This document shows, in pieces, positions 1-51,027 of a stretch of DNA of 51,027 bases. The stretch is from Deltaproteobacteria bacterium (lineage in GTDB: Bacteria; Myxococcota; Myxococcia; Myxococcales; 40CM-4-68-19), in the NCBI GenBank assembly GCA_005879535.1, contig VBKI01000031.1, positions 1 to 51,027 on the forward strand. Direction: 5' to 3'. A model generated the notes under the pieces. The model had not been told where the DNA came from. It saw nothing but the letters and a program-made list of their open reading frames with translations, and ran no database searches. Every line of letters starts with the position of its first letter. Positions within the stretch are counted from its first letter, which is position 1. A program made the position numbers and the translations under genes.

Positions 1-846
1 GGTCGCCGCGAGCATCTCGCCGAGGAAGAGCGCCGCCAGCCAGCCGGCGCGCTTGCGGATCATGCGCGCGAGCGCGATGGTCAGATAGGGCTCGCCGAGG
101 CTCTCGCTGCCGCCCAGCTTCTGGATGTCCTCGGTGGCTTCCTCGCTCACCACCTCGACGATGTCGTCGACGGTGACGATACCCTTCATCCGCCGCTCGG
201 CATCGAGGACGGGGATGGCCATCAGGCTGGTCTCGCGGAAGAGCCGCGCCACCACTTCCTGGTCCGCGTCCTCGTCGACGGATCGGACGTCGGTGTGCAT
301 CAGCTCGCTGACGCGGCGATCGCCGCGCGCCGCCATCAGCTCGCGGAAGGAGACCACCCCCAGCAGCCGCTGACTGGAGTCGAGGACGTACGCGTAGTAC
401 GTCATCTCCACCGACTGGCGCGTCTGGCGCCGCAGGTACGTGACGGCTTCGTCCACCGTCATCTCCGGCCGCAGCCGCGCGAAGCGCGGGCTCATCAGAC
501 CGCCGGCGTGGTCCTCGCGATAGGCGAGCAGCGCCTGGACCTCGCGCCGGGTCTGCTCGTCGAGCATCGCCAAAAGCCGATCCCGGTATTCGGGGGGAGC
601 CTCCTGCACGAGGTCGGCGGCGTCGTCGGGCGCCAGACCGCGAGCCCAGGAGCGCTGCTCCGCCTGCGGAAGGGCGAGGATGAGCTCGACCTGCTCGCGC
701 GGAGAGATGCTGAAGAAGAGGTCTTCGGCTGTGTCCCGGGGAAGAAGCTTGAGGCCCTCCGCGCGCTCCTCCGCCGAAAGCGCCGGCCACGCATCGCGTA
801 GCTCGTCCGGAGAGAGAACGTCCGGCTCCGGCACTGCCGGAGTCAC
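1..846 (-). CDS. mgtE: MgtE family magnesium transporter, N-terminal part (cut by window edge)
   Basis: Gated Mg2+ channel/transporter of the inner membrane. Reading on the minus strand from a GTG at 846, the frame stays open to the window edge (about 282 codons). The first ~130 residues form the helical MgtE_N superhelix, including LAPDDAADLVQEAP. Two CBS domains follow, with MTVDEAVTYLRRQ and GIVTVDDIVDVVSEEATED. The last visible residues, after the 'ARMIRKRAGWLAALFLGE' stretch, begin the first membrane helix. The membrane half lies outside the window. The GTG overlaps the thyX stop as GTGA, implying translational coupling and a shared transcript. The N-domain/CBS/TM order is diagnostic of MgtE; CBS-only proteins or CorC would not have this N-domain. 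Confidence 0.9.
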   Translation of the reverse strand, partial: MTPAVPEPDVLSPDELRDAWPALSAEERAEGLKLLPRDTAEDLFFSISPREQVELILALPQAEQRSWARGLAPDDAADLVQEAPPEYRDRLLAMLDEQTRREVQALLAYREDHAGGLMSPRFARLRPEMTVDEAVTYLRRQTRQSVEMTYYAYVLDSSQRLLGVVSFRELMAARGDRRVSELMHTDVRSVDEDADQEVVARLFRETSLMAIPVLDAERRMKGIVTVDDIVEVVSEEATEDIQKLGGSESLGEPYLTIALARMIRKRAGWLAALFLGEMLAAT

Positions 847-1676
847 ACCTTGGCCTCGCGGAACTCCTCCGCGGCCTTGAAGTCCGTCTCGTCCAGGTCG
901 CGCATCGGCTTGCCGCTCTCGGCCCGGACGCGCTTGAACACCTCGATGACTTGCAGCTTGTGCGGCCGCGAGTTCGAGAGCGGACAAGCCTCGTAGGCCT
1001 TCACGTCCTCGTCGCAGTATCCCATCCGCTTCTCGCCGCACTTCGGCTGCAGGTAACGGGCAAGCTCCGGCACCTTGCGCATCAGCTCGCTGCGCATGCG
1101 CGCGACCATCTGCCGGATCTCCCACTGCGCCCGCGTGCAAAGCCGAAGGTCGGCGATGTGCAGGAGCTCGGCGAAGTTGACCATGATCTGGAAGTTGGTG
1201 GGCGCGGCGTTGGGGAGGACGAAGCGCGCGTCCTCGGCCGGGATGCCGGCCGCCACCGCCTCCCGGTAGACCCGGGTGATCTCCTCCATCAGCTTCTCGA
1301 ACTCCTTCGCCCTGCCCGCCTCGCGCCAGCTCTCGGGCATCACGTACTCGAGCCGCTCCTCGTTCTTTCCGGTGAAGCGCACGTAGCGCTGCGACTGCTG
1401 CTCGAAGGAGATGCCGATGCGGTGCCGCACGAACTGATGGCTGAGCGAGCGCGAGACCCCGGAAATGCCGAACCAGAAGACCACCTGCTCGAGCGGCGAG
1501 ACGTGTCCGGTCTTCAGGCGTTCCTCGACGAACTGGGCGATCTTCGCTTTGGACAGCCCGCCCGCAGCGATGTCGTCCCAGACTTCGCGTGGCGTCTTCG
1601 GCGTGTAGCAGGTGCGATAGGCGCCGTAGAGCTTGGTGAGCGGGTCGTTGGCGAGGTCGATGAGGACGACGTCCAT
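843..1676 (-). CDS. thyX: Flavin-dependent thymidylate synthase ThyX
   Basis: Makes dTMP from dUMP using methylene-THF, NADPH and FAD, so this organism need not rely on ThyA. The 277-residue product carries the family signature around residue 85 (QFVRHRIGISFEQQSQRYV) and the C-terminal Arg/Tyr-rich part expected of ThyX. I chose the ATG at 1676 (MDVVLIDL) over the in-frame GTG at 1694 because homologues begin near the first beta strand; no strong ribosome site distinguishes them. The last codon overlaps the mgtE GTG. Oddity: the spacing between RHR and the following Ser is eight residues, whereas the published motif is RHRX7S. The remaining family features look intact, so I expect a working enzyme. 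Confidence 0.92.
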   Translation of the reverse strand: MDVVLIDLANDPLTKLYGAYRTCYTPKTPREVWDDIAAGGLSKAKIAQFVEERLKTGHVSPLEQVVFWFGISGVSRSLSHQFVRHRIGISFEQQSQRYVRFTGKNEERLEYVMPESWREAGRAKEFEKLMEEITRVYREAVAAGIPAEDARFVLPNAAPTNFQIMVNFAELLHIADLRLCTRAQWEIRQMVARMRSELMRKVPELARYLQPKCGEKRMGYCDEDVKAYEACPLSNSRPHKLQVIEVFKRVRAESGKPMRDLDETDFKAAEEFREAKV

Positions 1677-1748
1677 GGCCGCTTTGTACCGCACGCAACG
1701 GGCCCGCGGCCCCTTGTTTTTTCAGCGGCGGTGTGGTCCCGCGATCCC

Positions 1749-2843
1749 GTGGCGCTGTACGTGGTGTCAGACCTTCATCTGGACGAGCGCGCCGAGGCCC
1801 GGCTCTTCTCGGACGAGCGGCAGGGGCGGCAGCTTTCCTCGCTCTGCGAGCGCGTGGCGCGGGACGATGGCTCCGAGCTCATCGTCCTCGGCGATGCGTT
1901 CGATTTCACCGCGATGCAGCCGCCGCCGAAGGGACTGGGGAAGTTCTTCCGGGAGCTCGACGTGCCACGCGAGGAGCCGCGCCGGCGCGCGCTGCCCGAG
2001 CTGCTGGCCGCGGTGCGCGAGAGCAATCCGGTGGCCCTGGAATCGCTCGCAAGGCTCACCGAATCGGCGCCGGTCACGTTCGTGCCCGGCAACCACGACT
2101 ACCAGCTCGGCGAGCCAGGGGCGGGTGACGCGCTGGCATCGGCGGGCATCCGCGCGCGCCTCGAACGGTCGGCAGTTCGCCGGCTCGCGGGCCGCACCAT
2201 CGTCCTCCAGCATGGCCACGAGCTCGACGAAGGCAACGACAAGCCCGGCGGCAGCGGCGAGGTGCTGACCGCCGCCCTGCACCACGCGGTCATTCCGTTC
2301 CTGCGCCACCGCGGGCCGCCGCCGCACGTCCGCTTCGATCCCGATCGCCTCGTCGCGCTCCGCCCGGAAGAGGCGGTCGTCTCCGTCCTGCAGCGATGGC
2401 TCGACGAGAAGACCTTCCGCCGTTTCTTCCGCGCCTTTCTCCGCCTGCTCGCGGAGAACGGCTTCTTGCCGCGTCCGCTCTCCTGGCTCGCGGGCATGGT
2501 GAGCGCCGAGCGCGTCCGTTCCGCCGTCGCGGAACAGGACCGGCTCTGGGAACACACCGGACGCTATGCGATCGAGGTGCTGAAAGGAAAACGCCATCTC
2601 CCGCACGGCGCTCCGCAGCCGGATGTAGCCGTGCTCGGGCACACGCACGTGCTCGACTGGGCGGTCGAGCGAGGGCGGCTCTACGTCAACCTCGGAACCT
2701 GGACCGAGCGCGCCTTCGACGCCAACAGCCCACGCGACGCGTCGCTGCCGCTCCTCCACGTCGAGGCCAGCAACGGACGTCTGCGCGTGTCCCTCAGCGA
2801 TCTCTCCGCCGCGGATCTCGAGCTGCAGCGCTACGAGGGCTGA
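1749..2843 (+). CDS. Calcineurin-like metallophosphoesterase, paralogue 1
   Basis: A 364-residue cytoplasmic metallophosphoesterase starting at GTG (VALYVVSDLHLDE). The two-metal-centre motifs occur in order: SDLHL near residue 8, GDAFDF near 53, GNHDY near 113, LQHGHELDE near 154 and GHTHVLDW near 297. The closest recognised architecture is the LpxH-like (UDP-diacylglucosamine pyrophosphatase) branch. The protein is, however, longer than LpxH by a central helical insert (HAVIPFLRH onward), so the substrate is unknown. A close paralogue lies at 4424-5533 with the same start context and motif spacing. It is divergent from thyX and ends 18 bases before the convergent response regulator. Confidence 0.88.
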   Translation: MALYVVSDLHLDERAEARLFSDERQGRQLSSLCERVARDDGSELIVLGDAFDFTAMQPPPKGLGKFFRELDVPREEPRRRALPELLAAVRESNPVALESLARLTESAPVTFVPGNHDYQLGEPGAGDALASAGIRARLERSAVRRLAGRTIVLQHGHELDEGNDKPGGSGEVLTAALHHAVIPFLRHRGPPPHVRFDPDRLVALRPEEAVVSVLQRWLDEKTFRRFFRAFLRLLAENGFLPRPLSWLAGMVSAERVRSAVAEQDRLWEHTGRYAIEVLKGKRHLPHGAPQPDVAVLGHTHVLDWAVERGRLYVNLGTWTERAFDANSPRDASLPLLHVEASNGRLRVSLSDLSAADLELQRYEG

Positions 2844-2861
2844 TCAGCCGCGCGCGAAAGC

Positions 2862-3623
2862 TCACGCCGCCTGGTCGCCGCGCAAGCGCCGGACGTGCGA
2901 CTGCAGCTGGCGGATCACGCGCTGCAGCTCGCCCCGGAACGGGGCCACGTCGAGGCCGGGACGCCGCTGCAGATCCTCGAGAAGGATCAGCGCCATCTCG
3001 ACGCCGACGATCTCGGCGCCCTGCCGGATCTCGGCGCTGCTGCCGAGTTGCTTGCGCAGCTCGTCGCGCTCGGCCAGGAGATCGCGGGTGGCGAGGTCGA
3101 CGCGCGCCTCGAGGACCTCGTTGAACATGTCGATCTCGGTGCGCTGTTCAGTGACCTCGGACTCTTTCTTGTCCAGCTCCGCCTCGAACTCGCGCAGCCG
3201 CCGGAGGAACCGGGTCCGGTCGAAGTCCGCCCGCTGGTGCTCGATCGCGCGGCGCACCTTCTCGGCCACGAGCTCGATGTCCTGGAACGGCTTCTCCAGG
3301 TAATCGGCCGCGCCGAGGCGGAGCGCCTCGACCGCCGACGACGTCGAGGCGTACGCCGTCATCACGATGCACGCGCAGTGCGGCTGCAGCTTGCGGACGG
3401 CGGCAACCAGGGCCAGCCCGTCCTTTCCGGGCAGGTTCTTGTCCGCCAGCATGCAACCGAAGTTCTCGCGCTGCAGGACGCCGAGGGCCTCTTCCGCGTT
3501 GGAAACGGAGATCACGCGGAGGCCTTGCTTCGGCAGCACCCGCTGGAGCACCTGCACGACGATCGGCTCGTCGTCCACGATGAGGACCGTGTTGGGGAAG
3601 TTCACGATCTCGATCCCGACCAT
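2862..3623 (-). CDS. Response regulator with C-terminal coiled coil, no DNA-binding domain
   Basis: A 253-residue protein. Residues ~14-130 are a receiver domain: acidic pair in LIVDDEP, phospho-acceptor Asp in MLADKNLPGKDG, conserved Thr in IVMTAY and Lys in LEKPF. The rest (about 120 residues) is charged, heptad-like coiled coil (for example ELDKKESEVTEQRTEIDMF) and contains no helix-turn-helix, GGDEF or HD motif. Output is therefore probably by protein contact or dimerisation. The ATG at 3623 is preceded by GAGGGACACC, a good ribosome site; longer upstream frame is open but has no support. It diverges from crcB across 158 bases. No partner kinase is adjacent. Confidence 0.87.
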   Translation of the reverse strand: MVGIEIVNFPNTVLIVDDEPIVVQVLQRVLPKQGLRVISVSNAEEALGVLQRENFGCMLADKNLPGKDGLALVAAVRKLQPHCACIVMTAYASTSSAVEALRLGAADYLEKPFQDIELVAEKVRRAIEHQRADFDRTRFLRRLREFEAELDKKESEVTEQRTEIDMFNEVLEARVDLATRDLLAERDELRKQLGSSAEIRQGAEIVGVEMALILLEDLQRRPGLDVAPFRGELQRVIRQLQSHVRRLRGDQAA

Positions 3624-3781
3624 CGGTGTCCCTCGTCGATCGGTTGTATTCCGCTGCGGATCGCAGCAGCAACTTCGTGAAATTCCGGCGCTTGTATGCG
3701 CGTGTCCGCAGGGCCGGGCGAGGGCGCTGAACGCGTGCACATGCGCCCACATTGGGGCGCGGTTTTTCGTAGGATGTCGTC

Positions 3782-4150
3782 GTGATTCCAATCCTGCTCG
3801 TCGCGGTGGGTGGCGCGCTCGGAGCGGTTGCGCGGTACCTCGTCGCGACCGCTTTCGCGCATCGTCTCGGGGTGCAATGGCCATGGGGCACGCTGTTCAT
3901 CAACCTGAGCGGCTGTCTGTTGATCTCGCTCTTCCTCGGCGCGGGGTCGGAGCGGATCGCGGACTCGAACCTGCGGTACCTGTTGCCCATCGGCTTCGTC
4001 GGCGCATACACGACGTTCTCGACGTACGAGTACGAGACGATGAGGTTGTTCCAACTCGGCCGCGGCAGCGGGGCGCTGGCTTACGTCGCGGCGAGCAACG
4101 TGCTCGGCTTCGCGGCGGTCTATGCGGGCGCATGGCTCGGGCGCCGATGA
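3782..4150 (+). CDS. crcB: CrcB/Fluc fluoride channel
   Basis: A 122-residue small membrane protein with four predicted helices. It carries the CrcB hallmarks GGALGAVARY near the start, the GTLFINLSG helix with the conserved Asn, and GAYTTFSTYEYE near residue 80, whose TTFST segment lines the fluoride pore. These dual-topology dimers export cytoplasmic F-. The start is GTG at 3782. The stop overlaps the next ATG (ATGA), so it is coupled to the alkyltransferase-like gene. I looked for a fluoride riboswitch in the 158-base upstream gap and could not make one fit. Length is normal for the family. Confidence 0.93.
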   Translation: MIPILLVAVGGALGAVARYLVATAFAHRLGVQWPWGTLFINLSGCLLISLFLGAGSERIADSNLRYLLPIGFVGAYTTFSTYEYETMRLFQLGRGSGALAYVAASNVLGFAAVYAGAWLGRR

Positions 4151-4413
4151 CCGCGTTCCTGCGCGCGGTGCGCCGGATCGTCCGGAGCATTCCGCGCGGG
4201 ACCACGCTCTCCTACGGTGAGGTGGCGATCCGCGCCGGCAAGCCCGGCGGAGCGCGCGCGGTGGTCGCCGCCCTCCACCGGCTCGACGACGTCCCATGGT
4301 GGCGCGTGGCGCGTCACGACGGCACGCTTGCTCCGCCCGTCGCGCGCGACCAGGCCGCCCTCCTCCGCCAGGAAGGGTGGAAAGGTCGCCAGCGCGGGCG
4401 AAAGCGCGGATAA
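4147..4413 (+). CDS. Alkyltransferase-like (MGMT C-domain) protein
   Basis: An 88-residue protein matching the winged-helix DNA-binding domain of O6-alkylguanine-DNA alkyltransferase. It has IPRGTTLSYGEVA (the start of the recognition helix region) and AVVAALHRLDDVPWWRV. In true MGMT the last motif is PCHRV with the acceptor Cys; here the position is Trp. The protein therefore cannot transfer alkyl groups and should act like ATL/YbaZ proteins, which flag alkylated bases for nucleotide excision repair. Classical ATLs have PWHRV; this one has PWWRV, also losing the His. The start ATG overlaps the crcB stop and the gene lies 10 bases before the second phosphoesterase. Confidence 0.85.
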   Translation: MTAFLRAVRRIVRSIPRGTTLSYGEVAIRAGKPGGARAVVAALHRLDDVPWWRVARHDGTLAPPVARDQAALLRQEGWKGRQRGRKRG

Positions 4414-4423
4414 ACTCGTTGGG

Positions 4424-5533
4424 GTGGCGCTCTACGTCGTCAGCGATCTTCATCTCGGTGAAGGCACGCTCGCGCGGATGTTTCGCGACGAGGATCAGGG
4501 TAGGCGTTTCACCGAAGTGTGCGACCGGGTCTCCGGCGAGGCGGACGGCGAGCTGGTGCTGCTCGGAGACGTCTTCGATCTCACCGCCGCCATTCCCCCG
4601 CACAAGGGGTTGACGCAGTTCGGCGTCTCGCTGGACGTCCCCATCGAGGACAAGCCTCCGCCGCCTCTGCCCGCGGTGATGCGCAGCATCCGGGAGAGCA
4701 ATCCCGTCGCGTTGCAGGCCCTGGAGGACGTCTCGCAGAAGGCGAAGGTGACGCTGGTCCCGGGAAACCACGACCGGCACCTCGCGGACGCCGGCGGGCG
4801 CGAGGCGCTGGATGCCGCGGGCCTCTCCAAGGTGCAGATCGAGCCGATGGCGGCGCGCCGCGTGCTCGACAAGTGGGTGATGCTGCAGCATGGACATCTC
4901 TGGGATCCGTCGAACGCGACGCCGACCGGCGGCGGCGAGACCATGACCGGCGTTCTCCACCACGCCGTGATCCCGTTCCTGCGGCATCTGCTGCCGCGCA
5001 GCAACGTCCACATCGATCCCGAGAGGCTCGTCGCGCTCCGCCCCGAGGAGCGCGTCATCCCGGTGCTGGAGCGTTGGCTGAAGCCGGGCGTGTTCGAGCG
5101 GTTCATCGATGCGCTGCTGGAGATCCTGGTGGAAAACGGCGCTCTTGCGCGGCCGCTCGCATGGGTGACCACACCCTCGCTCTTGCGCTGGCGGCTCAAG
5201 GACGACGACGATCTGTGGGAGCGGGCCGGCGCATCCGCCATGGCCGTGCTCGAAGGAGCAAAGTCGCTGCCGGGCAAACCGCCTCCTCCCGACGTCCTGG
5301 TCCTCGGGCACACCCACGTGATGGACTGGGCCGTCCAGGACGGGCGCCCGGGCGTGCAGCGGCTCTACGTCAACCTCGGGACGTGGAGTGCCCGCGCCAC
5401 CGATGCGGCGGGGCCGATGGACGCCGCCATGCCGCTGTTGCGGATCGAGGCCGACTCGCGGCAGCTTCGCGCCGAGCTGTTCGATTGCGCCCGGCGCTGG
5501 CGGCCGCTCCAACGCTTCGAGGTGGATCGATGA
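4424..5533 (+). CDS. Calcineurin-like metallophosphoesterase, paralogue 2
   Basis: A 369-residue paralogue of the protein at 1749-2843, sharing the GTG start and opening (VALYVVSDLHLGE). Metal-ligand motifs are SDLHL, GDVFDL, GNHDRHL, LQHGHLWDP and GHTHVMDW, at nearly the same spacing. The central HAVIPFLRHL segment and C-terminal LYVNLGTW are also shared. It is a predicted cytoplasmic di-metal phosphoesterase of the LpxH-like group; the substrate is unknown. An open frame extends upstream to 4217, but that stretch overlaps the ATL gene in another frame and does not resemble the paralogue. It is likely co-transcribed with crcB and ATL. Confidence 0.88.
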   Translation: MALYVVSDLHLGEGTLARMFRDEDQGRRFTEVCDRVSGEADGELVLLGDVFDLTAAIPPHKGLTQFGVSLDVPIEDKPPPPLPAVMRSIRESNPVALQALEDVSQKAKVTLVPGNHDRHLADAGGREALDAAGLSKVQIEPMAARRVLDKWVMLQHGHLWDPSNATPTGGGETMTGVLHHAVIPFLRHLLPRSNVHIDPERLVALRPEERVIPVLERWLKPGVFERFIDALLEILVENGALARPLAWVTTPSLLRWRLKDDDDLWERAGASAMAVLEGAKSLPGKPPPPDVLVLGHTHVMDWAVQDGRPGVQRLYVNLGTWSARATDAAGPMDAAMPLLRIEADSRQLRAELFDCARRWRPLQRFEVDR

Positions 5534-5558
5534 CGGGGCAGGGGCAGGAGCGCAGGGA

Positions 5559-6485
5559 TTGAGGCGAACGCTGCTCGTCCTGCTCACGGCGTCGATCGCG
5601 CTGCCTGCGGAAGCGCGCGTGCCCAGGAAAGCCAGGCGCGCGCCGGTGATGCGCGCCGAGGACGATCCGCGCAAGAGGGGCCGCGCGTTCCCCAGGGCAT
5701 CGATCACCTTCGCCGCGCCGGCGGATCTCTCGCAATCGGCCGAAGGAGCGGTGGCCGTCCGCGTGGTGGTGAAAGGTTACGCGATCGGAGCGCTGCGGCC
5801 CGGCGGTCCCGTTCCGCACACCCACCTCATCGTCGACAACGAGCCGGCGATGGAAATCCCCGATGCGAACGCGACGTGGATGCTCGGCGGGCTCTCGCCA
5901 GGGCCGCATTTGCTTCGCGTCGTGCTGTGCAGGCCCTGGCACGAGGTGGTGAAAGCGCCGAGGGCATTCGCGATGGTGCGCGTCTGGATGGGGCCGAGGA
6001 TCCCCGGCAAGGCCGGCAGGGCCGCGGAGTCCGTGACCTGGCCCCAGCCAAGAAAGCCGATCCTCACGTACGTCCTGCCGGTGGGCGCACCCTCCGAGCA
6101 ACTGGTGCTCGCGCGCCTGGAAGAGAATCCTCCCGACGCTGCCGCCGACGCGGGGCAGGCCAAGCCGCCGGACCCGGTCGCGACTCCGCTTCCGGGGGCG
6201 AACCGGCCCGTGCTCGATTTCTACCTGTCGAATGCCAAGCTCGGCCGCCGCGGCGACAAGGTCCGCATCGTGCTCGACCGGCGCGAGCTTCCGTTGATCA
6301 CCGACTGGAAGCCGCACCTCTTGCGAGGGGCACGCGGCGGCGCGCACCGCATCTCGATCGATCTGCTGAGCCGCAAGGGCGTGAAGGTGAACAACGTGCT
6401 CAACCGGAGCGACCGCGTGTTCACCGTCGAGAGCCTGCAGCGAAAGGGCGGATCGCGGCTCGGCGATTCGCGTCTCTCACGCTGA
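5559..6485 (+). CDS. Exported protein of unknown function
   Basis: A 308-residue protein read from a TTG at 5559, preceded by a GGAGCGCAGGG stretch. The N-terminus (LRRTLLVLLTASIALPAEA) is a signal peptide with an Ala-x-Ala-like cleavage site. Two similar beta-rich segments are visible. The first (residues ~80-130) contains HTHLIVDNEPAM and LSPGPHLLRVVLC. The second (~220-300) contains VLDFYLSNAKLG and GAHRISIDLLSRKG. Both resemble the 'ligand value / length of chain' layout of DUF4399-like periplasmic Ig-type folds, but I do not assign a family. It lies downstream of the phosphoesterase and overlaps the convergent rhodanese gene by nine bases. Function not recognised. Confidence 0.72.
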   Translation: MRRTLLVLLTASIALPAEARVPRKARRAPVMRAEDDPRKRGRAFPRASITFAAPADLSQSAEGAVAVRVVVKGYAIGALRPGGPVPHTHLIVDNEPAMEIPDANATWMLGGLSPGPHLLRVVLCRPWHEVVKAPRAFAMVRVWMGPRIPGKAGRAAESVTWPQPRKPILTYVLPVGAPSEQLVLARLEENPPDAAADAGQAKPPDPVATPLPGANRPVLDFYLSNAKLGRRGDKVRIVLDRRELPLITDWKPHLLRGARGGAHRISIDLLSRKGVKVNNVLNRSDRVFTVESLQRKGGSRLGDSRLSR

Positions 6486-6893
6486 AGGGTCGCCCTTCTC
6501 CACCGGCTTGCCGGCCTTCTGCCAGCCCTGGATGCCGGCCGACATGATGTAGACGTTCTTGTATCCGAAGCTGAGCGCCGCACGGGCGCCCTGGTGGCAG
6601 GCCATTCAATGCGTGTTCGCGCAATAGAACACGAGCTTGCGCGACTTGTCCTTGGGGAGATCGCTCTCCTTCACCGCCTTGAAGTCGACCCACTTCGCGG
6701 TGGGGACGTGTCCCTTGGCGTACACGTCCTTGCCGTTGTTGTCGAAGATGTCCGCGTCCTTCTTGGCGATGAGATCGGCGACCTGATCGATGGTCAGATC
6801 GCCGAAGCCCTCTTCCTTGGCCGAGTCGGCGCGCGCCGTTCCCGCGAACAGCAGCACGAGAGCGGCGAACAGGGTCCTGCGCAGGATTCTCAT
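6477..6893 (-). CDS. Exported rhodanese-domain protein with in-frame UGA, candidate selenoprotein
   Basis: Translation from ATG 6893 gives a signal peptide (LRRTLFAALVLLFAGTARA) and a single rhodanese domain. A TGA at 6608-6606 falls inside the active-site loop, giving VFYCANTH-(UGA)-MACHQGARAA. The same frame continues without another stop for 42 codons through the normal end of the fold (NVYIMSAGIQGWQKAGKPV). Exported rhodaneses of this type usually have FYC-x4-C, so UGA replaces the second loop Cys; the FYC Cys is kept. A hairpin follows at +15 (listed separately). I read UGA as selenocysteine, giving 138 residues. The alternative is a nonsense mutation, and a standard caller would stop at 6606. 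No clear ribosome site precedes the ATG. Confidence 0.72.
6573..6591 (-). promoter_or_regulatory. Candidate bacterial SECIS hairpin of the rhodanese gene
   Basis: On the minus strand, starting 15 bases after the UGA, the mRNA reads GGGCGCC-CGUGC-GGCGCUC. That is a 7-bp stem (one G-U pair) with a 5-base loop whose second base is G. Bacterial SECIS elements sit directly downstream of the UGA inside the coding region, with a short apical loop carrying a G in its first two positions. This fits, with the loop G at +23. GC-rich coding DNA forms hairpins easily, so the hairpin alone is weak; the match to the peroxiredoxin hairpin strengthens it. Confidence 0.55.
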
Positions 6894-6924
6894 GGGAAGG
6901 AGGGTAATCGCGCTCGCCCGCCGG

Positions 6925-7353
6925 TCAAGCGCTCTTCTCCATCGAAACATGGGGAATGGCGGTACCGTCTTGCACCGCGCCGGAGGCGGTATACCCAGCC
7001 TTCTCGTAAAAGGCTTGTGCCTGTACCTGTGCCCAGAGGGTCAGCTTTGTTGCTCCGCGTCGACGCGCCTCGTCCTCGAGAAACGCGAGGAGCGCCTTCC
7101 CGACGCCGCGCCCGCGAGCGTCATCGATGACGGCCATCCGTTGAATCCTGGCAATCCCGGGGGCAACGAAGATCAACCTGCCGGCGCCGCACGCAACCCC
7201 ATCGAGCACCGCCAGCGCATGCACAGCGTCGGAGTCAAGCCCGTCCAACTCGAGGCTCGGCCGCACGCCCTGCTCTTCCACGAACACCGTCCAGCGCAGC
7301 CTCAGGCACTGCTCGACGTCCTTCGCGCTCCGCGCGAGTCGAACCTCGATCAT
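6925..7353 (-). CDS. GNAT family N-acetyltransferase
   Basis: A 142-residue single-domain GCN5-related acetyltransferase. The acetyl-CoA-binding signature is RIQRMAVIDDARGRGVGKALL (residues ~70-90), and the C-terminal YEKAGY motif is near residue 120. The N-terminal WTVFVEEQGV segment is typical of the ElaA/YjcF-like group acting on small amines or unknown substrates. I chose the ATG at 7353 because it overlaps the stop of the upstream transporter as ATGA; an ATG seven codons earlier is possible. Substrate cannot be told from sequence. Confidence 0.87.
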   Translation of the reverse strand: MIEVRLARSAKDVEQCLRLRWTVFVEEQGVRPSLELDGLDSDAVHALAVLDGVACGAGRLIFVAPGIARIQRMAVIDDARGRGVGKALLAFLEDEARRRGATKLTLWAQVQAQAFYEKAGYTASGAVQDGTAIPHVSMEKSA

Positions 7354-9570
7354 GCCTGCTTCGGCGCCAGCCATCGCTCGGTGGCCACCGCCCAGAGAAC
7401 AGCGCCGAGCACGCAGAAGAGCGCGAGCGAGACCAGATTGCTGGTGGCGAATCCGGGGATGGTGCCGCCCACGTTGATGGAGTTGAGGAAGTTCCGCGTC
7501 GGTTCAGAGAGCTGCAGGAACGCGAGGATGGTGCCGATGACGCTGGCGCCCGCGATCAGCCCGGAGGCGAACAGCACGCCGGGACCGCTCTCCGCCTCGG
7601 CTCCGCTCAGCTTTCGGCTCGCGGTCCGGTCGGCGATGTACCGGACGATGCCGCCCATCATGATGGGGGTGCTCGTCGACAGCGGCAGGTAGACGCCGAC
7701 GGCGAAAGCGAGGCTCGACATCCCGCAGAGCTCCAGGACCACGGAGACGAAGACGCCGATCAGCACCAGCCCCCAGGGCAGACGCTGGGTCATGATCCCC
7801 TCGATGATGAAGGACATGAGCACCGGCTTCGGCGCGCTGAACTTCGACTTCACCTTTTCGCCGTTGTCGCGCGTGTCGAGCTTTCCGTTGATGCCGGGAT
7901 CCTCGAGATACTTGATGTGCCCGGTGTCGTCGACGAGGTACTTCCCGGCGGGCACCTCTCCCCGTGGCTCGCGCAGCCAGATCACGTTGTAGGCGTTGGC
8001 GTCGCGCCCGGAGTCGGCGCCGCGCAGGCGCTCCTTCTCGCCGCTGTAGTCCGCCTCGCTGAAGCGCACGTTCGGGTAGCTCCGCGCCGCGAACACCGTT
8101 CCGGCGTCGTTGAGCTTGAGAATCACGAATCCAAGCACCAACGCGGATGCCAAGGCGCCCACCAGGATGGCGATCTGCTGACGCGACGGGGTCGCGCCGA
8201 CCAGATATCCGGTCTTCAAGTCCTGCGAGGTGGTGCCGCCGTTGGAGATGGCGATGCAAGCCACCGCGGCGATGCTGAGGGCGGCGACCTTGTAGGGAGG
8301 AGTGACCCAACCGAGGGCGAAGAAGATCAGCGACGTGATCAACAGGGTGGCGACGGTCATCCCGGAGATGGGATTCGACGAGCTTCCGACCTCTCCCGTC
8401 AAGCGTGAGCTGACGGTCACGAAGAGGAACCCGAGCACCAGGATGAGCACCGCCCCGAGGACGTTGATCTTGAAGGAGGGGACGAGCGCGCAGACGATCA
8501 CGATCAGCAGCGAGCCGACGCCGACCACCCAGAGGGGGATGTCCCGGTCGGTCCGCAGCGTTCCCGAAGGTGCCTGCGAGCCGCTCAACGAGCGCATGCC
8601 GCGCATGGCACCGCCCACGATCGTCGGCAGCGACTTGAACAGCGAGATGATGCCTCCGGCGGCGACCGCGCCAGCTCCAATATACAGAATATACTGATGC
8701 CAGACATCGTCGGTGCTCATGTTCTTGATCAGCGTCGTGGCCGGATAGATCGGCGTCGTGGCTGTGCTGCCGAAGAGCTTGATGGCCGGCATCAGCACCA
8801 GGCTGGAGAGGATGCCGCCGGCGCCCATGATCATCGCGATGAGAGTCCCGATGATGTAACCGACTCCCATCAACTCCTGCCCCACTTCGCGCGATAGGTT
8901 GCCTCCGTCGTAGGTCCTTGAAGGCGCCGAAGGCTTTGTACCCGAGGGCGAAGACGCCGCCGACGCCGAGGCCGGCGAACACCGTCTTCGCGGTGGTTCC
9001 GCCGGTCTCGCCGGAGATCAGCACCTCCGCGCACGCGGTCCCTTCGGGGTAGACCAGCGTCTTCGCTTCCTTGACGATCAGCGCGCGGCGCAGCGGGATC
9101 ATCATCAGGATCCCCAGCAGGCCGCCGAGAATGCTGACCAGGATCACCTGCGAGATCTGCAGGTTGTACCCGAGGATCAAGAGTGCCGGCATGGTGACGC
9201 CCACGCCGAAGGCGATGCTCTCGCCCGCGCTGCCGGCCGTCTGGGTGATGTTGTTCTCGAGGATGGTCGCGCGCCGGGTGCGGAAGACGCGGGTGAAGCC
9301 GCGAAAGATGGTGATCGAGAGCACCGCCACCGGGATGGAGGCGCTGACCGTCAAGCCGACCTTCAGCACCAGGTACATGCTGGAAGCGCCGAAGAGGATG
9401 CCGAGCAGCGTGCCCACGATCAGCGGGACCGGCGTCAGCTCGGGAATGTCCTGTTCAGCGGGGATGAATGGCTTGTGCGCAACCTCTTCCGACGCGATGG
9501 GCACCCGGTCCGCGGTGGCCGTCCGCGGCGCTTGCGACTCGGGAGCCTGCTCGAGCGCGGGCATCTGCAT
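7350..9570 (-). pseudogene. OPT family oligopeptide/metal-complex transporter, interrupted by one frameshift
   Basis: Two frames together spell one OPT transporter of about 739 residues. The first, from ATG 9570 to about 8917, contains [31 protein letters not shown] and [14 protein letters not shown]. The second, from about 8915 to the stop at 7350, contains [40 protein letters not shown] and a final helix ending WLAPKQA. The joint is at AAGGACC: removing one base yields continuous sequence through ...[18 protein letters not shown]. No other lesion is visible and coding signal is strong on both sides. It may be an assembly error, a recent inactivation or a programmed shift. The stop overlaps the GNAT start. 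OPT proteins import peptides or siderophore-metal complexes. Confidence 0.82.
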
Positions 9571-9657
9571 GGTCAGGGCATGGGTAGCATGGAGTGCGTG
9601 TTCCGGTCACGGCGTGGGTGCGTGCGCCCGCAGCGAGAGCCGTCGTAGGATTGGACG

Positions 9658-11355
9658 GTGTTCAGCGTGAGGCTGGTGGCGCGGCCGGACCCGCGCATGG
9701 TCGAGGTGCCGCTCGAGATCGAGGCGGAGCTGCCGCGCGACTTCGAGGGATCGGCCCAGCTTGCCTCCAGCGGACTGCCCCGAAGGGTGCGCATGCGGGC
9801 GCCCAAGGACTCGCTGAAGCTGTCCACGGCGTACCGGACGGATCAGCTCGCTGGCGACATCGTCCGCACCGCGATGCGCGGCACCGTCAACGACATCATG
9901 CGGGTGCAGGACGCGGTGATGAAGTTCATCCGCGCAGTCCGCGAGCGGCGGCAGGACGGGGCGACGCTGGTCGTCTCCAGCAACGGCCGCGGGAAGATCG
10001 ACATCGCCGAGCACGTCCCCGCCCCACGCGTCGCCTCACCGCCCGCCGCCGTCGCGCCGGCGCCGGAACCCCCGCCACGCCCTGCGCCGCCGCCGCCGCC
10101 GGATCGCCTGGCCGTGGTCGAGCGCCGCGTGGCCGATCTCGAGGCCGCGCTTTCGCGCGTCGCCCCTTCCCGCGATCTGGCGGACCGGATCGCGGCCCTG
10201 GAGCAAAGCTTTCCCACGGCGCCCATCTCCCGCAAGCCTTCCCATCCGCTCGACGAGGATCCGGACCGCTCTCCTGCTCCCCCGCGGCGGGCCACGGCCA
10301 TCGAGGCCTATGCCGAGGGTTTGCGGATGGAGCTGCGGGCCCGGGCAACCGGGGCTGCCGCGAAAGCGCGCGCGGCGATGGAGCGCGGCGATCGAGCGGC
10401 GGCGCTCGCGGCGGACGCCGGGATCCTCGGCGCGCCGCAGGAGGGCATTGCCCAGGAGCTGCGCGACGCCGCGGCGCACGCAGCGGCGCGACAGTCCGGG
10501 CTCACCCGGCTGGCGGAGGAGATCGAGTTCTACGCCGGGTCCGATCTGTCGATGGCATCGCAACTGCTCACCAAGCTGGAGGAGACGACGATCGCGGCAG
10601 ACCCGGCGCCGGCGCTGGAGTCGGTCTCGCAAGCCGTGGCGGGTGCGGCCAAGGCCGCCGAGGGCGATGCCCGGGCCTCCTGGCTGCAGCGCGCCGCGGC
10701 GCTCTGCGCGTGGCAGCTCGTCGACCCGAAACCGGGGCAGCCGCTCGAGCCGGAATGGCACGAGGCGCTCGATACCGGTGGGACCGAAATCATCGCCGTC
10801 GTCTGTCCGGGACTGAAACGCTCCGACGGCACCGCGATCACGCGGGCGCGGGTGCTCGTGGATCCCAAGCCGAAGGAGACACCGCCGCCGGCTCCCGAAC
10901 ACGCCGCCGCGGCCGCTCGAGCAGCGACGGCACCTGCGCCGGTTGCGACGCTCGAGGCCATGCAGCCTCCGGCGGTCAACGGGCTGGTCGCTGCGGCGCT
11001 GCCCTCCGAACCACCGCCGCCGGCGCTGCCCGTGGAGCCCGTCGCGTCGGCATTGCCGGCTGGTACCGCTTCGGTGACGCCGCTGGCGCTTCTGCCCGCA
11101 GCGAACGGGTCGGTGCTCTCACTACTCGACCTTTCCCTCTCCGGAGAGACGGAAATCCGTCCGGAGGAGGCGGCCGCCGCCGCGGCTGCCGCCGCGCGGG
11201 CCACGAAGGTGGTCGCGGACGACGCGACGGTCCGCGACGAAGCGCTCGCCGCCGTCGGGTCGGAGCAGGTGCACTACGAGATCGACGACTCGGACGTGGA
11301 GGAGATCCATACTCTGGTAGACCCCGTTCCGGCCGCGTCGAAGGAAAGCAACTAG
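9658..11355 (+). CDS. Large protein with coiled-coil and proline/alanine-rich linkers, unknown function
   Basis: A 565-residue product from GTG 9658 (FSVRLVARPDPRMVEVPLEIE). Residues 1-120 look folded, with a basic middle and FIRAVRERRQDGATLVVSSNG. A proline-rich stretch (~125-150) leads to a short coiled coil (VVERRVADLEAALSRV). An alanine-rich helical domain (~210-390) follows, then a long Pro/Ala linker and an acidic tail (EIDDSDVEEIHTLVDP). There is no signal peptide or membrane helix, so it is probably cytoplasmic. It diverges from the OPT gene over 87 bases. The architecture resembles scaffold or adaptor proteins, but I do not recognise a family. Confidence 0.75.
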   Translation: MFSVRLVARPDPRMVEVPLEIEAELPRDFEGSAQLASSGLPRRVRMRAPKDSLKLSTAYRTDQLAGDIVRTAMRGTVNDIMRVQDAVMKFIRAVRERRQDGATLVVSSNGRGKIDIAEHVPAPRVASPPAAVAPAPEPPPRPAPPPPPDRLAVVERRVADLEAALSRVAPSRDLADRIAALEQSFPTAPISRKPSHPLDEDPDRSPAPPRRATAIEAYAEGLRMELRARATGAAAKARAAMERGDRAAALAADAGILGAPQEGIAQELRDAAAHAAARQSGLTRLAEEIEFYAGSDLSMASQLLTKLEETTIAADPAPALESVSQAVAGAAKAAEGDARASWLQRAAALCAWQLVDPKPGQPLEPEWHEALDTGGTEIIAVVCPGLKRSDGTAITRARVLVDPKPKETPPPAPEHAAAAARAATAPAPVATLEAMQPPAVNGLVAAALPSEPPPPALPVEPVASALPAGTASVTPLALLPAANGSVLSLLDLSLSGETEIRPEEAAAAAAAAARATKVVADDATVRDEALAAVGSEQVHYEIDDSDVEEIHTLVDPVPAASKESN

Positions 11356-11389
11356 CCGCTGCCGCACCGGAGGTGCGGCTTTGCGGCTA
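11353..11389 (+). repeat. Palindromic repeat, copy 1, starting at a TAG stop codon
   Basis: Imperfect palindrome. The outer arms are TAGCCGC and GCGGCTA; the inner arms are GCCGCACC and GGTGCGGC around GGA, with TTT in the right shoulder. It begins with the stop codon of the preceding gene. A second copy, with about four differences, lies at 41007-41043 in the opposite orientation. Position between convergent genes suggests a bidirectional transcription terminator or a REP-like element. Confidence 0.75.
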
Positions 11390-11467
11390 CGCCTTGGCTT
11401 GGCCGTCTCGCCGCGCGCGAACGTAGTGACCCGGTACGCGCTCGCGGACCGCGCGTCGCGACGATCA

Positions 11468-12766
11468 TCAGCGTCGCGCCCGCGCCACCCACGCTTCCAC
11501 GTCTTCCAGCTTCCGGGGAAAATCCGCGGTCAGCAGCCGCCACTTGCCGTCGCCGAGGAAGAGCACCTCGTCCTCGATGCGCACGCCGAAGCCGCGCTCG
11601 GGAAGATAGACGCCCGGCTCGACCGTGAAGACCGCGCCGGCGGGGATCGGCAGGTCGTACTCGCCGGCGTCGTGGACGTTGAGGCCGACGAAGTGGCCGA
11701 AGCCGTGAATGAACTTGTCCAGATATCCGCTCCGCCGTAGCGATTCCTCCGCCGCTTTTTGCAGGTCGCTCATCGACGCGCCCGGCCGGATGGCAGCGAG
11801 AATGTCCTCCTGCGCCTGGTACACCGCTCGGTACACTTTGGCCTGCTCTTCGGTGAACTTGCCGCTCACCGGGTAGGTGCGCGTGACGTCGGACGCATAC
11901 CGTCCGTACTCGGCGCCCGCGTCGATTACGACCAGGTCGCCGGAACGCAGCATGCGCGAGTTCTGGCCCCAATGAAGCACCGCTCCGTTCTCGCCGCTCC
12001 CCACGATGGTGCCGTAGGCGAGCCCCGTCGCGCCGGCGCCGAAAAACGCGAACTCCATCTGCGTCTGCACGTCGCGCTCGCTCACTCCCGGTACGGTCGC
12101 GCGCGCCGCCGCATCGTGACCTGCCCGCGTGATGGTCACGGCCCGCTCGAGCAGCGCAATCTCCTCTGGAGCATGCGCCGAGCGCATCCGCGCGAGCAGA
12201 TCCCGCTTGTAGACCAGCTTCAGGCCCAGGGCGCCCGCCCCCTGCTTCAGCGCCTGCACGTCGGTGCGCTCGTCCTTGAGGTCTTCCGCCGGCGCGACGA
12301 CGGCGAGACAGTCGTGCGCCGGCGCCGACCCGAGCAGCCATTTGCCCCCGTTTCCGCGCCGCACTTCGTCGACGGCGTACTGCGCTTTCAGCGAGGGGCT
12401 GAGCGGCGCGCGCGGTCCCGTCCAGCGCTCCGCCTCGGGATCCCGCGGACGGAGAAAGAGGACGTGCCGCCTGTACTTCGCCTTGGGCATCAGGATGAGC
12501 CAGGCGCCGGGCTCGTTGATGCCGGTCAGCCAGAAGAAATCGTCGTCCTGCCTGTACTCCTGCACTACGCCGGTGGGCTCGCCCTGCGCGGCGATGGCGG
12601 TGGCGCACCCGCCGATCTCCTTCATCAGGCGTTCGCGGCGGTCGCGGTAGAGGGAGGCGGGAAGCTCGGGCGGAGGTTGCGGATTCGGGTGCGCGAACCC
12701 GGCGGCGGCCAGCAGCGGGAGCAACATGGGGACGGCGAGGGTAACCGAACGGGTTCCGATTGACAT
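11468..12766 (-). CDS. pepP: Exported Xaa-Pro aminopeptidase (M24B, aminopeptidase P)
   Basis: A 432-residue metallopeptidase removing N-terminal residues before proline. The N-terminus (TLAVPMLLPLLAAAGFAHP) is a signal peptide, so it should be periplasmic or secreted. The creatinase N-domain includes DDDFFWLTGINEPGAWLI. The pita-bread domain has the five metal ligands: VVIDAGAEYGRYASDVTRTYP (two Asp), HGFGHFVGLNVHD (His), TVEPGVYLP (Glu) and RIEDEVL (Glu). Length matches PepP (about 440). The ATG at 12766 gives the full signal peptide. It is divergent from the FYDLN gene (55 bases) and convergent with the gene at 9658. Confidence 0.93.
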   Translation of the reverse strand: MSIGTRSVTLAVPMLLPLLAAAGFAHPNPQPPPELPASLYRDRRERLMKEIGGCATAIAAQGEPTGVVQEYRQDDDFFWLTGINEPGAWLILMPKAKYRRHVLFLRPRDPEAERWTGPRAPLSPSLKAQYAVDEVRRGNGGKWLLGSAPAHDCLAVVAPAEDLKDERTDVQALKQGAGALGLKLVYKRDLLARMRSAHAPEEIALLERAVTITRAGHDAAARATVPGVSERDVQTQMEFAFFGAGATGLAYGTIVGSGENGAVLHWGQNSRMLRSGDLVVIDAGAEYGRYASDVTRTYPVSGKFTEEQAKVYRAVYQAQEDILAAIRPGASMSDLQKAAEESLRRSGYLDKFIHGFGHFVGLNVHDAGEYDLPIPAGAVFTVEPGVYLPERGFGVRIEDEVLFLGDGKWRLLTADFPRKLEDVEAWVARARR

Positions 12767-12821
12767 CCCCCCGATGCTGGTCTATTCCGCGCGCGCTTCT
12801 TCCCCGGGAGGGGCCGTCCAG

Positions 12822-13067
12822 ATGGCACGCGATCTCGGCACCAAGTACGTCTGCTACAAGTGCGGCACCAAGTTCTACGATCTGAAAAAGCCGGTGCCGG
12901 CGTGCCCGAAGTGCGGCGCCGACCAGCGCGAAGCGCCGGTCGCGAAGCCCACCTCCGCGCGGGCCGCGAAGGCGGTTCCCGCCAAGGAGCCCGAAGAGGC
13001 GGAGGCCCCTGCCACCGACGACGAGGAGGCGGAGACCGAGGACGACGAAAAGGAAGACGAGGACTAG
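12822..13067 (+). CDS. FYDLN-acid zinc-ribbon protein (TIGR02300 type)
   Basis: An 81-residue protein. Residues 1-36 are a zinc ribbon (CYKCG ... CPKCG) containing FYDLKK, the family's signature, opening with MARDLGTKYVC. The remainder is a disordered, very acidic tail (PATDDEEAETEDDEKEDED). Family members are widespread in alpha- and deltaproteobacteria and of unknown role. The ATG at 12822 has GGGAGGGG upstream; the in-frame extension to 12726 lacks family similarity. Its TAG stop is the first arm of a perfect palindrome shared with the convergent ferredoxin region. Confidence 0.85.
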   Translation: MARDLGTKYVCYKCGTKFYDLKKPVPACPKCGADQREAPVAKPTSARAAKAVPAKEPEEAEAPATDDEEAETEDDEKEDED

Positions 13068-13100
13068 GCGGGAACCCGCCTACGCAGTAGCCGAAGCTAC
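13065..13100. terminator. Two hairpins between convergent genes
   Basis: First hairpin: TAGGCGGGAACCCGCCTA at 13065-13082, a perfect 8-bp stem that starts with the stop codon of the FYDLN gene. Second: GTAGC-CGAA-GCTAC at 13087-13100, which contains the minus-strand TAG stop of the ferredoxin gene. Neither has a long U tract, so intrinsic termination is inferred from position and stem strength. Confidence 0.5.
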
Positions 13101-13558
13101 GCTGCCTTCTCGACGCGGGAGTTCTTCAGCCACTCGGGGACGCGGTCCTTCCGGTAGATGAAGATCGCGTCGTACGGGCAGGCCTTCTCGCATTCGCGGC
13201 AGCCGGTGCAGTTCTTCTCGATCACGCTGACCACGCCGAGGAAGCTGTTCGGGTCCTTGACGTGCACCATCTCCAGCGCCTCGAACGGGCAGCGCTCGAC
13301 GCACTTCTCGCAACCGGTGCACGCCTGCTCGTAGACGAAGGCCAGCGGGCGCTCGTTCTTCTTCAGCATGTGCTGCACGTTGCCGTATTGATCGAGAATG
13401 GCATCCACCGGGCATACCGGACCGCAGGCGCCGCAGTCGATGCACAGCTCCGGCCAGATGATGTGGAGGCCCTTGCGCTCACCGGTGATCGCGTCGGTGG
13501 GACAGCGCTTCACACAGGCAGTGCAGCCAATGCACGTCTCGATGATGCGAAAAGCCAT
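13097..13558 (-). CDS. Ferredoxin-like protein with four [4Fe-4S] motifs
   Basis: A 153-residue soluble iron-sulfur protein with four CxxCxxCxxxCP motifs: CIGCTACVKRCP, CIDCGACGPVCP, CTGCEKCVERCP and CTGCRECEKACP. These would hold four cubane clusters arranged as two bacterial-ferredoxin-like pairs. It is an electron carrier or electron-transfer subunit, resembling HycB/RnfB-like polyferredoxins, but no membrane or catalytic partner is next to it. It ends a minus-strand series SCO, DUF420, ferredoxin with a 10-base gap to DUF420. That hints at a role near respiratory oxidase assembly or redox supply; the link is by position only. Confidence 0.88.
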   Translation of the reverse strand: MAFRIIETCIGCTACVKRCPTDAITGERKGLHIIWPELCIDCGACGPVCPVDAILDQYGNVQHMLKKNERPLAFVYEQACTGCEKCVERCPFEALEMVHVKDPNSFLGVVSVIEKNCTGCRECEKACPYDAIFIYRKDRVPEWLKNSRVEKAA

Positions 13559-13568
13559 GGATGGTCCT

Positions 13569-13988
13569 CTATACAGGCAATCGGTAGAGCATCCAATAGA
13601 CGACGACGCCGGTCACCGAGACATATGCCCAGACGGGGAACGTCCACACGGCCAGGCGCCTGTGCTTCTGGAAGCTCTTGCGCACCGCCGACAGCCACAT
13701 CGTCCGCAGGATCAACGGCAGAGCGACGACGGCGAGCACCGTGTGCGTGCCGAGCAGCACCAGGTAGAAGCTGCGGAACGGCCCCTGGTACCGATGGACG
13801 CCCGTGAGCGCGAACCGGGTCAGATATCCCACCAGGAAAAGCGACGAGGCGGTGAAGGCCGCCGCCATGCATTTCCAATGCAAGCTGTAGCGCCGCGTGC
13901 GGATGGCCCAGTACCCGGCGAAGAGAGCGCAGGCGCTGGCGCCGTTGAGCGTCGCGTTGACCGTCGGCAACGATTCCGCCAGTGTCAA
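13569..13988 (-). CDS. DUF420 (CtaM-like) membrane protein
   Basis: A 139-residue integral membrane protein with four predicted helices. It has the DUF420 pattern NATLNGASACALFAGYW, an RYSLHWKCMAAAF loop with conserved His, FLVGYLTRF and YLVLLGTHTVLAVVALPL. DUF420/CtaM proteins assist heme-copper oxidase maturation. The start is TTG at 13988, overlapping the SCO stop as TTGA, so the pair is translationally coupled. That supports joint action in CuA/CuB delivery to cytochrome oxidase, whose subunits are not in this window. Confidence 0.85.
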   Translation of the reverse strand: MTLAESLPTVNATLNGASACALFAGYWAIRTRRYSLHWKCMAAAFTASSLFLVGYLTRFALTGVHRYQGPFRSFYLVLLGTHTVLAVVALPLILRTMWLSAVRKSFQKHRRLAVWTFPVWAYVSVTGVVVYWMLYRLPV

Positions 13989-14638
13989 CCTCGCCCCCCG
14001 ACGGTGAGGCCGCGAGCGTCGCGGAGCAGGCGGTCGCGATCATCCGCGTCGTAATACCCGCGGATGCGGCCCATGCGATCGACGAGCACCAGCCGCTCCC
14101 CGTGCATGATCTCGAACGCCTCCAGGTGCGCGTCGGCCGGGTCTCGCGGCACCTTCGCCATCGCGGTGTGGAAGCCGCGCACCACGGTGCGCTCCACCTC
14201 CTGCTGCCGCCCGGTGAGCGAGCGCCATAGTCCCGCGCGTGCGCCGAAAATCTCGCCGTACTGCTTCAGCTTCTCCGGCGTGTCGCGCTCGGGATCCACG
14301 CTGATGGAGAGCAGCCTGATGTTCCCGCCCTGCTCCGGCGGGATCAGCCGGTCCTGCAGCTTCTTCATCTTCGCCTGCAGCCGTGGGCAGGCGTCCGAGC
14401 AGGAGGTGAAGACGAAGTCGGCGATCCAGACGTTCCCGAGCAGATCTTCCTTCGCGAACGGCTTCCCGTCCTCCGCGACCAGCGAGAAGGCGGGCAGCTC
14501 GCCCAGCATGGGCAGGTCGGGCGCGACTGATTGCCGCAACAGCAGGGCCCCCATCGGCACGGCGAGCACGATAGCGGCGAAAGCGATCCAGCCGGGGTGG
14601 AGGACGAGCTTTCCGGGCTTCTCGGCAACGGCCTGCAT
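13985..14638 (-). CDS. SCO1/SenC family copper chaperone
   Basis: A 217-residue protein anchored by one N-terminal helix (IAFAAIVLAVPMGALLL), with a thioredoxin-fold domain outside the membrane. Copper ligands are present: the CxxxC motif in FTSCSDACP and the distal His in FEIMHGERLVLVDRMG. The SVDPERDTPEKLKQYG segment is typical of the family. SCO proteins load CuA of cytochrome c oxidase and keep its thiols reduced. It is coupled to the DUF420 gene by a 4-base overlap. The ATG at 14638 lies about 50 bases after the ABC permease stop, across a CCGGAGG/CCTCCGG hairpin. Confidence 0.9.
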   Translation of the reverse strand: MQAVAEKPGKLVLHPGWIAFAAIVLAVPMGALLLRQSVAPDLPMLGELPAFSLVAEDGKPFAKEDLLGNVWIADFVFTSCSDACPRLQAKMKKLQDRLIPPEQGGNIRLLSISVDPERDTPEKLKQYGEIFGARAGLWRSLTGRQQEVERTVVRGFHTAMAKVPRDPADAHLEAFEIMHGERLVLVDRMGRIRGYYDADDRDRLLRDARGLTVGGRG

Positions 14639-14688
14639 GCCGGGCAGTTATAGTCGCCCCGGAGGCCCTCCGGCAGCAGGAAAGATCC

Positions 14689-15453
14689 TTACCTCCACCT
14701 GGTGAGCAGTCGCTCCCGGTCGAAGAGGCGGATGGCGAGCGCGATCAGCGCCAGATCGGCCAGCGCGACGCCGCCGGCGAGCGCGAAGTAGAAGCGCGGT
14801 CCGAGCGAGATCCGCCCCGCGAGCTCGAAGACGAGCAGCGCCACCAGCGGGAGCACGGTCGTGGCGGACAGGTTCTGCGCCGCGCGCGGATCGAGGATGC
14901 GCGAGGAAACCACCACGGCGGCGGCGTTGCCGAACAGGGCCAACAGGGGCGAGAGGACCAGGATCGCGAACGTCCAGGCCGCGTCCGGCAGCAAGAGCCG
15001 CCCGGCGACGGCATCGATGCCGGTGCAGAAGAGGACGGCGGCGATCCAGGTCATCGCCAGCGCCGGCACCATCGCCGCGATGCTCTTGCCGAGGACGATG
15101 CTGAGGGTGCTCACGCGCGTGGCCAGCAGCGGCTCGAGCGTGCGCCGCTCCCGCTCGCCGCCGATGGACTGCGCCGCGACGAGGATCGGCAGGAAGATGG
15201 GGAGAACGAGGAACATCGGAAGCCATTTGACGGCGAGGATTCCGCCGATGGCGACGACCGGTCCTCCCGGAGCGTGCACGTCGTACAGGTCCTTGATGGA
15301 GGCCAGCGCCTGCTCCGGCGCGGCATGCACGAGCCAGGCGAGGAGCAGGACGGGAACGGCGACGACGACCAGCGGGAGGGAGGCCATCGACAAGAGCAGC
15401 ACCGGCGAACGGCGCAGCTCGAGGAGCTCCTTGCGGAGGACGACGCGCATCAT
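14689..15453 (-). CDS. ABC-2 type permease (NatB-like)
   Basis: A 254-residue inner-membrane permease with about six hydrophobic segments. It has an N-terminal RKELLELRRSPVLLL amphipathic start, the SIGGERERRTLEPLLATRVS coupling-helix region diagnostic of ABC-2/NatB permeases, and a large loop near KDLYDVHAPGG. The start ATG (MMRVV) overlaps the ATPase stop as ATGA. With the upstream ATPase it forms a simple two-gene exporter; substrate is unknown (Na+, drug or protein export are the known outcomes of the family). Confidence 0.88.
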   Translation of the reverse strand: MMRVVLRKELLELRRSPVLLLSMASLPLVVVAVPVLLLAWLVHAAPEQALASIKDLYDVHAPGGPVVAIGGILAVKWLPMFLVLPIFLPILVAAQSIGGERERRTLEPLLATRVSTLSIVLGKSIAAMVPALAMTWIAAVLFCTGIDAVAGRLLLPDAAWTFAILVLSPLLALFGNAAAVVVSSRILDPRAAQNLSATTVLPLVALLVFELAGRISLGPRFYFALAGGVALADLALIALAIRLFDRERLLTRWR

Positions 15454-16343
15454 GCGGCGCGCGCCTCGGCGAGCAGCTGCAACCAGGCGTCCTCGAGCCT
15501 GTCCTGCTGCGGCGTTACGCCTGCCACGCGCGCACCCGCGCGGACCAACGCAGCGACGATCTCCGGCACATCGGCGAGCGGCTCGATGAAGAGGCTGGTT
15601 CCCGAGACACGCAGCGAGCGGCAGAGGGCGCGAACGGCGTCCGGCTGGAACGGTTCGGCGAGCTCGATGCGCACCAGGTTGCCGCGGCGGATCTCGTGGA
15701 TGCCGACCAGGCGTCCGGCGATGAAGGCGGCGCGCGAGCAGAGGCGCTCGACCTCGTCGAGGTGGTGCGTGCAGAGCACGATCGTCGCGTTCCCGGCGGC
15801 AAGGTCCGCGATCAAGCCCCGGACCTCGCGCGTCGCTTCCGGATCGAGCCCGACCGTGGGCTCGTCGAGGAGGATCACCTCCGGGTCGTGCACCAGCGCG
15901 CGGGCGATGGCGAGCTTCTGCTTCATTCCCCGCGAGAGCTCGGCGAACGGACGATCGGCGTGCTCGCGCAGCGCGAAGCGATCCAGCAGCGCGTCGCATC
16001 TGCGGCCGGGCTGCGGCGCCCGCTGCAGCTCCGCGAAATAGAGCAGGTTCTCTCGCGCGGTCAGCCGATCGTAGAAACCGGGTGATTCGGTGAGCAGCCC
16101 GACGCGCGCCCTCAGCTCCGCGCCTCCGGGGCGACCTGGCGAGATCTCGCACCCGGCGACACGCGCGCTGCCCGCGTCCGGGGCATAGAGGCCCGCGAGC
16201 ATGCGCAGCGTCGTCGTCTTGCCGGCCCCGTTCGGCCCCAGGAAGCCGAAGACCTCCCCCCGCTCCGCCGCGAAGGACACGTCCCGGCACGCCGGGCGGC
16301 CGCCGAAGGATTTGGAGAGCCCATGCGCCTCGATCGCCGCCAA
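15450..16343 (-). CDS. ABC transporter ATP-binding protein (NatA-like)
   Basis: A 297-residue ATPase. Walker A is GPNGAGKTTTLRML near residue 37, the Q-loop region is VGLLTESPGFYDRLT, the signature is ELSRGMKQKLAIARAL near 135, Walker B is VILLDEPTVGLDPE and the H-loop is LCTHHLDEVE. The C-terminal ~80 residues form the alpha/beta domain of ABC-2 ATPases. It starts with TTG at 16343 and overlaps the permease gene by four bases. It lies 12 bases downstream of a small disordered ORF. Confidence 0.92.
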   Translation of the reverse strand: MAAIEAHGLSKSFGGRPACRDVSFAAERGEVFGFLGPNGAGKTTTLRMLAGLYAPDAGSARVAGCEISPGRPGGAELRARVGLLTESPGFYDRLTARENLLYFAELQRAPQPGRRCDALLDRFALREHADRPFAELSRGMKQKLAIARALVHDPEVILLDEPTVGLDPEATREVRGLIADLAAGNATIVLCTHHLDEVERLCSRAAFIAGRLVGIHEIRRGNLVRIELAEPFQPDAVRALCRSLRVSGTSLFIEPLADVPEIVAALVRAGARVAGVTPQQDRLEDAWLQLLAEARAA

Positions 16344-16355
16344 GCGGCGCCGATC

Positions 16356-16604
16356 TTACCCTTCCGCCTTGCCCGGCGTCTTGCCCGGATCGGGGGGCTG
16401 CCGCTGCGCCTCGTCGTCGCCACCCGATTCCGCGGAGCCGGGCGTCTTGCCGGCCGGGTCCGTCACGATGGCGGGGTTGCGCGCGTTGCCGGTGGACGGA
16501 ATCGAGCCGTCGGCATTCGGCCGCGGCTCCACGCCGGAGCGGGTCTCGCCGGTGCCGATGCCGCGCTCGTTCTTGATCACTCGGATGTCGTCGGGGTCCG
16601 TCAT
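16356..16604 (-). CDS. Small disordered hypothetical protein
   Basis: An 82-residue ORF (TDPDDIRVIKNERGIGTGE at the start) followed by low-complexity polar sequence rich in Gly, Pro, Asp and Ser with repeated GKTPG. There is no signal peptide or membrane helix. It is co-oriented with, and 12 bases upstream of, the ABC ATPase. The ordered-looking first 20 residues and the absence of a competing frame favour a real gene, but there is no obvious ribosome site. Its ATG overlaps a possible upstream start of the divergent oxidoreductase. Function unknown. Confidence 0.5.
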   Translation of the reverse strand: MTDPDDIRVIKNERGIGTGETRSGVEPRPNADGSIPSTGNARNPAIVTDPAGKTPGSAESGGDDEAQRQPPDPGKTPGKAEG

Positions 16605-16638
16605 GGCAGAACGGTATGTATTCGGCTACAAGGGCGCG

Positions 16639-18177
16639 ATGCGCGCGCAGGCAGACGTCATTGTGGTCGGCGCGGGCCACAACGGCCTCGTCGCCGCGCT
16701 GATGCTCGCCCGGCGCGGGCTCGACGTCCTGGTGCTCGAGGAAAAGGACGTGGTGGGGGGCGCCGCGCGCACGGAGCGGCCGTTCGCGCGCGTGCCCGGA
16801 CTTGGCACGTCGACGGGCGCCTACCTGCTCGGACTGATGCCGCCCGAGCTGCTGCGCACGCTCGGCATCGAGCTCCCGCTGCTGCGGCGCGATCCGCACT
16901 ACTTCCTGCCGACGACCGGGAAGCGGTACCTCCTGTTCGGATCCAATGCCAACGCGATGCGCGAGCAGTTCCTCAGCTTCTTCAGCGAGCAGGACTGGCG
17001 CGCAAACGAGGCGCTGCAGCGGGAAATCTCTGCCATCCGCGACGACGTCGCGCCCACCTGGCTGGAGGAGCCGCTGTCCCTCGAGGACACTGCCGCGAAG
17101 TACGTGCGGCCCGCGCTCCGGCAGATCTTTGTCGATCTCTGCCGGAAACCGGTCGGGCAGTATCTCGACCGGTTCGGTTTCCGCAGCGACCTGCTCAAGG
17201 CGATGTACGCCGTGACCGACGGGTTCTCGGGCCTGAGCGGCGACTGGGACACACCCGGGACCGGCATGAACTTCCTCGTCCACAACATGTGCCGGCTTCC
17301 CGGCAGCGACGGCACCTGGATGATCGTCCGGGGCGGTATGGGAACCGTGACGCAGACGCTCGCCGGTGCCGCAAGGCAGGCAGGAGCGACGATCGAGACC
17401 GGGCGCGGCGCCAGGGCAATCGCGACGGGACCGCTGCGCGTCTCCCTGCACGACGGAACGGAGGTGAGGGCGCGCGCGGTGGTGGTGAATGCCGACCCGT
17501 TCCGCCTGCGCGAGCTGATCGGCGGCGAGAAGGTGCCGGAGGCGTGGAACGCGCGCGTCGAGGGCTACCGCCGCGACGGGACCACGTTGAAGGTCAACCT
17601 CGCGCTGAAGGAGCTGCCGCGTTTCACCTGCCTTCCCCACGACCGCGGTCAATTTGGAACCACCATGCACCTGCTTCCCGACGAGCCGAAAGTGATGGAG
17701 GCGATGCACCGCGCCTTCGCGGACGTGAAAGCGGGCCGGCTGCCGGAGTTCCCGACCATCGAGTGGTACGTCCACACCACCGTCGACCCTTCCCTGCGCG
17801 ACGCGCATGGGCACCACAACTCCGCGCTCTTCGTGCAGTGGGTGCCGTACGCGCTTTCGGGCACGAGCTGGGATGCGGAAGAATCGCGTTACGTGCGCCA
17901 CCTCCTCCACATCTGCGATCGCTTCGCACCGGGCACCTCGGCGCTCGTCGCCGATGCTTTTCCCCTGACGCCGCCGAAGATCGAACAGCACTTCGGGATC
18001 TCGCGCGGCCACATCCACCACGTCGACAACTCCTTCGGATTCGCCGATCGCCTCCCCTATGCGACACCCGTCGAAGGCGTGTACTCGTGCAGCGCGGGTT
18101 GCCACCCCGCCGGCTCGGTGATCGGGGCGGCAGGGCACAATGCCGCCGCGCGGGTCTTGCGCGATCTCGCCGCCTGA
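16639..18177 (+). CDS. CrtI-like FAD-dependent oxidoreductase (phytoene desaturase/PYROXD2 family)
   Basis: A 512-residue flavoprotein. The N-terminal dinucleotide-binding motif is VIVVGAGHNGLVAALMLARRG, followed by the acidic end of beta2 (VLEEKDVVGGAARTE). Mid-protein GTWMIVRGGMGTVTQTLAGA and C-terminal GVYSCSAGCHPAGSVIGAAGHNAA are typical of the PYROXD2/CrtO branch. No other carotenoid gene is nearby, so a carotenoid role is not implied. I chose ATG 16639, with AAGGGCG before it; ATG 16603 in frame would add twelve residues. The long antisense open frame here is a shadow. Confidence 0.88.
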   Translation: MRAQADVIVVGAGHNGLVAALMLARRGLDVLVLEEKDVVGGAARTERPFARVPGLGTSTGAYLLGLMPPELLRTLGIELPLLRRDPHYFLPTTGKRYLLFGSNANAMREQFLSFFSEQDWRANEALQREISAIRDDVAPTWLEEPLSLEDTAAKYVRPALRQIFVDLCRKPVGQYLDRFGFRSDLLKAMYAVTDGFSGLSGDWDTPGTGMNFLVHNMCRLPGSDGTWMIVRGGMGTVTQTLAGAARQAGATIETGRGARAIATGPLRVSLHDGTEVRARAVVVNADPFRLRELIGGEKVPEAWNARVEGYRRDGTTLKVNLALKELPRFTCLPHDRGQFGTTMHLLPDEPKVMEAMHRAFADVKAGRLPEFPTIEWYVHTTVDPSLRDAHGHHNSALFVQWVPYALSGTSWDAEESRYVRHLLHICDRFAPGTSALVADAFPLTPPKIEQHFGISRGHIHHVDNSFGFADRLPYATPVEGVYSCSAGCHPAGSVIGAAGHNAAARVLRDLAA

Positions 18178-18215
18178 CGGCTACCGATTGATACGCACAA
18201 GACACATGTTCCTGC

Positions 18216-19694
18216 ATGCCCCCCGCCGCCGCGACGCGCGACACGCTCGCGCGATGGACTGAAGCGTCCCGGAGCACGGCGCTTGCAAACATCGGCCGGG
18301 ACGGAAGCTGCGATGCGAACGCGCGCTTCGTCGCTCTGAACTCCGGCAGGGGAGCGTGGCGCTGGCTCAGCGGACCCCATGCGCGGGTGCGGTATTCGAG
18401 CCTCTCCGAGCTGGTTCGCGGCGAGGCGGCGACCCTGGCACCAGTTCCCTACTTGTCGAGGTTCCAGCGCGAGGCGCAGATCGTCGAGGTGCGGCTCGAG
18501 CGCCTGGAGGGTGGCGAGGCGATCGCCGTGATCCACGACGTCACCGCGGAGGCGCAGCGACAGCGCGAGCTGCAGCGCGAGCGCGAGGCGCTCCTGCACG
18601 AAGAGCGGATGCATGCCATGGGCGTATTGGCCTCGGGCATGGCACACGACCTGAATCACGCGTTGAACGTGATCGCGCTTCGGGTGGCCACCCTGCGCGC
18701 CGATCCCCAGCTCTCCGGCACACGCCGCACGCTCGACGTGCTGGCGCGCGTGGTGCGCGACGCTGCCCGCATCGTCGCCCGACTACAGGACCTCGCTCGC
18801 CGGCGGCGCGACCGCCCCAGCGATCCGCTCGACCTCGCCGCCGTCCTCACCGGAGCGTTGGAGATGGCCCGGACGGAGGCCGATACCGCCCGGGTGCGGA
18901 TCGAGGCCGACGTGCCTCCCCTGCCGCTGGTGCGCGGATCCGCCGCTGAGCTGGCGCACGTCTTCGGAAGCCTGCTGCTGCACGCGCGCGAGCAGATGCC
19001 CGACGGAGGCGCGGTCCGCGTCAGGGCGCGTGAGGATCGCGGCCGCGTCGTAGTCACCATCCGCGACTCCGGCGAGGGAATGTACGAGGAAGACCTCGCG
19101 CGCCTGTTCGATCCCTTCTCGGGCGTCGCCGGAGAGAGCGCGCTCGGGCTCTCGGTGGCCTGGGGCGTGATGTCTCGCCTGGGCGGATCGCTGCAGGCCC
19201 AGAGCCGGCGCGGCGAGGGCACCATCCTGACGCTCACGTTTCCGCTCGCCACGCTGCCGCGGCGGGAACCGCCCGTGGTTGTGCCGAAGGAGCGGCGCCG
19301 CGGCCGCATCCTCATCGTGGACGACGAGCTGGACAACCTCGACGTGCTCCGCGAGGTGCTGGAGCTCGAGGGCCAGGAGGTCGAGTCCGCGCGCAGCGGT
19401 CCGGAGGCGCTCGCGCTCCTCGACCGCGGCGAGCCGTTCGATCTGGTCCTCTGCGACGTAGGGATGCCGGAGATGAGCGGGTGGCACGTCGCCCGCGAGA
19501 TCCAGCGGATCGCTCCCGGTACGGCGGTGTGGATGCTGACGGGGTGGGCGAACGAGATCGGCGAGTCGGATCCCCGGCGCCGCTACGTCCGCGGCGTATT
19601 GGCCAAGCCGCTCGATCTGGAGCAGCTTCGTTCCCTGCTCACGGCAGCGCCGCAACCGACGGCGCCGGCGCCCAACGCCTCGGCGATGCACTGA
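18216..19694 (+). CDS. Hybrid sensor histidine kinase with C-terminal receiver
   Basis: A 492-residue cytoplasmic protein. Residues ~1-110 are a degenerate PAS-like sensor ending VIHDVTAEAQRQRE. The HisKA helix contains the phospho-acceptor His in GMAHDLNHALNVIALR (~150). The ATPase domain has DSGEGM (G1) and ALGLSVAWGVMSRLGG (G2). The C-terminal receiver (~365-480) has LIVDDELDN, phospho-Asp in LVLCDVGMPEMSGW and VLAKPLD. Oddity: the N-box reads HVFGSLLLHAREQMPDGG, with His where the Mg-coordinating Asn is expected. No membrane segment is present. It ends two bases before the stop of the convergent lipoprotein. Confidence 0.88.
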   Translation: MPPAAATRDTLARWTEASRSTALANIGRDGSCDANARFVALNSGRGAWRWLSGPHARVRYSSLSELVRGEAATLAPVPYLSRFQREAQIVEVRLERLEGGEAIAVIHDVTAEAQRQRELQREREALLHEERMHAMGVLASGMAHDLNHALNVIALRVATLRADPQLSGTRRTLDVLARVVRDAARIVARLQDLARRRRDRPSDPLDLAAVLTGALEMARTEADTARVRIEADVPPLPLVRGSAAELAHVFGSLLLHAREQMPDGGAVRVRAREDRGRVVVTIRDSGEGMYEEDLARLFDPFSGVAGESALGLSVAWGVMSRLGGSLQAQSRRGEGTILTLTFPLATLPRREPPVVVPKERRRGRILIVDDELDNLDVLREVLELEGQEVESARSGPEALALLDRGEPFDLVLCDVGMPEMSGWHVAREIQRIAPGTAVWMLTGWANEIGESDPRRRYVRGVLAKPLDLEQLRSLLTAAPQPTAPAPNASAMH

Positions 19695-19696
19695 CC

Positions 19697-20671
19697 TCAG
19701 AGGCCGCCGGGACAACTCGCGGAATTGCCGAGCAGGCAGGGAGCGACGCCGTTGCACGCAGGAGTGAGCGCGAAAGGGTCGTCGACGAAGGTGAGGCAGC
19801 CGCCCGCGTCCCAGCACTGGCGCACGTCGCCCAAGACGAGGACACCGCAGCGGGCGCGGAAGACGTCACGTCCTGCGCCCTGGGCGTTGAAGAAGGTCGT
19901 CACTTCGACGGTGCAGCCGCTCTTCGGATCGGGAAACGCGTAGTCGAGCTGCCCGTGCCCGTCAGCGTAGCCGGCGTAGGAGTAGTCGAACGAGATCAAG
20001 CCGAACGCATTCACGCCGGAGGTCAGGTCGAGCGAAACGGTCCGCGGATCGCTGCTGCGATCGTAGAAGATCCGCGCCGGGAACGTCGGATCGGTGGGCT
20101 TGTTGATCCCCAGCGTGGTCGAGTTCTCGAAGTGCAGCGTGATGCGACCGATGCCGCTGCTGGCCGCCGCGCGGAAGAACTCGCCGTCGAGAATGGGAAG
20201 CCAGCCGCCCGGCGGCCGCGAGGCGGAGATGGTGAAGGTCCAGCGCCACGGCGTCAGCGTCGCGTCCAGCTCGCGGAACATGATCGCCTGGACCAGCACG
20301 CCGGCATTATCCTTGTCGGCGAACGGGCCCCAGATGCGCGAGTCGTCGTCGCGGGTGGTAGGGGTGACCCGCCGGATGGCGTCGACCAGCGCCAGGATGG
20401 CGTCCACGCCGGCGTTGAGGGAGTCGCCGGTGCTCTTCGCGTTCGCGTAGATGTCGGCGGTGCCGATCGCGCAGAGGTTCTGCGAGGTGGACCCTTGCGG
20501 GACGCTGACGTGAAGCTGCTGCTTCTGTGGAATCGCCAGGAAGAAAGCGACGTCCTCGTTGGAGAGATTTCCGCATCCGCACAGCAAAGGCAGCGAAATG
20601 GACAGTGAAAAGCATAGCAGGGTTCGTCGAAGAACTTCGTTCTTCGCCGCCCTGCTACCAACCCAGCGCAT
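19697..20671 (-). CDS. Lipoprotein of unknown function, paralogue B of the ECF/caspase operon
   Basis: A 324-residue product whose N-terminus carries a lipobox (SLPLLCGCG), so it should be a membrane-anchored lipoprotein. The body is beta-rich with conserved features GRITLHFENSTTLGI, GQLDYAFPD and GDVRQCWDAGGC. These align by eye with IDFDKMATLGI, GDLDFAMHN and SVSECWGAA of the lipoprotein at 23481-24443, so the two appear paralogous. It is the last gene of the overlapped operon, with ATG 20671 17 bases inside the caspase gene. Six or more Cys in the C-terminal third suggest disulfides. No family recognised. Confidence 0.75.
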   Translation of the reverse strand: MRWVGSRAAKNEVLRRTLLCFSLSISLPLLCGCGNLSNEDVAFFLAIPQKQQLHVSVPQGSTSQNLCAIGTADIYANAKSTGDSLNAGVDAILALVDAIRRVTPTTRDDDSRIWGPFADKDNAGVLVQAIMFRELDATLTPWRWTFTISASRPPGGWLPILDGEFFRAAASSGIGRITLHFENSTTLGINKPTDPTFPARIFYDRSSDPRTVSLDLTSGVNAFGLISFDYSYAGYADGHGQLDYAFPDPKSGCTVEVTTFFNAQGAGRDVFRARCGVLVLGDVRQCWDAGGCLTFVDDPFALTPACNGVAPCLLGNSASCPGGL

Positions 20672-22238
20672 AGTCCACCCCCAGCGCGAGCTCGGCGTAA
20701 CCGAGGTTCTGCGCCTTGTCGACGTTGTAGAAGAGGTAGTTGAGCCGTCCGCGGGCGACCGCCGACCAGCGTTCCGCGAACCGCCAGCTGACCGCCGTCG
20801 TCAGACCCGGCGTGAGCGTGAAGAAATTCTGGCTGGGCAGCTCCGGATGGTTGTCGAAGGTGCGCCCCAGATACAAAAACGCAACGCGCGCGCCGACGGA
20901 GACGGTCCACGAGTCCCCGACGGCGAAGTCGCGCCAGAGCGAAGCGCCGCCGGTCAGCTCGAAGAACCGCTCCGGGATCGGCGTGGTCCCTGGAAGCTTG
21001 AGCGTCGCCGCGCCACCGCCCACCGCGAGATCGACTGCCCAGGCCAGGTCGTGGCCGAGATCGTCGCGGACGCCCAGCTCCGCCCCGGCGAGCACCGCCG
21101 GGGGAAAGAGTCCGTTCCGGGCCGCGGAATCGAAAAAGAACTGCCCTCCGCCGGCGCCGAGCACGCTCCAGCGCGGTCCGGAAGCTCCCTTCTGCGGGTC
21201 GTCGCTGAGGGGCCGCCGCGAGAGCCGGCCGTCCGCGACCTCCACCGGACCGTCCGCGAGGCTGAAGCTGCCGACCAGCAGCGAGTCGCCGTCCCGCTTC
21301 TTCACCAGATAGTCTCCGGGAGCGAGGGCGAGGCGGCGCTGGTCTCCGCGGGCCTTCGCCACCTCGGCGATGGCGCGCCTCGATCCGTCGAGCACCACGT
21401 AGACGCCCTCCGCGGAGACGGGAAAGACCATCGCGCCGCGCGCCGGAGCCAGCTCGGTGAGCACCACGTCGCCCGCACCGCCCAGGTCGTAGAGGTAGAC
21501 GGGATGCTGGGCGCCGGCGCGCGTCTCCGCGGTCTCGCCCACGGTGCGTGCGTAGGCGTAGGCATACGCCTCCGCCAGCGTCACCTTGCCGTCCCCGCTT
21601 GCGTCCGCGTCGCCGAGAAGCCCCGAGGCGAGATAGTGGGTGAAGAACGAGGCGCCGATCTCGTCCGACTCCTGAGACTCCTCGTCGGCGCTGGAGCTGG
21701 CGATCAGTACGAGGCCGCGCGGGCGCGTCGATGCGGCCTGCGCCTGCTGGACGTCGAACGCCGGGGCCGCGCGCACGCCCTTGGCGCGGGTGATCGCTCC
21801 CGACTGGCAGGAATCGAGCAGTCCGATGCGCACGTCGGCGGGCGCGTTCCGCAAGGCATCGCGCAGCTCCACGAGTGGCATCCGGGTGTCGCCGAGGCGC
21901 AGATCGCCGTCCTTGGCGTGGCCGGAGTAGTAGACGAGCAGCACCGTCTCGTCGCCGCGCGCTCTCGCCTGGTCCGCCCGCGCAGCGAGATCGCCCAACG
22001 CCGAGCGCACCTCCTCGGCGGTCGCAGCGGTGAGCAGGCGCGCGTCTTCCGGGCGCACGCCGCCCAGGCGGGTGAGGATGGCATGCATGCGCCGCGCGTC
22101 GCGCTCGGCGTACCGGAGCGGCCGCGTCCCCGCCCCGCCCTTGGTGTCGCCGACCACCAGGGCGAAGCGGCGTGCTTCCGCGAGCGCGGGCAGCGCGGCC
22201 AGGAGCGCCGCGGCGCAGATCGTTTTCGCCGATCTCAT
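20655..22238 (-). CDS. Exported caspase-like (C14) peptidase with C-terminal beta-barrel-like domain
   Basis: A 527-residue protein with a signal peptide (AKTICAAALLAALPALAEA). Residues ~24-240 form a p20-like caspase domain with the catalytic dyad His in VYYSGHAKDGD and Cys in IGLLDSCQSGA, plus LIASSSADEESQESD. After a linker with a PEGA-like beta segment (GVYVVLDGSRRAI), the final ~170 residues alternate short amphipathic strands and end NLGYAELALGVDYALGW. That terminal aromatic fits an outer-membrane barrel. The start overlaps the anti-sigma stop (ATGA). Export of a metacaspase under ECF control suggests envelope-stress or protein-quality roles, by inference. Confidence 0.87.
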   Translation of the reverse strand: MRSAKTICAAALLAALPALAEARRFALVVGDTKGGAGTRPLRYAERDARRMHAILTRLGGVRPEDARLLTAATAEEVRSALGDLAARADQARARGDETVLLVYYSGHAKDGDLRLGDTRMPLVELRDALRNAPADVRIGLLDSCQSGAITRAKGVRAAPAFDVQQAQAASTRPRGLVLIASSSADEESQESDEIGASFFTHYLASGLLGDADASGDGKVTLAEAYAYAYARTVGETAETRAGAQHPVYLYDLGGAGDVVLTELAPARGAMVFPVSAEGVYVVLDGSRRAIAEVAKARGDQRRLALAPGDYLVKKRDGDSLLVGSFSLADGPVEVADGRLSRRPLSDDPQKGASGPRWSVLGAGGGQFFFDSAARNGLFPPAVLAGAELGVRDDLGHDLAWAVDLAVGGGAATLKLPGTTPIPERFFELTGGASLWRDFAVGDSWTVSVGARVAFLYLGRTFDNHPELPSQNFFTLTPGLTTAVSWRFAERWSAVARGRLNYLFYNVDKAQNLGYAELALGVDYALGW

Positions 22239-22921
22239 CGCCGCAGCGTCACCGTGAGGACGTCGGAGCCGCGGGGCGCATCCGCGGCGGAACGGATCGC
22301 CGTCGCGTCCACCGCCGAATCCGACAGCACGACCAGCAGGGTGGCAACGCCCCTTCCGGTCCAAACGAAGGCCTCGGGCAGCGTGCCGTTCACGGCCGGC
22401 CCCTGGTAGATGACGCTCGCCTCGCCGGGTTCCACCAGCACGACAGCCGCGCGCTTTCGTCCTGAAGGCTGTAGCGACAGCAGCAGCCTCGCGCCGTCGG
22501 CCAGCGGCTCGCCGGCCGCGAGCTCGTGCACGCCCTTGCCATCCTGAACGAACAGTTGCGCGGAAGCAGCTCCCTTGCTGCGTACGGTCTCGGTCTCGAC
22601 CGGCCTGCGCACGAGCAAGGTTCCGGCGATCAGCGCGACGGCGGCTGCCGCCGCCAGGGGCGCCCAGCGCGTCGCGAAGCTGCGCTGCGATCGGTGTGCA
22701 AGCTTCTCCGCCACCGCCGCCGCGAACTCCGGGAAGGGAACGTTGCGGCGGAGCGCGTCGCGCTCCGTCGCGATTGCCTTCCGCACCGCCGCGCAGCGCT
22801 CGCAGCCTTCGACGTGCGCCTCCGTCCGCTCCTTCTCCACGCCGGAGAGCTCGCCCGCGAGCAACCTGCGCACGCGCATGGCCGAGCAGCCGGCGCCGGG
22901 GCCGCCGAGGTCGAGGTTCAC
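22235..22921 (-). CDS. Anti-sigma factor, zinc-finger type, single membrane helix
   Basis: A 228-residue protein from GTG 22921. The first ~50 residues contain the zf-HC2 anti-sigma motif EAHVEGCERC, with an upstream Cys in GAGCSAMRVRRLLAGE. A transmembrane helix (PLAAAAAVALIAGTLLV, ~95) follows, then a periplasmic beta domain of ~120 residues ending DVLTVTLRR. This is the standard layout of a membrane-held inhibitor of an ECF sigma. The GTG overlaps the sigma stop (GTGA) and its own stop overlaps the caspase ATG, so all three are coupled. Confidence 0.87.
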   Translation of the reverse strand: MNLDLGGPGAGCSAMRVRRLLAGELSGVEKERTEAHVEGCERCAAVRKAIATERDALRRNVPFPEFAAAVAEKLAHRSQRSFATRWAPLAAAAAVALIAGTLLVRRPVETETVRSKGAASAQLFVQDGKGVHELAAGEPLADGARLLLSLQPSGRKRAAVVLVEPGEASVIYQGPAVNGTLPEAFVWTGRGVATLLVVLSDSAVDATAIRSAADAPRGSDVLTVTLRR

Positions 22922-23484
22922 AGGTCCGCTCCTTCCAGCTCGACGCCGAGCGCCTCGCGGGCGCAGGCGAGGAACTCCCGCAGGCGCTTCCTCACAGTGG
23001 GCAGACTCCTGCCAACCTCCAAAGCGATCTCCGCCTGCGTCAGCTCGTCCACGAAGTAGAGCACCGCCACCTCCTGCGCTTCTTCCGGCGCGGCGGCGAG
23101 CAGGACGCGCACGAGCTCGCGGCGATCCGGCCCTTCCGTCTCCTGCCTGCGGTCCGCCTGCGCCGCCCGGAGCTGCTCGCGCCAGAGCGCCTTGCGGGCG
23201 CGAAGCAGGTTCAGGCAGTGGTGCGTGGCGATCCGCAGGACCCAGGTGCTCGCCGATGCGGCGGCGCGAAATTCCGGCAGCGCCTGCAGGACCTTGACGA
23301 ATACGTCCTGGAGCGCGTCCTTCGCTTCCGCCTCGTCCTTCAAGAGATACCGGCACCGGCCGTAGACCGCGGCCGCGTGGGTCTCGTACAGCTCGGCGAG
23401 GAGCCCCGCGGACATGGGCGCGCCGGGCGCGGCAACATCGCCGGCCCGGCCGCCCATCACCACGCGGAGTCCTCGCACGGTCAC
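22918..23484 (-). CDS. ECF-type RNA polymerase sigma factor
   Basis: A 188-residue sigma-70 family protein of group IV. Region 2 has YLLKDEAEAKDALQDVFVKV and ASTWVLRIATHHCLNLLR; region 4 has VLYFVDELTQAEIALEV and the recognition helix RSLPTVRKRLREFL. No region 1 or 3 is present. The frame opens at GTG 23484, which overlaps the lipoprotein stop; the ATG at 23415 (MSAGLLAELYETH) is an equally good start by homology. A GGAAC-N17-CGTT promoter upstream of the first gene of the operon would fit autoregulation. Confidence 0.9.
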   Translation of the reverse strand: MTVRGLRVVMGGRAGDVAAPGAPMSAGLLAELYETHAAAVYGRCRYLLKDEAEAKDALQDVFVKVLQALPEFRAAASASTWVLRIATHHCLNLLRARKALWREQLRAAQADRRQETEGPDRRELVRVLLAAAPEEAQEVAVLYFVDELTQAEIALEVGRSLPTVRKRLREFLACAREALGVELEGADL

Positions 23485-24443
23485 GGGGCCGTCATCTCCG
23501 AAGGATCCGCCGGGCTATAGGCGCACTGTGCCTCGGCCCCGGAGTCCGGTCCGGCCCAGAACGCGATCGCCGCCTTCTCCGTCGAGGTGAAGTACACGAC
23601 GTTGAAGGGCGCTGCGCCCCAGCACTCCGAGACCGAGATGCTGGTGTATCCGGTGGGAAGAGCGGTGACGTCCGCGCGGCCGCGGCCGTCGTTCTTCCAG
23701 CGGGAGTGCACCGCGAAGCGGTCGCCGCTGGTCGTATTGTGCATGGCGAAATCGAGGTCGCCGCCGCCCGAGGTGTCGTTCTTGTACGAGTACACGACGT
23801 TGTTCTTCTGGCCCGGGTGGTCGTTGTCGTTCGCGCCGAGAAAGGTGACGCCGAGCTGCGCCGGTCCGACGTTGGAGTACGAGGTGACCTGCATCAAACC
23901 GGTGGCGTTACCGGCGATGCCGAGCGTGGCCATCTTGTCGAAATCGATCTGGAAGTTGCCGGAGCCGTGGTGCCGCTGCGGGCCGGGCTTGGCGACGCCG
24001 GTCGCGAACGTCACGTAGGTGGTGCCGGGCTTGACCGCGCCGGAGAGGGACCAGTCGAAGCTGACGCCGTCGCCGTCGCGCGAAACGACCAGCTTGTAAT
24101 CCAGCCGGTCGAGAGGACCCGAGCCCTGCCAGGTGCAGCTCGTGGCGTCGCAGCTGGTCGGCTCGTAGTCCTCCACCACGTGCCGGAGCAGGTCGAGGAA
24201 CGCCGCGGTGGGCACGTTGAAGACGACGGCCACGCCAACCGTCAAGCCCCAGAACGGCGACTGCTGGCCGGCAGTGGAATTCTGGGTGATGGCGTCGCCG
24301 CTGGAGGTACTGCTCGCCTGCTGCGAGCTCGGCGACCCCATCGAGATGGCTTCCTTGCTGGGCATCGCATCGCGGGCATCGTCCTTGAAGCCGCCGCCGC
24401 AGGCGACCGCGGCAACCAGGGGGAGGGCAAGTAGCTTGCGCAT
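23481..24443 (-). CDS. Lipoprotein of unknown function, paralogue A, first gene of ECF/caspase operon
   Basis: A 320-residue lipoprotein (LLALPLVAAVACGGG is the signal with lipobox Cys). A Ser/Thr/Gln-rich linker (residues ~30-60) precedes a beta-rich domain with FQIDFDKMATLGIAGN, GGGDLDFAMHN, RWKNDGRGRADV and SVSECWGAAPFNVVYF. It shows clear layout similarity to the lipoprotein at the other end of the operon (19697-20671). ATG 24443 has GGAG six to ten bases upstream. Its stop overlaps the sigma factor GTG. As first gene with the promoter in front, it may be the operon's envelope target or sensor; function not known. Confidence 0.78.
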   Translation of the reverse strand: MRKLLALPLVAAVACGGGFKDDARDAMPSKEAISMGSPSSQQASSTSSGDAITQNSTAGQQSPFWGLTVGVAVVFNVPTAAFLDLLRHVVEDYEPTSCDATSCTWQGSGPLDRLDYKLVVSRDGDGVSFDWSLSGAVKPGTTYVTFATGVAKPGPQRHHGSGNFQIDFDKMATLGIAGNATGLMQVTSYSNVGPAQLGVTFLGANDNDHPGQKNNVVYSYKNDTSGGGDLDFAMHNTTSGDRFAVHSRWKNDGRGRADVTALPTGYTSISVSECWGAAPFNVVYFTSTEKAAIAFWAGPDSGAEAQCAYSPADPSEMTAP

Positions 24444-24477
24444 GTCCTTCGTCTCCTTGACGGGCGACGGCCCGCTC

Positions 24478-24495
24478 TGTCCACCCCTCTGGACA
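24478..24495. promoter_or_regulatory. Inverted repeat TGTCCA-N6-TGGACA upstream of the ECF operon
   Basis: Perfect 6-bp arms separated by CCCCTC, 35-52 bases before the lipoprotein ATG and just downstream of the predicted ECF promoter. It could be a repressor/activator site or a leader hairpin. Confidence 0.4.
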
Positions 24496-24516
24496 CAGCC
24501 GGGGGCTGCGCATGGA

Positions 24517-24542
24517 AACGCGAGCGAAAATCGCCCTGTTCC
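24517..24542 (-). promoter_or_regulatory. Predicted ECF-type promoter (GGAAC-N17-CGTT)
   Basis: On the minus strand GGAAC is followed after 17 bases by CGTTTC. GGAAC is the commonest ECF -35 core and CGT(T/C) a common -10. The start site would fall near 24510, giving a ~67-base leader for the lipoprotein gene. The spacing and position fit autoregulation by the ECF sigma encoded in the operon. Confidence 0.5.
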
Positions 24543-24581
24543 CGACAACTTGGACCCGCCACGGCCACGGCCAGGCAATGC

Positions 24582-25016
24582 GTGTGCGATGGTGTGGTGG
24601 TGGCTCGTCCCTGCGTCTTCTGCGCCATCGTGAGCGGCGAGATCCCCGCCTCGTTCGTGCTGCGCGAGCCCGCCGCCTGCGCGTTCCTCGACGCGCGGCC
24701 GGTGTTCAAGGGGCACGTGCTCGTCGTCCCTCCTGTGCATGTCGACGATTTTCACACGCTGTCGTCCGGCGACATGGGACCGTTCTGGTCTTCTGTCCAG
24801 CGGGTCTCGCGCGCCGTCGAGGCCGGCCTCCAGGCGCATGGCACGTTCGTGGCCGTGAACAACAAGATCTCGCAGAGCGTCCCGCACCTGCACGCGCACG
24901 TGGTCCCCCGCCGCAAAGGCGACGGCCTGCGCGGCTTCTTCTGGCCGCGGACGACATACGATTCCGACGCGGAGCGGGAAGACTTCGCCACCCGCATCCG
25001 GGCGGCATTAACTTAA
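24582..25016 (+). CDS. HIT family nucleotide hydrolase/transferase
   Basis: A histidine-triad protein of about 140 residues with CVFCAIVSGEIPASFV at the N-terminus (the CxxC of bacterial HITs), FKGHVLVVPPVHV and the triad HLHAHVVPR near residue 108. HIT enzymes remove nucleotides from phosphate or amino groups of adenylylated or guanylylated substrates. The start is uncertain: GTG codons at 24582, 24594, 24597 and 24600 are all in frame and no clear ribosome site decides. It ends five bases before rtcB (TAAGGACATG), so the two are almost surely co-transcribed. The C-terminal extension (GFFWPRTTYDSDAERED) is seen in some bacterial HITs. Confidence 0.88.
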   Translation: MCDGVVVARPCVFCAIVSGEIPASFVLREPAACAFLDARPVFKGHVLVVPPVHVDDFHTLSSGDMGPFWSSVQRVSRAVEAGLQAHGTFVAVNNKISQSVPHLHAHVVPRRKGDGLRGFFWPRTTYDSDAEREDFATRIRAALT

Positions 25017-25020
25017 GGAC

Positions 25021-26181
25021 ATGCAGCGGATCCAGGGCCGCAAGGCGGACATCCTGGCGTGGACCAACCCGGGCGAGATCGAGGGCGTCGCGCTGGAGCA
25101 GCTCAAGAACATCTCCTCGCTGCCGTGGGTGTTCCATCACGTCGCGGCAATGGCGGACGTCCACTACGGCAAAGGCGCGACGGTCGGCAGTGTGATCGCG
25201 ATGAAGGGCGCGGTGAGTCCGGCGGCCGTGGGCGTGGACATCGGATGCGGGATCGGTGCGGTGAAGAGCAGCCTGACCGCGCGCGACCTGCCGGACGATC
25301 TCCGACCCTGGCGAAACGCCCTGGAGCGCGCGATACCCGTCGGGTTCCACGAGCACCGCGACCCCATCGAGCGCCCCCAGGACAAGGCGTTCTGGGACGA
25401 ATTCCACGAGCTCACCCCGGCGGTGAAGGATCTGATGGGGAAAGCGCGCAAGCAGCTCGGCACGCTCGGCGGCGGGAACCACTTCATCGAGCTCTGCCTG
25501 GATACGGACGACCGGGTGTGGATGATGCTCCATTCCGGCAGCCGCAACATCGGCAAGTCGCTGGCGGAGATCCACATCCAGCGCGCCCGGAAGCTCGCGC
25601 ACAACCAGGATCTGCCTGACCGCGACCTGGCCGTGTTCCTCGCCGGCACGAAGGAGATGCAGGAGTACCGGCGCGACCTCTTCTGGGCGCAGCGCTACGC
25701 GATGAAGAATCGCGAGGCGATGCTGGACCTCTACGCGTCCGTGCTGCGGCAGTTCCGCCCGGACGTCGCCTTCGCCGAGCCGATCCTCTGCCACCACAAT
25801 TACGTGGCCGAGGAAACGCACTTCGGCGAAGAGGTGCTGGTCACGCGCAAGGGGGCGATCCGCGCCGGCAAGGGCGATCTCGGGATCATTCCCGGGAGCA
25901 TGGGGACTCGCAGCTACGTCGTCCGGGGGCTGGGCAACCCGCAGAGCTTCGAGAGCGCCTCGCACGGTGCCGGGCGCAGGATGAGCCGGGGCGAGGCGAA
26001 GCGGCGGTTCTCCGTCAGGGACCTGCAGGAGCAGACCAAAGGCGTCGAGTGCCGGAAGGACGGCGGCGTCCTCGACGAGATTCCCGCCGCGTACAAGCCC
26101 ATCGAACAGGTGATGGAGAACCAGAAGGACCTGGTCGAGGTCGTCGCCGAGCTGCGCCAGGTCCTCTGCGTCAAAGGGTAA
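25021..26181 (+). CDS. rtcB: RNA-splicing ligase RtcB
   Basis: A 386-residue GTP-dependent RNA ligase joining 2',3'-cyclic phosphate or 3'-phosphate ends to 5'-OH ends. All hallmark motifs are present: ADVHYGKGATVGSV (metal-binding Asp/His), VGVDIGCGIGAV (metal Cys), GTLGGGNHFIEL, MLHSGSRNIG, IPGSMGTRSYVVRG, SHGAGRRMSR with the guanylylated His, and GVECRKDGGVLDEIPAAYK near the C-terminus. It is slightly shorter than E. coli RtcB (408). It follows a HIT gene with a 4-base gap and no archease gene is present. A GGAATTCC-rich inverted repeat begins directly after the stop. Confidence 0.95.
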   Translation: MQRIQGRKADILAWTNPGEIEGVALEQLKNISSLPWVFHHVAAMADVHYGKGATVGSVIAMKGAVSPAAVGVDIGCGIGAVKSSLTARDLPDDLRPWRNALERAIPVGFHEHRDPIERPQDKAFWDEFHELTPAVKDLMGKARKQLGTLGGGNHFIELCLDTDDRVWMMLHSGSRNIGKSLAEIHIQRARKLAHNQDLPDRDLAVFLAGTKEMQEYRRDLFWAQRYAMKNREAMLDLYASVLRQFRPDVAFAEPILCHHNYVAEETHFGEEVLVTRKGAIRAGKGDLGIIPGSMGTRSYVVRGLGNPQSFESASHGAGRRMSRGEAKRRFSVRDLQEQTKGVECRKDGGVLDEIPAAYKPIEQVMENQKDLVEVVAELRQVLCVKG

Positions 26182-26203
26182 CGGAATTCCCGTCGGAATT
26201 CCG
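26182..26203. promoter_or_regulatory. Tandem GGAATTCC palindromes forming a 9-bp inverted repeat
   Basis: CGGAATTCC-CGTC-GGAATTCCG. Each arm is itself a palindrome, so this can be two dyad-symmetric protein sites 12 bases apart or one hairpin just after the rtcB stop. It lies about 100 bases upstream of the sigma54-type promoter, the usual distance for an enhancer-binding-protein site. It is strikingly AT-richer than its surroundings. Confidence 0.5.
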
Positions 26204-26299
26204 ACACGCTTGTCAGAATTTCCCCTCACCCCGACCGGGCGGTAGCGAGGGCGCGCACGCAACTCACGGAAATTTCGAAACCTGAAATTTTTTCGAAAC

Positions 26300-26315
26300 T
26301 GGCACCGGGCTTGCT
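26300..26315 (+). promoter_or_regulatory. Sigma54-type promoter (-24/-12)
   Basis: TGGCACCGGGCTTGCT matches the sigma54 consensus TGGCAC-N5-TTGCW exactly. Transcription would begin near 26326. It is preceded by two TTTCGAAA palindromes (26273-26280 and 26291-26298) in an AT-rich stretch. The first ORF downstream is a 27-codon peptide starting at 26329; the transcript would also run antisense to the DUF1223 gene. Confidence 0.65.
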
Positions 26316-26319
26316 CGTC

Positions 26320-27093
26320 TTAGCGGGCATGAGCGTCCTTCGCACCATGAGCCTGATCGTCGGCGGCGCGCTCGTCGCGCTCGGCGGCACCGCCGTCGCC
26401 CTCTTTCTTTAGGGCGCCCGCGGCGAGCACGCGCCGCGTCCGAACGTCCTGGACGAAGGCGACCACCCGCGGCTCTTTCCAGGAATCATTCGACGGGACC
26501 GGTACTTCGGCGCTCCATTGCGCCGCTCCCGAAGCTACGGTGCCCACCCGCTGCAAGGCGCGGACGACGGCCGTGTGCGCCAGCGTGCGGCCCGCGTTCT
26601 CCCCGTGCTCCACCTTGCTGACGAGGCCGTCCTCCACCACCGCGACCATGACGTCGGCGTCAGAGTGGTCGGAGAGTCCCGTGACCTCGATACGGACTCG
26701 ACCGGCGGGAAAATTAACTTTTTTAATTTTTTTCTCCGCCGGGGTGAGGCGAAGGATCCCGTGCGGCTCGCGGGCGGCGGCCGTGACGGCGGTCACAATC
26801 GCTCGCTCGTCGGACCCGAGCACGTCGATGCGGCCGTCCACCACCGCCTGCGGCGTGTAGACCCGGCCGCCGTAGTCGCTCTGCCGTTCGCTGAAGCGCG
26901 GGTCGGAGAAGGGGTCCTTCCATCCCAGGCTGTTCCAGTAGTCGACATGCTCGGAGAGGACGATCACCTCCACGCCGGCGACCGGCTGCTGGCGGTGAAG
27001 CCGCGCAAGCACCGCGTCCGCGGGCGGACAGCTCGAGCACCCTTCCGAGGTGAACAGCTCGACGAGCACCGCGGCCGCCAGCATCGCGCTCAT
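26320..27093 (-). CDS. DUF1223 thioredoxin-fold protein
   Basis: A 257-residue DUF1223 protein. The family signature VELFTSEGCSSCPPADAVLARL lies at residues ~11-32 with a CSSC redox motif, followed by VIVLSEHVDYWNSLGWKDPFS and VYTPQAVVDGRIDVLGSD. Homologues are usually exported; here only ten residues precede the fold, so no full signal peptide is visible. The last ~25 residues (GDGGAAERDERAADDQ...) are low complexity and overlap the sigma54-driven peptide on the other strand, so the functional protein may end near AAGALKK. It is divergent from the methyltransferase gene (80 bases). Confidence 0.87.
   Translation of the reverse strand: MSAMLAAAVLVELFTSEGCSSCPPADAVLARLHRQQPVAGVEVIVLSEHVDYWNSLGWKDPFSDPRFSERQSDYGGRVYTPQAVVDGRIDVLGSDERAIVTAVTAAAREPHGILRLTPAEKKIKKVNFPAGRVRIEVTGLSDHSDADVMVAVVEDGLVSKVEHGENAGRTLAHTAVVRALQRVGTVASGAAQWSAEVPVPSNDSWKEPRVVAFVQDVRTRRVLAAGALKKEGDGGAAERDERAADDQAHGAKDAHAR
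26329..26412 (+). CDS. 27-residue hydrophobic peptide ORF downstream of the sigma54 promoter
   Basis: ATG 26329 to TAG 26410 encodes a peptide with a short basic start (MSVLRTMS) and a single 19-residue hydrophobic helix (LIVGGALVALGGTAVALFL), a classical small membrane protein shape. The ORF starts only about three bases after the predicted sigma54 start site, so translation would be leaderless from the first ATG or use the second ATG at 26347. It lies antisense to the last ~25 codons of the DUF1223 frame, which are low-complexity there. Evidence is promoter position and helix character only. Confidence 0.4.
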   Translation: MSVLRTMSLIVGGALVALGGTAVALFL

Positions 27094-27173
27094 GGGCCAA
27101 GTCTACGCGGGACTTCAGGCAGCGGTTACGCCATACTGAACGGAGTGTCAGAGGGCTCCGGCAGATTGTCGGC

Positions 27174-28223
27174 ATGAGCGAATCCAACCTGCTCGAGCTT
27201 CCGTTCGCCGCGCCTCCGCCTCCTGAGCGCGGTCGCGTGGTCGTTTCCGACGCCTTCGACCTGTTGCGCAGCCTGGCGCCGGAGTCGGTGGACCTGGTGG
27301 TCACCGACCCGCCGTACGAGTCGTTGCAGATCCATCGTGCCCGGGGCACCACCACCCGGTTGACCACCAACTGGTTCACGACGGTGCCCAATGAGCGGCT
27401 GCCGGAGCTGCTCCGCGAGGTGTATCGGGTGCTCCGGTCCGATCGGCACTTCTACCTCTTCTGCGACGAGGTGACGGCCGACATCATCAAGCAGCAGCAG
27501 GGCATCGGCGCCGCGCGGCTCGTCAACGGCGCGCGGAAGTGCGCGTCGGGCTTCGTGTACTGGAAAGAGATCGTCTGGGCGAAGACCACGCTGGACGGCG
27601 CTCGCATCCGCGGCGGGACCGGGTATCACTACCGGGCCGCGAGCGAGCGGATCCTCTTCTTCGAGAAGGGCAAGCGCGCGCTCAGCGATCTCGGCATCCC
27701 GGACGTGCTGATGGCTGCGCGCGCGGGCGTCCCCGGGCCGGCGGTAAAGCCGGGCGCCGTTGTCCGGACGCTGATTGCGCAGAGCACGTCTCCGGAAGAG
27801 CTGGTGGTGGACCCCTTCTGCGGGTCCGGCGTCACCGGAGTGGAAGCGCGCGGGCTCCATCGGCGCTTCCTGCTCGGCGACATCGACCTTGCGTATCTCG
27901 ATCCGTCGCTCGCGGAGCTGGCGCCGCGGGACGCCATCGTCGCTCGAGCCGCGGCGGTGGTCGCCGAGCCGGTCGATCCTCCGGAGCTGGAAGCGTTGGC
28001 TGACGGCAGCGCGTCGGCCGACGAGCTCGATGCAGCGCGCGCCTGCGGCTGGCTCGACGCCGACGGCGCGACGGCGGTCCTGGACAAGCTCCTGGAGATG
28101 CGGCCCATCGAGCGCGAGGCGGCCCTGCGGCGCGCGCTGCGGACAGAAGCTCCGCGGCCGCGGGAGCCGGATCGCCTGCGCGCCTGGCGGGCCTGGGCGC
28201 TGAGCGGAAGGCGGAGACCGTGA
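27174..28223 (+). CDS. Site-specific DNA methyltransferase (DPPY, N4/N6 type)
   Basis: A 349-residue amino-methyltransferase of the beta-like order. The catalytic motif IV (LVVTDPPYESL, residue ~45) comes first and the AdoMet-binding motif I (VVDPFCGSGVTGVEA, ~203) follows, with FLLGDIDLAYLDPS as motif II. VYWKEIVWAK lies between. DPPY favours N6-adenine, though N4-cytosine enzymes with this order exist. The C-terminal ~100 residues are helical and may contact DNA. Its stop overlaps the GTG of the next gene, a predicted endonuclease, so this is most likely the modification half of a type II restriction-modification system. Confidence 0.85.
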   Translation: MSESNLLELPFAAPPPPERGRVVVSDAFDLLRSLAPESVDLVVTDPPYESLQIHRARGTTTRLTTNWFTTVPNERLPELLREVYRVLRSDRHFYLFCDEVTADIIKQQQGIGAARLVNGARKCASGFVYWKEIVWAKTTLDGARIRGGTGYHYRAASERILFFEKGKRALSDLGIPDVLMAARAGVPGPAVKPGAVVRTLIAQSTSPEELVVDPFCGSGVTGVEARGLHRRFLLGDIDLAYLDPSLAELAPRDAIVARAAAVVAEPVDPPELEALADGSASADELDAARACGWLDADGATAVLDKLLEMRPIEREAALRRALRTEAPRPREPDRLRAWRAWALSGRRRP

Positions 28224-28765
28224 CCGAAATCAGCGTGCTGCAGCTCGTTTCTCCGCCCCGGCAGGTGCCGGAGCTGATCGCCGCGCTGCGCGCGTGGGAG
28301 CCCGGCGGCATCGGCTCCTGGGTGCTCGCGGCGAAGGCGCAACTTCCGCTCACCGCGGAGGAGTGCCGGCTCCTGGCGCAGAAGATCGACACGCTCGAGT
28401 TGTCGGCGCTGGAGTTCGAGCGCGTGATCGCACTGGTCGGGCTGTCGCTCGGGCTCGACTGCCGGCGGCGTCTCACGGTGGGCAAGACCATCTACGGAAA
28501 GGACCGCGAGGTCGACGTCCTCTTCCGCGACGCCCGCAACGGAAACCGGCTGGCGGTGGAAGCGAAGTACCAGCGGGTGACCGGCACGGCCGACGAGAAG
28601 CTGCCCTATGCGGTGCTGAACCTCGCGACCCTGCCGCTGCCCGGTGTCATCGTGTACGGCGGCGGCGGGTTCCACCAAGGGGCGCTCCACTGGTTGTGCG
28701 CCAACACGCGCGCAACGGACATCTCCCGGCTCGGAGATTGGCTCACGGTGTTCTTCGCGCTCTGA
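28220..28765 (+). CDS. Predicted PD-(D/E)XK restriction endonuclease
   Basis: A 181-residue protein starting at a GTG that overlaps the methyltransferase stop. The core YGKDREVDVLF ... GNRLAVEAKYQRVTGTADEKL gives a PD-(D/E)XK nuclease active site: catalytic Asp in EVDVL, Glu-x-Lys in VEAKYQ, with a preceding helix containing Glu (ALEFERVIA). The small size and coupling to a DNA methyltransferase fit a type II restriction enzyme; the recognition site cannot be inferred. The last 23 bases overlap the convergent EcsC-like gene. Confidence 0.75.
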   Translation: MTEISVLQLVSPPRQVPELIAALRAWEPGGIGSWVLAAKAQLPLTAEECRLLAQKIDTLELSALEFERVIALVGLSLGLDCRRRLTVGKTIYGKDREVDVLFRDARNGNRLAVEAKYQRVTGTADEKLPYAVLNLATLPLPGVIVYGGGGFHQGALHWLCANTRATDISRLGDWLTVFFAL

Positions 28766-29444
28766 CCATCTTGCGGCGCGGCCGGCGCGTCGCGGTCATC
28801 GCGGAGCTCGCGCCGGGGCGAGTTGCGGCGCGGGAAGTCGCGCGGCGGCGGGCGCGGGCGGCGTCGTCGAGCGTTGCGAGCGTGGCCTCCCCGAGAGCGC
28901 GGAGGGCGGCGCGATCGAGTGCGAACCCGATGGGCGCGCCAAGCACCGGCCACAGCTTCGCCGCGCGCGGAAGCCAACCGAGCCCGAGCCGGCGCAGGAT
29001 GGCCTTGAGCAGCGCCGGATTGAGCCGGCGGATGATGCGGCCGGGGAGCGAGCCCCGCAGGACGCGACCGATGGCGCTGGCCCCCGCGCGCATGCCGACG
29101 CTCTTCGCCGCGTCCGCGAAGCCCGCGCCTGCCCAGAGCGCGTAGAGCTTCAGCCGCCCCTGCTCGCCGCCCGTGTCGATGCCGTACAGGTCGAGCAGCG
29201 CGAAGATCAGCTCCGCCTCGAGCAGCAGCGAGATGGCGATGCCCGCAGGCAACCCGAGCGGAAGCGCCACCAGCGCGACCGTCCCGGTTGCGGCTCCTGC
29301 CAATCCGGCGCGCAGCGCCATCGAGCCGATGAGCCGCCTTCCCAGGGCGACGTCGTCCTCCCCGGGGTGCTCGAGCCGCAAGGCCGCGACGCGGAACCGC
29401 GCGCGTTTCCGTGCCTTCTCCACGAGAGCATCGAGCCGATCCAT
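28743..29444 (-). CDS. EcsC-like hypothetical protein
   Basis: A 233-residue protein with a glycine/alanine-rich amphipathic-to-hydrophobic region (GLAGAATGTVALVALPLGLPAG, ~50-75), then ELIFALLDLYGIDTG and a second small hydrophobic segment (LWPVLGAPIGFALD). This pattern resembles EcsC-family proteins, but similarity is by shape and short motifs only. The C-terminal 40 residues are very basic and overlap the nuclease gene on the other strand, so the true end may be functionally dispensable. ATG 29444 lies two bases after the stop of the HEAT/cyclophilin gene. Role unknown. Confidence 0.62.
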   Translation of the reverse strand: MDRLDALVEKARKRARFRVAALRLEHPGEDDVALGRRLIGSMALRAGLAGAATGTVALVALPLGLPAGIAISLLLEAELIFALLDLYGIDTGGEQGRLKLYALWAGAGFADAAKSVGMRAGASAIGRVLRGSLPGRIIRRLNPALLKAILRRLGLGWLPRAAKLWPVLGAPIGFALDRAALRALGEATLATLDDAARARRRATSRAATRPGASSAMTATRRPRRKMVRARRTP

Positions 29445-29446
29445 GG

Positions 29447-31083
29447 CTACTCCGCGCTGGCGGAGAGGATTGTATCGCCGGGCTGGAGCGCGTCGAGGAC
29501 TTCGTCTCCGGAGCGGAGCTGCCCGGCACCGGTGTAACGCCCGTCCAGATGGGGCTGGGGCGAATGGCAGAGGAAGAACTGGCTGCTACCGGTCTCCGGG
29601 CCGCTGGTGGCAATGCCGAGAGTGCCGTGGAGGAAAGGAAGCGGACTGTGCTCGTCGGGGAGCGCCCAGCCGGGCCCACCGTCGCCGTCGCCTCGCGGGT
29701 CTCCGCCCTGGACGACGAAGTCCGGAACGACCCGGTGGAATGTCAGTCCGTTGTAGAAACCGCGATTGGCGAGCGCCGCCAGCGCAGAGGTCGTGAGCGG
29801 CGCGATGTCGGGGCGGAGATCGATCACCATCTCTCCGCGGCTCGTCAGGAGGCGCAGCACGCGGGCCTGTGGCATCGCCCTGGCTTCGGGCGGTAACGAA
29901 ACCGCGATGCGCGGACTGCCCAGCGCTGCCGCGAGTGCGGCGTTGGTGGTGGGAAGAAGCTGCGGCAGCGCGCCGGTCAGCGGCACCAGCGCCGTGAGCG
30001 CATCGGACGCGGCGTCGCCGGCAGGTTTCAGGTGCGCTGCGGCGAGCCGCTGCACGGCCGCGAGCGCTGCGTCTTCGTAGCCGGATCCGCCGGCAGCTTC
30101 GCCAAAGCGCCCGCGGCCTCCTGCACGACGTAGGGGTCGGGATCGCCGAGCAGCCGGCGCAAGTCTGCCCCGAACGCGGCACCGGCCGCACCTGCCGCAG
30201 CACCGCGGACGCGGCCATCCTCGTCACGGAACGCTTCCCGCGCTTGCGGCAGATCCAGCTCGGCGGCGAGCGCTCCTGTCCGCGCGCGCGAACGCCATCC
30301 GTCGGCGGCGCAGTGCGGGGTGTCGACGAGCTGCTTGCGGATGCGATCGCGCGCCTGCGCCACGGCGCATCGAGAGGTTGGGTCGCTGAACGCCGCAGGG
30401 TCTGGACGTAGCTCGCCGAGCGCGGCTGCGGTCTCTGCCAGCGTGACGATGACATGGGGCGAACTCTACCCCGCCCAGACCTGGCGCAGGATCGCGGAAC
30501 CTCCAGCGGCCGTGGCAAGGGAACGCGCCACCTCCACGCGGACACGCCAGTCATCGTGGAAGACATCGGCCAGCTTGATCAATTCCTCTGCCGCAAGCCC
30601 TTGCCGTCCTTGTTCCTGGCCAGAACGCCGAGCGAAAACGCTGCATCGTCCGCTGCCGGTCCCGAGAGCCACGGGACCCGACAGAGGGCGCGCCGCGGCC
30701 CGTGACGCTGGGCAACGCTCCGCGAGGCAACTGATCAATGCATCGCGACCACCGTCGATCCTCCCGAGCGCCCACGCCGCCATCTCGCCCGCTTCTGGAT
30801 CGTCGAGCATCCGGCGCAACGCGCCGGCCGCTTCTGCATCGCCGATCCGTCCAACCGCAAGCGCCGCGCGGATCCGGACCGCCGCATCGTGGGAAGTCAG
30901 GAGCGCTCTGGCCTCGACATCGGGAACGCGCGCGAGCTCGATCCGCTGCAAGGAATCCGCGATCTCCGCGGAGATCGCCGGCAAGGTGGCGAAACGCGAC
31001 CTCGGCGGCGGGGATGGCCGCGCGCAGGCAAGCACGAGCGGCACGACGGTTAGGGTGACAACGGCGTAGACATTCGGTGACAC
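29447..31083 (-). pseudogene. HEAT-repeat / cyclophilin-type peptidyl-prolyl isomerase lipoprotein, multiply disrupted
   Basis: Start GTG 31083 gives a lipoprotein signal (VPLVLACARP), then HEAT repeats (AAVRIRAALAVGRIGDAEAAGALRRML) and finally a cyclophilin domain (FHRVVPDFVVQGGDP, GSSQFFLCHSPQPHLDG). Four lesions interrupt it. A shift near 30685 and a compensating shift near 30598 leave the intervening frame reading ALCRVPWLSG...LGVLARNKDGKG. A TAG at 30468-30466 probably replaces GAG in WAG-(E)-SSPHVIV. A further one-base loss lies near 30080. Intact it would be about 545 residues acting as a periplasmic foldase. Coding character is otherwise well kept, so decay is recent or the assembly is poor here. 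Confidence 0.75.
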
Positions 31084-31105
31084 ATACCTCGCCCATTCCG
31101 CCGCC

Positions 31106-31882
31106 TTACAGCGGCGGTGCACGCTCGCCGGCGCGAATCGCCAGCGGAAGCACGTTCTCTCGCGGCGGAATGGGGCAGTTGTAGAGCGGCGAAAAGGCGC
31201 AGGTCGGGTTGTAGGCGCGGTTGAAGTCCACGACATAGCGATCGCCGCCGAGCGATTCGGCGTCCACGTACCGGCCGATGGCGTAGCTCTCGTGGCCGGT
31301 GGTGGCATCGCGGAAGAACACCGAGACGGCCGACTCACCGGTGCCCGGCTCCAGGAGCCGCAGGGCGGTGAGCTGCAGGACTCGTCCCGAGAGCATGAAC
31401 TCCAGCTTTCCCAGCCGCAGTCCGCGACGCCTGTTTCCTCGAGTCGACAGGACGATCTCCTCGCGCGCCTGCGGATCGCGCGCCAGTCGCGCCTCGACAT
31501 GGAAGGCGGGATCGGGATCGAACCACACCGGAAAGGGTCCGGTCTTCAGGCGCGGGCTCTGCGGATCGAGCACCACCACCCCCGGGAAGTTCTGGTGCGA
31601 CAGCCGCAACGTGTACCGGCCCACCTGCACCTTCGCTGACGGGTCGAGCCGCTCTGTCCTTCCCTCGCGCCGGAGCTCGAATCCGTCCGCCAGCGCGCGC
31701 AGGACCACCGCTTTCGGCGGCACGCCCTCTAGCGGGACGTCGGCATCCGCAGCGCTGCCGAACGTCATCGGCCGATCGCCTTCGAAGTCGTGACGCGCGA
31801 CCGCCGCGAGTGGGCTGGTGCGCGGATCGCGGAACGAGTCCGACGTCCGCTCGCGCTCCTTCAAGAGAGCGTCCACCTTCAC
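31106..31882 (-). CDS. DUF1684 domain protein
   Basis: A 258-residue protein from GTG 31882, which overlaps the FecR stop as GTGA. Family features are TSPLAAVARHDFEGDRPMTFG near the N-terminus, YVVDFNRAYNPTCAFSPLYNCPIPPRENVLPLAIRAGE at the end (quoted here only as the conserved YNP...CAFSP...PPREN pattern), and the central LSHQNFPGVVVLDP. DUF1684 proteins are of unknown function. No signal peptide is visible with this start. It lies 22 bases before the HEAT/cyclophilin gene and is probably co-transcribed with mmuM and the FecR gene. Confidence 0.82.
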   Translation of the reverse strand: MKVDALLKERERTSDSFRDPRTSPLAAVARHDFEGDRPMTFGSAADADVPLEGVPPKAVVLRALADGFELRREGRTERLDPSAKVQVGRYTLRLSHQNFPGVVVLDPQSPRLKTGPFPVWFDPDPAFHVEARLARDPQAREEIVLSTRGNRRRGLRLGKLEFMLSGRVLQLTALRLLEPGTGESAVSVFFRDATTGHESYAIGRYVDAESLGGDRYVVDFNRAYNPTCAFSPLYNCPIPPRENVLPLAIRAGERAPPL

Positions 31883-32541
31883 CGATCCCGCCGCCGCACG
31901 CGCTCGCGCGTCCGGTGCTCCTGTTCCGGATTGCGCGTCTCGGCGCGCCGGATGCGACCCGGCTCGACGCCGTCGGCGGTCTTCCGCGAGCGCACCCACT
32001 CCATGAACGGGTGACCGCCTTCGCCATCGAATATGTGGGGACCTTCCGCCTCGCGGCGGAAGCGGAGCCCGGTCCCCGCTTCGAGTGCGTGCGACCAGCG
32101 CCCGTCGCGCGCCTCGACCTGGACCGTCCCTTCGTACACGCGGACCAGATCGGGCTGCTCCTGTCCCGCTTCGACGCGGAACTCGGTCCCGCGCACTCCC
32201 GCGACCGCGTTCTCCGTCTCGACCCGGAACGTCTCCCCAGAGGCCAGCTTGTGCACTCGCGCCCAGAGATTGCCGAAGAACAGGCGCGCGCTGAACTCAC
32301 TCCGCGCGGGAATGGGCGAAAGGGTGAGGCGCGTGTTCTCTCCGATTCGCAAGAGCGATCCTCCCGGAAACGCAATCTCAGCACGGCCGCCGGCCTGCGT
32401 CTCCACCGTATCGCCGGGTTGCAGCACGGCGCCGGTCACAATCGGCGCGCCGGCGACGATGACGGACCCTTCCACCCGCGTGGCGGTCATCGACTCGCCC
32501 GCGGGAGCGCACATCAGTACAGCGAGCGCCAGCCACGTCAT
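31879..32541 (-). CDS. FecR-domain exported protein
   Basis: A 220-residue protein with a short signal peptide ([14 protein letters not shown]). The FecR beta domain covers ~20-150: VLQPGDTVETQAGGRAEIAF, GGSLLRIGENTRLTL, WARVHKL, VENAVAGVRGTEFRVE-like core (here TENAVAGVRGTEFRVEAG) and VYEGTVQVEARDG. Such standalone FecR proteins in Myxococcota are periplasmic and not tied to iron uptake. The C-terminal 50 residues are charged and disordered. The ATG overlaps the mmuM stop (ATGA) and its stop overlaps the DUF1684 start, so the three genes are tightly coupled. Confidence 0.85.
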   Translation of the reverse strand: MTWLALAVLMCAPAGESMTATRVEGSVIVAGAPIVTGAVLQPGDTVETQAGGRAEIAFPGGSLLRIGENTRLTLSPIPARSEFSARLFFGNLWARVHKLASGETFRVETENAVAGVRGTEFRVEAGQEQPDLVRVYEGTVQVEARDGRWSHALEAGTGLRFRREAEGPHIFDGEGGHPFMEWVRSRKTADGVEPGRIRRAETRNPEQEHRTRERVRRRDR

Positions 32542-33392
32542 TCGGAGACCCTCCGCTCCGGGTGACACGGATCGTGGCGAATCGGTGAAAGCCGCGCCAG
32601 CGCCGCGATGTGCTCGGGGATAGTGCCACAGCAACCTCCCAGGATCGACGCTCCCCGGGAGATCCAGCGGGACGCTCGCAGTGCGTACTCCTCCGGCGAG
32701 AGGACCGGCGTAGGAGGCCACCCTGCCTCCGGATCGACGTCGCCCATGTGGGCGTAGGCGCCGAATGGCAACCCGCTGGCGGCGGCGGCGCCAAGGCCCG
32801 CGTCAACGCCGTCGCAGGGCACGCAATTGATCAGCGCGGCCTGCGCTCCCGCGCGGCGGGCGTCGCGAAAGAAGGCGCCGAGATCGTCCCCGTTGCGCAT
32901 CGACCCATTGGCCATCGCCAGCGCGGCCACCCAGACGGGCAGTCCGGTCTCCACCGCGGCGCGCACGGCCACCAACCCCTCGTCCGCCGCGACCACCGTT
33001 TCGACCAGCAGCAGATCGCAGCCCGCGGCCGCGAGCGCCTGCGCAAGCTCGCGATGCTCCAACAGCGCGACGTCGGGGGATGGACGCAGGTCCGGCCGGT
33101 AGCAGTCCTCGACGGGAGCCATGGATCCCGCCACCGTCGCCCTGCTCTCGCGGGCGAGCCGTACCGCCAGCTTCGTCAGCTCCCGCCAGCGGGCTCCCGC
33201 CTTGCGCGGGTTGGTGCGGAAGGTGTTTGCGGTGATTACCTGCGCACCTGCACGGACGTAATCCGCGTGCACCGTACGCTGCGCGGCAATCCCCGCCTCG
33301 GAAACCAGCGCCGCGGCGGAGAAGAGGGCGCTGCGCGTGTCGACGCCTCGCCGGCCGAGCTCCGTTCCCGTGGCGCCGTCGAGGAGGATCAT
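32538..33392 (-). CDS. mmuM: Homocysteine S-methyltransferase family protein
   Basis: A 284-residue zinc enzyme of the MmuM/BHMT family, transferring methyl from S-methylmethionine or a betaine to homocysteine. It opens [14 protein letters not shown] and has [14 protein letters not shown]. Zinc ligands are Cys in [11 protein letters not shown] and the pair in [16 protein letters not shown]. It lacks the B12 and folate domains of MetH, so it is the short cobalamin-independent type. It is divergent from the peroxiredoxin over 39 bases and heads the FecR/DUF1684 series. The methyl donor cannot be settled from sequence. Confidence 0.87.
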
Positions 33393-33431
33393 CGCTGGTC
33401 AACTCCCCGACCATCTGATACGCGGAGGCCC

Positions 33432-33875
33432 ATGCCCATGCTGAACGTCGGCGACCCGGCGCCGGATTTCACCCTCACTTCGCATGAGGGCAAGACGGTG
33501 AAGCTCAGCGATCTGCGCGGCAAGAACGTCATCCTCTGGTTCTACCCGAAGGCCGACACCCCTGGTTGAACCCTGCAGGGCTGCGGGCTCCGGGATCGAG
33601 CCCGTGATCTTGCCGCGAAGAACGCGGTCATCCTGGGCGTGAGCTTCGATACCGTTCAGGAGAACAAGCACTTCGCGGAAAAATTCAACTTCCCCTATCC
33701 GCTCTTGTCGGATCCGACGCGCGCCATGGGCGTGCAGTACGGCGCGGCGGACACCACGCAGAGCGGAAACGCGAAGCGCGTCGCGTACATCATCGGCCCC
33801 GACGGCAAGGTGAAAAACGTCTTCGCCAAGGCGAACACTTCGACCTTCGCCGCCGACGTGCTCGCTCTTCTGTAA
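33432..33875 (+). CDS. bcp: BCP-type peroxiredoxin with in-frame UGA at the peroxidatic position, candidate selenoprotein
   Basis: From ATG 33432 (GGAGG ribosome site) the frame reads [30 protein letters not shown], then TGA (33567-33569), then TLQGCGLRD and on in the same frame to a stop at 33875. In BCP/PrxQ proteins the motif is ADTPGCT....C, so the UGA replaces exactly the peroxidatic Cys; the resolving Cys five residues later is kept. The rest of the fold is intact ([29 protein letters not shown]), giving 147 residues. A hairpin starts at +15. Selenocysteine peroxiredoxins are an established bacterial selenoprotein family. Standard calling would report two fragments. Confidence 0.85.
33584..33604 (+). 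promoter_or_regulatory. Candidate bacterial SECIS hairpin of the peroxiredoxin gene
   Basis: CGGGCUC-CGGGAUC-GAGCCCG: a perfect 7-bp stem beginning 15 bases after the UGA, with a 7-base loop whose second base is G at +23. Two further G-U pairs can extend the stem downward. Offset, stem length and loop-G position equal those of the rhodanese hairpin at 6573-6591. Confidence 0.65.
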
Positions 33876-33898
33876 GTCATTTAGATAACGCGTCGATA

Positions 33899-33931
33899 GC
33901 ACGCTGCGTGCGTCCGCCACGGCGGCCGTGG
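33899..33931. other. Two short hairpins between peroxiredoxin and stressosome operon
   Basis: GCACG-CTG-CGTGC (33899-33911) and CCACGG-CGG-CCGTGG (33917-33931) lie in the 71-base gap before rsbR. No U tract follows. They may be a weak terminator, an operator or a leader structure for the stressosome mRNA. Confidence 0.35.
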
Positions 33932-33946
33932 GATCTCCGGAGGCGA

Positions 33947-34837
33947 ATGGCTACCCGATTGCCCGAGTTGATTCGCAAGTATCAGGACTCGCTGCTCGCC
34001 GAGTGGATCGCGGAGCAGAGGGCTGCGCTGAGCCGGAAGCTGATCAAGGAGTCCGAGCTCGAGGAGCAGTGCTCCGCGTTCCTGCGCGCTGTCGGTCAGG
34101 GGGCATCCAGCGGCGACCTGACAACCCTCGACGGAGCTGCCTGGAAGGACATGAAGGAGTTGCTCACCACGGTGTCGCGGACCCGGGGACAGGCGGGCTA
34201 CAGCCCCTCCGAGACCGCGATGTTCGTGCTCTCGTTCAAGAAGCCGCTCTTCGCGCGCCTGGGCAAGGACCTTCCCGCCGCGGAGGTCGCCGCCGAGCAG
34301 TGGACCGCCACCGTCCTGCTCGATCAGCTGGGACTGTTCACCACGGAGATGTACCAGCGCGCCCGCGAGGAAGTCATCGTGCGGCAGCAGCAGGACATGC
34401 TGGAGCTGTCGACGCCGGTGGTGAAACTGTGGGACGGCGTCCTCGCCCTGCCGATGATCGGCACCCTGGACTCGGCACGCACGCAGGTGGTGATGGAGAC
34501 GCTGCTGCAGCGGATCGTGGAGACGGGCAGCGCCGTCGCGATCCTCGACATCACCGGTGTTCCAACGGTGGACACGCTGGTGGCCCAGCATCTGCTCAAG
34601 ACCATCGCAGCGGCGCGGCTGATGGGCGCCGACTGCATCATCAGCGGCGTGAGGCCGCAGATCGCGCAGACGATCGTGCACCTCGGCGTGGACCTGGGAA
34701 ACGTGATTACCAAGGCGACGCTGGCCGACGCCTTCGCGCTCGCGCTGCAGCGCACCGGTCAGACCGTGGTTCGGGTCGCGGCGCCGCGCAGGAAGAAACC
34801 GAAGGAGACGGGCAAGGATCGCAAAGACCACGAATGA
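33947..34837 (+). CDS. rsbR: RsbR-type stressosome scaffold protein
   Basis: A 296-residue protein. The N-terminal ~150 residues are the helical RsbRD/globin-like sensor (LPELIRKYQDSLLAEWI, SETAMFVLSFKKPLF). The C-terminal STAS domain (~165-280) has the RsbR signature LSTPVVKLWDGVLALPMIG and DITGVPTVDTLVAQHLL, with phosphorylatable Thr. RsbR and RsbS build the stressosome that holds the RsbT kinase. ATG 33947 follows CGGAGGCG. The stop overlaps the rsbS start (ATGA). No His heme ligand could be confirmed from sequence. Confidence 0.92.
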   Translation: MATRLPELIRKYQDSLLAEWIAEQRAALSRKLIKESELEEQCSAFLRAVGQGASSGDLTTLDGAAWKDMKELLTTVSRTRGQAGYSPSETAMFVLSFKKPLFARLGKDLPAAEVAAEQWTATVLLDQLGLFTTEMYQRAREEVIVRQQQDMLELSTPVVKLWDGVLALPMIGTLDSARTQVVMETLLQRIVETGSAVAILDITGVPTVDTLVAQHLLKTIAAARLMGADCIISGVRPQIAQTIVHLGVDLGNVITKATLADAFALALQRTGQTVVRVAAPRRKKPKETGKDRKDHE

Positions 34838-35250
34838 CCATGGAACGCATCCCGATCCTCCGCATGGGCAACTATCTGCTGGTGACGATCCAGGTGGACA
34901 TGCACGACCGCCTGGCCATGCAGCTCCAGGAAGATTTGACCACCCGCATCGCCAAGGACCAGGCGCGCGGGGTGCTCATCGACATCAGCGCGCTGGACAT
35001 CGTCGACTCCTTCATCGGCCGGATGCTGGCGGACATCGCCGGCATGAGCCGAGTACTGGACGCGCAGACGGTGTTGGTCGGGATGCAGCCGGCCGTCGCC
35101 ATCACGCTGGTCGAGCTCGGCCTGTCGCTGCCGGGAGTCCGTACCGCCCTCGACGTGGAACGCGGCATGAAGCTTCTCGAGCAGTCCATCGACGATCAGA
35201 CCTTCGCCACGCGCGCGCACGAGGACGATGGACCAGGTGGAGAGAGCTGA
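34834..35250 (+). CDS. rsbS: RsbS-type STAS anti-sigma antagonist
   Basis: A 138-residue single STAS domain (ERIPILRMGNYLLVTIQVDM at the start), with the phosphorylation site in GVLIDISALDIVDSFIGRMLADIA and the VLVGMQPAVAITLVELG strand-helix typical of RsbS. It is a core stressosome subunit phosphorylated by RsbT. It is coupled at both ends: ATGA with rsbR and a 23-base overlap with rsbT. The C-terminal tail (~20 residues, acidic) exceeds the B. subtilis protein. Confidence 0.92.
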   Translation: MTMERIPILRMGNYLLVTIQVDMHDRLAMQLQEDLTTRIAKDQARGVLIDISALDIVDSFIGRMLADIAGMSRVLDAQTVLVGMQPAVAITLVELGLSLPGVRTALDVERGMKLLEQSIDDQTFATRAHEDDGPGGES

Positions 35251-35635
35251 CGCGCTGCCGGTCCGCGGCGAGATCGACGTCGTGCTCGTCCGCCAGACGG
35301 TGCGCACCTGGTCCGTGCAACAGGGGTTCACGCTCGTGGACCAGACCAAGATGGTGACCGCCGCCTCCGAGATCGCCCGCAATACCGTTCTCTATGGCAG
35401 GGGTGGCACGGTACGGATCGAGGCGCTGGTCGACGGCGTGCGGAAGGGTCTCCGTCTCGTCTTCGAGGACCAGGGGCCGGGCATCCCGGACGTCGATCTC
35501 GCGATGCGCGACGGCTACACGACCGGGACCGGGCTCGGAATGGGGCTGGGCGGCGCGAGGCGCCTCGTGAACGAGTTCCGCATCGAGTCCCGGCCAGGTC
35601 AAGGCACGAAAGTGACGCTGACGAGGTGGAAGTGA
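35228..35635 (+). CDS. rsbT: RsbT-type serine/threonine switch kinase
   Basis: A 135-residue GHKL kinase: N-box KMVTAASEIARNTVLYGRGG, G1 box FEDQGPGIPD, G2 box TTGTGLGMGLGGARRLV, ending GQGTKVTLTRWK. This matches RsbT, which phosphorylates RsbR/RsbS on stress and then leaves to activate a partner phosphatase. Here the partner would be the phosphatase encoded immediately downstream, whose GTG overlaps this stop. Confidence 0.92.
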   Translation: MDQVERADALPVRGEIDVVLVRQTVRTWSVQQGFTLVDQTKMVTAASEIARNTVLYGRGGTVRIEALVDGVRKGLRLVFEDQGPGIPDVDLAMRDGYTTGTGLGMGLGGARRLVNEFRIESRPGQGTKVTLTRWK

Positions 35636-36624
35636 CCGTCCAGCAGCGCATCGTCATCGAGGACGACTCGCACGTGGGCGAGGCACGTCGGACTGCCGCC
35701 TCGTTCTCGCGCCTCGCCTCACTCTCCGAAGCAGACGCCGGCCGCGTCGCCATCATCGTCAACGAGTTGGGGACCAACCTGCGCAAGCACGCCAAAAGCG
35801 GTGAATTGCTTCTCCGCGACCTGCGGTACGGCCAACGGGCCGGCGTCGAGATGCTCTCGATCGATCGCGGGCCGGGCATGAACGTCGACATGGCGCTGCG
35901 CGACGGCCACTCGACCTCCGGAACGCGCGGCGAGGGGCTCGGGGCCGTGCAAAGACAGGCCCACGAGTTCGATGCGTTCTCCGGGAGCGGCGGCAGCGTG
36001 ATCGTGGCGCGGGTTTGGGGAGGCGGTCCCCGCCGCGATGGCGTCGCAGTGGGCGCCGTGTCCCTGCCCCTTCCGGGCGAAGGGCAATGCGGCGACGCGT
36101 GGGCCCTGCAACCGTCGACGTCGTCGATCCGGCTGCTCGTCGTCGACGGGCTCGGTCACGGTCCCATCGCTGCGCGAGCCGCCTCCGTCGCGGTCGAGGC
36201 GTTTGCGGCGACCGATCGGCTGCCCGGACCTGAGGCGGTGGTGCATGCGCTCCACGCAGCGCTGCGGCCGACGCGGGGCGCCGCGCTCGCCGTCACCGAG
36301 CTCGATCTGATTTCGCGCAGCGTCCGCTTCTCGGGAGTCGGCAACATCGGCGCTACGCTCGAGAGCGCGGGCCAGAAAGCGCGCGGGCTGCTCTCGCACA
36401 ACGGCATTGCGGGCCATGAAGCGCGGCGGATCCAGGAATTCACCGTCCCCTGGCCCGCGAAGGGCGTACTGGTCGTGCATTCCGACGGCATCCAGACCCA
36501 ATGGAAGCTCGAGGCGTATTCGGGGTTGCAGGCCCGGCATGCATCCGTCATAGCAGGCGTGCTCTACCGGGATTTTCGCCGCAAGGGCGACGACGCCACC
36601 GTGGTCGTCATCAAGGAGCCATGA
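35632..36624 (+). CDS. RsbT-like GHKL domain fused to a PP2C (RsbX/SpoIIE-type) phosphatase
   Basis: A 330-residue fusion. Residues ~1-130 are an RsbT/RsbW-like ATPase domain with IIVNELGTNLRKHAKSG (N-box), IDRGPGM and GTRGEGLGAVQRQAHEF. Residues ~135-330 are a PP2C domain with metal Asp in EGQCGDAWAL and LLVVDGLGHGP, then VRFSGVGNIGATLES and LVVHSDGIQTQWKL. The phosphatase part resembles RsbX, which resets the stressosome by dephosphorylating RsbR/RsbS. The fused kinase-like half is unlike B. subtilis RsbX. GTG 35632 overlaps the rsbT stop; its own stop overlaps the next ATG. Confidence 0.88.
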   Translation: MTVQQRIVIEDDSHVGEARRTAASFSRLASLSEADAGRVAIIVNELGTNLRKHAKSGELLLRDLRYGQRAGVEMLSIDRGPGMNVDMALRDGHSTSGTRGEGLGAVQRQAHEFDAFSGSGGSVIVARVWGGGPRRDGVAVGAVSLPLPGEGQCGDAWALQPSTSSIRLLVVDGLGHGPIAARAASVAVEAFAATDRLPGPEAVVHALHAALRPTRGAALAVTELDLISRSVRFSGVGNIGATLESAGQKARGLLSHNGIAGHEARRIQEFTVPWPAKGVLVVHSDGIQTQWKLEAYSGLQARHASVIAGVLYRDFRRKGDDATVVVIKEP

Positions 36625-38714
36625 AGACGACCCCGCTGCCGCTGACGACCATCGAGCTCGTGGCCGAACGCGACGTGGTCGTCGCGCGGCAGCGTGCGCG
36701 CCAGCTGGCCGGCCTGCTCGGCTTCGCCGCCCAGGACCAGTCGCGCATCGCCACGGCCACCTCGGAGATCTGCCGCAATGCCGTGCGGTACGCGGGCAAG
36801 GGCCGCTGCGAGTTTCTGCTCGATGAAGGTTCGCGTCCGGCGCTGGTCGTCCGGACTTCGGACCAGGGCCCCGGAATTCGCAACCTCGATGAGGTCCTCG
36901 CCGGCCGCTACCAGTCCGCCACGGGGATGGGCCTCGGGATCGTCGGGACCCGCCGGCTGATGGACCGGTTCGTCATCGAGACGACGCCAGGACGCGGGAC
37001 CGAAGTCGTGTTCACGAAGGAACTGCCGGAATCGGCGCTTGCCGCCGCGAATCCGTCGCAGATCGCCGAGCAGCTCGCCCGCACGCCGCTTCCCGCCACG
37101 GAAGAGGAAGTGCGGCAGGCCGATCGCGAGCTGCTGCGCGCCATCGGCGAATTGCGCGCCCGCAACGAGGAGCTCGAGCAGATTCGCGGTGAGCTGGAGG
37201 AAACCAATCGCGGCGTGGTCGCGCTCTACGCTGAGCTCGATCAGCGCGCCGAATCGCTGCGCAAGGCCACCGAGCTGAAGAGCCGGTTCCTCAGCAACAT
37301 GAGCCACGAGTTCCGCACGCCCCTCAATTCCGTCCAGTTGCTGGCGCGGATGCTGCTCGACGGCACCGAAGGAGCGCTCAGCGAAGGTCAGCGCAAAGCG
37401 CTCGAGCTGATGCGGAGATCCGCAATGGATCTCACCGAGATGGTGAACGACCTTCTCGACCTGGCCAAGATCGAGGCGGGGAAGATCACCGTCCGACCCA
37501 CCGACTTCGACGTCGCGCAGCTCCTCGGGTCCCTGCGTGGGGTCCTCCGGCCGCTCCTCCAGGATGGCCCGTCGGTGCAGCTCACCTTCGATCCACCGCC
37601 GGATCTCCCGCCGCTGTTCACCGACGAGGCGAAGGTGACGCAGATCGTACGCAACCTGGCCTCCAACGCGCTCAAGTTCACCGAGCAGGGCGAAGTGCGC
37701 GTCGGCGCCCGGGAGGAGTCCGCCGGGCAGGTGACCTTTTACGTCAGCGACACCGGCATCGGGATCGCGCCGGAGGATCAGGAGCGCATCTTCGAGGAGT
37801 TCACGCAGATCGAGGGCGGGCACCAGAAAAAAGTCAAAGGTACCGGCCTGGGCCTGCCGCTGTCGCGCAAGCTGGCGGAGATGCTCGGGGGCGAGATCCG
37901 TGTCGAGAGCGAGCCGGGCCGCGGGTCTACGTTCTCGTTGCAGTTGCCGGCGCGGTACGTGCCCCCACAGGCCATTCCCTCCCGGGGCGATACGGTCGTC
38001 GCCGCCGTGGACGACCCCGCGCTGCTGTCGCAGTGGGAGGGGTTCCTCGAGGGAACGCGCTACCACCTGCTCGCGGCGCGCACACCGGACGAGGCCCGGG
38101 CTGCCATCGTTCGCGGGCGCCCCGCCGCGCTGATCGCGATGCCGTTTCTGGGAGGCGTCACGACCCGGCCGCTGCTCGCCGATCTGCGCAAGGATCCGGC
38201 CACCCGCGCCATCCCGGTGATCGGCTTCGCCGGCGGTCACGACACGCGTCTTCTCTCCCTGGCGGCGGACCTGATCGTCGACCGGCTCGACGAGCGCCAC
38301 AAGCTGCTGGAGGCGCTCGCTCGCGCCGTGTCGCCGCCGCGGCGCGTGCTGCTGATCGCGCAGGACGCGCGGGACGAGCTGCGGGCGCAGCTCGCGGAGC
38401 CGCGCCTCGAGCTGCTCGAAGCGCGGGACGGCGCGGAAGGCGTGCGGCGCGCGCGCGAGGAACGGCCGTGGACGGTGGTCCTCGACGCGACAGCGCCGGG
38501 ATTTGCCGAGGAAGCGCTGGAATTGCTCCGCGAGGATCCGGCCACGCGTGGTCTGCCGGTGCTGGTGCGGGCGGCGAGGACACTGGACGCCGACGAGGAG
38601 CGCAGGTTGAGCGCCGGCGGAGCTCGGGTGCTCGCCGTCCAGCAGATGCTGCGCGACGAGGCGGCGCGCGCGCTACGCGCCGCCGTATGGGAAGCGGACA
38701 TCGCCCACGGCTGA
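36621..38714 (+). CDS. Hybrid histidine kinase with N-terminal RsbT/RsbW-like domain and two receiver-like domains
   Basis: A 697-residue cytoplasmic protein. Residues ~1-140 form an RsbT/RsbW-like GHKL domain (TATSEICRNAVRYAGKG, SDQGPGIRN, TGMGLGIVGTRRLMDRF). A coiled coil (~165-230) leads to HisKA with FLSNMSHEFRTPLNSVQ. HATPase follows (NLASNALKFTEQG, DTGIGIAPEDQERIFEEF, GTGLGLPLSRKLAEMLGG). Two C-terminal receiver-like domains complete it. The first lacks the phospho-Asp (ALIAMPFLGG); the second keeps an Asp in VVLDATAPG. It is the last gene of the stressosome operon (ATGA overlap). With no sigma factor present, it is the probable output of the module. Confidence 0.87.
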   Translation: MKTTPLPLTTIELVAERDVVVARQRARQLAGLLGFAAQDQSRIATATSEICRNAVRYAGKGRCEFLLDEGSRPALVVRTSDQGPGIRNLDEVLAGRYQSATGMGLGIVGTRRLMDRFVIETTPGRGTEVVFTKELPESALAAANPSQIAEQLARTPLPATEEEVRQADRELLRAIGELRARNEELEQIRGELEETNRGVVALYAELDQRAESLRKATELKSRFLSNMSHEFRTPLNSVQLLARMLLDGTEGALSEGQRKALELMRRSAMDLTEMVNDLLDLAKIEAGKITVRPTDFDVAQLLGSLRGVLRPLLQDGPSVQLTFDPPPDLPPLFTDEAKVTQIVRNLASNALKFTEQGEVRVGAREESAGQVTFYVSDTGIGIAPEDQERIFEEFTQIEGGHQKKVKGTGLGLPLSRKLAEMLGGEIRVESEPGRGSTFSLQLPARYVPPQAIPSRGDTVVAAVDDPALLSQWEGFLEGTRYHLLAARTPDEARAAIVRGRPAALIAMPFLGGVTTRPLLADLRKDPATRAIPVIGFAGGHDTRLLSLAADLIVDRLDERHKLLEALARAVSPPRRVLLIAQDARDELRAQLAEPRLELLEARDGAEGVRRAREERPWTVVLDATAPGFAEEALELLREDPATRGLPVLVRAARTLDADEERRLSAGGARVLAVQQMLRDEAARALRAAVWEADIAHG

Positions 38715-38786
38715 GCCGGCGACGGTGGGTGCAGGGCAGACAGCCGGGCAAGCCTGGGGTCCCGCGGATGAGTAGCTTGCGCGCGG

Positions 38787-40100
38787 ATGGCGCGTGCCCA
38801 GCTCATCGACTCCATTCGCGCGGCCGCGAGCCTCGTGGGCGGAACGCGGCGCGACTACGATCCTCTCCTGGAGCTGTCCGCCCAGGCGGGCTTCGTCCTC
38901 CTCGGTGAAGCGACGCACGGGTCGCACGAGGTCTATCGCGAGCGCGGCCGGATCACGCAGCGCCTGATCGCGGAGCAGGCGTTCAACGGCGTCGTCGTGG
39001 AGGCCGACTGGCCCGACGCAGACCGGGTGAACCGCTGGGCGCAAGACCGGTCGGACGATGGCGACGCCGAAGAGGCGCTGGGCGGGTTCCGGCGATTTCC
39101 CACTTGGATGTGGCGCAACACCGCCGTGGTCGAGTTCCTCTCCTGGCTACGCGCGCGCAACGAATCGAGCGGGCGTGCGCCGGTGCTGTTCCACGGGATG
39201 GATCTCTACAGCCTGTACGCGTCGATGGATGCCGTCGTGAAATACCTGGCACGCCACGACCCGGAAGCCGCGGCGAGGGCGCGGGCCCGCTACGCGTGTT
39301 TCGAAATGCCAGGACGCGAAGACGGCGGGCAAGCGTATGGTCACGCGGCGCACCTCGGCACCATCGAGCCCTGCGAGCAGCAGGCGGTGCAGCAACTTCT
39401 CGAGCTGCAGCGGCGCGCGAGCCGCGAGCTGGATCCCGAGCTGTTTTCCGCGGAGCAGAACGCCCGGCTGGCGCGCAACGCCGAGGTCTACTACCGGGCG
39501 ATGTTCGGCTCCCGCATCTCCACATGGAATCTCCGCGACCGCCACATGGTGGAGACGCTCGAGGCGGTAGCGGCGTTCCTGCAGCGGCGAGACGGATATT
39601 CGCGAATTGCCGTCTGGGCCCACAACTCGCATCTCGGCGATGCGCGCGCGACGGCGATGGGCGAGGAAGGCGAGCTGAACGTCGGTCAGCTGGTGCGGGA
39701 GAAGCATGGCGATGCCGCGCTCCTGGTCGGGTTCACCACCTACGAGGGAACCGTCACCGCCGCCGACGACTGGGGCGGATCGCCGCAGCGGATGACCGTC
39801 CGCCCGGCGCTGCCCGGCAGCGTGGAAGAGCTGTTCCACGAGGTGGTCCTCCCCCGCTTCTTCCTGCCTCTGCGCGGCGCCGGAGAGGCGCTGGGCGAGC
39901 TGCGGGAAGCGATGCTCGAGCGGGCCATCGGCGTCGTCTATCGACCCGCCACCGAGCGGTACTCGCACTACTTCGAGGCGCGCCTGGCGTCACAGTTCGA
40001 CGCCGTGGTGCACATCGATCGGACGCGCGCGGTGGAGCCCCTCGAACGCTCACAGTTGTGGACAGCGGAGCCGCCGGAGACGTACCCCTCCGCGCTGTAA
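38787..40100 (+). CDS. Erythromycin-esterase-like family protein
   Basis: A 437-residue protein of the Ere/succinoglycan-biosynthesis hydrolase-like family. Conserved features: VLLGEATHGSHEVYRERG near residue 32 (metal/active-site Glu and His), VVVEADWPDADRVN, FHGMDLYSLYASM, NLRDRHMVETLEAV and AVWAHNSHLGDARAT. Most chromosomal members are not macrolide-resistance enzymes and have unknown substrates, so resistance should not be assumed. No signal peptide. It starts at ATG 38787, 72 bases after the kinase gene, and is followed by a PfkB kinase after 18 bases. Confidence 0.88.
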   Translation: MARAQLIDSIRAAASLVGGTRRDYDPLLELSAQAGFVLLGEATHGSHEVYRERGRITQRLIAEQAFNGVVVEADWPDADRVNRWAQDRSDDGDAEEALGGFRRFPTWMWRNTAVVEFLSWLRARNESSGRAPVLFHGMDLYSLYASMDAVVKYLARHDPEAAARARARYACFEMPGREDGGQAYGHAAHLGTIEPCEQQAVQQLLELQRRASRELDPELFSAEQNARLARNAEVYYRAMFGSRISTWNLRDRHMVETLEAVAAFLQRRDGYSRIAVWAHNSHLGDARATAMGEEGELNVGQLVREKHGDAALLVGFTTYEGTVTAADDWGGSPQRMTVRPALPGSVEELFHEVVLPRFFLPLRGAGEALGELREAMLERAIGVVYRPATERYSHYFEARLASQFDAVVHIDRTRAVEPLERSQLWTAEPPETYPSAL

Positions 40101-40118
40101 GAGCCTACACTTCTGGCC

Positions 40119-41009
40119 GTGTACGACGTCGTGGTCGTCGGGAAGGCGAACGTCGACTACCTGGTCCGCGGCCCGCGGCTGCCGGCTCCCGGCGAGTCCG
40201 TCAACGGCGACGCGTTCCAGGAGGCTGCAGGAGGCAAAGGAGCGAACCAGGCCGTCGGGGCGGCGCGTCTCGGCGCGAAGGTCGCGCTGGTGGCGCGCGT
40301 CGGCCGCGACGCGCGCGGCGATGCGGTGCTGGCGAAGCTCCACGACGAGAGTGTCGAGACGCGTTTCGTCACCCGCGATCCCGAGCAGCCCACCGGCGTC
40401 GCTCTCTGCCAGGTGGCGGCGTCGGGAGAGAAGCAGATCCTTTCCGCTGCCGGCGCAAATGCGCGGCTGACTTGCGTCGTCCTCTGTCAGCTTGGGGTCC
40501 CTCTCGACGCGGTGGAGGAAGCGGTCCGCCTGGGGCGCAACGCGAGATGCGTGGTCGTCCTCGATCCCGGACCTCCCGCCCGCCTGCCTGACTCGCTCGT
40601 TGCACAGCTCGATCTGATCCGGCCGAACACGTCGGAGGCGGAGATTCTCACCGGCATTCCCGTCCGCGACCGCGGCAGCGCGCGCGAGGCGGCGCTCGAC
40701 CTGCTGCGACGCGGAGCGAAGATCGCGGCGGTGCAGGCGGGCGAGCACGGCGACGTCCTCATCTCGCGCGAGCGCGAGGTGTGGCTGCCGCGGTTCGACG
40801 TCAACCGCGTGGATGCGACGGGCGCGGGCGATGCGTTCGCCAGCGCGCTCGCCGTTTGCCTCGCCGAAGGTCGCTCCCTCGAGGACGCCGGGCCGTTCGC
40901 GAGCGCCGCGGCGGCGCTGGCGACGACGGTGCTGGGAGCGCAGGCCTCGCTTCCCCGCCGCGAGGCGGTCCTGCGGCTCTTGCGCGACCGGTACAGCCTC
41001 AAGCAATAG
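40119..41009 (+). CDS. PfkB family sugar kinase (ribokinase-like)
   Basis: A 296-residue kinase from GTG 40119. PfkB signature 1 is GGKGANQAVGAARLG (~38) and signature 2 DATGAGDAFASALAV (~228) with catalytic Asp. VGKANVDYLVRGPRLPAPGE is the ribokinase-like N-terminus. Oddity: after AAGANARLT the sequence runs directly into CVVLCQLGVPLDAVEEA, whereas ribokinases have ~14 more residues there forming a helix. The frame is otherwise intact, so this is an in-frame deletion. Activity may be altered. The TAG stop is one end of palindromic repeat copy 2. Confidence 0.85.
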   Translation: MYDVVVVGKANVDYLVRGPRLPAPGESVNGDAFQEAAGGKGANQAVGAARLGAKVALVARVGRDARGDAVLAKLHDESVETRFVTRDPEQPTGVALCQVAASGEKQILSAAGANARLTCVVLCQLGVPLDAVEEAVRLGRNARCVVVLDPGPPARLPDSLVAQLDLIRPNTSEAEILTGIPVRDRGSAREAALDLLRRGAKIAAVQAGEHGDVLISREREVWLPRFDVNRVDATGAGDAFASALAVCLAEGRSLEDAGPFASAAAALATTVLGAQASLPRREAVLRLLRDRYSLKQ

Positions 41010-41043
41010 CCGCAAAGCCGCACTTCCGGTGCCGCAGCAGCTA
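41007..41043 (-). repeat. Palindromic repeat, copy 2, bounded by the stop codons of two convergent genes
   Basis: Read on the minus strand it matches the element at 11353-11389 with about four differences over 37 bases (TAGCTGCTGCGGCACC, GGA, AGTGCGGCTTTGCGGCTA). Its left end on the plus strand is the TAG of the PfkB gene (41007-41009) and its right end is the TAG of the DJ-1 gene on the minus strand (41043-41041). It probably acts as a bidirectional terminator. Confidence 0.75.
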
Positions 41044-41700
41044 TCCGTCGCTGCGCATCCAGCCTTTGCCTTCGTACTCCATGTACGCCGCGGTCCGGAC
41101 TGCGACCTCGCGTCCGAAGTACAGCTCGACCACGTGCAAGGCGAGATCGATACCGGAGGTGAGCCCGCCGGCGGTGAAGACCACCGCATCGCTCTGGACG
41201 TATCGCACGCCGCGCTCCAGCGAGATCTTCGGGAAGCGCTTCTCGAAGTCGTCCCAGGCATCGTGGTGCGTGGCGGCCTTCTTGCCGTCGAGGATGCCTG
41301 CCATGGCGAGCTTGTACGCGCCGGTGCAGACGGACATCAGCACCTGGCTGTGCGTGGAGGCGCGCCGCAGCCAATCCAGCATCTGCTTCGATTTTCCACC
41401 CTGCGCGCCGACGACCACGATGACCGGCGCGGGCGCGTCCGCGAACGTGTAATCGGGCGTCACCTGCATTCCGCCGCTGGTGCGGATCGGCGAGCGCGAA
41501 TCCGAAACCGTATACAGCCGGAACGGCATCCGCTCTTCCATGCTGGCCCCGCGGCTGTCGACGTGGACGTCCTGGAACACCTCCCAGGGTCCGGCGAAGT
41601 CGATCATCGTCGCTCCTTCGGTGAGCACGAAGGCGACGGCGATGGAGCCCTTGGGCGGCACGCTCAAGGCGGCGGCTACGACGAGCGCAGCAATCATCAT
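41041..41700 (-). CDS. DJ-1/PfpI family protein, exported
   Basis: A 219-residue class I glutamine-amidotransferase-like protein with a short hydrophobic N-terminus (MMIAALVVAAALSVPP), possibly a signal peptide. Conserved parts are AFVLTEGATMIDFAGPWEVF, VIVVVGAQGGKSKQMLDWL and the nucleophile elbow LMSVCTGAYKLAMAGIL, with later TAGGLTSGIDLAL. This is the isonitrile-hydratase/GlxA-like subgroup without an AraC domain. A nearby His in AATHHDAW may complete the site. Substrate unknown. It lies six bases after the ADOP permease stop and may share its transcript. Confidence 0.85.
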   Translation of the reverse strand: MMIAALVVAAALSVPPKGSIAVAFVLTEGATMIDFAGPWEVFQDVHVDSRGASMEERMPFRLYTVSDSRSPIRTSGGMQVTPDYTFADAPAPVIVVVGAQGGKSKQMLDWLRRASTHSQVLMSVCTGAYKLAMAGILDGKKAATHHDAWDDFEKRFPKISLERGVRYVQSDAVVFTAGGLTSGIDLALHVVELYFGREVAVRTAAYMEYEGKGWMRSDG

Positions 41701-41706
41701 GCCCTC

Positions 41707-44352
41707 CTACGCGCTCCGTAGCGCGATCATCGGGTCCACTTCGGCTATCCGGCGGGCCGGCACGAGGCAAGCGACTGCGCCAACCCCGGCGAGCACGGCG
41801 GCGCCCGCGACGTAGGTGACGGGATCGTGCGCGGCGATGCCGAAAACGAGGCCGGACATCACGCGGGAGATGGCGAGCCCGCCGAGGATTCCCAGGGCAA
41901 GACCGAGCCCGACCAGCGCCATTCCCTGGCGCACCACCATCGCCAGCAGCGAGGAAGGCGCAGCGCCCAGGGCCAGGCGGATTCCGATCTCCTGCGTCCG
42001 CTGGCTCACCGAATAGGCGATCACTCCGGCGATTCCCGCCGCAGTGATGAAGATGGCGAGGATGGCAAAGGCGCCGAGTAGCAGCGCGGTCAGGCGCGGC
42101 GAGGCCAGGTTGTCCGCGCGGACCTGCGCCAGCGTCCTCACCTCCGTGACCGGCTGCTGCGGATCCATCTCCTTGATCGTCCCCCGCACCATCCGCTCCA
42201 CGTCCGCCGCTGGCGCCCGACTGCGCACGATCAGCCTCAGGTCGAGGAAAGGCTGGATCGCGAACGGCGCATAGAGCTCGTTCCCGGGCTCCCGCTCGAG
42301 GCCGTGCTGCTTCACGTCGGCGACGACGCCGACGATCTGCACCCAGTTGGTCGCGCCGACGACCTTGATCCGCTTGCCCAACGCGTCCTCGCCGGGAAAG
42401 AAATGGCGAGCGAACGACTGGTTCACGATGGCGACCGGTGGCGCCGGATCGCGATCCATCGCGGTAAATGCACGGCCGGCGAGCAATGGGACCCCCATGG
42501 TCTGGAACAGGTCCGGAGTGGCCGTCTCCAGGTCCGCCCGCGGCCGCGGACCATCCGACGGCGGCGCTCCCTCGATCTGGAACTCCACCCCGAATGGATT
42601 CGTGTCGTTGAGCGGGACGGACCCCGTCAGCGCTGCGGAGATCACGCCGGGCTCCACGCGAATCCGGTCCAGGAGGCCGTCGCCAAAGGTGCGGATCTGT
42701 TCGGGCCTCCCAGAGCGGCTCCAGTTCAGATCGACGCGCGCGGTGAGGACGTTCTCCACGTCGAATCCCGCGTCCACGGACTGGAGGTTGAGCAGGCTGC
42801 GCAGCATCAGCCCGGCGCCGATCAGCAGCGCGAACGACACCGCGACCTGCGAGACGATGAGCGCGCTCCGGGCACGCAGTCGGGCGCGGTGCGCGGTCGC
42901 GCCCGCTCCTTCCTTCAGGTCCGCGGCGAGATTCGCGCGCGCCGGCAGCGCCGGCAGGCATCCGAGCAGCGTCCCGGTGAACAACGACAGTCCCAGCGCG
43001 AACAGCAGGACCCGCCCGTCCAGCCGGATCTCGGAGGCGCGGGTGGTGAACCGGGCCGCGAAGGCAGCAAGCGCATCGAGCCCCCAGCTCGCGACCAGCA
43101 CGCCGAGAACGCCTCCGGCGATCGCCAGGATCAGGTTTTCGGTGAGGAGAAGTTGCAGCAGGCGCAACCGCGTTGCCCCAAGGGCGGTCCGGACCGCCAT
43201 CTCCTTCTCGCGACGGACCAGCCGCGCCATGGTCAGATTGGCGACGTTGGCGCAGACGATCACCAGCAGGAAGAGAGTGGTGGCGAGCAGCACGATGAGC
43301 GTGGGACGCGCGCCGCGGGTCAGCTCATCGCGCAGGGACGCCGCGGTGGTGAGAAAACCCTCGCTCTTCGGATACGCGTCCGGATACGCAGTGTGCAGCC
43401 GCTCCGCGATCTGCGCGAGGTCCTTCTGCGCCGTGGCGAGCGTGGCCCCGGAGCGCAGCCTGCCGAACACGGTGAGCCCGCGCGCCGTCCGCGTCTGCGA
43501 CCACCGCGGCCCATTGCGGAACGGGCAGGCGACGCTGGGCATGAACACGTCGTTGACCCCCGGGTATTGCGGCATGGGCGCCAGCACCCCGACGACCTGG
43601 TGGACCTTGTCGTTCATGGTGAAGGTCTTGCCCACGACCTCCGGATCGCCGCGGTACGCGCGCTGCCAGTACTCGTACGTCAGGACGAGGACGGGGGCAG
43701 CGCCCTGCACGTCGTCGTCCGCCACGAACGTCCTGCCGAGCAGCGGGCGGACGCCGAAAGCGTCGAAGAAGTTCGCCGAGACCACGGCGGTGGAGACGCG
43801 CTGCGCCTCGGCGCCGCCCAGCAGCGTGAACTGCATCTGGTGGTACTCGACCACCGCGTCGAGAGCGCGGGTCTGCTCCCGGTAATCCTTCACCTCGAGC
43901 GGCGAGAAGCCGGCGTTCTCCACCCGGCCTCTCTGCAATGGCTGGAGCAGGTGGACCATCCGGTGTCCGTGGGCGTACGGCAACGGCCGCAGTAGGACCG
44001 CGTCGATGACGCTGAAGATCGCCGTGTTGGCCCCGATCCCGAGCGTCAGCGTGAGAAGGATGGCCGCGGTGAATCCGCGGCTGGCGATGAGAGCGCGGAT
44101 GCCGTACCGCGCATCGTGCAGCAGCGTGGCGAGAGCGCGCTCGCCGCGGCCTTGGCGCGCGGGCCGCTCCAGCCACTCCCCGAAATCGCGCGGCGCGGCG
44201 CCGAGCCGCTCCTTCATCCCGTTCCAGAAGAGGTCGGCGGCCGCCCGTGGCGAGAAACCCACGCCGTACACGTCCCGGCAGAGCCGGAGCAGGTCCTCGG
44301 CGTGGCGCTCGCGGAATCGTTTCGGGTAGGCGCGGAGGAAGAGTCGCAGCAT
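41707..44352 (-). CDS. ADOP-type ABC transporter permease (MacB/FtsX duplicated)
   Basis: An 881-residue permease. A ~90-residue N-terminal extension (LRLFLRAYPKRFRERHAEDLLRL) is typical of acidobacterial-type ADOP permeases. Then come two copies of the MacB_PCD/FtsX unit. The first has GFTAAILLTLTLGIGANTAIFSVIDAVLLRPLPY and EMAVRTALGATRLRLLQLLLTENL; the second has QTMGVPLLAGRAF and QEIGIRLALGAAPSSLLAMVV, ending PARRIAEVDPMIALRSA. No ATPase gene is adjacent. It is preceded by a PadR regulator nine bases upstream, the usual pairing. Likely exports small molecules or lipoprotein-type substrates; specific cargo unknown. Confidence 0.9.
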   Translation of the reverse strand: MLRLFLRAYPKRFRERHAEDLLRLCRDVYGVGFSPRAAADLFWNGMKERLGAAPRDFGEWLERPARQGRGERALATLLHDARYGIRALIASRGFTAAILLTLTLGIGANTAIFSVIDAVLLRPLPYAHGHRMVHLLQPLQRGRVENAGFSPLEVKDYREQTRALDAVVEYHQMQFTLLGGAEAQRVSTAVVSANFFDAFGVRPLLGRTFVADDDVQGAAPVLVLTYEYWQRAYRGDPEVVGKTFTMNDKVHQVVGVLAPMPQYPGVNDVFMPSVACPFRNGPRWSQTRTARGLTVFGRLRSGATLATAQKDLAQIAERLHTAYPDAYPKSEGFLTTAASLRDELTRGARPTLIVLLATTLFLLVIVCANVANLTMARLVRREKEMAVRTALGATRLRLLQLLLTENLILAIAGGVLGVLVASWGLDALAAFAARFTTRASEIRLDGRVLLFALGLSLFTGTLLGCLPALPARANLAADLKEGAGATAHRARLRARSALIVSQVAVSFALLIGAGLMLRSLLNLQSVDAGFDVENVLTARVDLNWSRSGRPEQIRTFGDGLLDRIRVEPGVISAALTGSVPLNDTNPFGVEFQIEGAPPSDGPRPRADLETATPDLFQTMGVPLLAGRAFTAMDRDPAPPVAIVNQSFARHFFPGEDALGKRIKVVGATNWVQIVGVVADVKQHGLEREPGNELYAPFAIQPFLDLRLIVRSRAPAADVERMVRGTIKEMDPQQPVTEVRTLAQVRADNLASPRLTALLLGAFAILAIFITAAGIAGVIAYSVSQRTQEIGIRLALGAAPSSLLAMVVRQGMALVGLGLALGILGGLAISRVMSGLVFGIAAHDPVTYVAGAAVLAGVGAVACLVPARRIAEVDPMIALRSA

Positions 44353-44361
44353 GGGGCCCCC

Positions 44362-44694
44362 TCAGATGGCGAGCAGCTCGCCGATCACTCCGGCGAGGAG
44401 CTTCGCTTCCGCCTGCGCGGTGCGCCGGCCCAGCGAGGTGATCCGGTAGTACGTCCGCCGCTCGTCGCCGGCCGAGGCTCGCTCGTGCACGTCGATCAAG
44501 CCGCGCTCGAGCAGACGGTCGAGCACGCGGTAGAGGTTGCCGGGCCGGATCCGGATTCGCCCCTGGGAGCGCGTCGCCACTTCCTGGACGAGGCCGTAGC
44601 CGTGCAGTGGCGCGGCGTGCAGCGCCGCGAGGACGAACAGCTCGGCGGGCTTCAGCGGAGGTGTGCTCGAATCGAGTATGCTCATATTGAGCAT
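44362..44694 (-). CDS. PadR family transcriptional regulator
   Basis: A 110-residue winged-helix repressor: LKPAELFVLAALHAAPLHGYGLVQEVATRSQGRIRIRPGNLYRVLDRLLERGLI contains the PadR core (quoted motif parts HGYGL, PGNLYRVLDRL). Two starts are possible, ATG 44694 and ATG 44685 (SILDSS); both lie inside a perfect 9-bp inverted repeat, so the regulator probably binds over its own start and represses itself and the downstream permease. The short C-terminal helix is truncated relative to long PadR-s1 members but normal for the s2 group. Confidence 0.88.
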   Translation of the reverse strand: MLNMSILDSSTPPLKPAELFVLAALHAAPLHGYGLVQEVATRSQGRIRIRPGNLYRVLDRLLERGLIDVHERASAGDERRTYYRITSLGRRTAQAEAKLLAGVIGELLAI

Positions 44695-44697
44695 ACT
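44675..44697. promoter_or_regulatory. Palindromic operator at the padR start
   Basis: AGTATGCTC - ATATT - GAGCATACT: perfect 9-bp arms around a 5-base centre, covering both candidate ATG codons of the PadR gene. Known PadR-family sites are of the AGTAT...ATACT type, so this is very likely the autoregulatory operator. Confidence 0.75.
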
Positions 44698-44732
44698 AGC
44701 GAGCGCGTGCTCCTGGTGTCAAACAGCGGCGG

Positions 44733-45149
44733 TCAGTCCTTGAAGAACTTCACCGCCAGCACGACGGCCGCCGCGCCGGCGGGGACGATGGCGAGAATCT
44801 TCACCAGCTTCGCGATCCGGTGCTCGAGCACATTCACGCGATCAGCGAACAAAAGCATCATCCAGTGCCTCGCCCGGGTCTCGTGCGTGGAGTACGCGAT
44901 GCGCCGCAGCAGGCCGGAGAGACCGTGCAGCGGCTGCGCCGTGCCGAAGACCGGCGTCATCGAGCGCAACTCCTGGCGATGCGTGAGGCCGCGGCGCGGC
45001 CGCATGTGCTCGATGTGCTCGGGCGCGGTCGGTGTGAGAGGCCGCGTCTCGTGCTCCATCGGCACGCCCGGCCGTTCATCGGCCGGAAGATCGGCTCCAG
45101 CCACGGACTTGTCGAGATGCTCGTGAAGCTGCCGCTGCCTGTCGGTCAT
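44733..45149 (-). CDS. Hypothetical membrane-anchored protein
   Basis: A 138-residue protein. The first ~100 residues are polar with many His, Arg and Pro (LHEHLDKSVAGADLPADERPG). One C-terminal membrane helix (ILAIVPAGAAAVVLAVKFF) follows AYSTHETRARHWMMLLFADRVNVLEHRIAKLVK, quoted here only as the segment before the helix. ATG 45149 has a strong GGGAGGA ribosome site. It follows the alcohol dehydrogenase gene by 14 bases on the same strand. Family not recognised; tail-anchored topology is suggested. Confidence 0.68.
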   Translation of the reverse strand: MTDRQRQLHEHLDKSVAGADLPADERPGVPMEHETRPLTPTAPEHIEHMRPRRGLTHRQELRSMTPVFGTAQPLHGLSGLLRRIAYSTHETRARHWMMLLFADRVNVLEHRIAKLVKILAIVPAGAAAVVLAVKFFKD

Positions 45150-45163
45150 GGAATCCTCCCTCG

Positions 45164-46306
45164 CTAGGCGGCGGGCGTGAGCACGCACTTCACGCAGCCG
45201 TCCCTCTTGTCCGAGAATGTCTTGTAAGCCTTGGGCGCCGCGGAGAGCGGGAAGCGGTGCGTGATGATCCCCTTCGCGTCGATGCGGCCCTCGCGGATGT
45301 GCTTCAGCAAGTGCGGCATGTAGCGGCGGACGTTGCACTGGTTCATCCGCAGCGTGATGCCCTTGTTCATCGCCGTGCCGATGTCCACGAGGTTCCAGGG
45401 CGGGCCGTAGACGCCGATGATCGACACGTTGCCGCCCTTGCGGACGGTCTGGATGGCCCAGTTGATGGCCACGGGGACGCCGGCCTGCATGAAGCTCATT
45501 CCGAGCACGCGGTGCAGCTTGCTGCCTTCCGCTTCCATTCCGACCGCGTCGATGGCGACGTCAGGACCGCGACCCTCGAACTGGTCCTTCAGGTAGCTGA
45601 CGATGTCCGGGACCTTCTTGAAGTTCACCGTCTCCACGCCGGCGTAGCGGCGCGCGAAGTCGAGGCGGTAGTCGACGTGGTCGACGGCGACCACGCGGCC
45701 GGCGCCGAGGAGCCACGCCGACTTCATCGCGAACAGCCCCACCGGCCCGCAGCCGAAGACCACCACGGTCTCGCCGCCCTTGATCTCGCCCATCTCCGCG
45801 GCCTGGTAGCCGGTGGGAAGGATGTCGCTGAGGAAGAGCACTTCCTCCTCTTCCATGTCGTCGGGAATCTTCATCGGCCCGACGTCCGCGAACGGAACGC
45901 GCACGTATTCGGCCTGGCCGCCGTCGTAGCCGCCGGTCGTGTGCGAGTAGCCGAAGACGCCGCTGGCGACGTCGCTGTTCGGGTTCGTGTTCTCGCAATT
46001 GGCGGACAATCCGCGCGAGCAATAGAAGCAGATGCCGCAGGAGATGTTGAAGGGGACGACCACGCGGTCGCCGCGGCGCAGGTTCTTCACCGAGGAGCCG
46101 ATCTCCTCGACCGTACCGGTGAATTCGTGCCCGAACGTGCAGCCTACGCGGGTGTCGGGCACGAGCCCGTGGAGCAGATGCAGGTCGGAGCCGCAGATCG
46201 CGCTGCGGGTCACCTTGAGGATGGCGTCGTTGGAGTGCTCGATCCGCGGGTCGGGCTTGCGGACGACCTTGACCTTGTTCGGTCCGAAATAGCTGAGCGC
46301 GCGCAT
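45164..46306 (-). CDS. Zinc-dependent alcohol dehydrogenase (formaldehyde-dehydrogenase-like MDR)
   Basis: A 380-residue medium-chain dehydrogenase. Catalytic zinc ligands are Cys in SAICGSDLHLLHG and His/Glu in CTFGHEFTGTVEEIG. The structural-zinc cysteines are in ISCGICFYCSRGLSANCENTN. The Rossmann motif is VVVFGCGPVGLFAMKSA, followed by VAVDHVDYRLDFA, where the Asp favours NAD. The AEYVRVPFADVGPMKIPDD and MGMSFMQAG-like insert fit the FDH-like/threonine-dehydrogenase-like subgroup often found beside stress genes. ATG 46306 is divergent from a lipoprotein gene by 44 bases. Substrate cannot be stated. Confidence 0.88.
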   Translation of the reverse strand: MRALSYFGPNKVKVVRKPDPRIEHSNDAILKVTRSAICGSDLHLLHGLVPDTRVGCTFGHEFTGTVEEIGSSVKNLRRGDRVVVPFNISCGICFYCSRGLSANCENTNPNSDVASGVFGYSHTTGGYDGGQAEYVRVPFADVGPMKIPDDMEEEEVLFLSDILPTGYQAAEMGEIKGGETVVVFGCGPVGLFAMKSAWLLGAGRVVAVDHVDYRLDFARRYAGVETVNFKKVPDIVSYLKDQFEGRGPDVAIDAVGMEAEGSKLHRVLGMSFMQAGVPVAINWAIQTVRKGGNVSIIGVYGPPWNLVDIGTAMNKGITLRMNQCNVRRYMPHLLKHIREGRIDAKGIITHRFPLSAAPKAYKTFSDKRDGCVKCVLTPAA

Positions 46307-46350
46307 GCGCAGAAAGTGCGGATCGGGGTCTGCTCCGGCAAACTGCTGGC

Positions 46351-47580
46351 ATGCGCGCCCTTCCCACCCTGGTGCTCGTGGCGTCGTGCGCCTGCTCGTG
46401 CGCACACTCGGCGCGTGGGCCGTCCGCGCAGCCATGCGATGTCCTGCCCGTGAACGCGGCCGCGGCGCTGATGACGTTCGCGACGGATCCTGGCGGCGGC
46501 ATTGCGCTGGGCGGCGAATCGGGCGGCCGCCTGCGCGCCGGAACCGCGGCGACCGATGCGCCCGGCGGATTCGTCCTTCGCGCAAACGGGGGCGGCGCAG
46601 TCCTCTGGATTCGTCCGATGGGCCCTGCTCGTCCCCTTGCGCTGACGATCGCGCCGGACGGCGGTACCGTCGTCGTCGGGCAGTCGCAGCGACACTGCAT
46701 CGCCGCACGCCTCGATGGTCAGGGGCGCGAAGTGTGGGCATCGACGCTGGCGGGCGACGGCGAGTCGGCCTGCAGGGCGGTCGCCTTCGACGAGCGGACC
46801 GGCGACATCTGGGCGGCGGGCGAATTCACCGGCACGGTAGGTCCAACGCGCGCCGCGGGCCTGACCGACGCCTTCGTCGTTCGCATCAGCGGCGTGACCG
46901 GAGAGATCCGGCTCGTGCATACATTCGGCGGCAAAGGCGCCGAACACGCGACGGCGCTGGCCTTGACCGATGCGGGAGATGTGATCGTCGCGGGGACGTT
47001 CGGGCGCGACGTGGACGCCTCTCTCTCCGAGGTGAGCTTCGGCAGCGGATCGGTGCGCGCGGCGGACGGGACCGACGGCTTCGTTGTCGCGCTCCAACCC
47101 GATGGGACCACGCGCTGGGTCTCCGTCGTCGGGGAGCACGGCGACGACGAAGTCGTCGGCATCGAAGCGCGCGAGTCCGCCGTCTATGCGGCGGCCAACC
47201 TTCATCGGCCGCGTGACGGCGCGCGCTGCGGAGGACAGGCGGCGATCCTGCGCAACCGCGACTGGGTGCGGGTCGAGGAGGACGAATGCGTTGCCGCCCG
47301 GGCGCTCACTTTCGACGACGCGGGGCGGCTCTGGGTCCTGGAGAACGCCGGACGCACGCTGCGCGCCCGCGCCTTTGCGTCGACGGATGGAGCGGCCCTC
47401 GGGACGCGGACGTGGGCGGCGGAACGCGCCTCGGTGCGCGGCATCGGGATCGCGCGCGTACCCGGGGGATTTGCCGCGGCGGCGACGACGGACGGCGAGC
47501 TGACGGTGTGTGGGAAACCAGTCGGAAGCGCCGGCGAGCGGACGCCATTCGTGGTGTGGGTGCGTGATTTGGCGCCATGA
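46351..47580 (+). CDS. Lipoprotein with beta-propeller-like repeats
   Basis: A 409-residue lipoprotein; LPTLVLVASCACSCAHS contains the lipobox. The body consists of repeating ~50-residue units with patterns such as ALTIAPDGGTVVVGQS, AVAFDERTGDIWAAGEFTGTV, ALALTDAGDVIVAGTFG and VGIEARESAVYAAANL, like SBBP/cell-surface repeat proteins common in Myxococcota. These predict a beta-propeller. Several Cys (near CGGQAAIL, DECVAAR, TVCGKP) may pair outside the cytoplasm. It is convergent with tolC across 109 bases holding a CGCGATTC/GAATCGCG inverted repeat with a 54-base centre. Function unknown. Confidence 0.77.
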   Translation: MRALPTLVLVASCACSCAHSARGPSAQPCDVLPVNAAAALMTFATDPGGGIALGGESGGRLRAGTAATDAPGGFVLRANGGGAVLWIRPMGPARPLALTIAPDGGTVVVGQSQRHCIAARLDGQGREVWASTLAGDGESACRAVAFDERTGDIWAAGEFTGTVGPTRAAGLTDAFVVRISGVTGEIRLVHTFGGKGAEHATALALTDAGDVIVAGTFGRDVDASLSEVSFGSGSVRAADGTDGFVVALQPDGTTRWVSVVGEHGDDEVVGIEARESAVYAAANLHRPRDGARCGGQAAILRNRDWVRVEEDECVAARALTFDDAGRLWVLENAGRTLRARAFASTDGAALGTRTWAAERASVRGIGIARVPGGFAAAATTDGELTVCGKPVGSAGERTPFVVWVRDLAP

Positions 47581-47689
47581 CGCGCGATTCAAGTTGACGG
47601 CCGTAACCGCGAAGCGCACCGACTGTTCCCTTCAAGGGCGTCTCGAATCGCGATTTGATTGGGGAGAATCCGCACGGCGCGCGCCGCGA

Positions 47690-48937
47690 TTACGGAAATC
47701 GCCCGCTCGCGGAGAGCAGGTCGATCCGCGCCTGCCTCGCCGTGTCCTCCGCCACGAGCGCCGCCACGTCTGCGTCGCGCGCCGTCCGAGCTGCGTCGAC
47801 CACTTCCAGGTCGTTGGTCGCCCCCTCCCGGTACGCCAGCATGGTCATGTCCAGCGCGTCGTGAGCCAGACGCGCCGCTTGCCGGGCCGACCGGACGCTC
47901 TGGTCCGCTCGCTGGACGGCTTCGAATGAACCGCGCACGTCGGAGCGTGCCTGCCGCAGAAGTCCCTCGAGCTGGGCCTTCGACTCCTCGTAGAGCGCGC
48001 TGCGCTCGCGCCGCAGGCCATAGCGGGTGCCGCCGTCGTACAGTGGGATGGTGAGGATGAGCTGCGCCTGCCAACCCGTCGTCGGCTGCGTGACCGTCGC
48101 CGGCGAGTTGTAGAAGGGCTGGACCACGGCGCTCAGCAGCGGGAGGTAGTCGGCCCAGGAGTCCCGCAGGACCTTCCGCGCCGCCTCTGACCGCTGCTGC
48201 GAAGCGCGCACGTCTGGCCGGTTCTCCTCGGCATCCCGCAGCGCGTCGGCGGGCGCCGGCGGGGCCGGCAGCGCGACCTGCTCTTCGACCTCGACAGGCC
48301 CGTCCGAAGCGACGAGGACTCCGAGCGCCTCGCGGGCACGCACGAGGTTGGCCTCCGCCAGCGCGAGCTGCGACTCGTCACCTGCCAACTCCTGGCCGGC
48401 GCGGACCTCGTCGAGCCGGTTCCCGCTGCCCACCTCGAAACGGGCATGCGCGTCATCCCGGTGCGCGCGGGCGCTGTCGCGCGCCTGGGTGGTGATCTGT
48501 ACCAGCCGGTGCTGCGCCATCACCGCCAGGTAGGCGCGGGCGGCGGCGACAGCGACCGTTCGGCGGGCGTCCTCCAGCGACGTGCGGGCGATGTCCACCT
48601 GCTCGCCGGCATGCGCCCAGGCGAGCCAGCGCTGGGGAGCGAAGAGCGGCAGGGAAAGCGTCGCGTTTGCCGCGATCGACTCGCGCGCCACGAGGGTGGT
48701 ACCCGAGGACGTGCGCGAGCTGTCCAGCCGCGTGCCGGTGCCGTTCGCGCTCAAGAAGGGCAGCGACGGGGCGCGCGCCTCCCTGAGGAGACCTTCTGCG
48801 CGCCGGATTTCCTGTTCGGCGATCAGCGCCGTCGGGTTGCGCGCAATGGCCCGCCGGACGGCGTCCTCGAGCGTGAGCCTCTCTTGCCCGAGCGCCGACG
48901 CGGCGACTGTCAACAGCGCGAGAACACTCCGCAGCAT
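47690..48937 (-). CDS. TolC-family outer-membrane efflux protein
   Basis: A 415-residue outer-membrane factor with signal peptide (MLRSVLALLTVAASALG) and two OEP repeats. The first begins LTLEDAVRRAIARNPTALIAEQEI and includes NATLSLPLFAPQRW; the second includes QAQLILTIPLYDGGTRYGLRRE. Helical segments RHAYLAVMAQ-like and LEVVDAARTARDADVAALVAE are typical. It should dock to the HlyD/MacB pair encoded divergently to the right, completing a tripartite pump. The shared 97-base gap with marR carries repeated TTGC..GCAA operators. Confidence 0.88.
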   Translation of the reverse strand: MLRSVLALLTVAASALGQERLTLEDAVRRAIARNPTALIAEQEIRRAEGLLREARAPSLPFLSANGTGTRLDSSRTSSGTTLVARESIAANATLSLPLFAPQRWLAWAHAGEQVDIARTSLEDARRTVAVAAARAYLAVMAQHRLVQITTQARDSARAHRDDAHARFEVGSGNRLDEVRAGQELAGDESQLALAEANLVRAREALGVLVASDGPVEVEEQVALPAPPAPADALRDAEENRPDVRASQQRSEAARKVLRDSWADYLPLLSAVVQPFYNSPATVTQPTTGWQAQLILTIPLYDGGTRYGLRRERSALYEESKAQLEGLLRQARSDVRGSFEAVQRADQSVRSARQAARLAHDALDMTMLAYREGATNDLEVVDAARTARDADVAALVAEDTARQARIDLLSASGRFP

Positions 48938-48983
48938 CGCGAACCGGGTTTGCCGCACGGCGGCCGGTTCTACGCGAGTGCGA

Positions 48984-49010
48984 TTGCAGGCGCAACCGTT
49001 GCAGTCGCAA
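48984..49010. promoter_or_regulatory. Paired TTGCAG(G/T)CGCAA operator sites between tolC and marR
   Basis: TTGCAGGCGCAA (48984-48995) and TTGCAGTCGCAA (48999-49010) are 12-base dyads with TTGC/GCAA half-sites spaced by 15 bases centre to centre. A further GCAATCATTGC dyad follows at 49007-49017. In a divergent MarR/efflux gap this is the expected place for MarR binding and control of both directions. Confidence 0.6.
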
Positions 49011-49034
49011 TCATTGCGATGTACACAGCTCGCG

Positions 49035-49475
49035 ATGGCCGTCCGTCCGGCATCGTCCCTCCGCGAAGAGATCGCCAGCGGCATCGTCCGCATCCGCCGG
49101 CGACTGGTCGCCGAGGCGGATCGCCGGCTGGCGGAGCAGGGAAAAACCGTGCTCGGCTTCCAGGTCCTCAGTGCGCTGCAGCGTCGGGGTCCCTCCGCGC
49201 AGAACGAGCTGGCCGAAGACATCGGGCAGCATCCCACGGGGTTGTCGCGCCTGCTGGAGGAGCTGGAGCATGCCCGCCTGGTGCGCCGCACCCGAGACCG
49301 CGCCGACCGGCGCAAGATCGTGGTGGAGGTGACCGCCCGCGGTCGCGCGCTGCTCGCCCAGGGAAGGCCGCTCGTCAACGCGGCGGTTGAACAAGTGCTG
49401 GCGCCGCTCGGGCGCGCCGAGCGGCAGACGCTGCGGAACCTGCTCTGGCGCATGCTGGATCGTTCCGATTCTTGA
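49035..49475 (+). CDS. MarR family transcriptional regulator
   Basis: A 146-residue winged-helix protein: FQVLSALQRRGPSAQNELAEDIGQHPTGLSRLLEELEHARLVRRTRDRADRRKIVVEVT spans the wHTH and wing (key parts ELAEDIGQHPTGLSRLL and DRADRRKIVVEVT). N- and C-terminal helices for dimerisation are present. It is divergent from tolC and upstream of the HlyD/MacB genes, so it probably represses the pump until a ligand binds. ATG 49035 was chosen by homology; the open frame extends further upstream without family similarity. Confidence 0.9.
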   Translation: MAVRPASSLREEIASGIVRIRRRLVAEADRRLAEQGKTVLGFQVLSALQRRGPSAQNELAEDIGQHPTGLSRLLEELEHARLVRRTRDRADRRKIVVEVTARGRALLAQGRPLVNAAVEQVLAPLGRAERQTLRNLLWRMLDRSDS

Positions 49476-49513
49476 AGCACTGTTGCGAACGTGTTTCACC
49501 GAAACGTGGCGCG

Positions 49514-49543
49514 TTGACGCTCAGCGCGGGGGCCCGTTACGGT
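49514..49543 (+). promoter_or_regulatory. Possible sigma70 promoter before the efflux adaptor gene
   Basis: TTGACG-N18-TACGGT in the 89-base gap between marR and the HlyD gene, followed by a GGAGG ribosome site at 49552-49556. The -35 is good, the -10 weak. Confidence 0.3.
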
Positions 49544-49564
49544 CCTAGGTCGGAGGCACCTTTG

Positions 49565-50773
49565 GTGCGGAAGATCGCGCTCATCGCCGTTTTGCTCGCC
49601 GCTTGCGGCCGCAAGCAGGCCGTCGGCTATCGCACCGACACGGTGACGCGTGGGCCGGTGAGCGAGGTCGTCAACGCGACCGGCGACGTCTCCGCGATCG
49701 TGAGCGTGAACGTCGGATCGCAGGTCTCCGGGATCATCGACAAGCTGTACGTCGATTTCAACAGCCCGGTGAAGAAGGGTCAGCTCCTCGCCACGCTCGA
49801 TCCCCGTCTCTTCCAGGCGCAGATGGAGAAGGCGGAGGCGACGCTCGCCTCGGCCAAGGCCAACGTGGAGAAGGCCCACGTGGCCTACGCCGATTCCAAG
49901 CGGATCGCCACGCGCCAGCAGGAGCTTCGCCAGACGGGTCTGATCTCGCAGGCCGACCTGGACACGGCCATGGCGACTCGCGACCAGAACGCAGCGGCGC
50001 TTTCCGCGGCCAAAGCCTCGGTGCTGCAGGCAAGGGCGGACCGCGACATGGCCGCGGCCAATCTCGCGTTCACGAAGATCGCCAGCCCGATCGACGGCAT
50101 CGTCGTCTCCCGGTCGGTGGACGTGGGCCAGACGGTCGCCGCGGCGTTCCAGGCTCCGACGCTGTTCCTCATCGCAAACGACCTGACGAAGATGCAGATC
50201 CTCGCCAACATCGACGAGGCGGACGTCGGCAAGGTGCACGCGGGGCTGGAAGCGAAGTTCACCGTCGACGCGTACCCGGGCGAGACGTTCAGCGGAATCA
50301 TCCGCGATGTCCGGCAGGCGCCGACGACGATCCAGAACGTGGTCACCTACCCGGCGGTGATCGACGCGCCGAACCCCGACCGCAAGTTGCGCCAGGGAAT
50401 GACCGCTTCCGTGACGATCACCACGGCCCGCAAGGATGACGCCCTCCGCGTCCCGAACGCGGCGCTGCGCTGGACGCCGGAGGATGCCGCCCTCCAGGAA
50501 ACCATGCCGCAGCGTCAAGGTGTACCTCCCCACGCGCGCACCGCATCTGCGGCGTCCCGCGGCGCGCGCGACGGCGCAAAGCAGGCCGGGCGTGCCGCCC
50601 GCGTCTACAAGGTGGAGAACGGCAGGCCGGTGCCGGTGTTGGTCCGCGTCGGGTTCTCGGACGGGCAGCGGACCGAGCTGATTGAAGGACTCGCGGATGG
50701 CGACCGGATGATCGTCGGCGGTGGCGAATCCCGAGGCAGCGCACAGTCGGCGAGGCGCCGTGGACCGTTCTAG
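49565..50773 (+). CDS. HlyD/MacA-type efflux periplasmic adaptor, lipoprotein
   Basis: A 402-residue membrane-fusion protein. [18 protein letters not shown] is a lipoprotein signal. The lipoyl/barrel-sandwich domain has [42 protein letters not shown] (parts GSQVSGII and [11 protein letters not shown]) and the second half [23 protein letters not shown]. Between them is a coiled-coil hairpin ([17 protein letters not shown]). The beta-barrel has [14 protein letters not shown]. Typical of MacA. GTG 49565 is eight bases after GGAGG. It overlaps the downstream ATPase gene by 14 bases. The C-terminal ~60 residues contain a basic Ala/Arg-rich insert unlike most MacA proteins. Confidence 0.9.
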
Positions 50774-51027
50774 AGCCCAGGTCGTTCCGGTCGTCGAGAC
50801 ACGCGATCTGGAGAAAATCTACCGGATGGGAGACGTTCAGGTGCGCGCACTGCGCGGCGTGTCGCTCTCGATCGCTACCGGCGAGTTCCTCGCGGTCATG
50901 GGTGCTTCCGGCTCCGGCAAGAGCACCTTCATGAACCTCGTCGGCTGTCTCGACCGGCCGACGCGCGGCACGTATCTGCTCAACGGACGCGACGTCGGAA
51001 AGCTCTCGCGCGATCAGCTCGCGAGAG
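50760..51027 (+). CDS. MacB-type ABC transporter ATP-binding protein, N-terminal part (cut by window edge)
   Basis: An open frame from GTG 50760 to the window end, about 89 codons. [40 protein letters not shown] leads to Walker [24 protein letters not shown], the LolD/MacB variant. It overlaps the HlyD stop, so adaptor and ATPase are coupled. Whether the MacB permease is fused or separate lies outside the window. With the divergent TolC it forms a MacAB-TolC-like tripartite exporter. Confidence 0.9.

Follow-up and report, generated by a model that had tools for sequence, protein, structure and literature searches.

A probable selenocysteine in the active-site loop of an exported single-domain rhodanese from a myxococcotal genome

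We describe a gene on a 51,027-nucleotide contig (the whole stretch of DNA analysed, hereafter the window) for an exported single-domain rhodanese whose active-site loop is interrupted by an in-frame UGA, and which is very probably a genuine selenoprotein on the comparative evidence set out below. The UGA itself, its conservation, the selenocysteine (Sec) machinery of the genome, the hairpin that accompanies the UGA, the use of Cys as the alternative residue and the selection on the codons after the UGA are all strongly supported, and from them we infer that Sec is inserted at codon 96. Gene callers that treat UGA solely as a stop truncate the protein at residue 95, inside the active-site loop.

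The rhodanese gene and its product

The initial annotation of the window had placed a UGA at the second Cys of an FYC-x4-C loop in an exported rhodanese at positions 6477-6893, with the frame continuing through the rhodanese C-terminus. Both statements are borne out. The gene lies on the minus strand, and its read-through translation is MRILRRTLFAALVLLFAGTARADS...LVFYCANTH-U-MACHQGARAALSFGYKNVYIMSAGIQGWQKAGKPVEKGDPSA, followed by a UGA stop. The features referred to below are:

6477..6893, minus strand: coding sequence of the exported single-domain rhodanese, a probable selenoprotein, 138 residues with the UGA read as Sec
6828..6893, minus strand: probable Sec-pathway signal peptide MRILRRTLFAALVLLFAGTARA, with cleavage predicted after ARA, read from the sequence
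6621..6623, minus strand: catalytic Cys91 of the rhodanese loop, invariant across homologues (alignments A1 and A3)
6606..6608, minus strand: in-frame UGA, codon 96, interpreted as Sec from the translation and the homologues
6597..6599, minus strand: Cys99, which makes a UxxC motif with Sec96, from the alignment
6573..6591, minus strand: SECIS-like hairpin, stem +15..+21 / +27..+33 after the UGA, loop CGUGC, from comparison
6477-6479, minus strand: terminal stop UGA of the gene, read from the sequence

The UGA falls five residues past the invariant catalytic Cys, in the loop FYC-ANTH-U-MACH. The position of Cys99 is occupied by Cys in most close relatives and by Ser in most distant ones. A basic n-region, a hydrophobic core and an A-x-A motif, the traits of a signal peptide, also recur in homologues, and the protein is accordingly predicted to be exported to the periplasm. 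Residues 35-127 of the read-through protein match Pfam PF00581 with 61.3 bits against a cut-off of 22.2, and an AlphaFold model based on 32 aligned sequences shows a rhodanese fold with high confidence (mean pLDDT 87.9), comprising a strand at 87-90, a loop at 91-97 and a helix at 98-108; the Foldseek matches of the model are rhodaneses, including GlpE and YgaP. The score above gathering, the predicted fold and the catalytic Cys at the first loop position together place the protein among the rhodanese domains; judging from this fold, Sec96 would lie near Cys91 in space.

A reading of CMACH in the Cys-containing members as a heme-binding CXXCH motif was rejected, as distant members have SH rather than CH and the motif is located where a rhodanese active-site helix begins. 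Three Cys members (L028, L029 and L057) carry CxACH in place of the UxACH of Sec members, which in form is a CXXCH heme motif; the resemblance is probably coincidental.

The UGA codon in related genomes

The rhodanese is present in 12/12 genomes of the same GTDB family. Ten of the 13 aligned rows from this family carry the UGA, and the other three have Cys at exactly the same column, the residue that the initial annotation had led one to expect there. Sec orthologues in related genomes, for which it had suggested a search, were likewise found, in the genus, the family, the order and other classes: among the 145 genomes of the order, a match with UGA was found in 34 and UGA-free matches only in 20. 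The related genomes in the GTDB collection are mostly Myxococcota or "Deltaproteobacteria" metagenome-assembled genomes (MAGs), the close relatives being such assemblies, and one betaproteobacterial MAG also carries the UGA. Among the other in-frame stops encountered in related rhodaneses, two TAA hits proved to be ordinary terminal stops when checked; a single TAG hit lies in a fragment at a contig end.

Within the family, every genus except one, g2, has UGA at this column. The only sampled members of g2, G007 and G008, have Cys there and lack SelA. Gene order at their rhodanese loci (L050 and L051) is as in the window, with GNAT and OPT-transporter genes upstream and the same hypothetical protein downstream, and these shared neighbours identify the two Cys rhodaneses as positional orthologues. 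They amount to a natural experiment, in which orthologues in the same gene order contain Sec in genomes with SelA and Cys in genomes without it.

The codons after the UGA are under purifying selection, with a median dN/dS of 0.28 compared to 0.35 before it. In-frame UGA is thus followed by conserved coding sequence and is matched by Cys in homologues, the pattern by which selenoproteins are recognized. Repeated exchange between Sec and Cys, the topic of PMC1794560, is typical of selenoprotein families, and in a tree of 76 homologues, computed with the trait column masked and strongly supported on few branches, about 10 Sec/Cys changes are needed, versus 25 for shuffled labels. Because the Sec rows are related to one another and few branches of the tree are resolved, the Sec/Cys statistics given here and below are not independent.

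Selenocysteine machinery of the genome

The sel genes, to which the initial annotation had also pointed, are all present in the window's genome (5.16 Mb in 118 contigs), which therefore holds the SelA/SelB/SelC/SelD set used as a criterion for bacterial selenoproteins. It encodes a tRNA-Sec with anticodon TCA (70 bits), SelA (500 bits), SelB (302.7 bits summed over its frame) and SelD (355 bits). The frame of SelD contains one in-frame TGA of its own (L203, G000:C33:15304-16236), and SelD is therefore probably itself a selenoprotein.

In the GTDB family, SelA is missing only from G007, G008 and G002. The last of these has the UGA rhodanese but yields no SelA match, which is explicable by the genome being 61% complete. 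Across the order, SelA was found in 33/34 genomes with a UGA rhodanese versus 10/20 of those with UGA-free homologues only (Fisher p 7e-5, shared ancestry not being corrected for).

A SECIS-like hairpin behind the UGA

A hairpin with a seven-pair stem and a five-base loop begins 14 nt behind the UGA and keeps the same register across the Sec homologues. All seven stem pairs are formed in 44 of 68 distinct Sec sequences versus none of 93 Cys sequences, and the loop has GU or GG in most Sec rows. Measured against synonymous-codon shuffles, the local folding energy has a mean z of -1.51 for the Sec sequences and -0.08 for the Cys sequences (Mann-Whitney p 6e-15); for the two Cys orthologues within the family, the local fold is nonetheless moderately stable (z about -1.5). 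The third stem pair, +17:+31, is G-C in five Sec rows (the window and four others) and C-G in 59, and its swap in close relatives alters two residues jointly, giving Gly and Leu versus Ala and Val.

Folded alone, the 62-nt segment downstream of the UGA in the window shows no unusual stability (z +1.0), and since the single sequence is unexceptional in this respect, the case for the hairpin rests on the comparison. Searches of the window against Rfam gave no matches at gathering scores. On these comparative grounds, the element just 3' of the UGA has the properties of a bSECIS hairpin specific to the UGA-containing members.

Proposed role of Sec96 and alternative explanations

We propose that the UGA at codon 96 is decoded as Sec by SelB and tRNA-Sec, directed by the hairpin 14 nt after it. 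In the mature protein, Cys91 would act as the usual rhodanese nucleophile and take up sulfane sulfur as a persulfide. Sec96 would form the end of the six-residue active-site loop, directly ahead of a helix, at a site that is Cys in most relatives, and its selenol would most likely attack the Cys91 persulfide, or an oxidation product of Cys91, releasing sulfide or the reduced product. The resulting Cys91-Sec96 selenenylsulfide would then be re-opened by a periplasmic thiol reductant. That Sec96 serves as the resolving selenol is suggested by its position, and we regard this role as about evenly balanced between true and false. More tentative still is the complete picture of a large and as yet uncatalogued family of rhodanese selenoproteins in the periplasm, whose Sec is the resolving and not the catalytic residue, operating a relay between a Cys persulfide and a selenol by way of a selenenylsulfide. 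If true, such a family would link selenium with the handling of sulfane sulfur outside the cytoplasm throughout Myxococcota. With a Sec in the second loop position of an exported rhodanese, a resolving role in sulfane-sulfur chemistry becomes directly testable.

The main mechanistic alternative accepts the selenoprotein and differs only as to its chemistry: the protein might not be a sulfurtransferase at all, and instead use the rhodanese scaffold as a periplasmic thiol/selenol oxidoreductase or peroxide sensor, with Cys91-Sec96 or Sec96-xx-Cys99 as the redox pair. This possibility has a real, if minority, claim. It is favored by the UxxC motif that Cys99 creates in the closest relatives, and by the homology of most predicted selenoproteins to thiol oxidoreductases (PMC9312934), whereas the invariance of Cys91 and the rhodanese loop, together with the replacement of Cys99 by Ser in most of the distant Sec members, speaks against it.

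The remaining alternatives deny Sec, and each of them is very improbable. Were the UGA a functional stop, the gene would produce a 95-residue protein, with separate downstream translation from the AUG that directly follows in the window (UGA-AUG), and UGA does serve as the terminator of this very gene. In relatives, however, the codon after the UGA is CTG, CAC or ACG, so that the downstream start is not conserved; the split would moreover fall within the active-site loop, ahead of its helix, and the Cys homologues read straight through. We therefore consider this arrangement highly unlikely, and the next two even less so. In a draft, multi-contig genome a single change from TGC to TGA would suffice to create a pseudogene or a spurious stop, whether as a real nonsense mutation or as a TGC/TGT that was called wrongly, but several genera and families, represented by independent assemblies, have this UGA in the identical column, with purifying selection downstream, which leaves such an error scarcely credible. 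Decoding as another residue, through suppression or one of the UGA-as-Trp codes that exist elsewhere, is just as hard to sustain given that the homologous column holds Cys and not Trp, that the genome has a complete Sec machinery, that the hairpin tracks the UGA and that UGA also terminates the same gene.

Relation to known rhodanese selenoproteins

The reading of the gene as a selenoprotein of the sulfurtransferase fold stands, but the view in the initial annotation that an exported selenoprotein of this kind would be unusual was overstated. The kind is known, since five forms of rhodanese selenoprotein have already been catalogued (PMC13188914), following an earlier list (PMC9312934), and exported Sec rhodaneses are common both among Myxococcota and within the class to which a Desulfuromonadales genome belongs. 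The catalogued forms are UxxS (form 1, WP_010941598.1), UxxG (forms 2 and 4), CxU (form 3, NF041203) and TsoB (UxxxxU) (PMC13188914). They resemble the window protein in having a PF00581 domain with one predicted Sec, TsoB being a partial exception as detailed below. No NCBIfam model was matched above its cut-off by the window protein, and in the literature searched we found no description of this exported single-domain CxxxxU family of Myxococcota, whose closest members have UxxC.

Form 1, whose accession turned up in the papers searched only in two review tables and which could be compared by catalogue notation only, is UxxS, whereas the window protein has UMAC (UxxC) in a 138-residue, single-domain, exported protein. 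Possible equivalents of form 1 come from the class of the Desulfuromonadales genome, where exported proteins of about 470 residues (L186-L191, L194, L200 and L201) contain three rhodanese domains, the first with FCAGVT-U-ALS. These may be form 1 itself, as their motif is UxxS in catalogue notation, and they carry U at the same column as the window protein; Sec at this loop position is for that reason probably already known among the catalogued rhodaneses. In form 3, Sec follows the Cys by two residues (FYCAU, as in L198) rather than five, and the window protein, with its Sec at +5, reaches only 37.9 of the 115 bits required by NF041203 and falls outside it.

Among NCBIfam models the window protein is closest to TsoB (NF045694), which resembles a fusion of rhodanese and DsbD and is matched over its rhodanese half; the x4 spacing of TsoB suggests a second Sec at the position seen here. 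It differs in having Sec also at the apparent catalytic position and in the length of its model (572 positions), compared to a single domain with one Sec, and at 51.2 of 805 bits the window protein does not belong to it. Against the PQQ_CXXCW family (TIGR03865) it scores 37.5 of 128 bits. The rhodanese domains of GlpE (1gmx) and YgaP share its fold and the position of the catalytic Cys, but lack Sec and are only about 19-26% identical to it. Its direct Cys counterparts are the exported Cys rhodaneses of Myxococcota (FYCANxxCxxS), which share the loop but have Cys in place of Sec and, unlike the window gene, neither the UGA nor the full hairpin.

Two further groups were noted during these comparisons. 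Another family of small rhodaneses, apparently without a signal peptide (L036, L037 and L039, from G003, G011 and G004), carries the U of its YCWxxx-U motif in this same loop column and ends in a CxCSR tail. Proteins from Desulfovibrionales-type and related MAGs (L075, L077, L079 and L084) contain a rhodanese with YCRxFR-U-LL followed by a possible thioredoxin-like domain, and are likely another Sec rhodanese.

Other in-frame UGA codons in the window

The window was scanned for every in-frame TGA with coding-like codon bias on both sides. Three sites only were found, namely the rhodanese gene, 33567 on the plus strand and 44362, the last of which was set aside because it looks like a gene boundary. 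The site at 33567 is the sole other credible UGA gene in the window and encodes a Bcp-type peroxiredoxin with DTPG-U-TLQGC, that is, with Sec at the peroxidatic position (TxxU). The argument that two such genes in one window are unlikely to have arisen by chance mutation is upheld by the small number of sites and by the retention of the rhodanese UGA in related genomes. TxxU peroxiredoxins of the Bcp type are a known selenoprotein family.

Follow-up and report, generated by a model that had tools for sequence, protein, structure and literature searches.

The consensus described for bacterial SECIS elements (bSECIS) combines a stem of 4–16 bp and a loop of 3–9 nt, located 16–37 nt from the UGA codon, with a minimum free energy (MFE) below -7.5 kcal/mol, and the loop contains a G in its first two positions, which is usually followed by G or U (PMC13188914). 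Rhodaneses and peroxiredoxins (Prx) containing selenocysteine (Sec) are already listed selenoprotein families (PMC13188914, PMC9312934). Form 1 of the selenoprotein rhodaneses is characterized by PF00581 and the motif UxxS, the motif UxxC is absent from the five rhodanese motifs given, and selenoprotein peroxiredoxins of the PrxQ/Bcp type carry TxxU (PMC13188914). The list published for Anaeromyxobacter dehalogenans in 2006 includes a peroxiredoxin, FdhA, SelD and others, and no rhodanese (PMC1794560). Here, we report on two genes with an in-frame UGA that are encoded within the window, i.e., the whole stretch of 51,027 nucleotides that was analysed, and on the hairpins located downstream of these UGA codons.

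Two UGA-containing genes and the hairpins behind their UGA codons

The features are the following, with offsets counted from the UGA:

6477–6893, minus strand: Sec-containing rhodanese-like gene, 138 aa, Sec at U96 in the motif CANTH-U-MACH, predicted from the read-through translation and from UGA-type orthologues found through the class
6606–6608, minus strand: UGA codon 96 in the rhodanese gene, putatively encoding Sec, at the rhodanese active-site Cys position, where TGC or TGT is aligned in Cys orthologues
6573–6591, minus strand: rhodanese bSECIS hairpin, 7 bp, loop CGUGC at +22
6477–6479, minus strand: terminating UGA of the rhodanese gene, used as internal control
33432–33875, plus strand: Sec-containing PrxQ/Bcp-type peroxiredoxin gene, 147 aa, Sec at U46 in the motif DTPG-U-TLQGC, predicted with the help of orthologues
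33567–33569, plus strand: UGA codon 46 in the PrxQ gene, putatively encoding Sec, at the peroxidatic Cys position, where TGC is aligned in Cys orthologues
33582–33606, plus strand: PrxQ bSECIS hairpin, stem of 7 bp beginning at +15, or of 9 bp if two G-U pairs are included, loop CGGGAUC at +22

The rhodanese-like protein matches PF00581 (E 1.3e-16) and two NCBIfam selenoprotein rhodanese models, the latter far below cut-off only, while the PrxQ protein matches PF00578 (E 8e-37) and, under the cut-off of the model, NF006960 (E 3.1e-33). By eye, a likely signal peptide is present at the N-terminus of the rhodanese (6893–6825, minus strand; MRILRRTLFAALVLLFAGTARA), and because of it the Sec-rhodanese is probably exported. 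In the same part of the window, on the minus strand, an OPT-family transporter (7350–9570) is split into two frames that overlap, one running from 9570 to about 8900 and the other from 8885 to 7350, each matching part of PF03169, which would be explained by a frameshift or an assembly error.

The geometry shared by both genes, which an earlier note on this DNA had described as a 7-bp stem from +15 followed by a loop that starts with C at +22 and has G at +23, is confirmed. In the rhodanese gene, the stem GGGCGCC (6591–6585) is separated by the loop CGUGC (6584–6580) from its partner GGCGCUC (6579–6573), all on the minus strand; in the PrxQ gene, CGGGCUC (33584–33590), the loop CGGGAUC (33591–33597) and GAGCCCG (33598–33604) follow each other on the plus strand, and the stem is extended to 9 bp from +13 when the two G-U pairs are counted. 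Downstream of the terminating UGA of the rhodanese gene no bSECIS-like hairpin is found.

Observed in one sequence, this hairpin geometry is weak evidence. Of the 884 TGA triplets on both window strands, 17 are followed by some stem of 7 bp that starts at +15 and encloses a loop of 3–9 nt, and in eight of these 17 cases a G is present in the first two loop bases; the rhodanese and the PrxQ hairpin are the only ones located in genes with Sec-type homology. At 10,727 codon positions in the clear open reading frames of the window, the background of this geometry amounts to 0.58% when one of the first two bases of the loop has to be G, and to 0.037% when a CG loop is required. Synonymous shuffles that follow the codon usage of the window regain the 7-bp stem, the early G and the loop at +22 in 10.7% of cases for the rhodanese and in 2.0% for PrxQ, and as the stem bases overlap with conserved Ala and Arg codons, pairing partly follows from the protein sequence. 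The comparison of folding stability with shuffled controls that had been proposed in the earlier note was performed for the UGA and the following 45 nt: it speaks against an exceptional rhodanese hairpin, since 80% of the shuffles are as stable, and it is marginal for PrxQ (4.4%). Taken alone, the stability test would therefore have fallen short of a proof. A search of the window with Rfam gave zero matches at the gathering threshold, and reading across single TGAs in the other long frames revealed no clear third selenoprotein in the window. It is the position, the conservation and the covariation of the hairpins, i.e., the comparative evidence, that settles their identity rather than single-sequence stability.

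Orthologues with UGA or Cys codons and the Sec machinery

Rhodanese orthologues were searched in 147 genomes of the class. The bSECIS test is passed by 37 of 37 UGA-type rhodanese loci vs. 2 of 10 Cys rhodaneses (Fisher p 1e-7) and by 34 of 35 UGA-type PrxQ loci vs. 1 of 15 Cys PrxQ (Fisher p 2e-10), both values being uncorrected for phylogeny, and as the orthologues are related and not independent, pooled probabilities overstate independence. All 37 UGA-type rhodanese loci have a hairpin whose loop, of the type N-G-[U/G] or G-[U/G], is located at +21 or +22, and none of the ten Cys-type loci has such a hairpin at this place. Considering representatives only, which for the UGA rhodaneses means a single locus from each genus and a second locus from one of them, the +22 hairpin is present in 13 of 13 rhodaneses, while synonymous shuffling predicts 1.5, and in nine of nine PrxQ (1.4 expected), and a hairpin at +18 is present in five of five further PrxQ representatives (0.05 expected). 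Lack of conservation in Sec orthologues, named in the earlier note as an outcome that would count against its proposal, is not what is found: the hairpin is kept in the UGA forms and is missing at this place in the Cys forms.

In genus g2 of the same family, the rhodaneses of both genomes (G007, G008) are Cys forms (UGC) without the hairpin, the PrxQ locus read from G007 is a Cys form as well, and the SelD matches are weak and of paralogue grade, none being selD-grade. A search for further related loci yielded three remote rhodaneses only. Among the 15 Cys PrxQ, a single one (L066 of genome G114, with TGC) retains the GUU-loop hairpin of its clade; because selD of G114 keeps a TGA, this locus probably represents a recent Sec-to-Cys change with a remnant SECIS.

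The check for covariation of the stems that had been suggested earlier was also carried out, and it is positive for the rhodanese stem. Among the stem cells of 31 distinct rhodaneses of the UGA type, 97.7% are paired, compared with 24–58% in slid controls, in which the partner was moved by 1–3 columns; compensatory changes, i.e., changes on both sides, occur at three of the seven stem pairs, amounting to 10 such cells vs. 1.7 in shuffles. Pooling rhodanese and PrxQ in the +15 class, 401 of 406 cells pair, with base pairs that differ between families at the same offset. Besides the stem, the loop is conserved at synonymous sites (CGU/CGG, AGU, GGU). The early loop G followed by U or G (CGU in rhodanese, CGG in PrxQ) is conserved in all +22-class orthologues, and the Arg codon at +22 is CGU or CGG in 24 of 24 UGA rhodaneses with Arg at this position and in 24 of 24 PrxQ of the +22 class; CGC, though being the commonest Arg codon of the window (48%), is used in none of these 48 codons.

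The genome (5.16 Mb) contains selA, selB, selD and a tRNA-Sec (70.2 bits, anticodon TCA according to ARAGORN). The selB match lies above the cut-off and includes the SelB-wing_2 and wing_3 domains, and the selD gene itself has an in-frame TGA. The selB gene (L001, G000:C67) overlaps with the stop of an aldehyde dehydrogenase gene directly upstream, while selA (C77), selD (C33) and the tRNA-Sec (C38) are found on other contigs.

Probable Sec insertion, shared offset and rival explanations

We regard it as nearly certain that both hairpins are bacterial SECIS elements, at which SelB would bind and the in-frame UGA would be read as Sec to yield a Sec-rhodanese and a Sec-peroxiredoxin. This view is based on the hairpins themselves, which are conserved, covary and go with UGA as opposed to Cys forms, and on the presence of selA, selB, selD and tRNA-Sec. 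SelB binding, UGA read-through and the enzymatic roles are what we infer from sequence. With the ribosome at the in-frame UGA, the mRNA hairpin just downstream would display the loop G, followed by U or G, above a stem of about 7 bp. SelB, loaded with GTP and Sec-tRNA(Sec), would bind the hairpin through its C-terminal winged-helix domains, and Sec would be inserted in place of termination.

The frequency at which synonymous shuffles regain the hairpins, together with the unexceptional rhodanese MFE, fits the explanation that GC-rich codon usage and the encoded protein sequence (Ala-Ala-Arg-Ala-Ala) give rise to the hairpins incidentally, the UGA codons being true stops or sequencing errors. 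This is rendered highly improbable by the UGA at the same codon that is accompanied by the hairpin across many genomes (all 13 rhodanese representatives against 1.5 expected), by the covariation of the stem, by Cys orthologues of similar amino acids that lack the hairpin, and by the complete Sec machinery. We give equally little credit to a hairpin whose main effect is to slow the ribosome or to promote read-through of UGA in general, without SelB-specific recognition: read-through can be promoted by stable GC-rich hairpins 3' of stops, but here the loop is conserved at synonymous sites as well as the stem, and the UGA/hairpin pair is missing from the rhodaneses of genus g2, which is without a selD-grade match.

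The earlier note had taken the common layout as a sign of a common SelB recognition rule in this organism. A rule by which SelB gauges a fixed distance, with the stem at +15 and the loop at +22, would agree with the offset being common to rhodanese and PrxQ in family f1 and to both in f2; however, in the same genome the loops lie at +19 (FdhA), +33 (SelD) and +26 (SelL-like), and the PrxQ hairpin of f6 and f7 differs, with its loop at +18. The fixed distance is therefore very unlikely, if marginally less so than the two explanations above, whereas the bSECIS layout, the loop motif and the type of stem are common to these genes and remain from the original claim. The two genes for FdhA (formate dehydrogenase) that contain a UGA have 7 bp from +12 with the loops AGUUU or GGUCU, and SelD has 7 bp from +26 with the loop GGUCU. 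The SelD hairpin is fully paired with compensatory changes in 24 distinct orthologues and is missing at that place in four of four fetched Cys SelD; a hairpin nearer to the UGA of SelD (AGCUCCG-CCCGU-CGGAGCU, loop at +15) was dropped, as its loop is without an early G and every UGA SelD sequence pairs in the hairpin whose loop lies at +33. A SelL-related redox protein (L206, G000:C53, about 135035–135331) has an in-frame TGA in HYG-U-ALC, matches NF040769 above the cut-off and is followed by 7 bp from +19 with the loop AGUUG; judged by these features it is a further selenoprotein of this genome. A second peroxiredoxin (L195, G000:C101:14769–15125) with an in-frame TGA in FTGG-U-TKEM has a weak candidate hairpin, at about -4.9 kcal/mol and with the loop perhaps at about +18. 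Within the families searched, which define the scope of the scans for other selenoproteins, the selenoprotein genes of the genome have in common a small loop N-G-[U/G] on a stem of about 7 bp, at a spacing that ranges between about 17 and 32 nt. The use of the geometry as a query for further genes, also proposed earlier, failed: a covariance model built on the rhodanese class retrieves nothing from the genome but the rhodanese gene (next best E 0.2) and misses even the PrxQ hairpin.

The position of the hairpin also differs between clades. In UGA-type PrxQ, families f1, f2 and f5 place the loop at +22, whereas f6 and f7 have a hairpin of different pairing, with the loop GUU at +18, a contrast that lies partly between subfamilies. 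UGA-type rhodaneses have CG loops at +22 in f1, f2 and f7, GGUCG at +22 in f6, and GGUC at +21 in three loci (L099, L103, L104). The SECIS appears to have moved or re-formed while the gene remained Sec-coding. On balance, we favour the view that a SECIS can shift within the same gene in one class, as in PrxQ with UGA and a similar protein being kept, that one SelB reads loops from about +18 to +33 within a single genome, and that the distance drifts.

Comparison with described elements and selenoprotein families

If both window UGAs are selenocysteine codons, as very probably they are, two genes are full length that routine annotation would truncate. Furthermore, the class offers a natural data set, in which the same genes occur in a UGA and in a Cys version and selD is present in some genomes and missing from others. 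The requirements of SelB could be measured on it, i.e., G and then U or G in the loop, about 7 bp in the stem, and a variable distance.

A SECIS with a bulged U in the stem is that of E. coli fdhF. The FdhA elements of this genome resemble it, with a 5-nt loop [A/G]GUYU, G at +20 and U at +21, and for the FdhA element of f2 a pairing that leaves U bulged at +14 is also possible; the rhodanese and PrxQ elements differ from it in being located 3 nt farther from the UGA and in having CG loops. From the bSECIS model (PMC13188914) there is no essential difference: as the earlier note had supposed from the published layout, both hairpins agree with it on all points, with 21 nt of spacing, 7 bp, loops of 5 nt (rhodanese) and 7 nt (PrxQ) and an MFE of -14.0 (rhodanese) and -17.9 kcal/mol (PrxQ), both under the limit, although that of the rhodanese is not below its synonymous shuffles. 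Compensatory structure (rhodanese, SelD) and genomic Sec machinery, which are also bSECIS criteria, are present. The window PrxQ corresponds to the selenoprotein peroxiredoxins with TPGU, PF00578 and the UGA at the peroxidatic position, nothing differing at the family level except that the hairpin varies between clades here. The window rhodanese shares with form 1 of the selenoprotein rhodaneses the domain and the Sec at the active-site position, and members of f2 and f6 have UxxS; in contrast, the window gene and its f1 and f7 orthologues have UxxC. Compared with the described systems, a Sec-rhodanese with UxxC, and in PrxQ a SECIS located at +22 or +18 depending on the clade, would be minor novelties.
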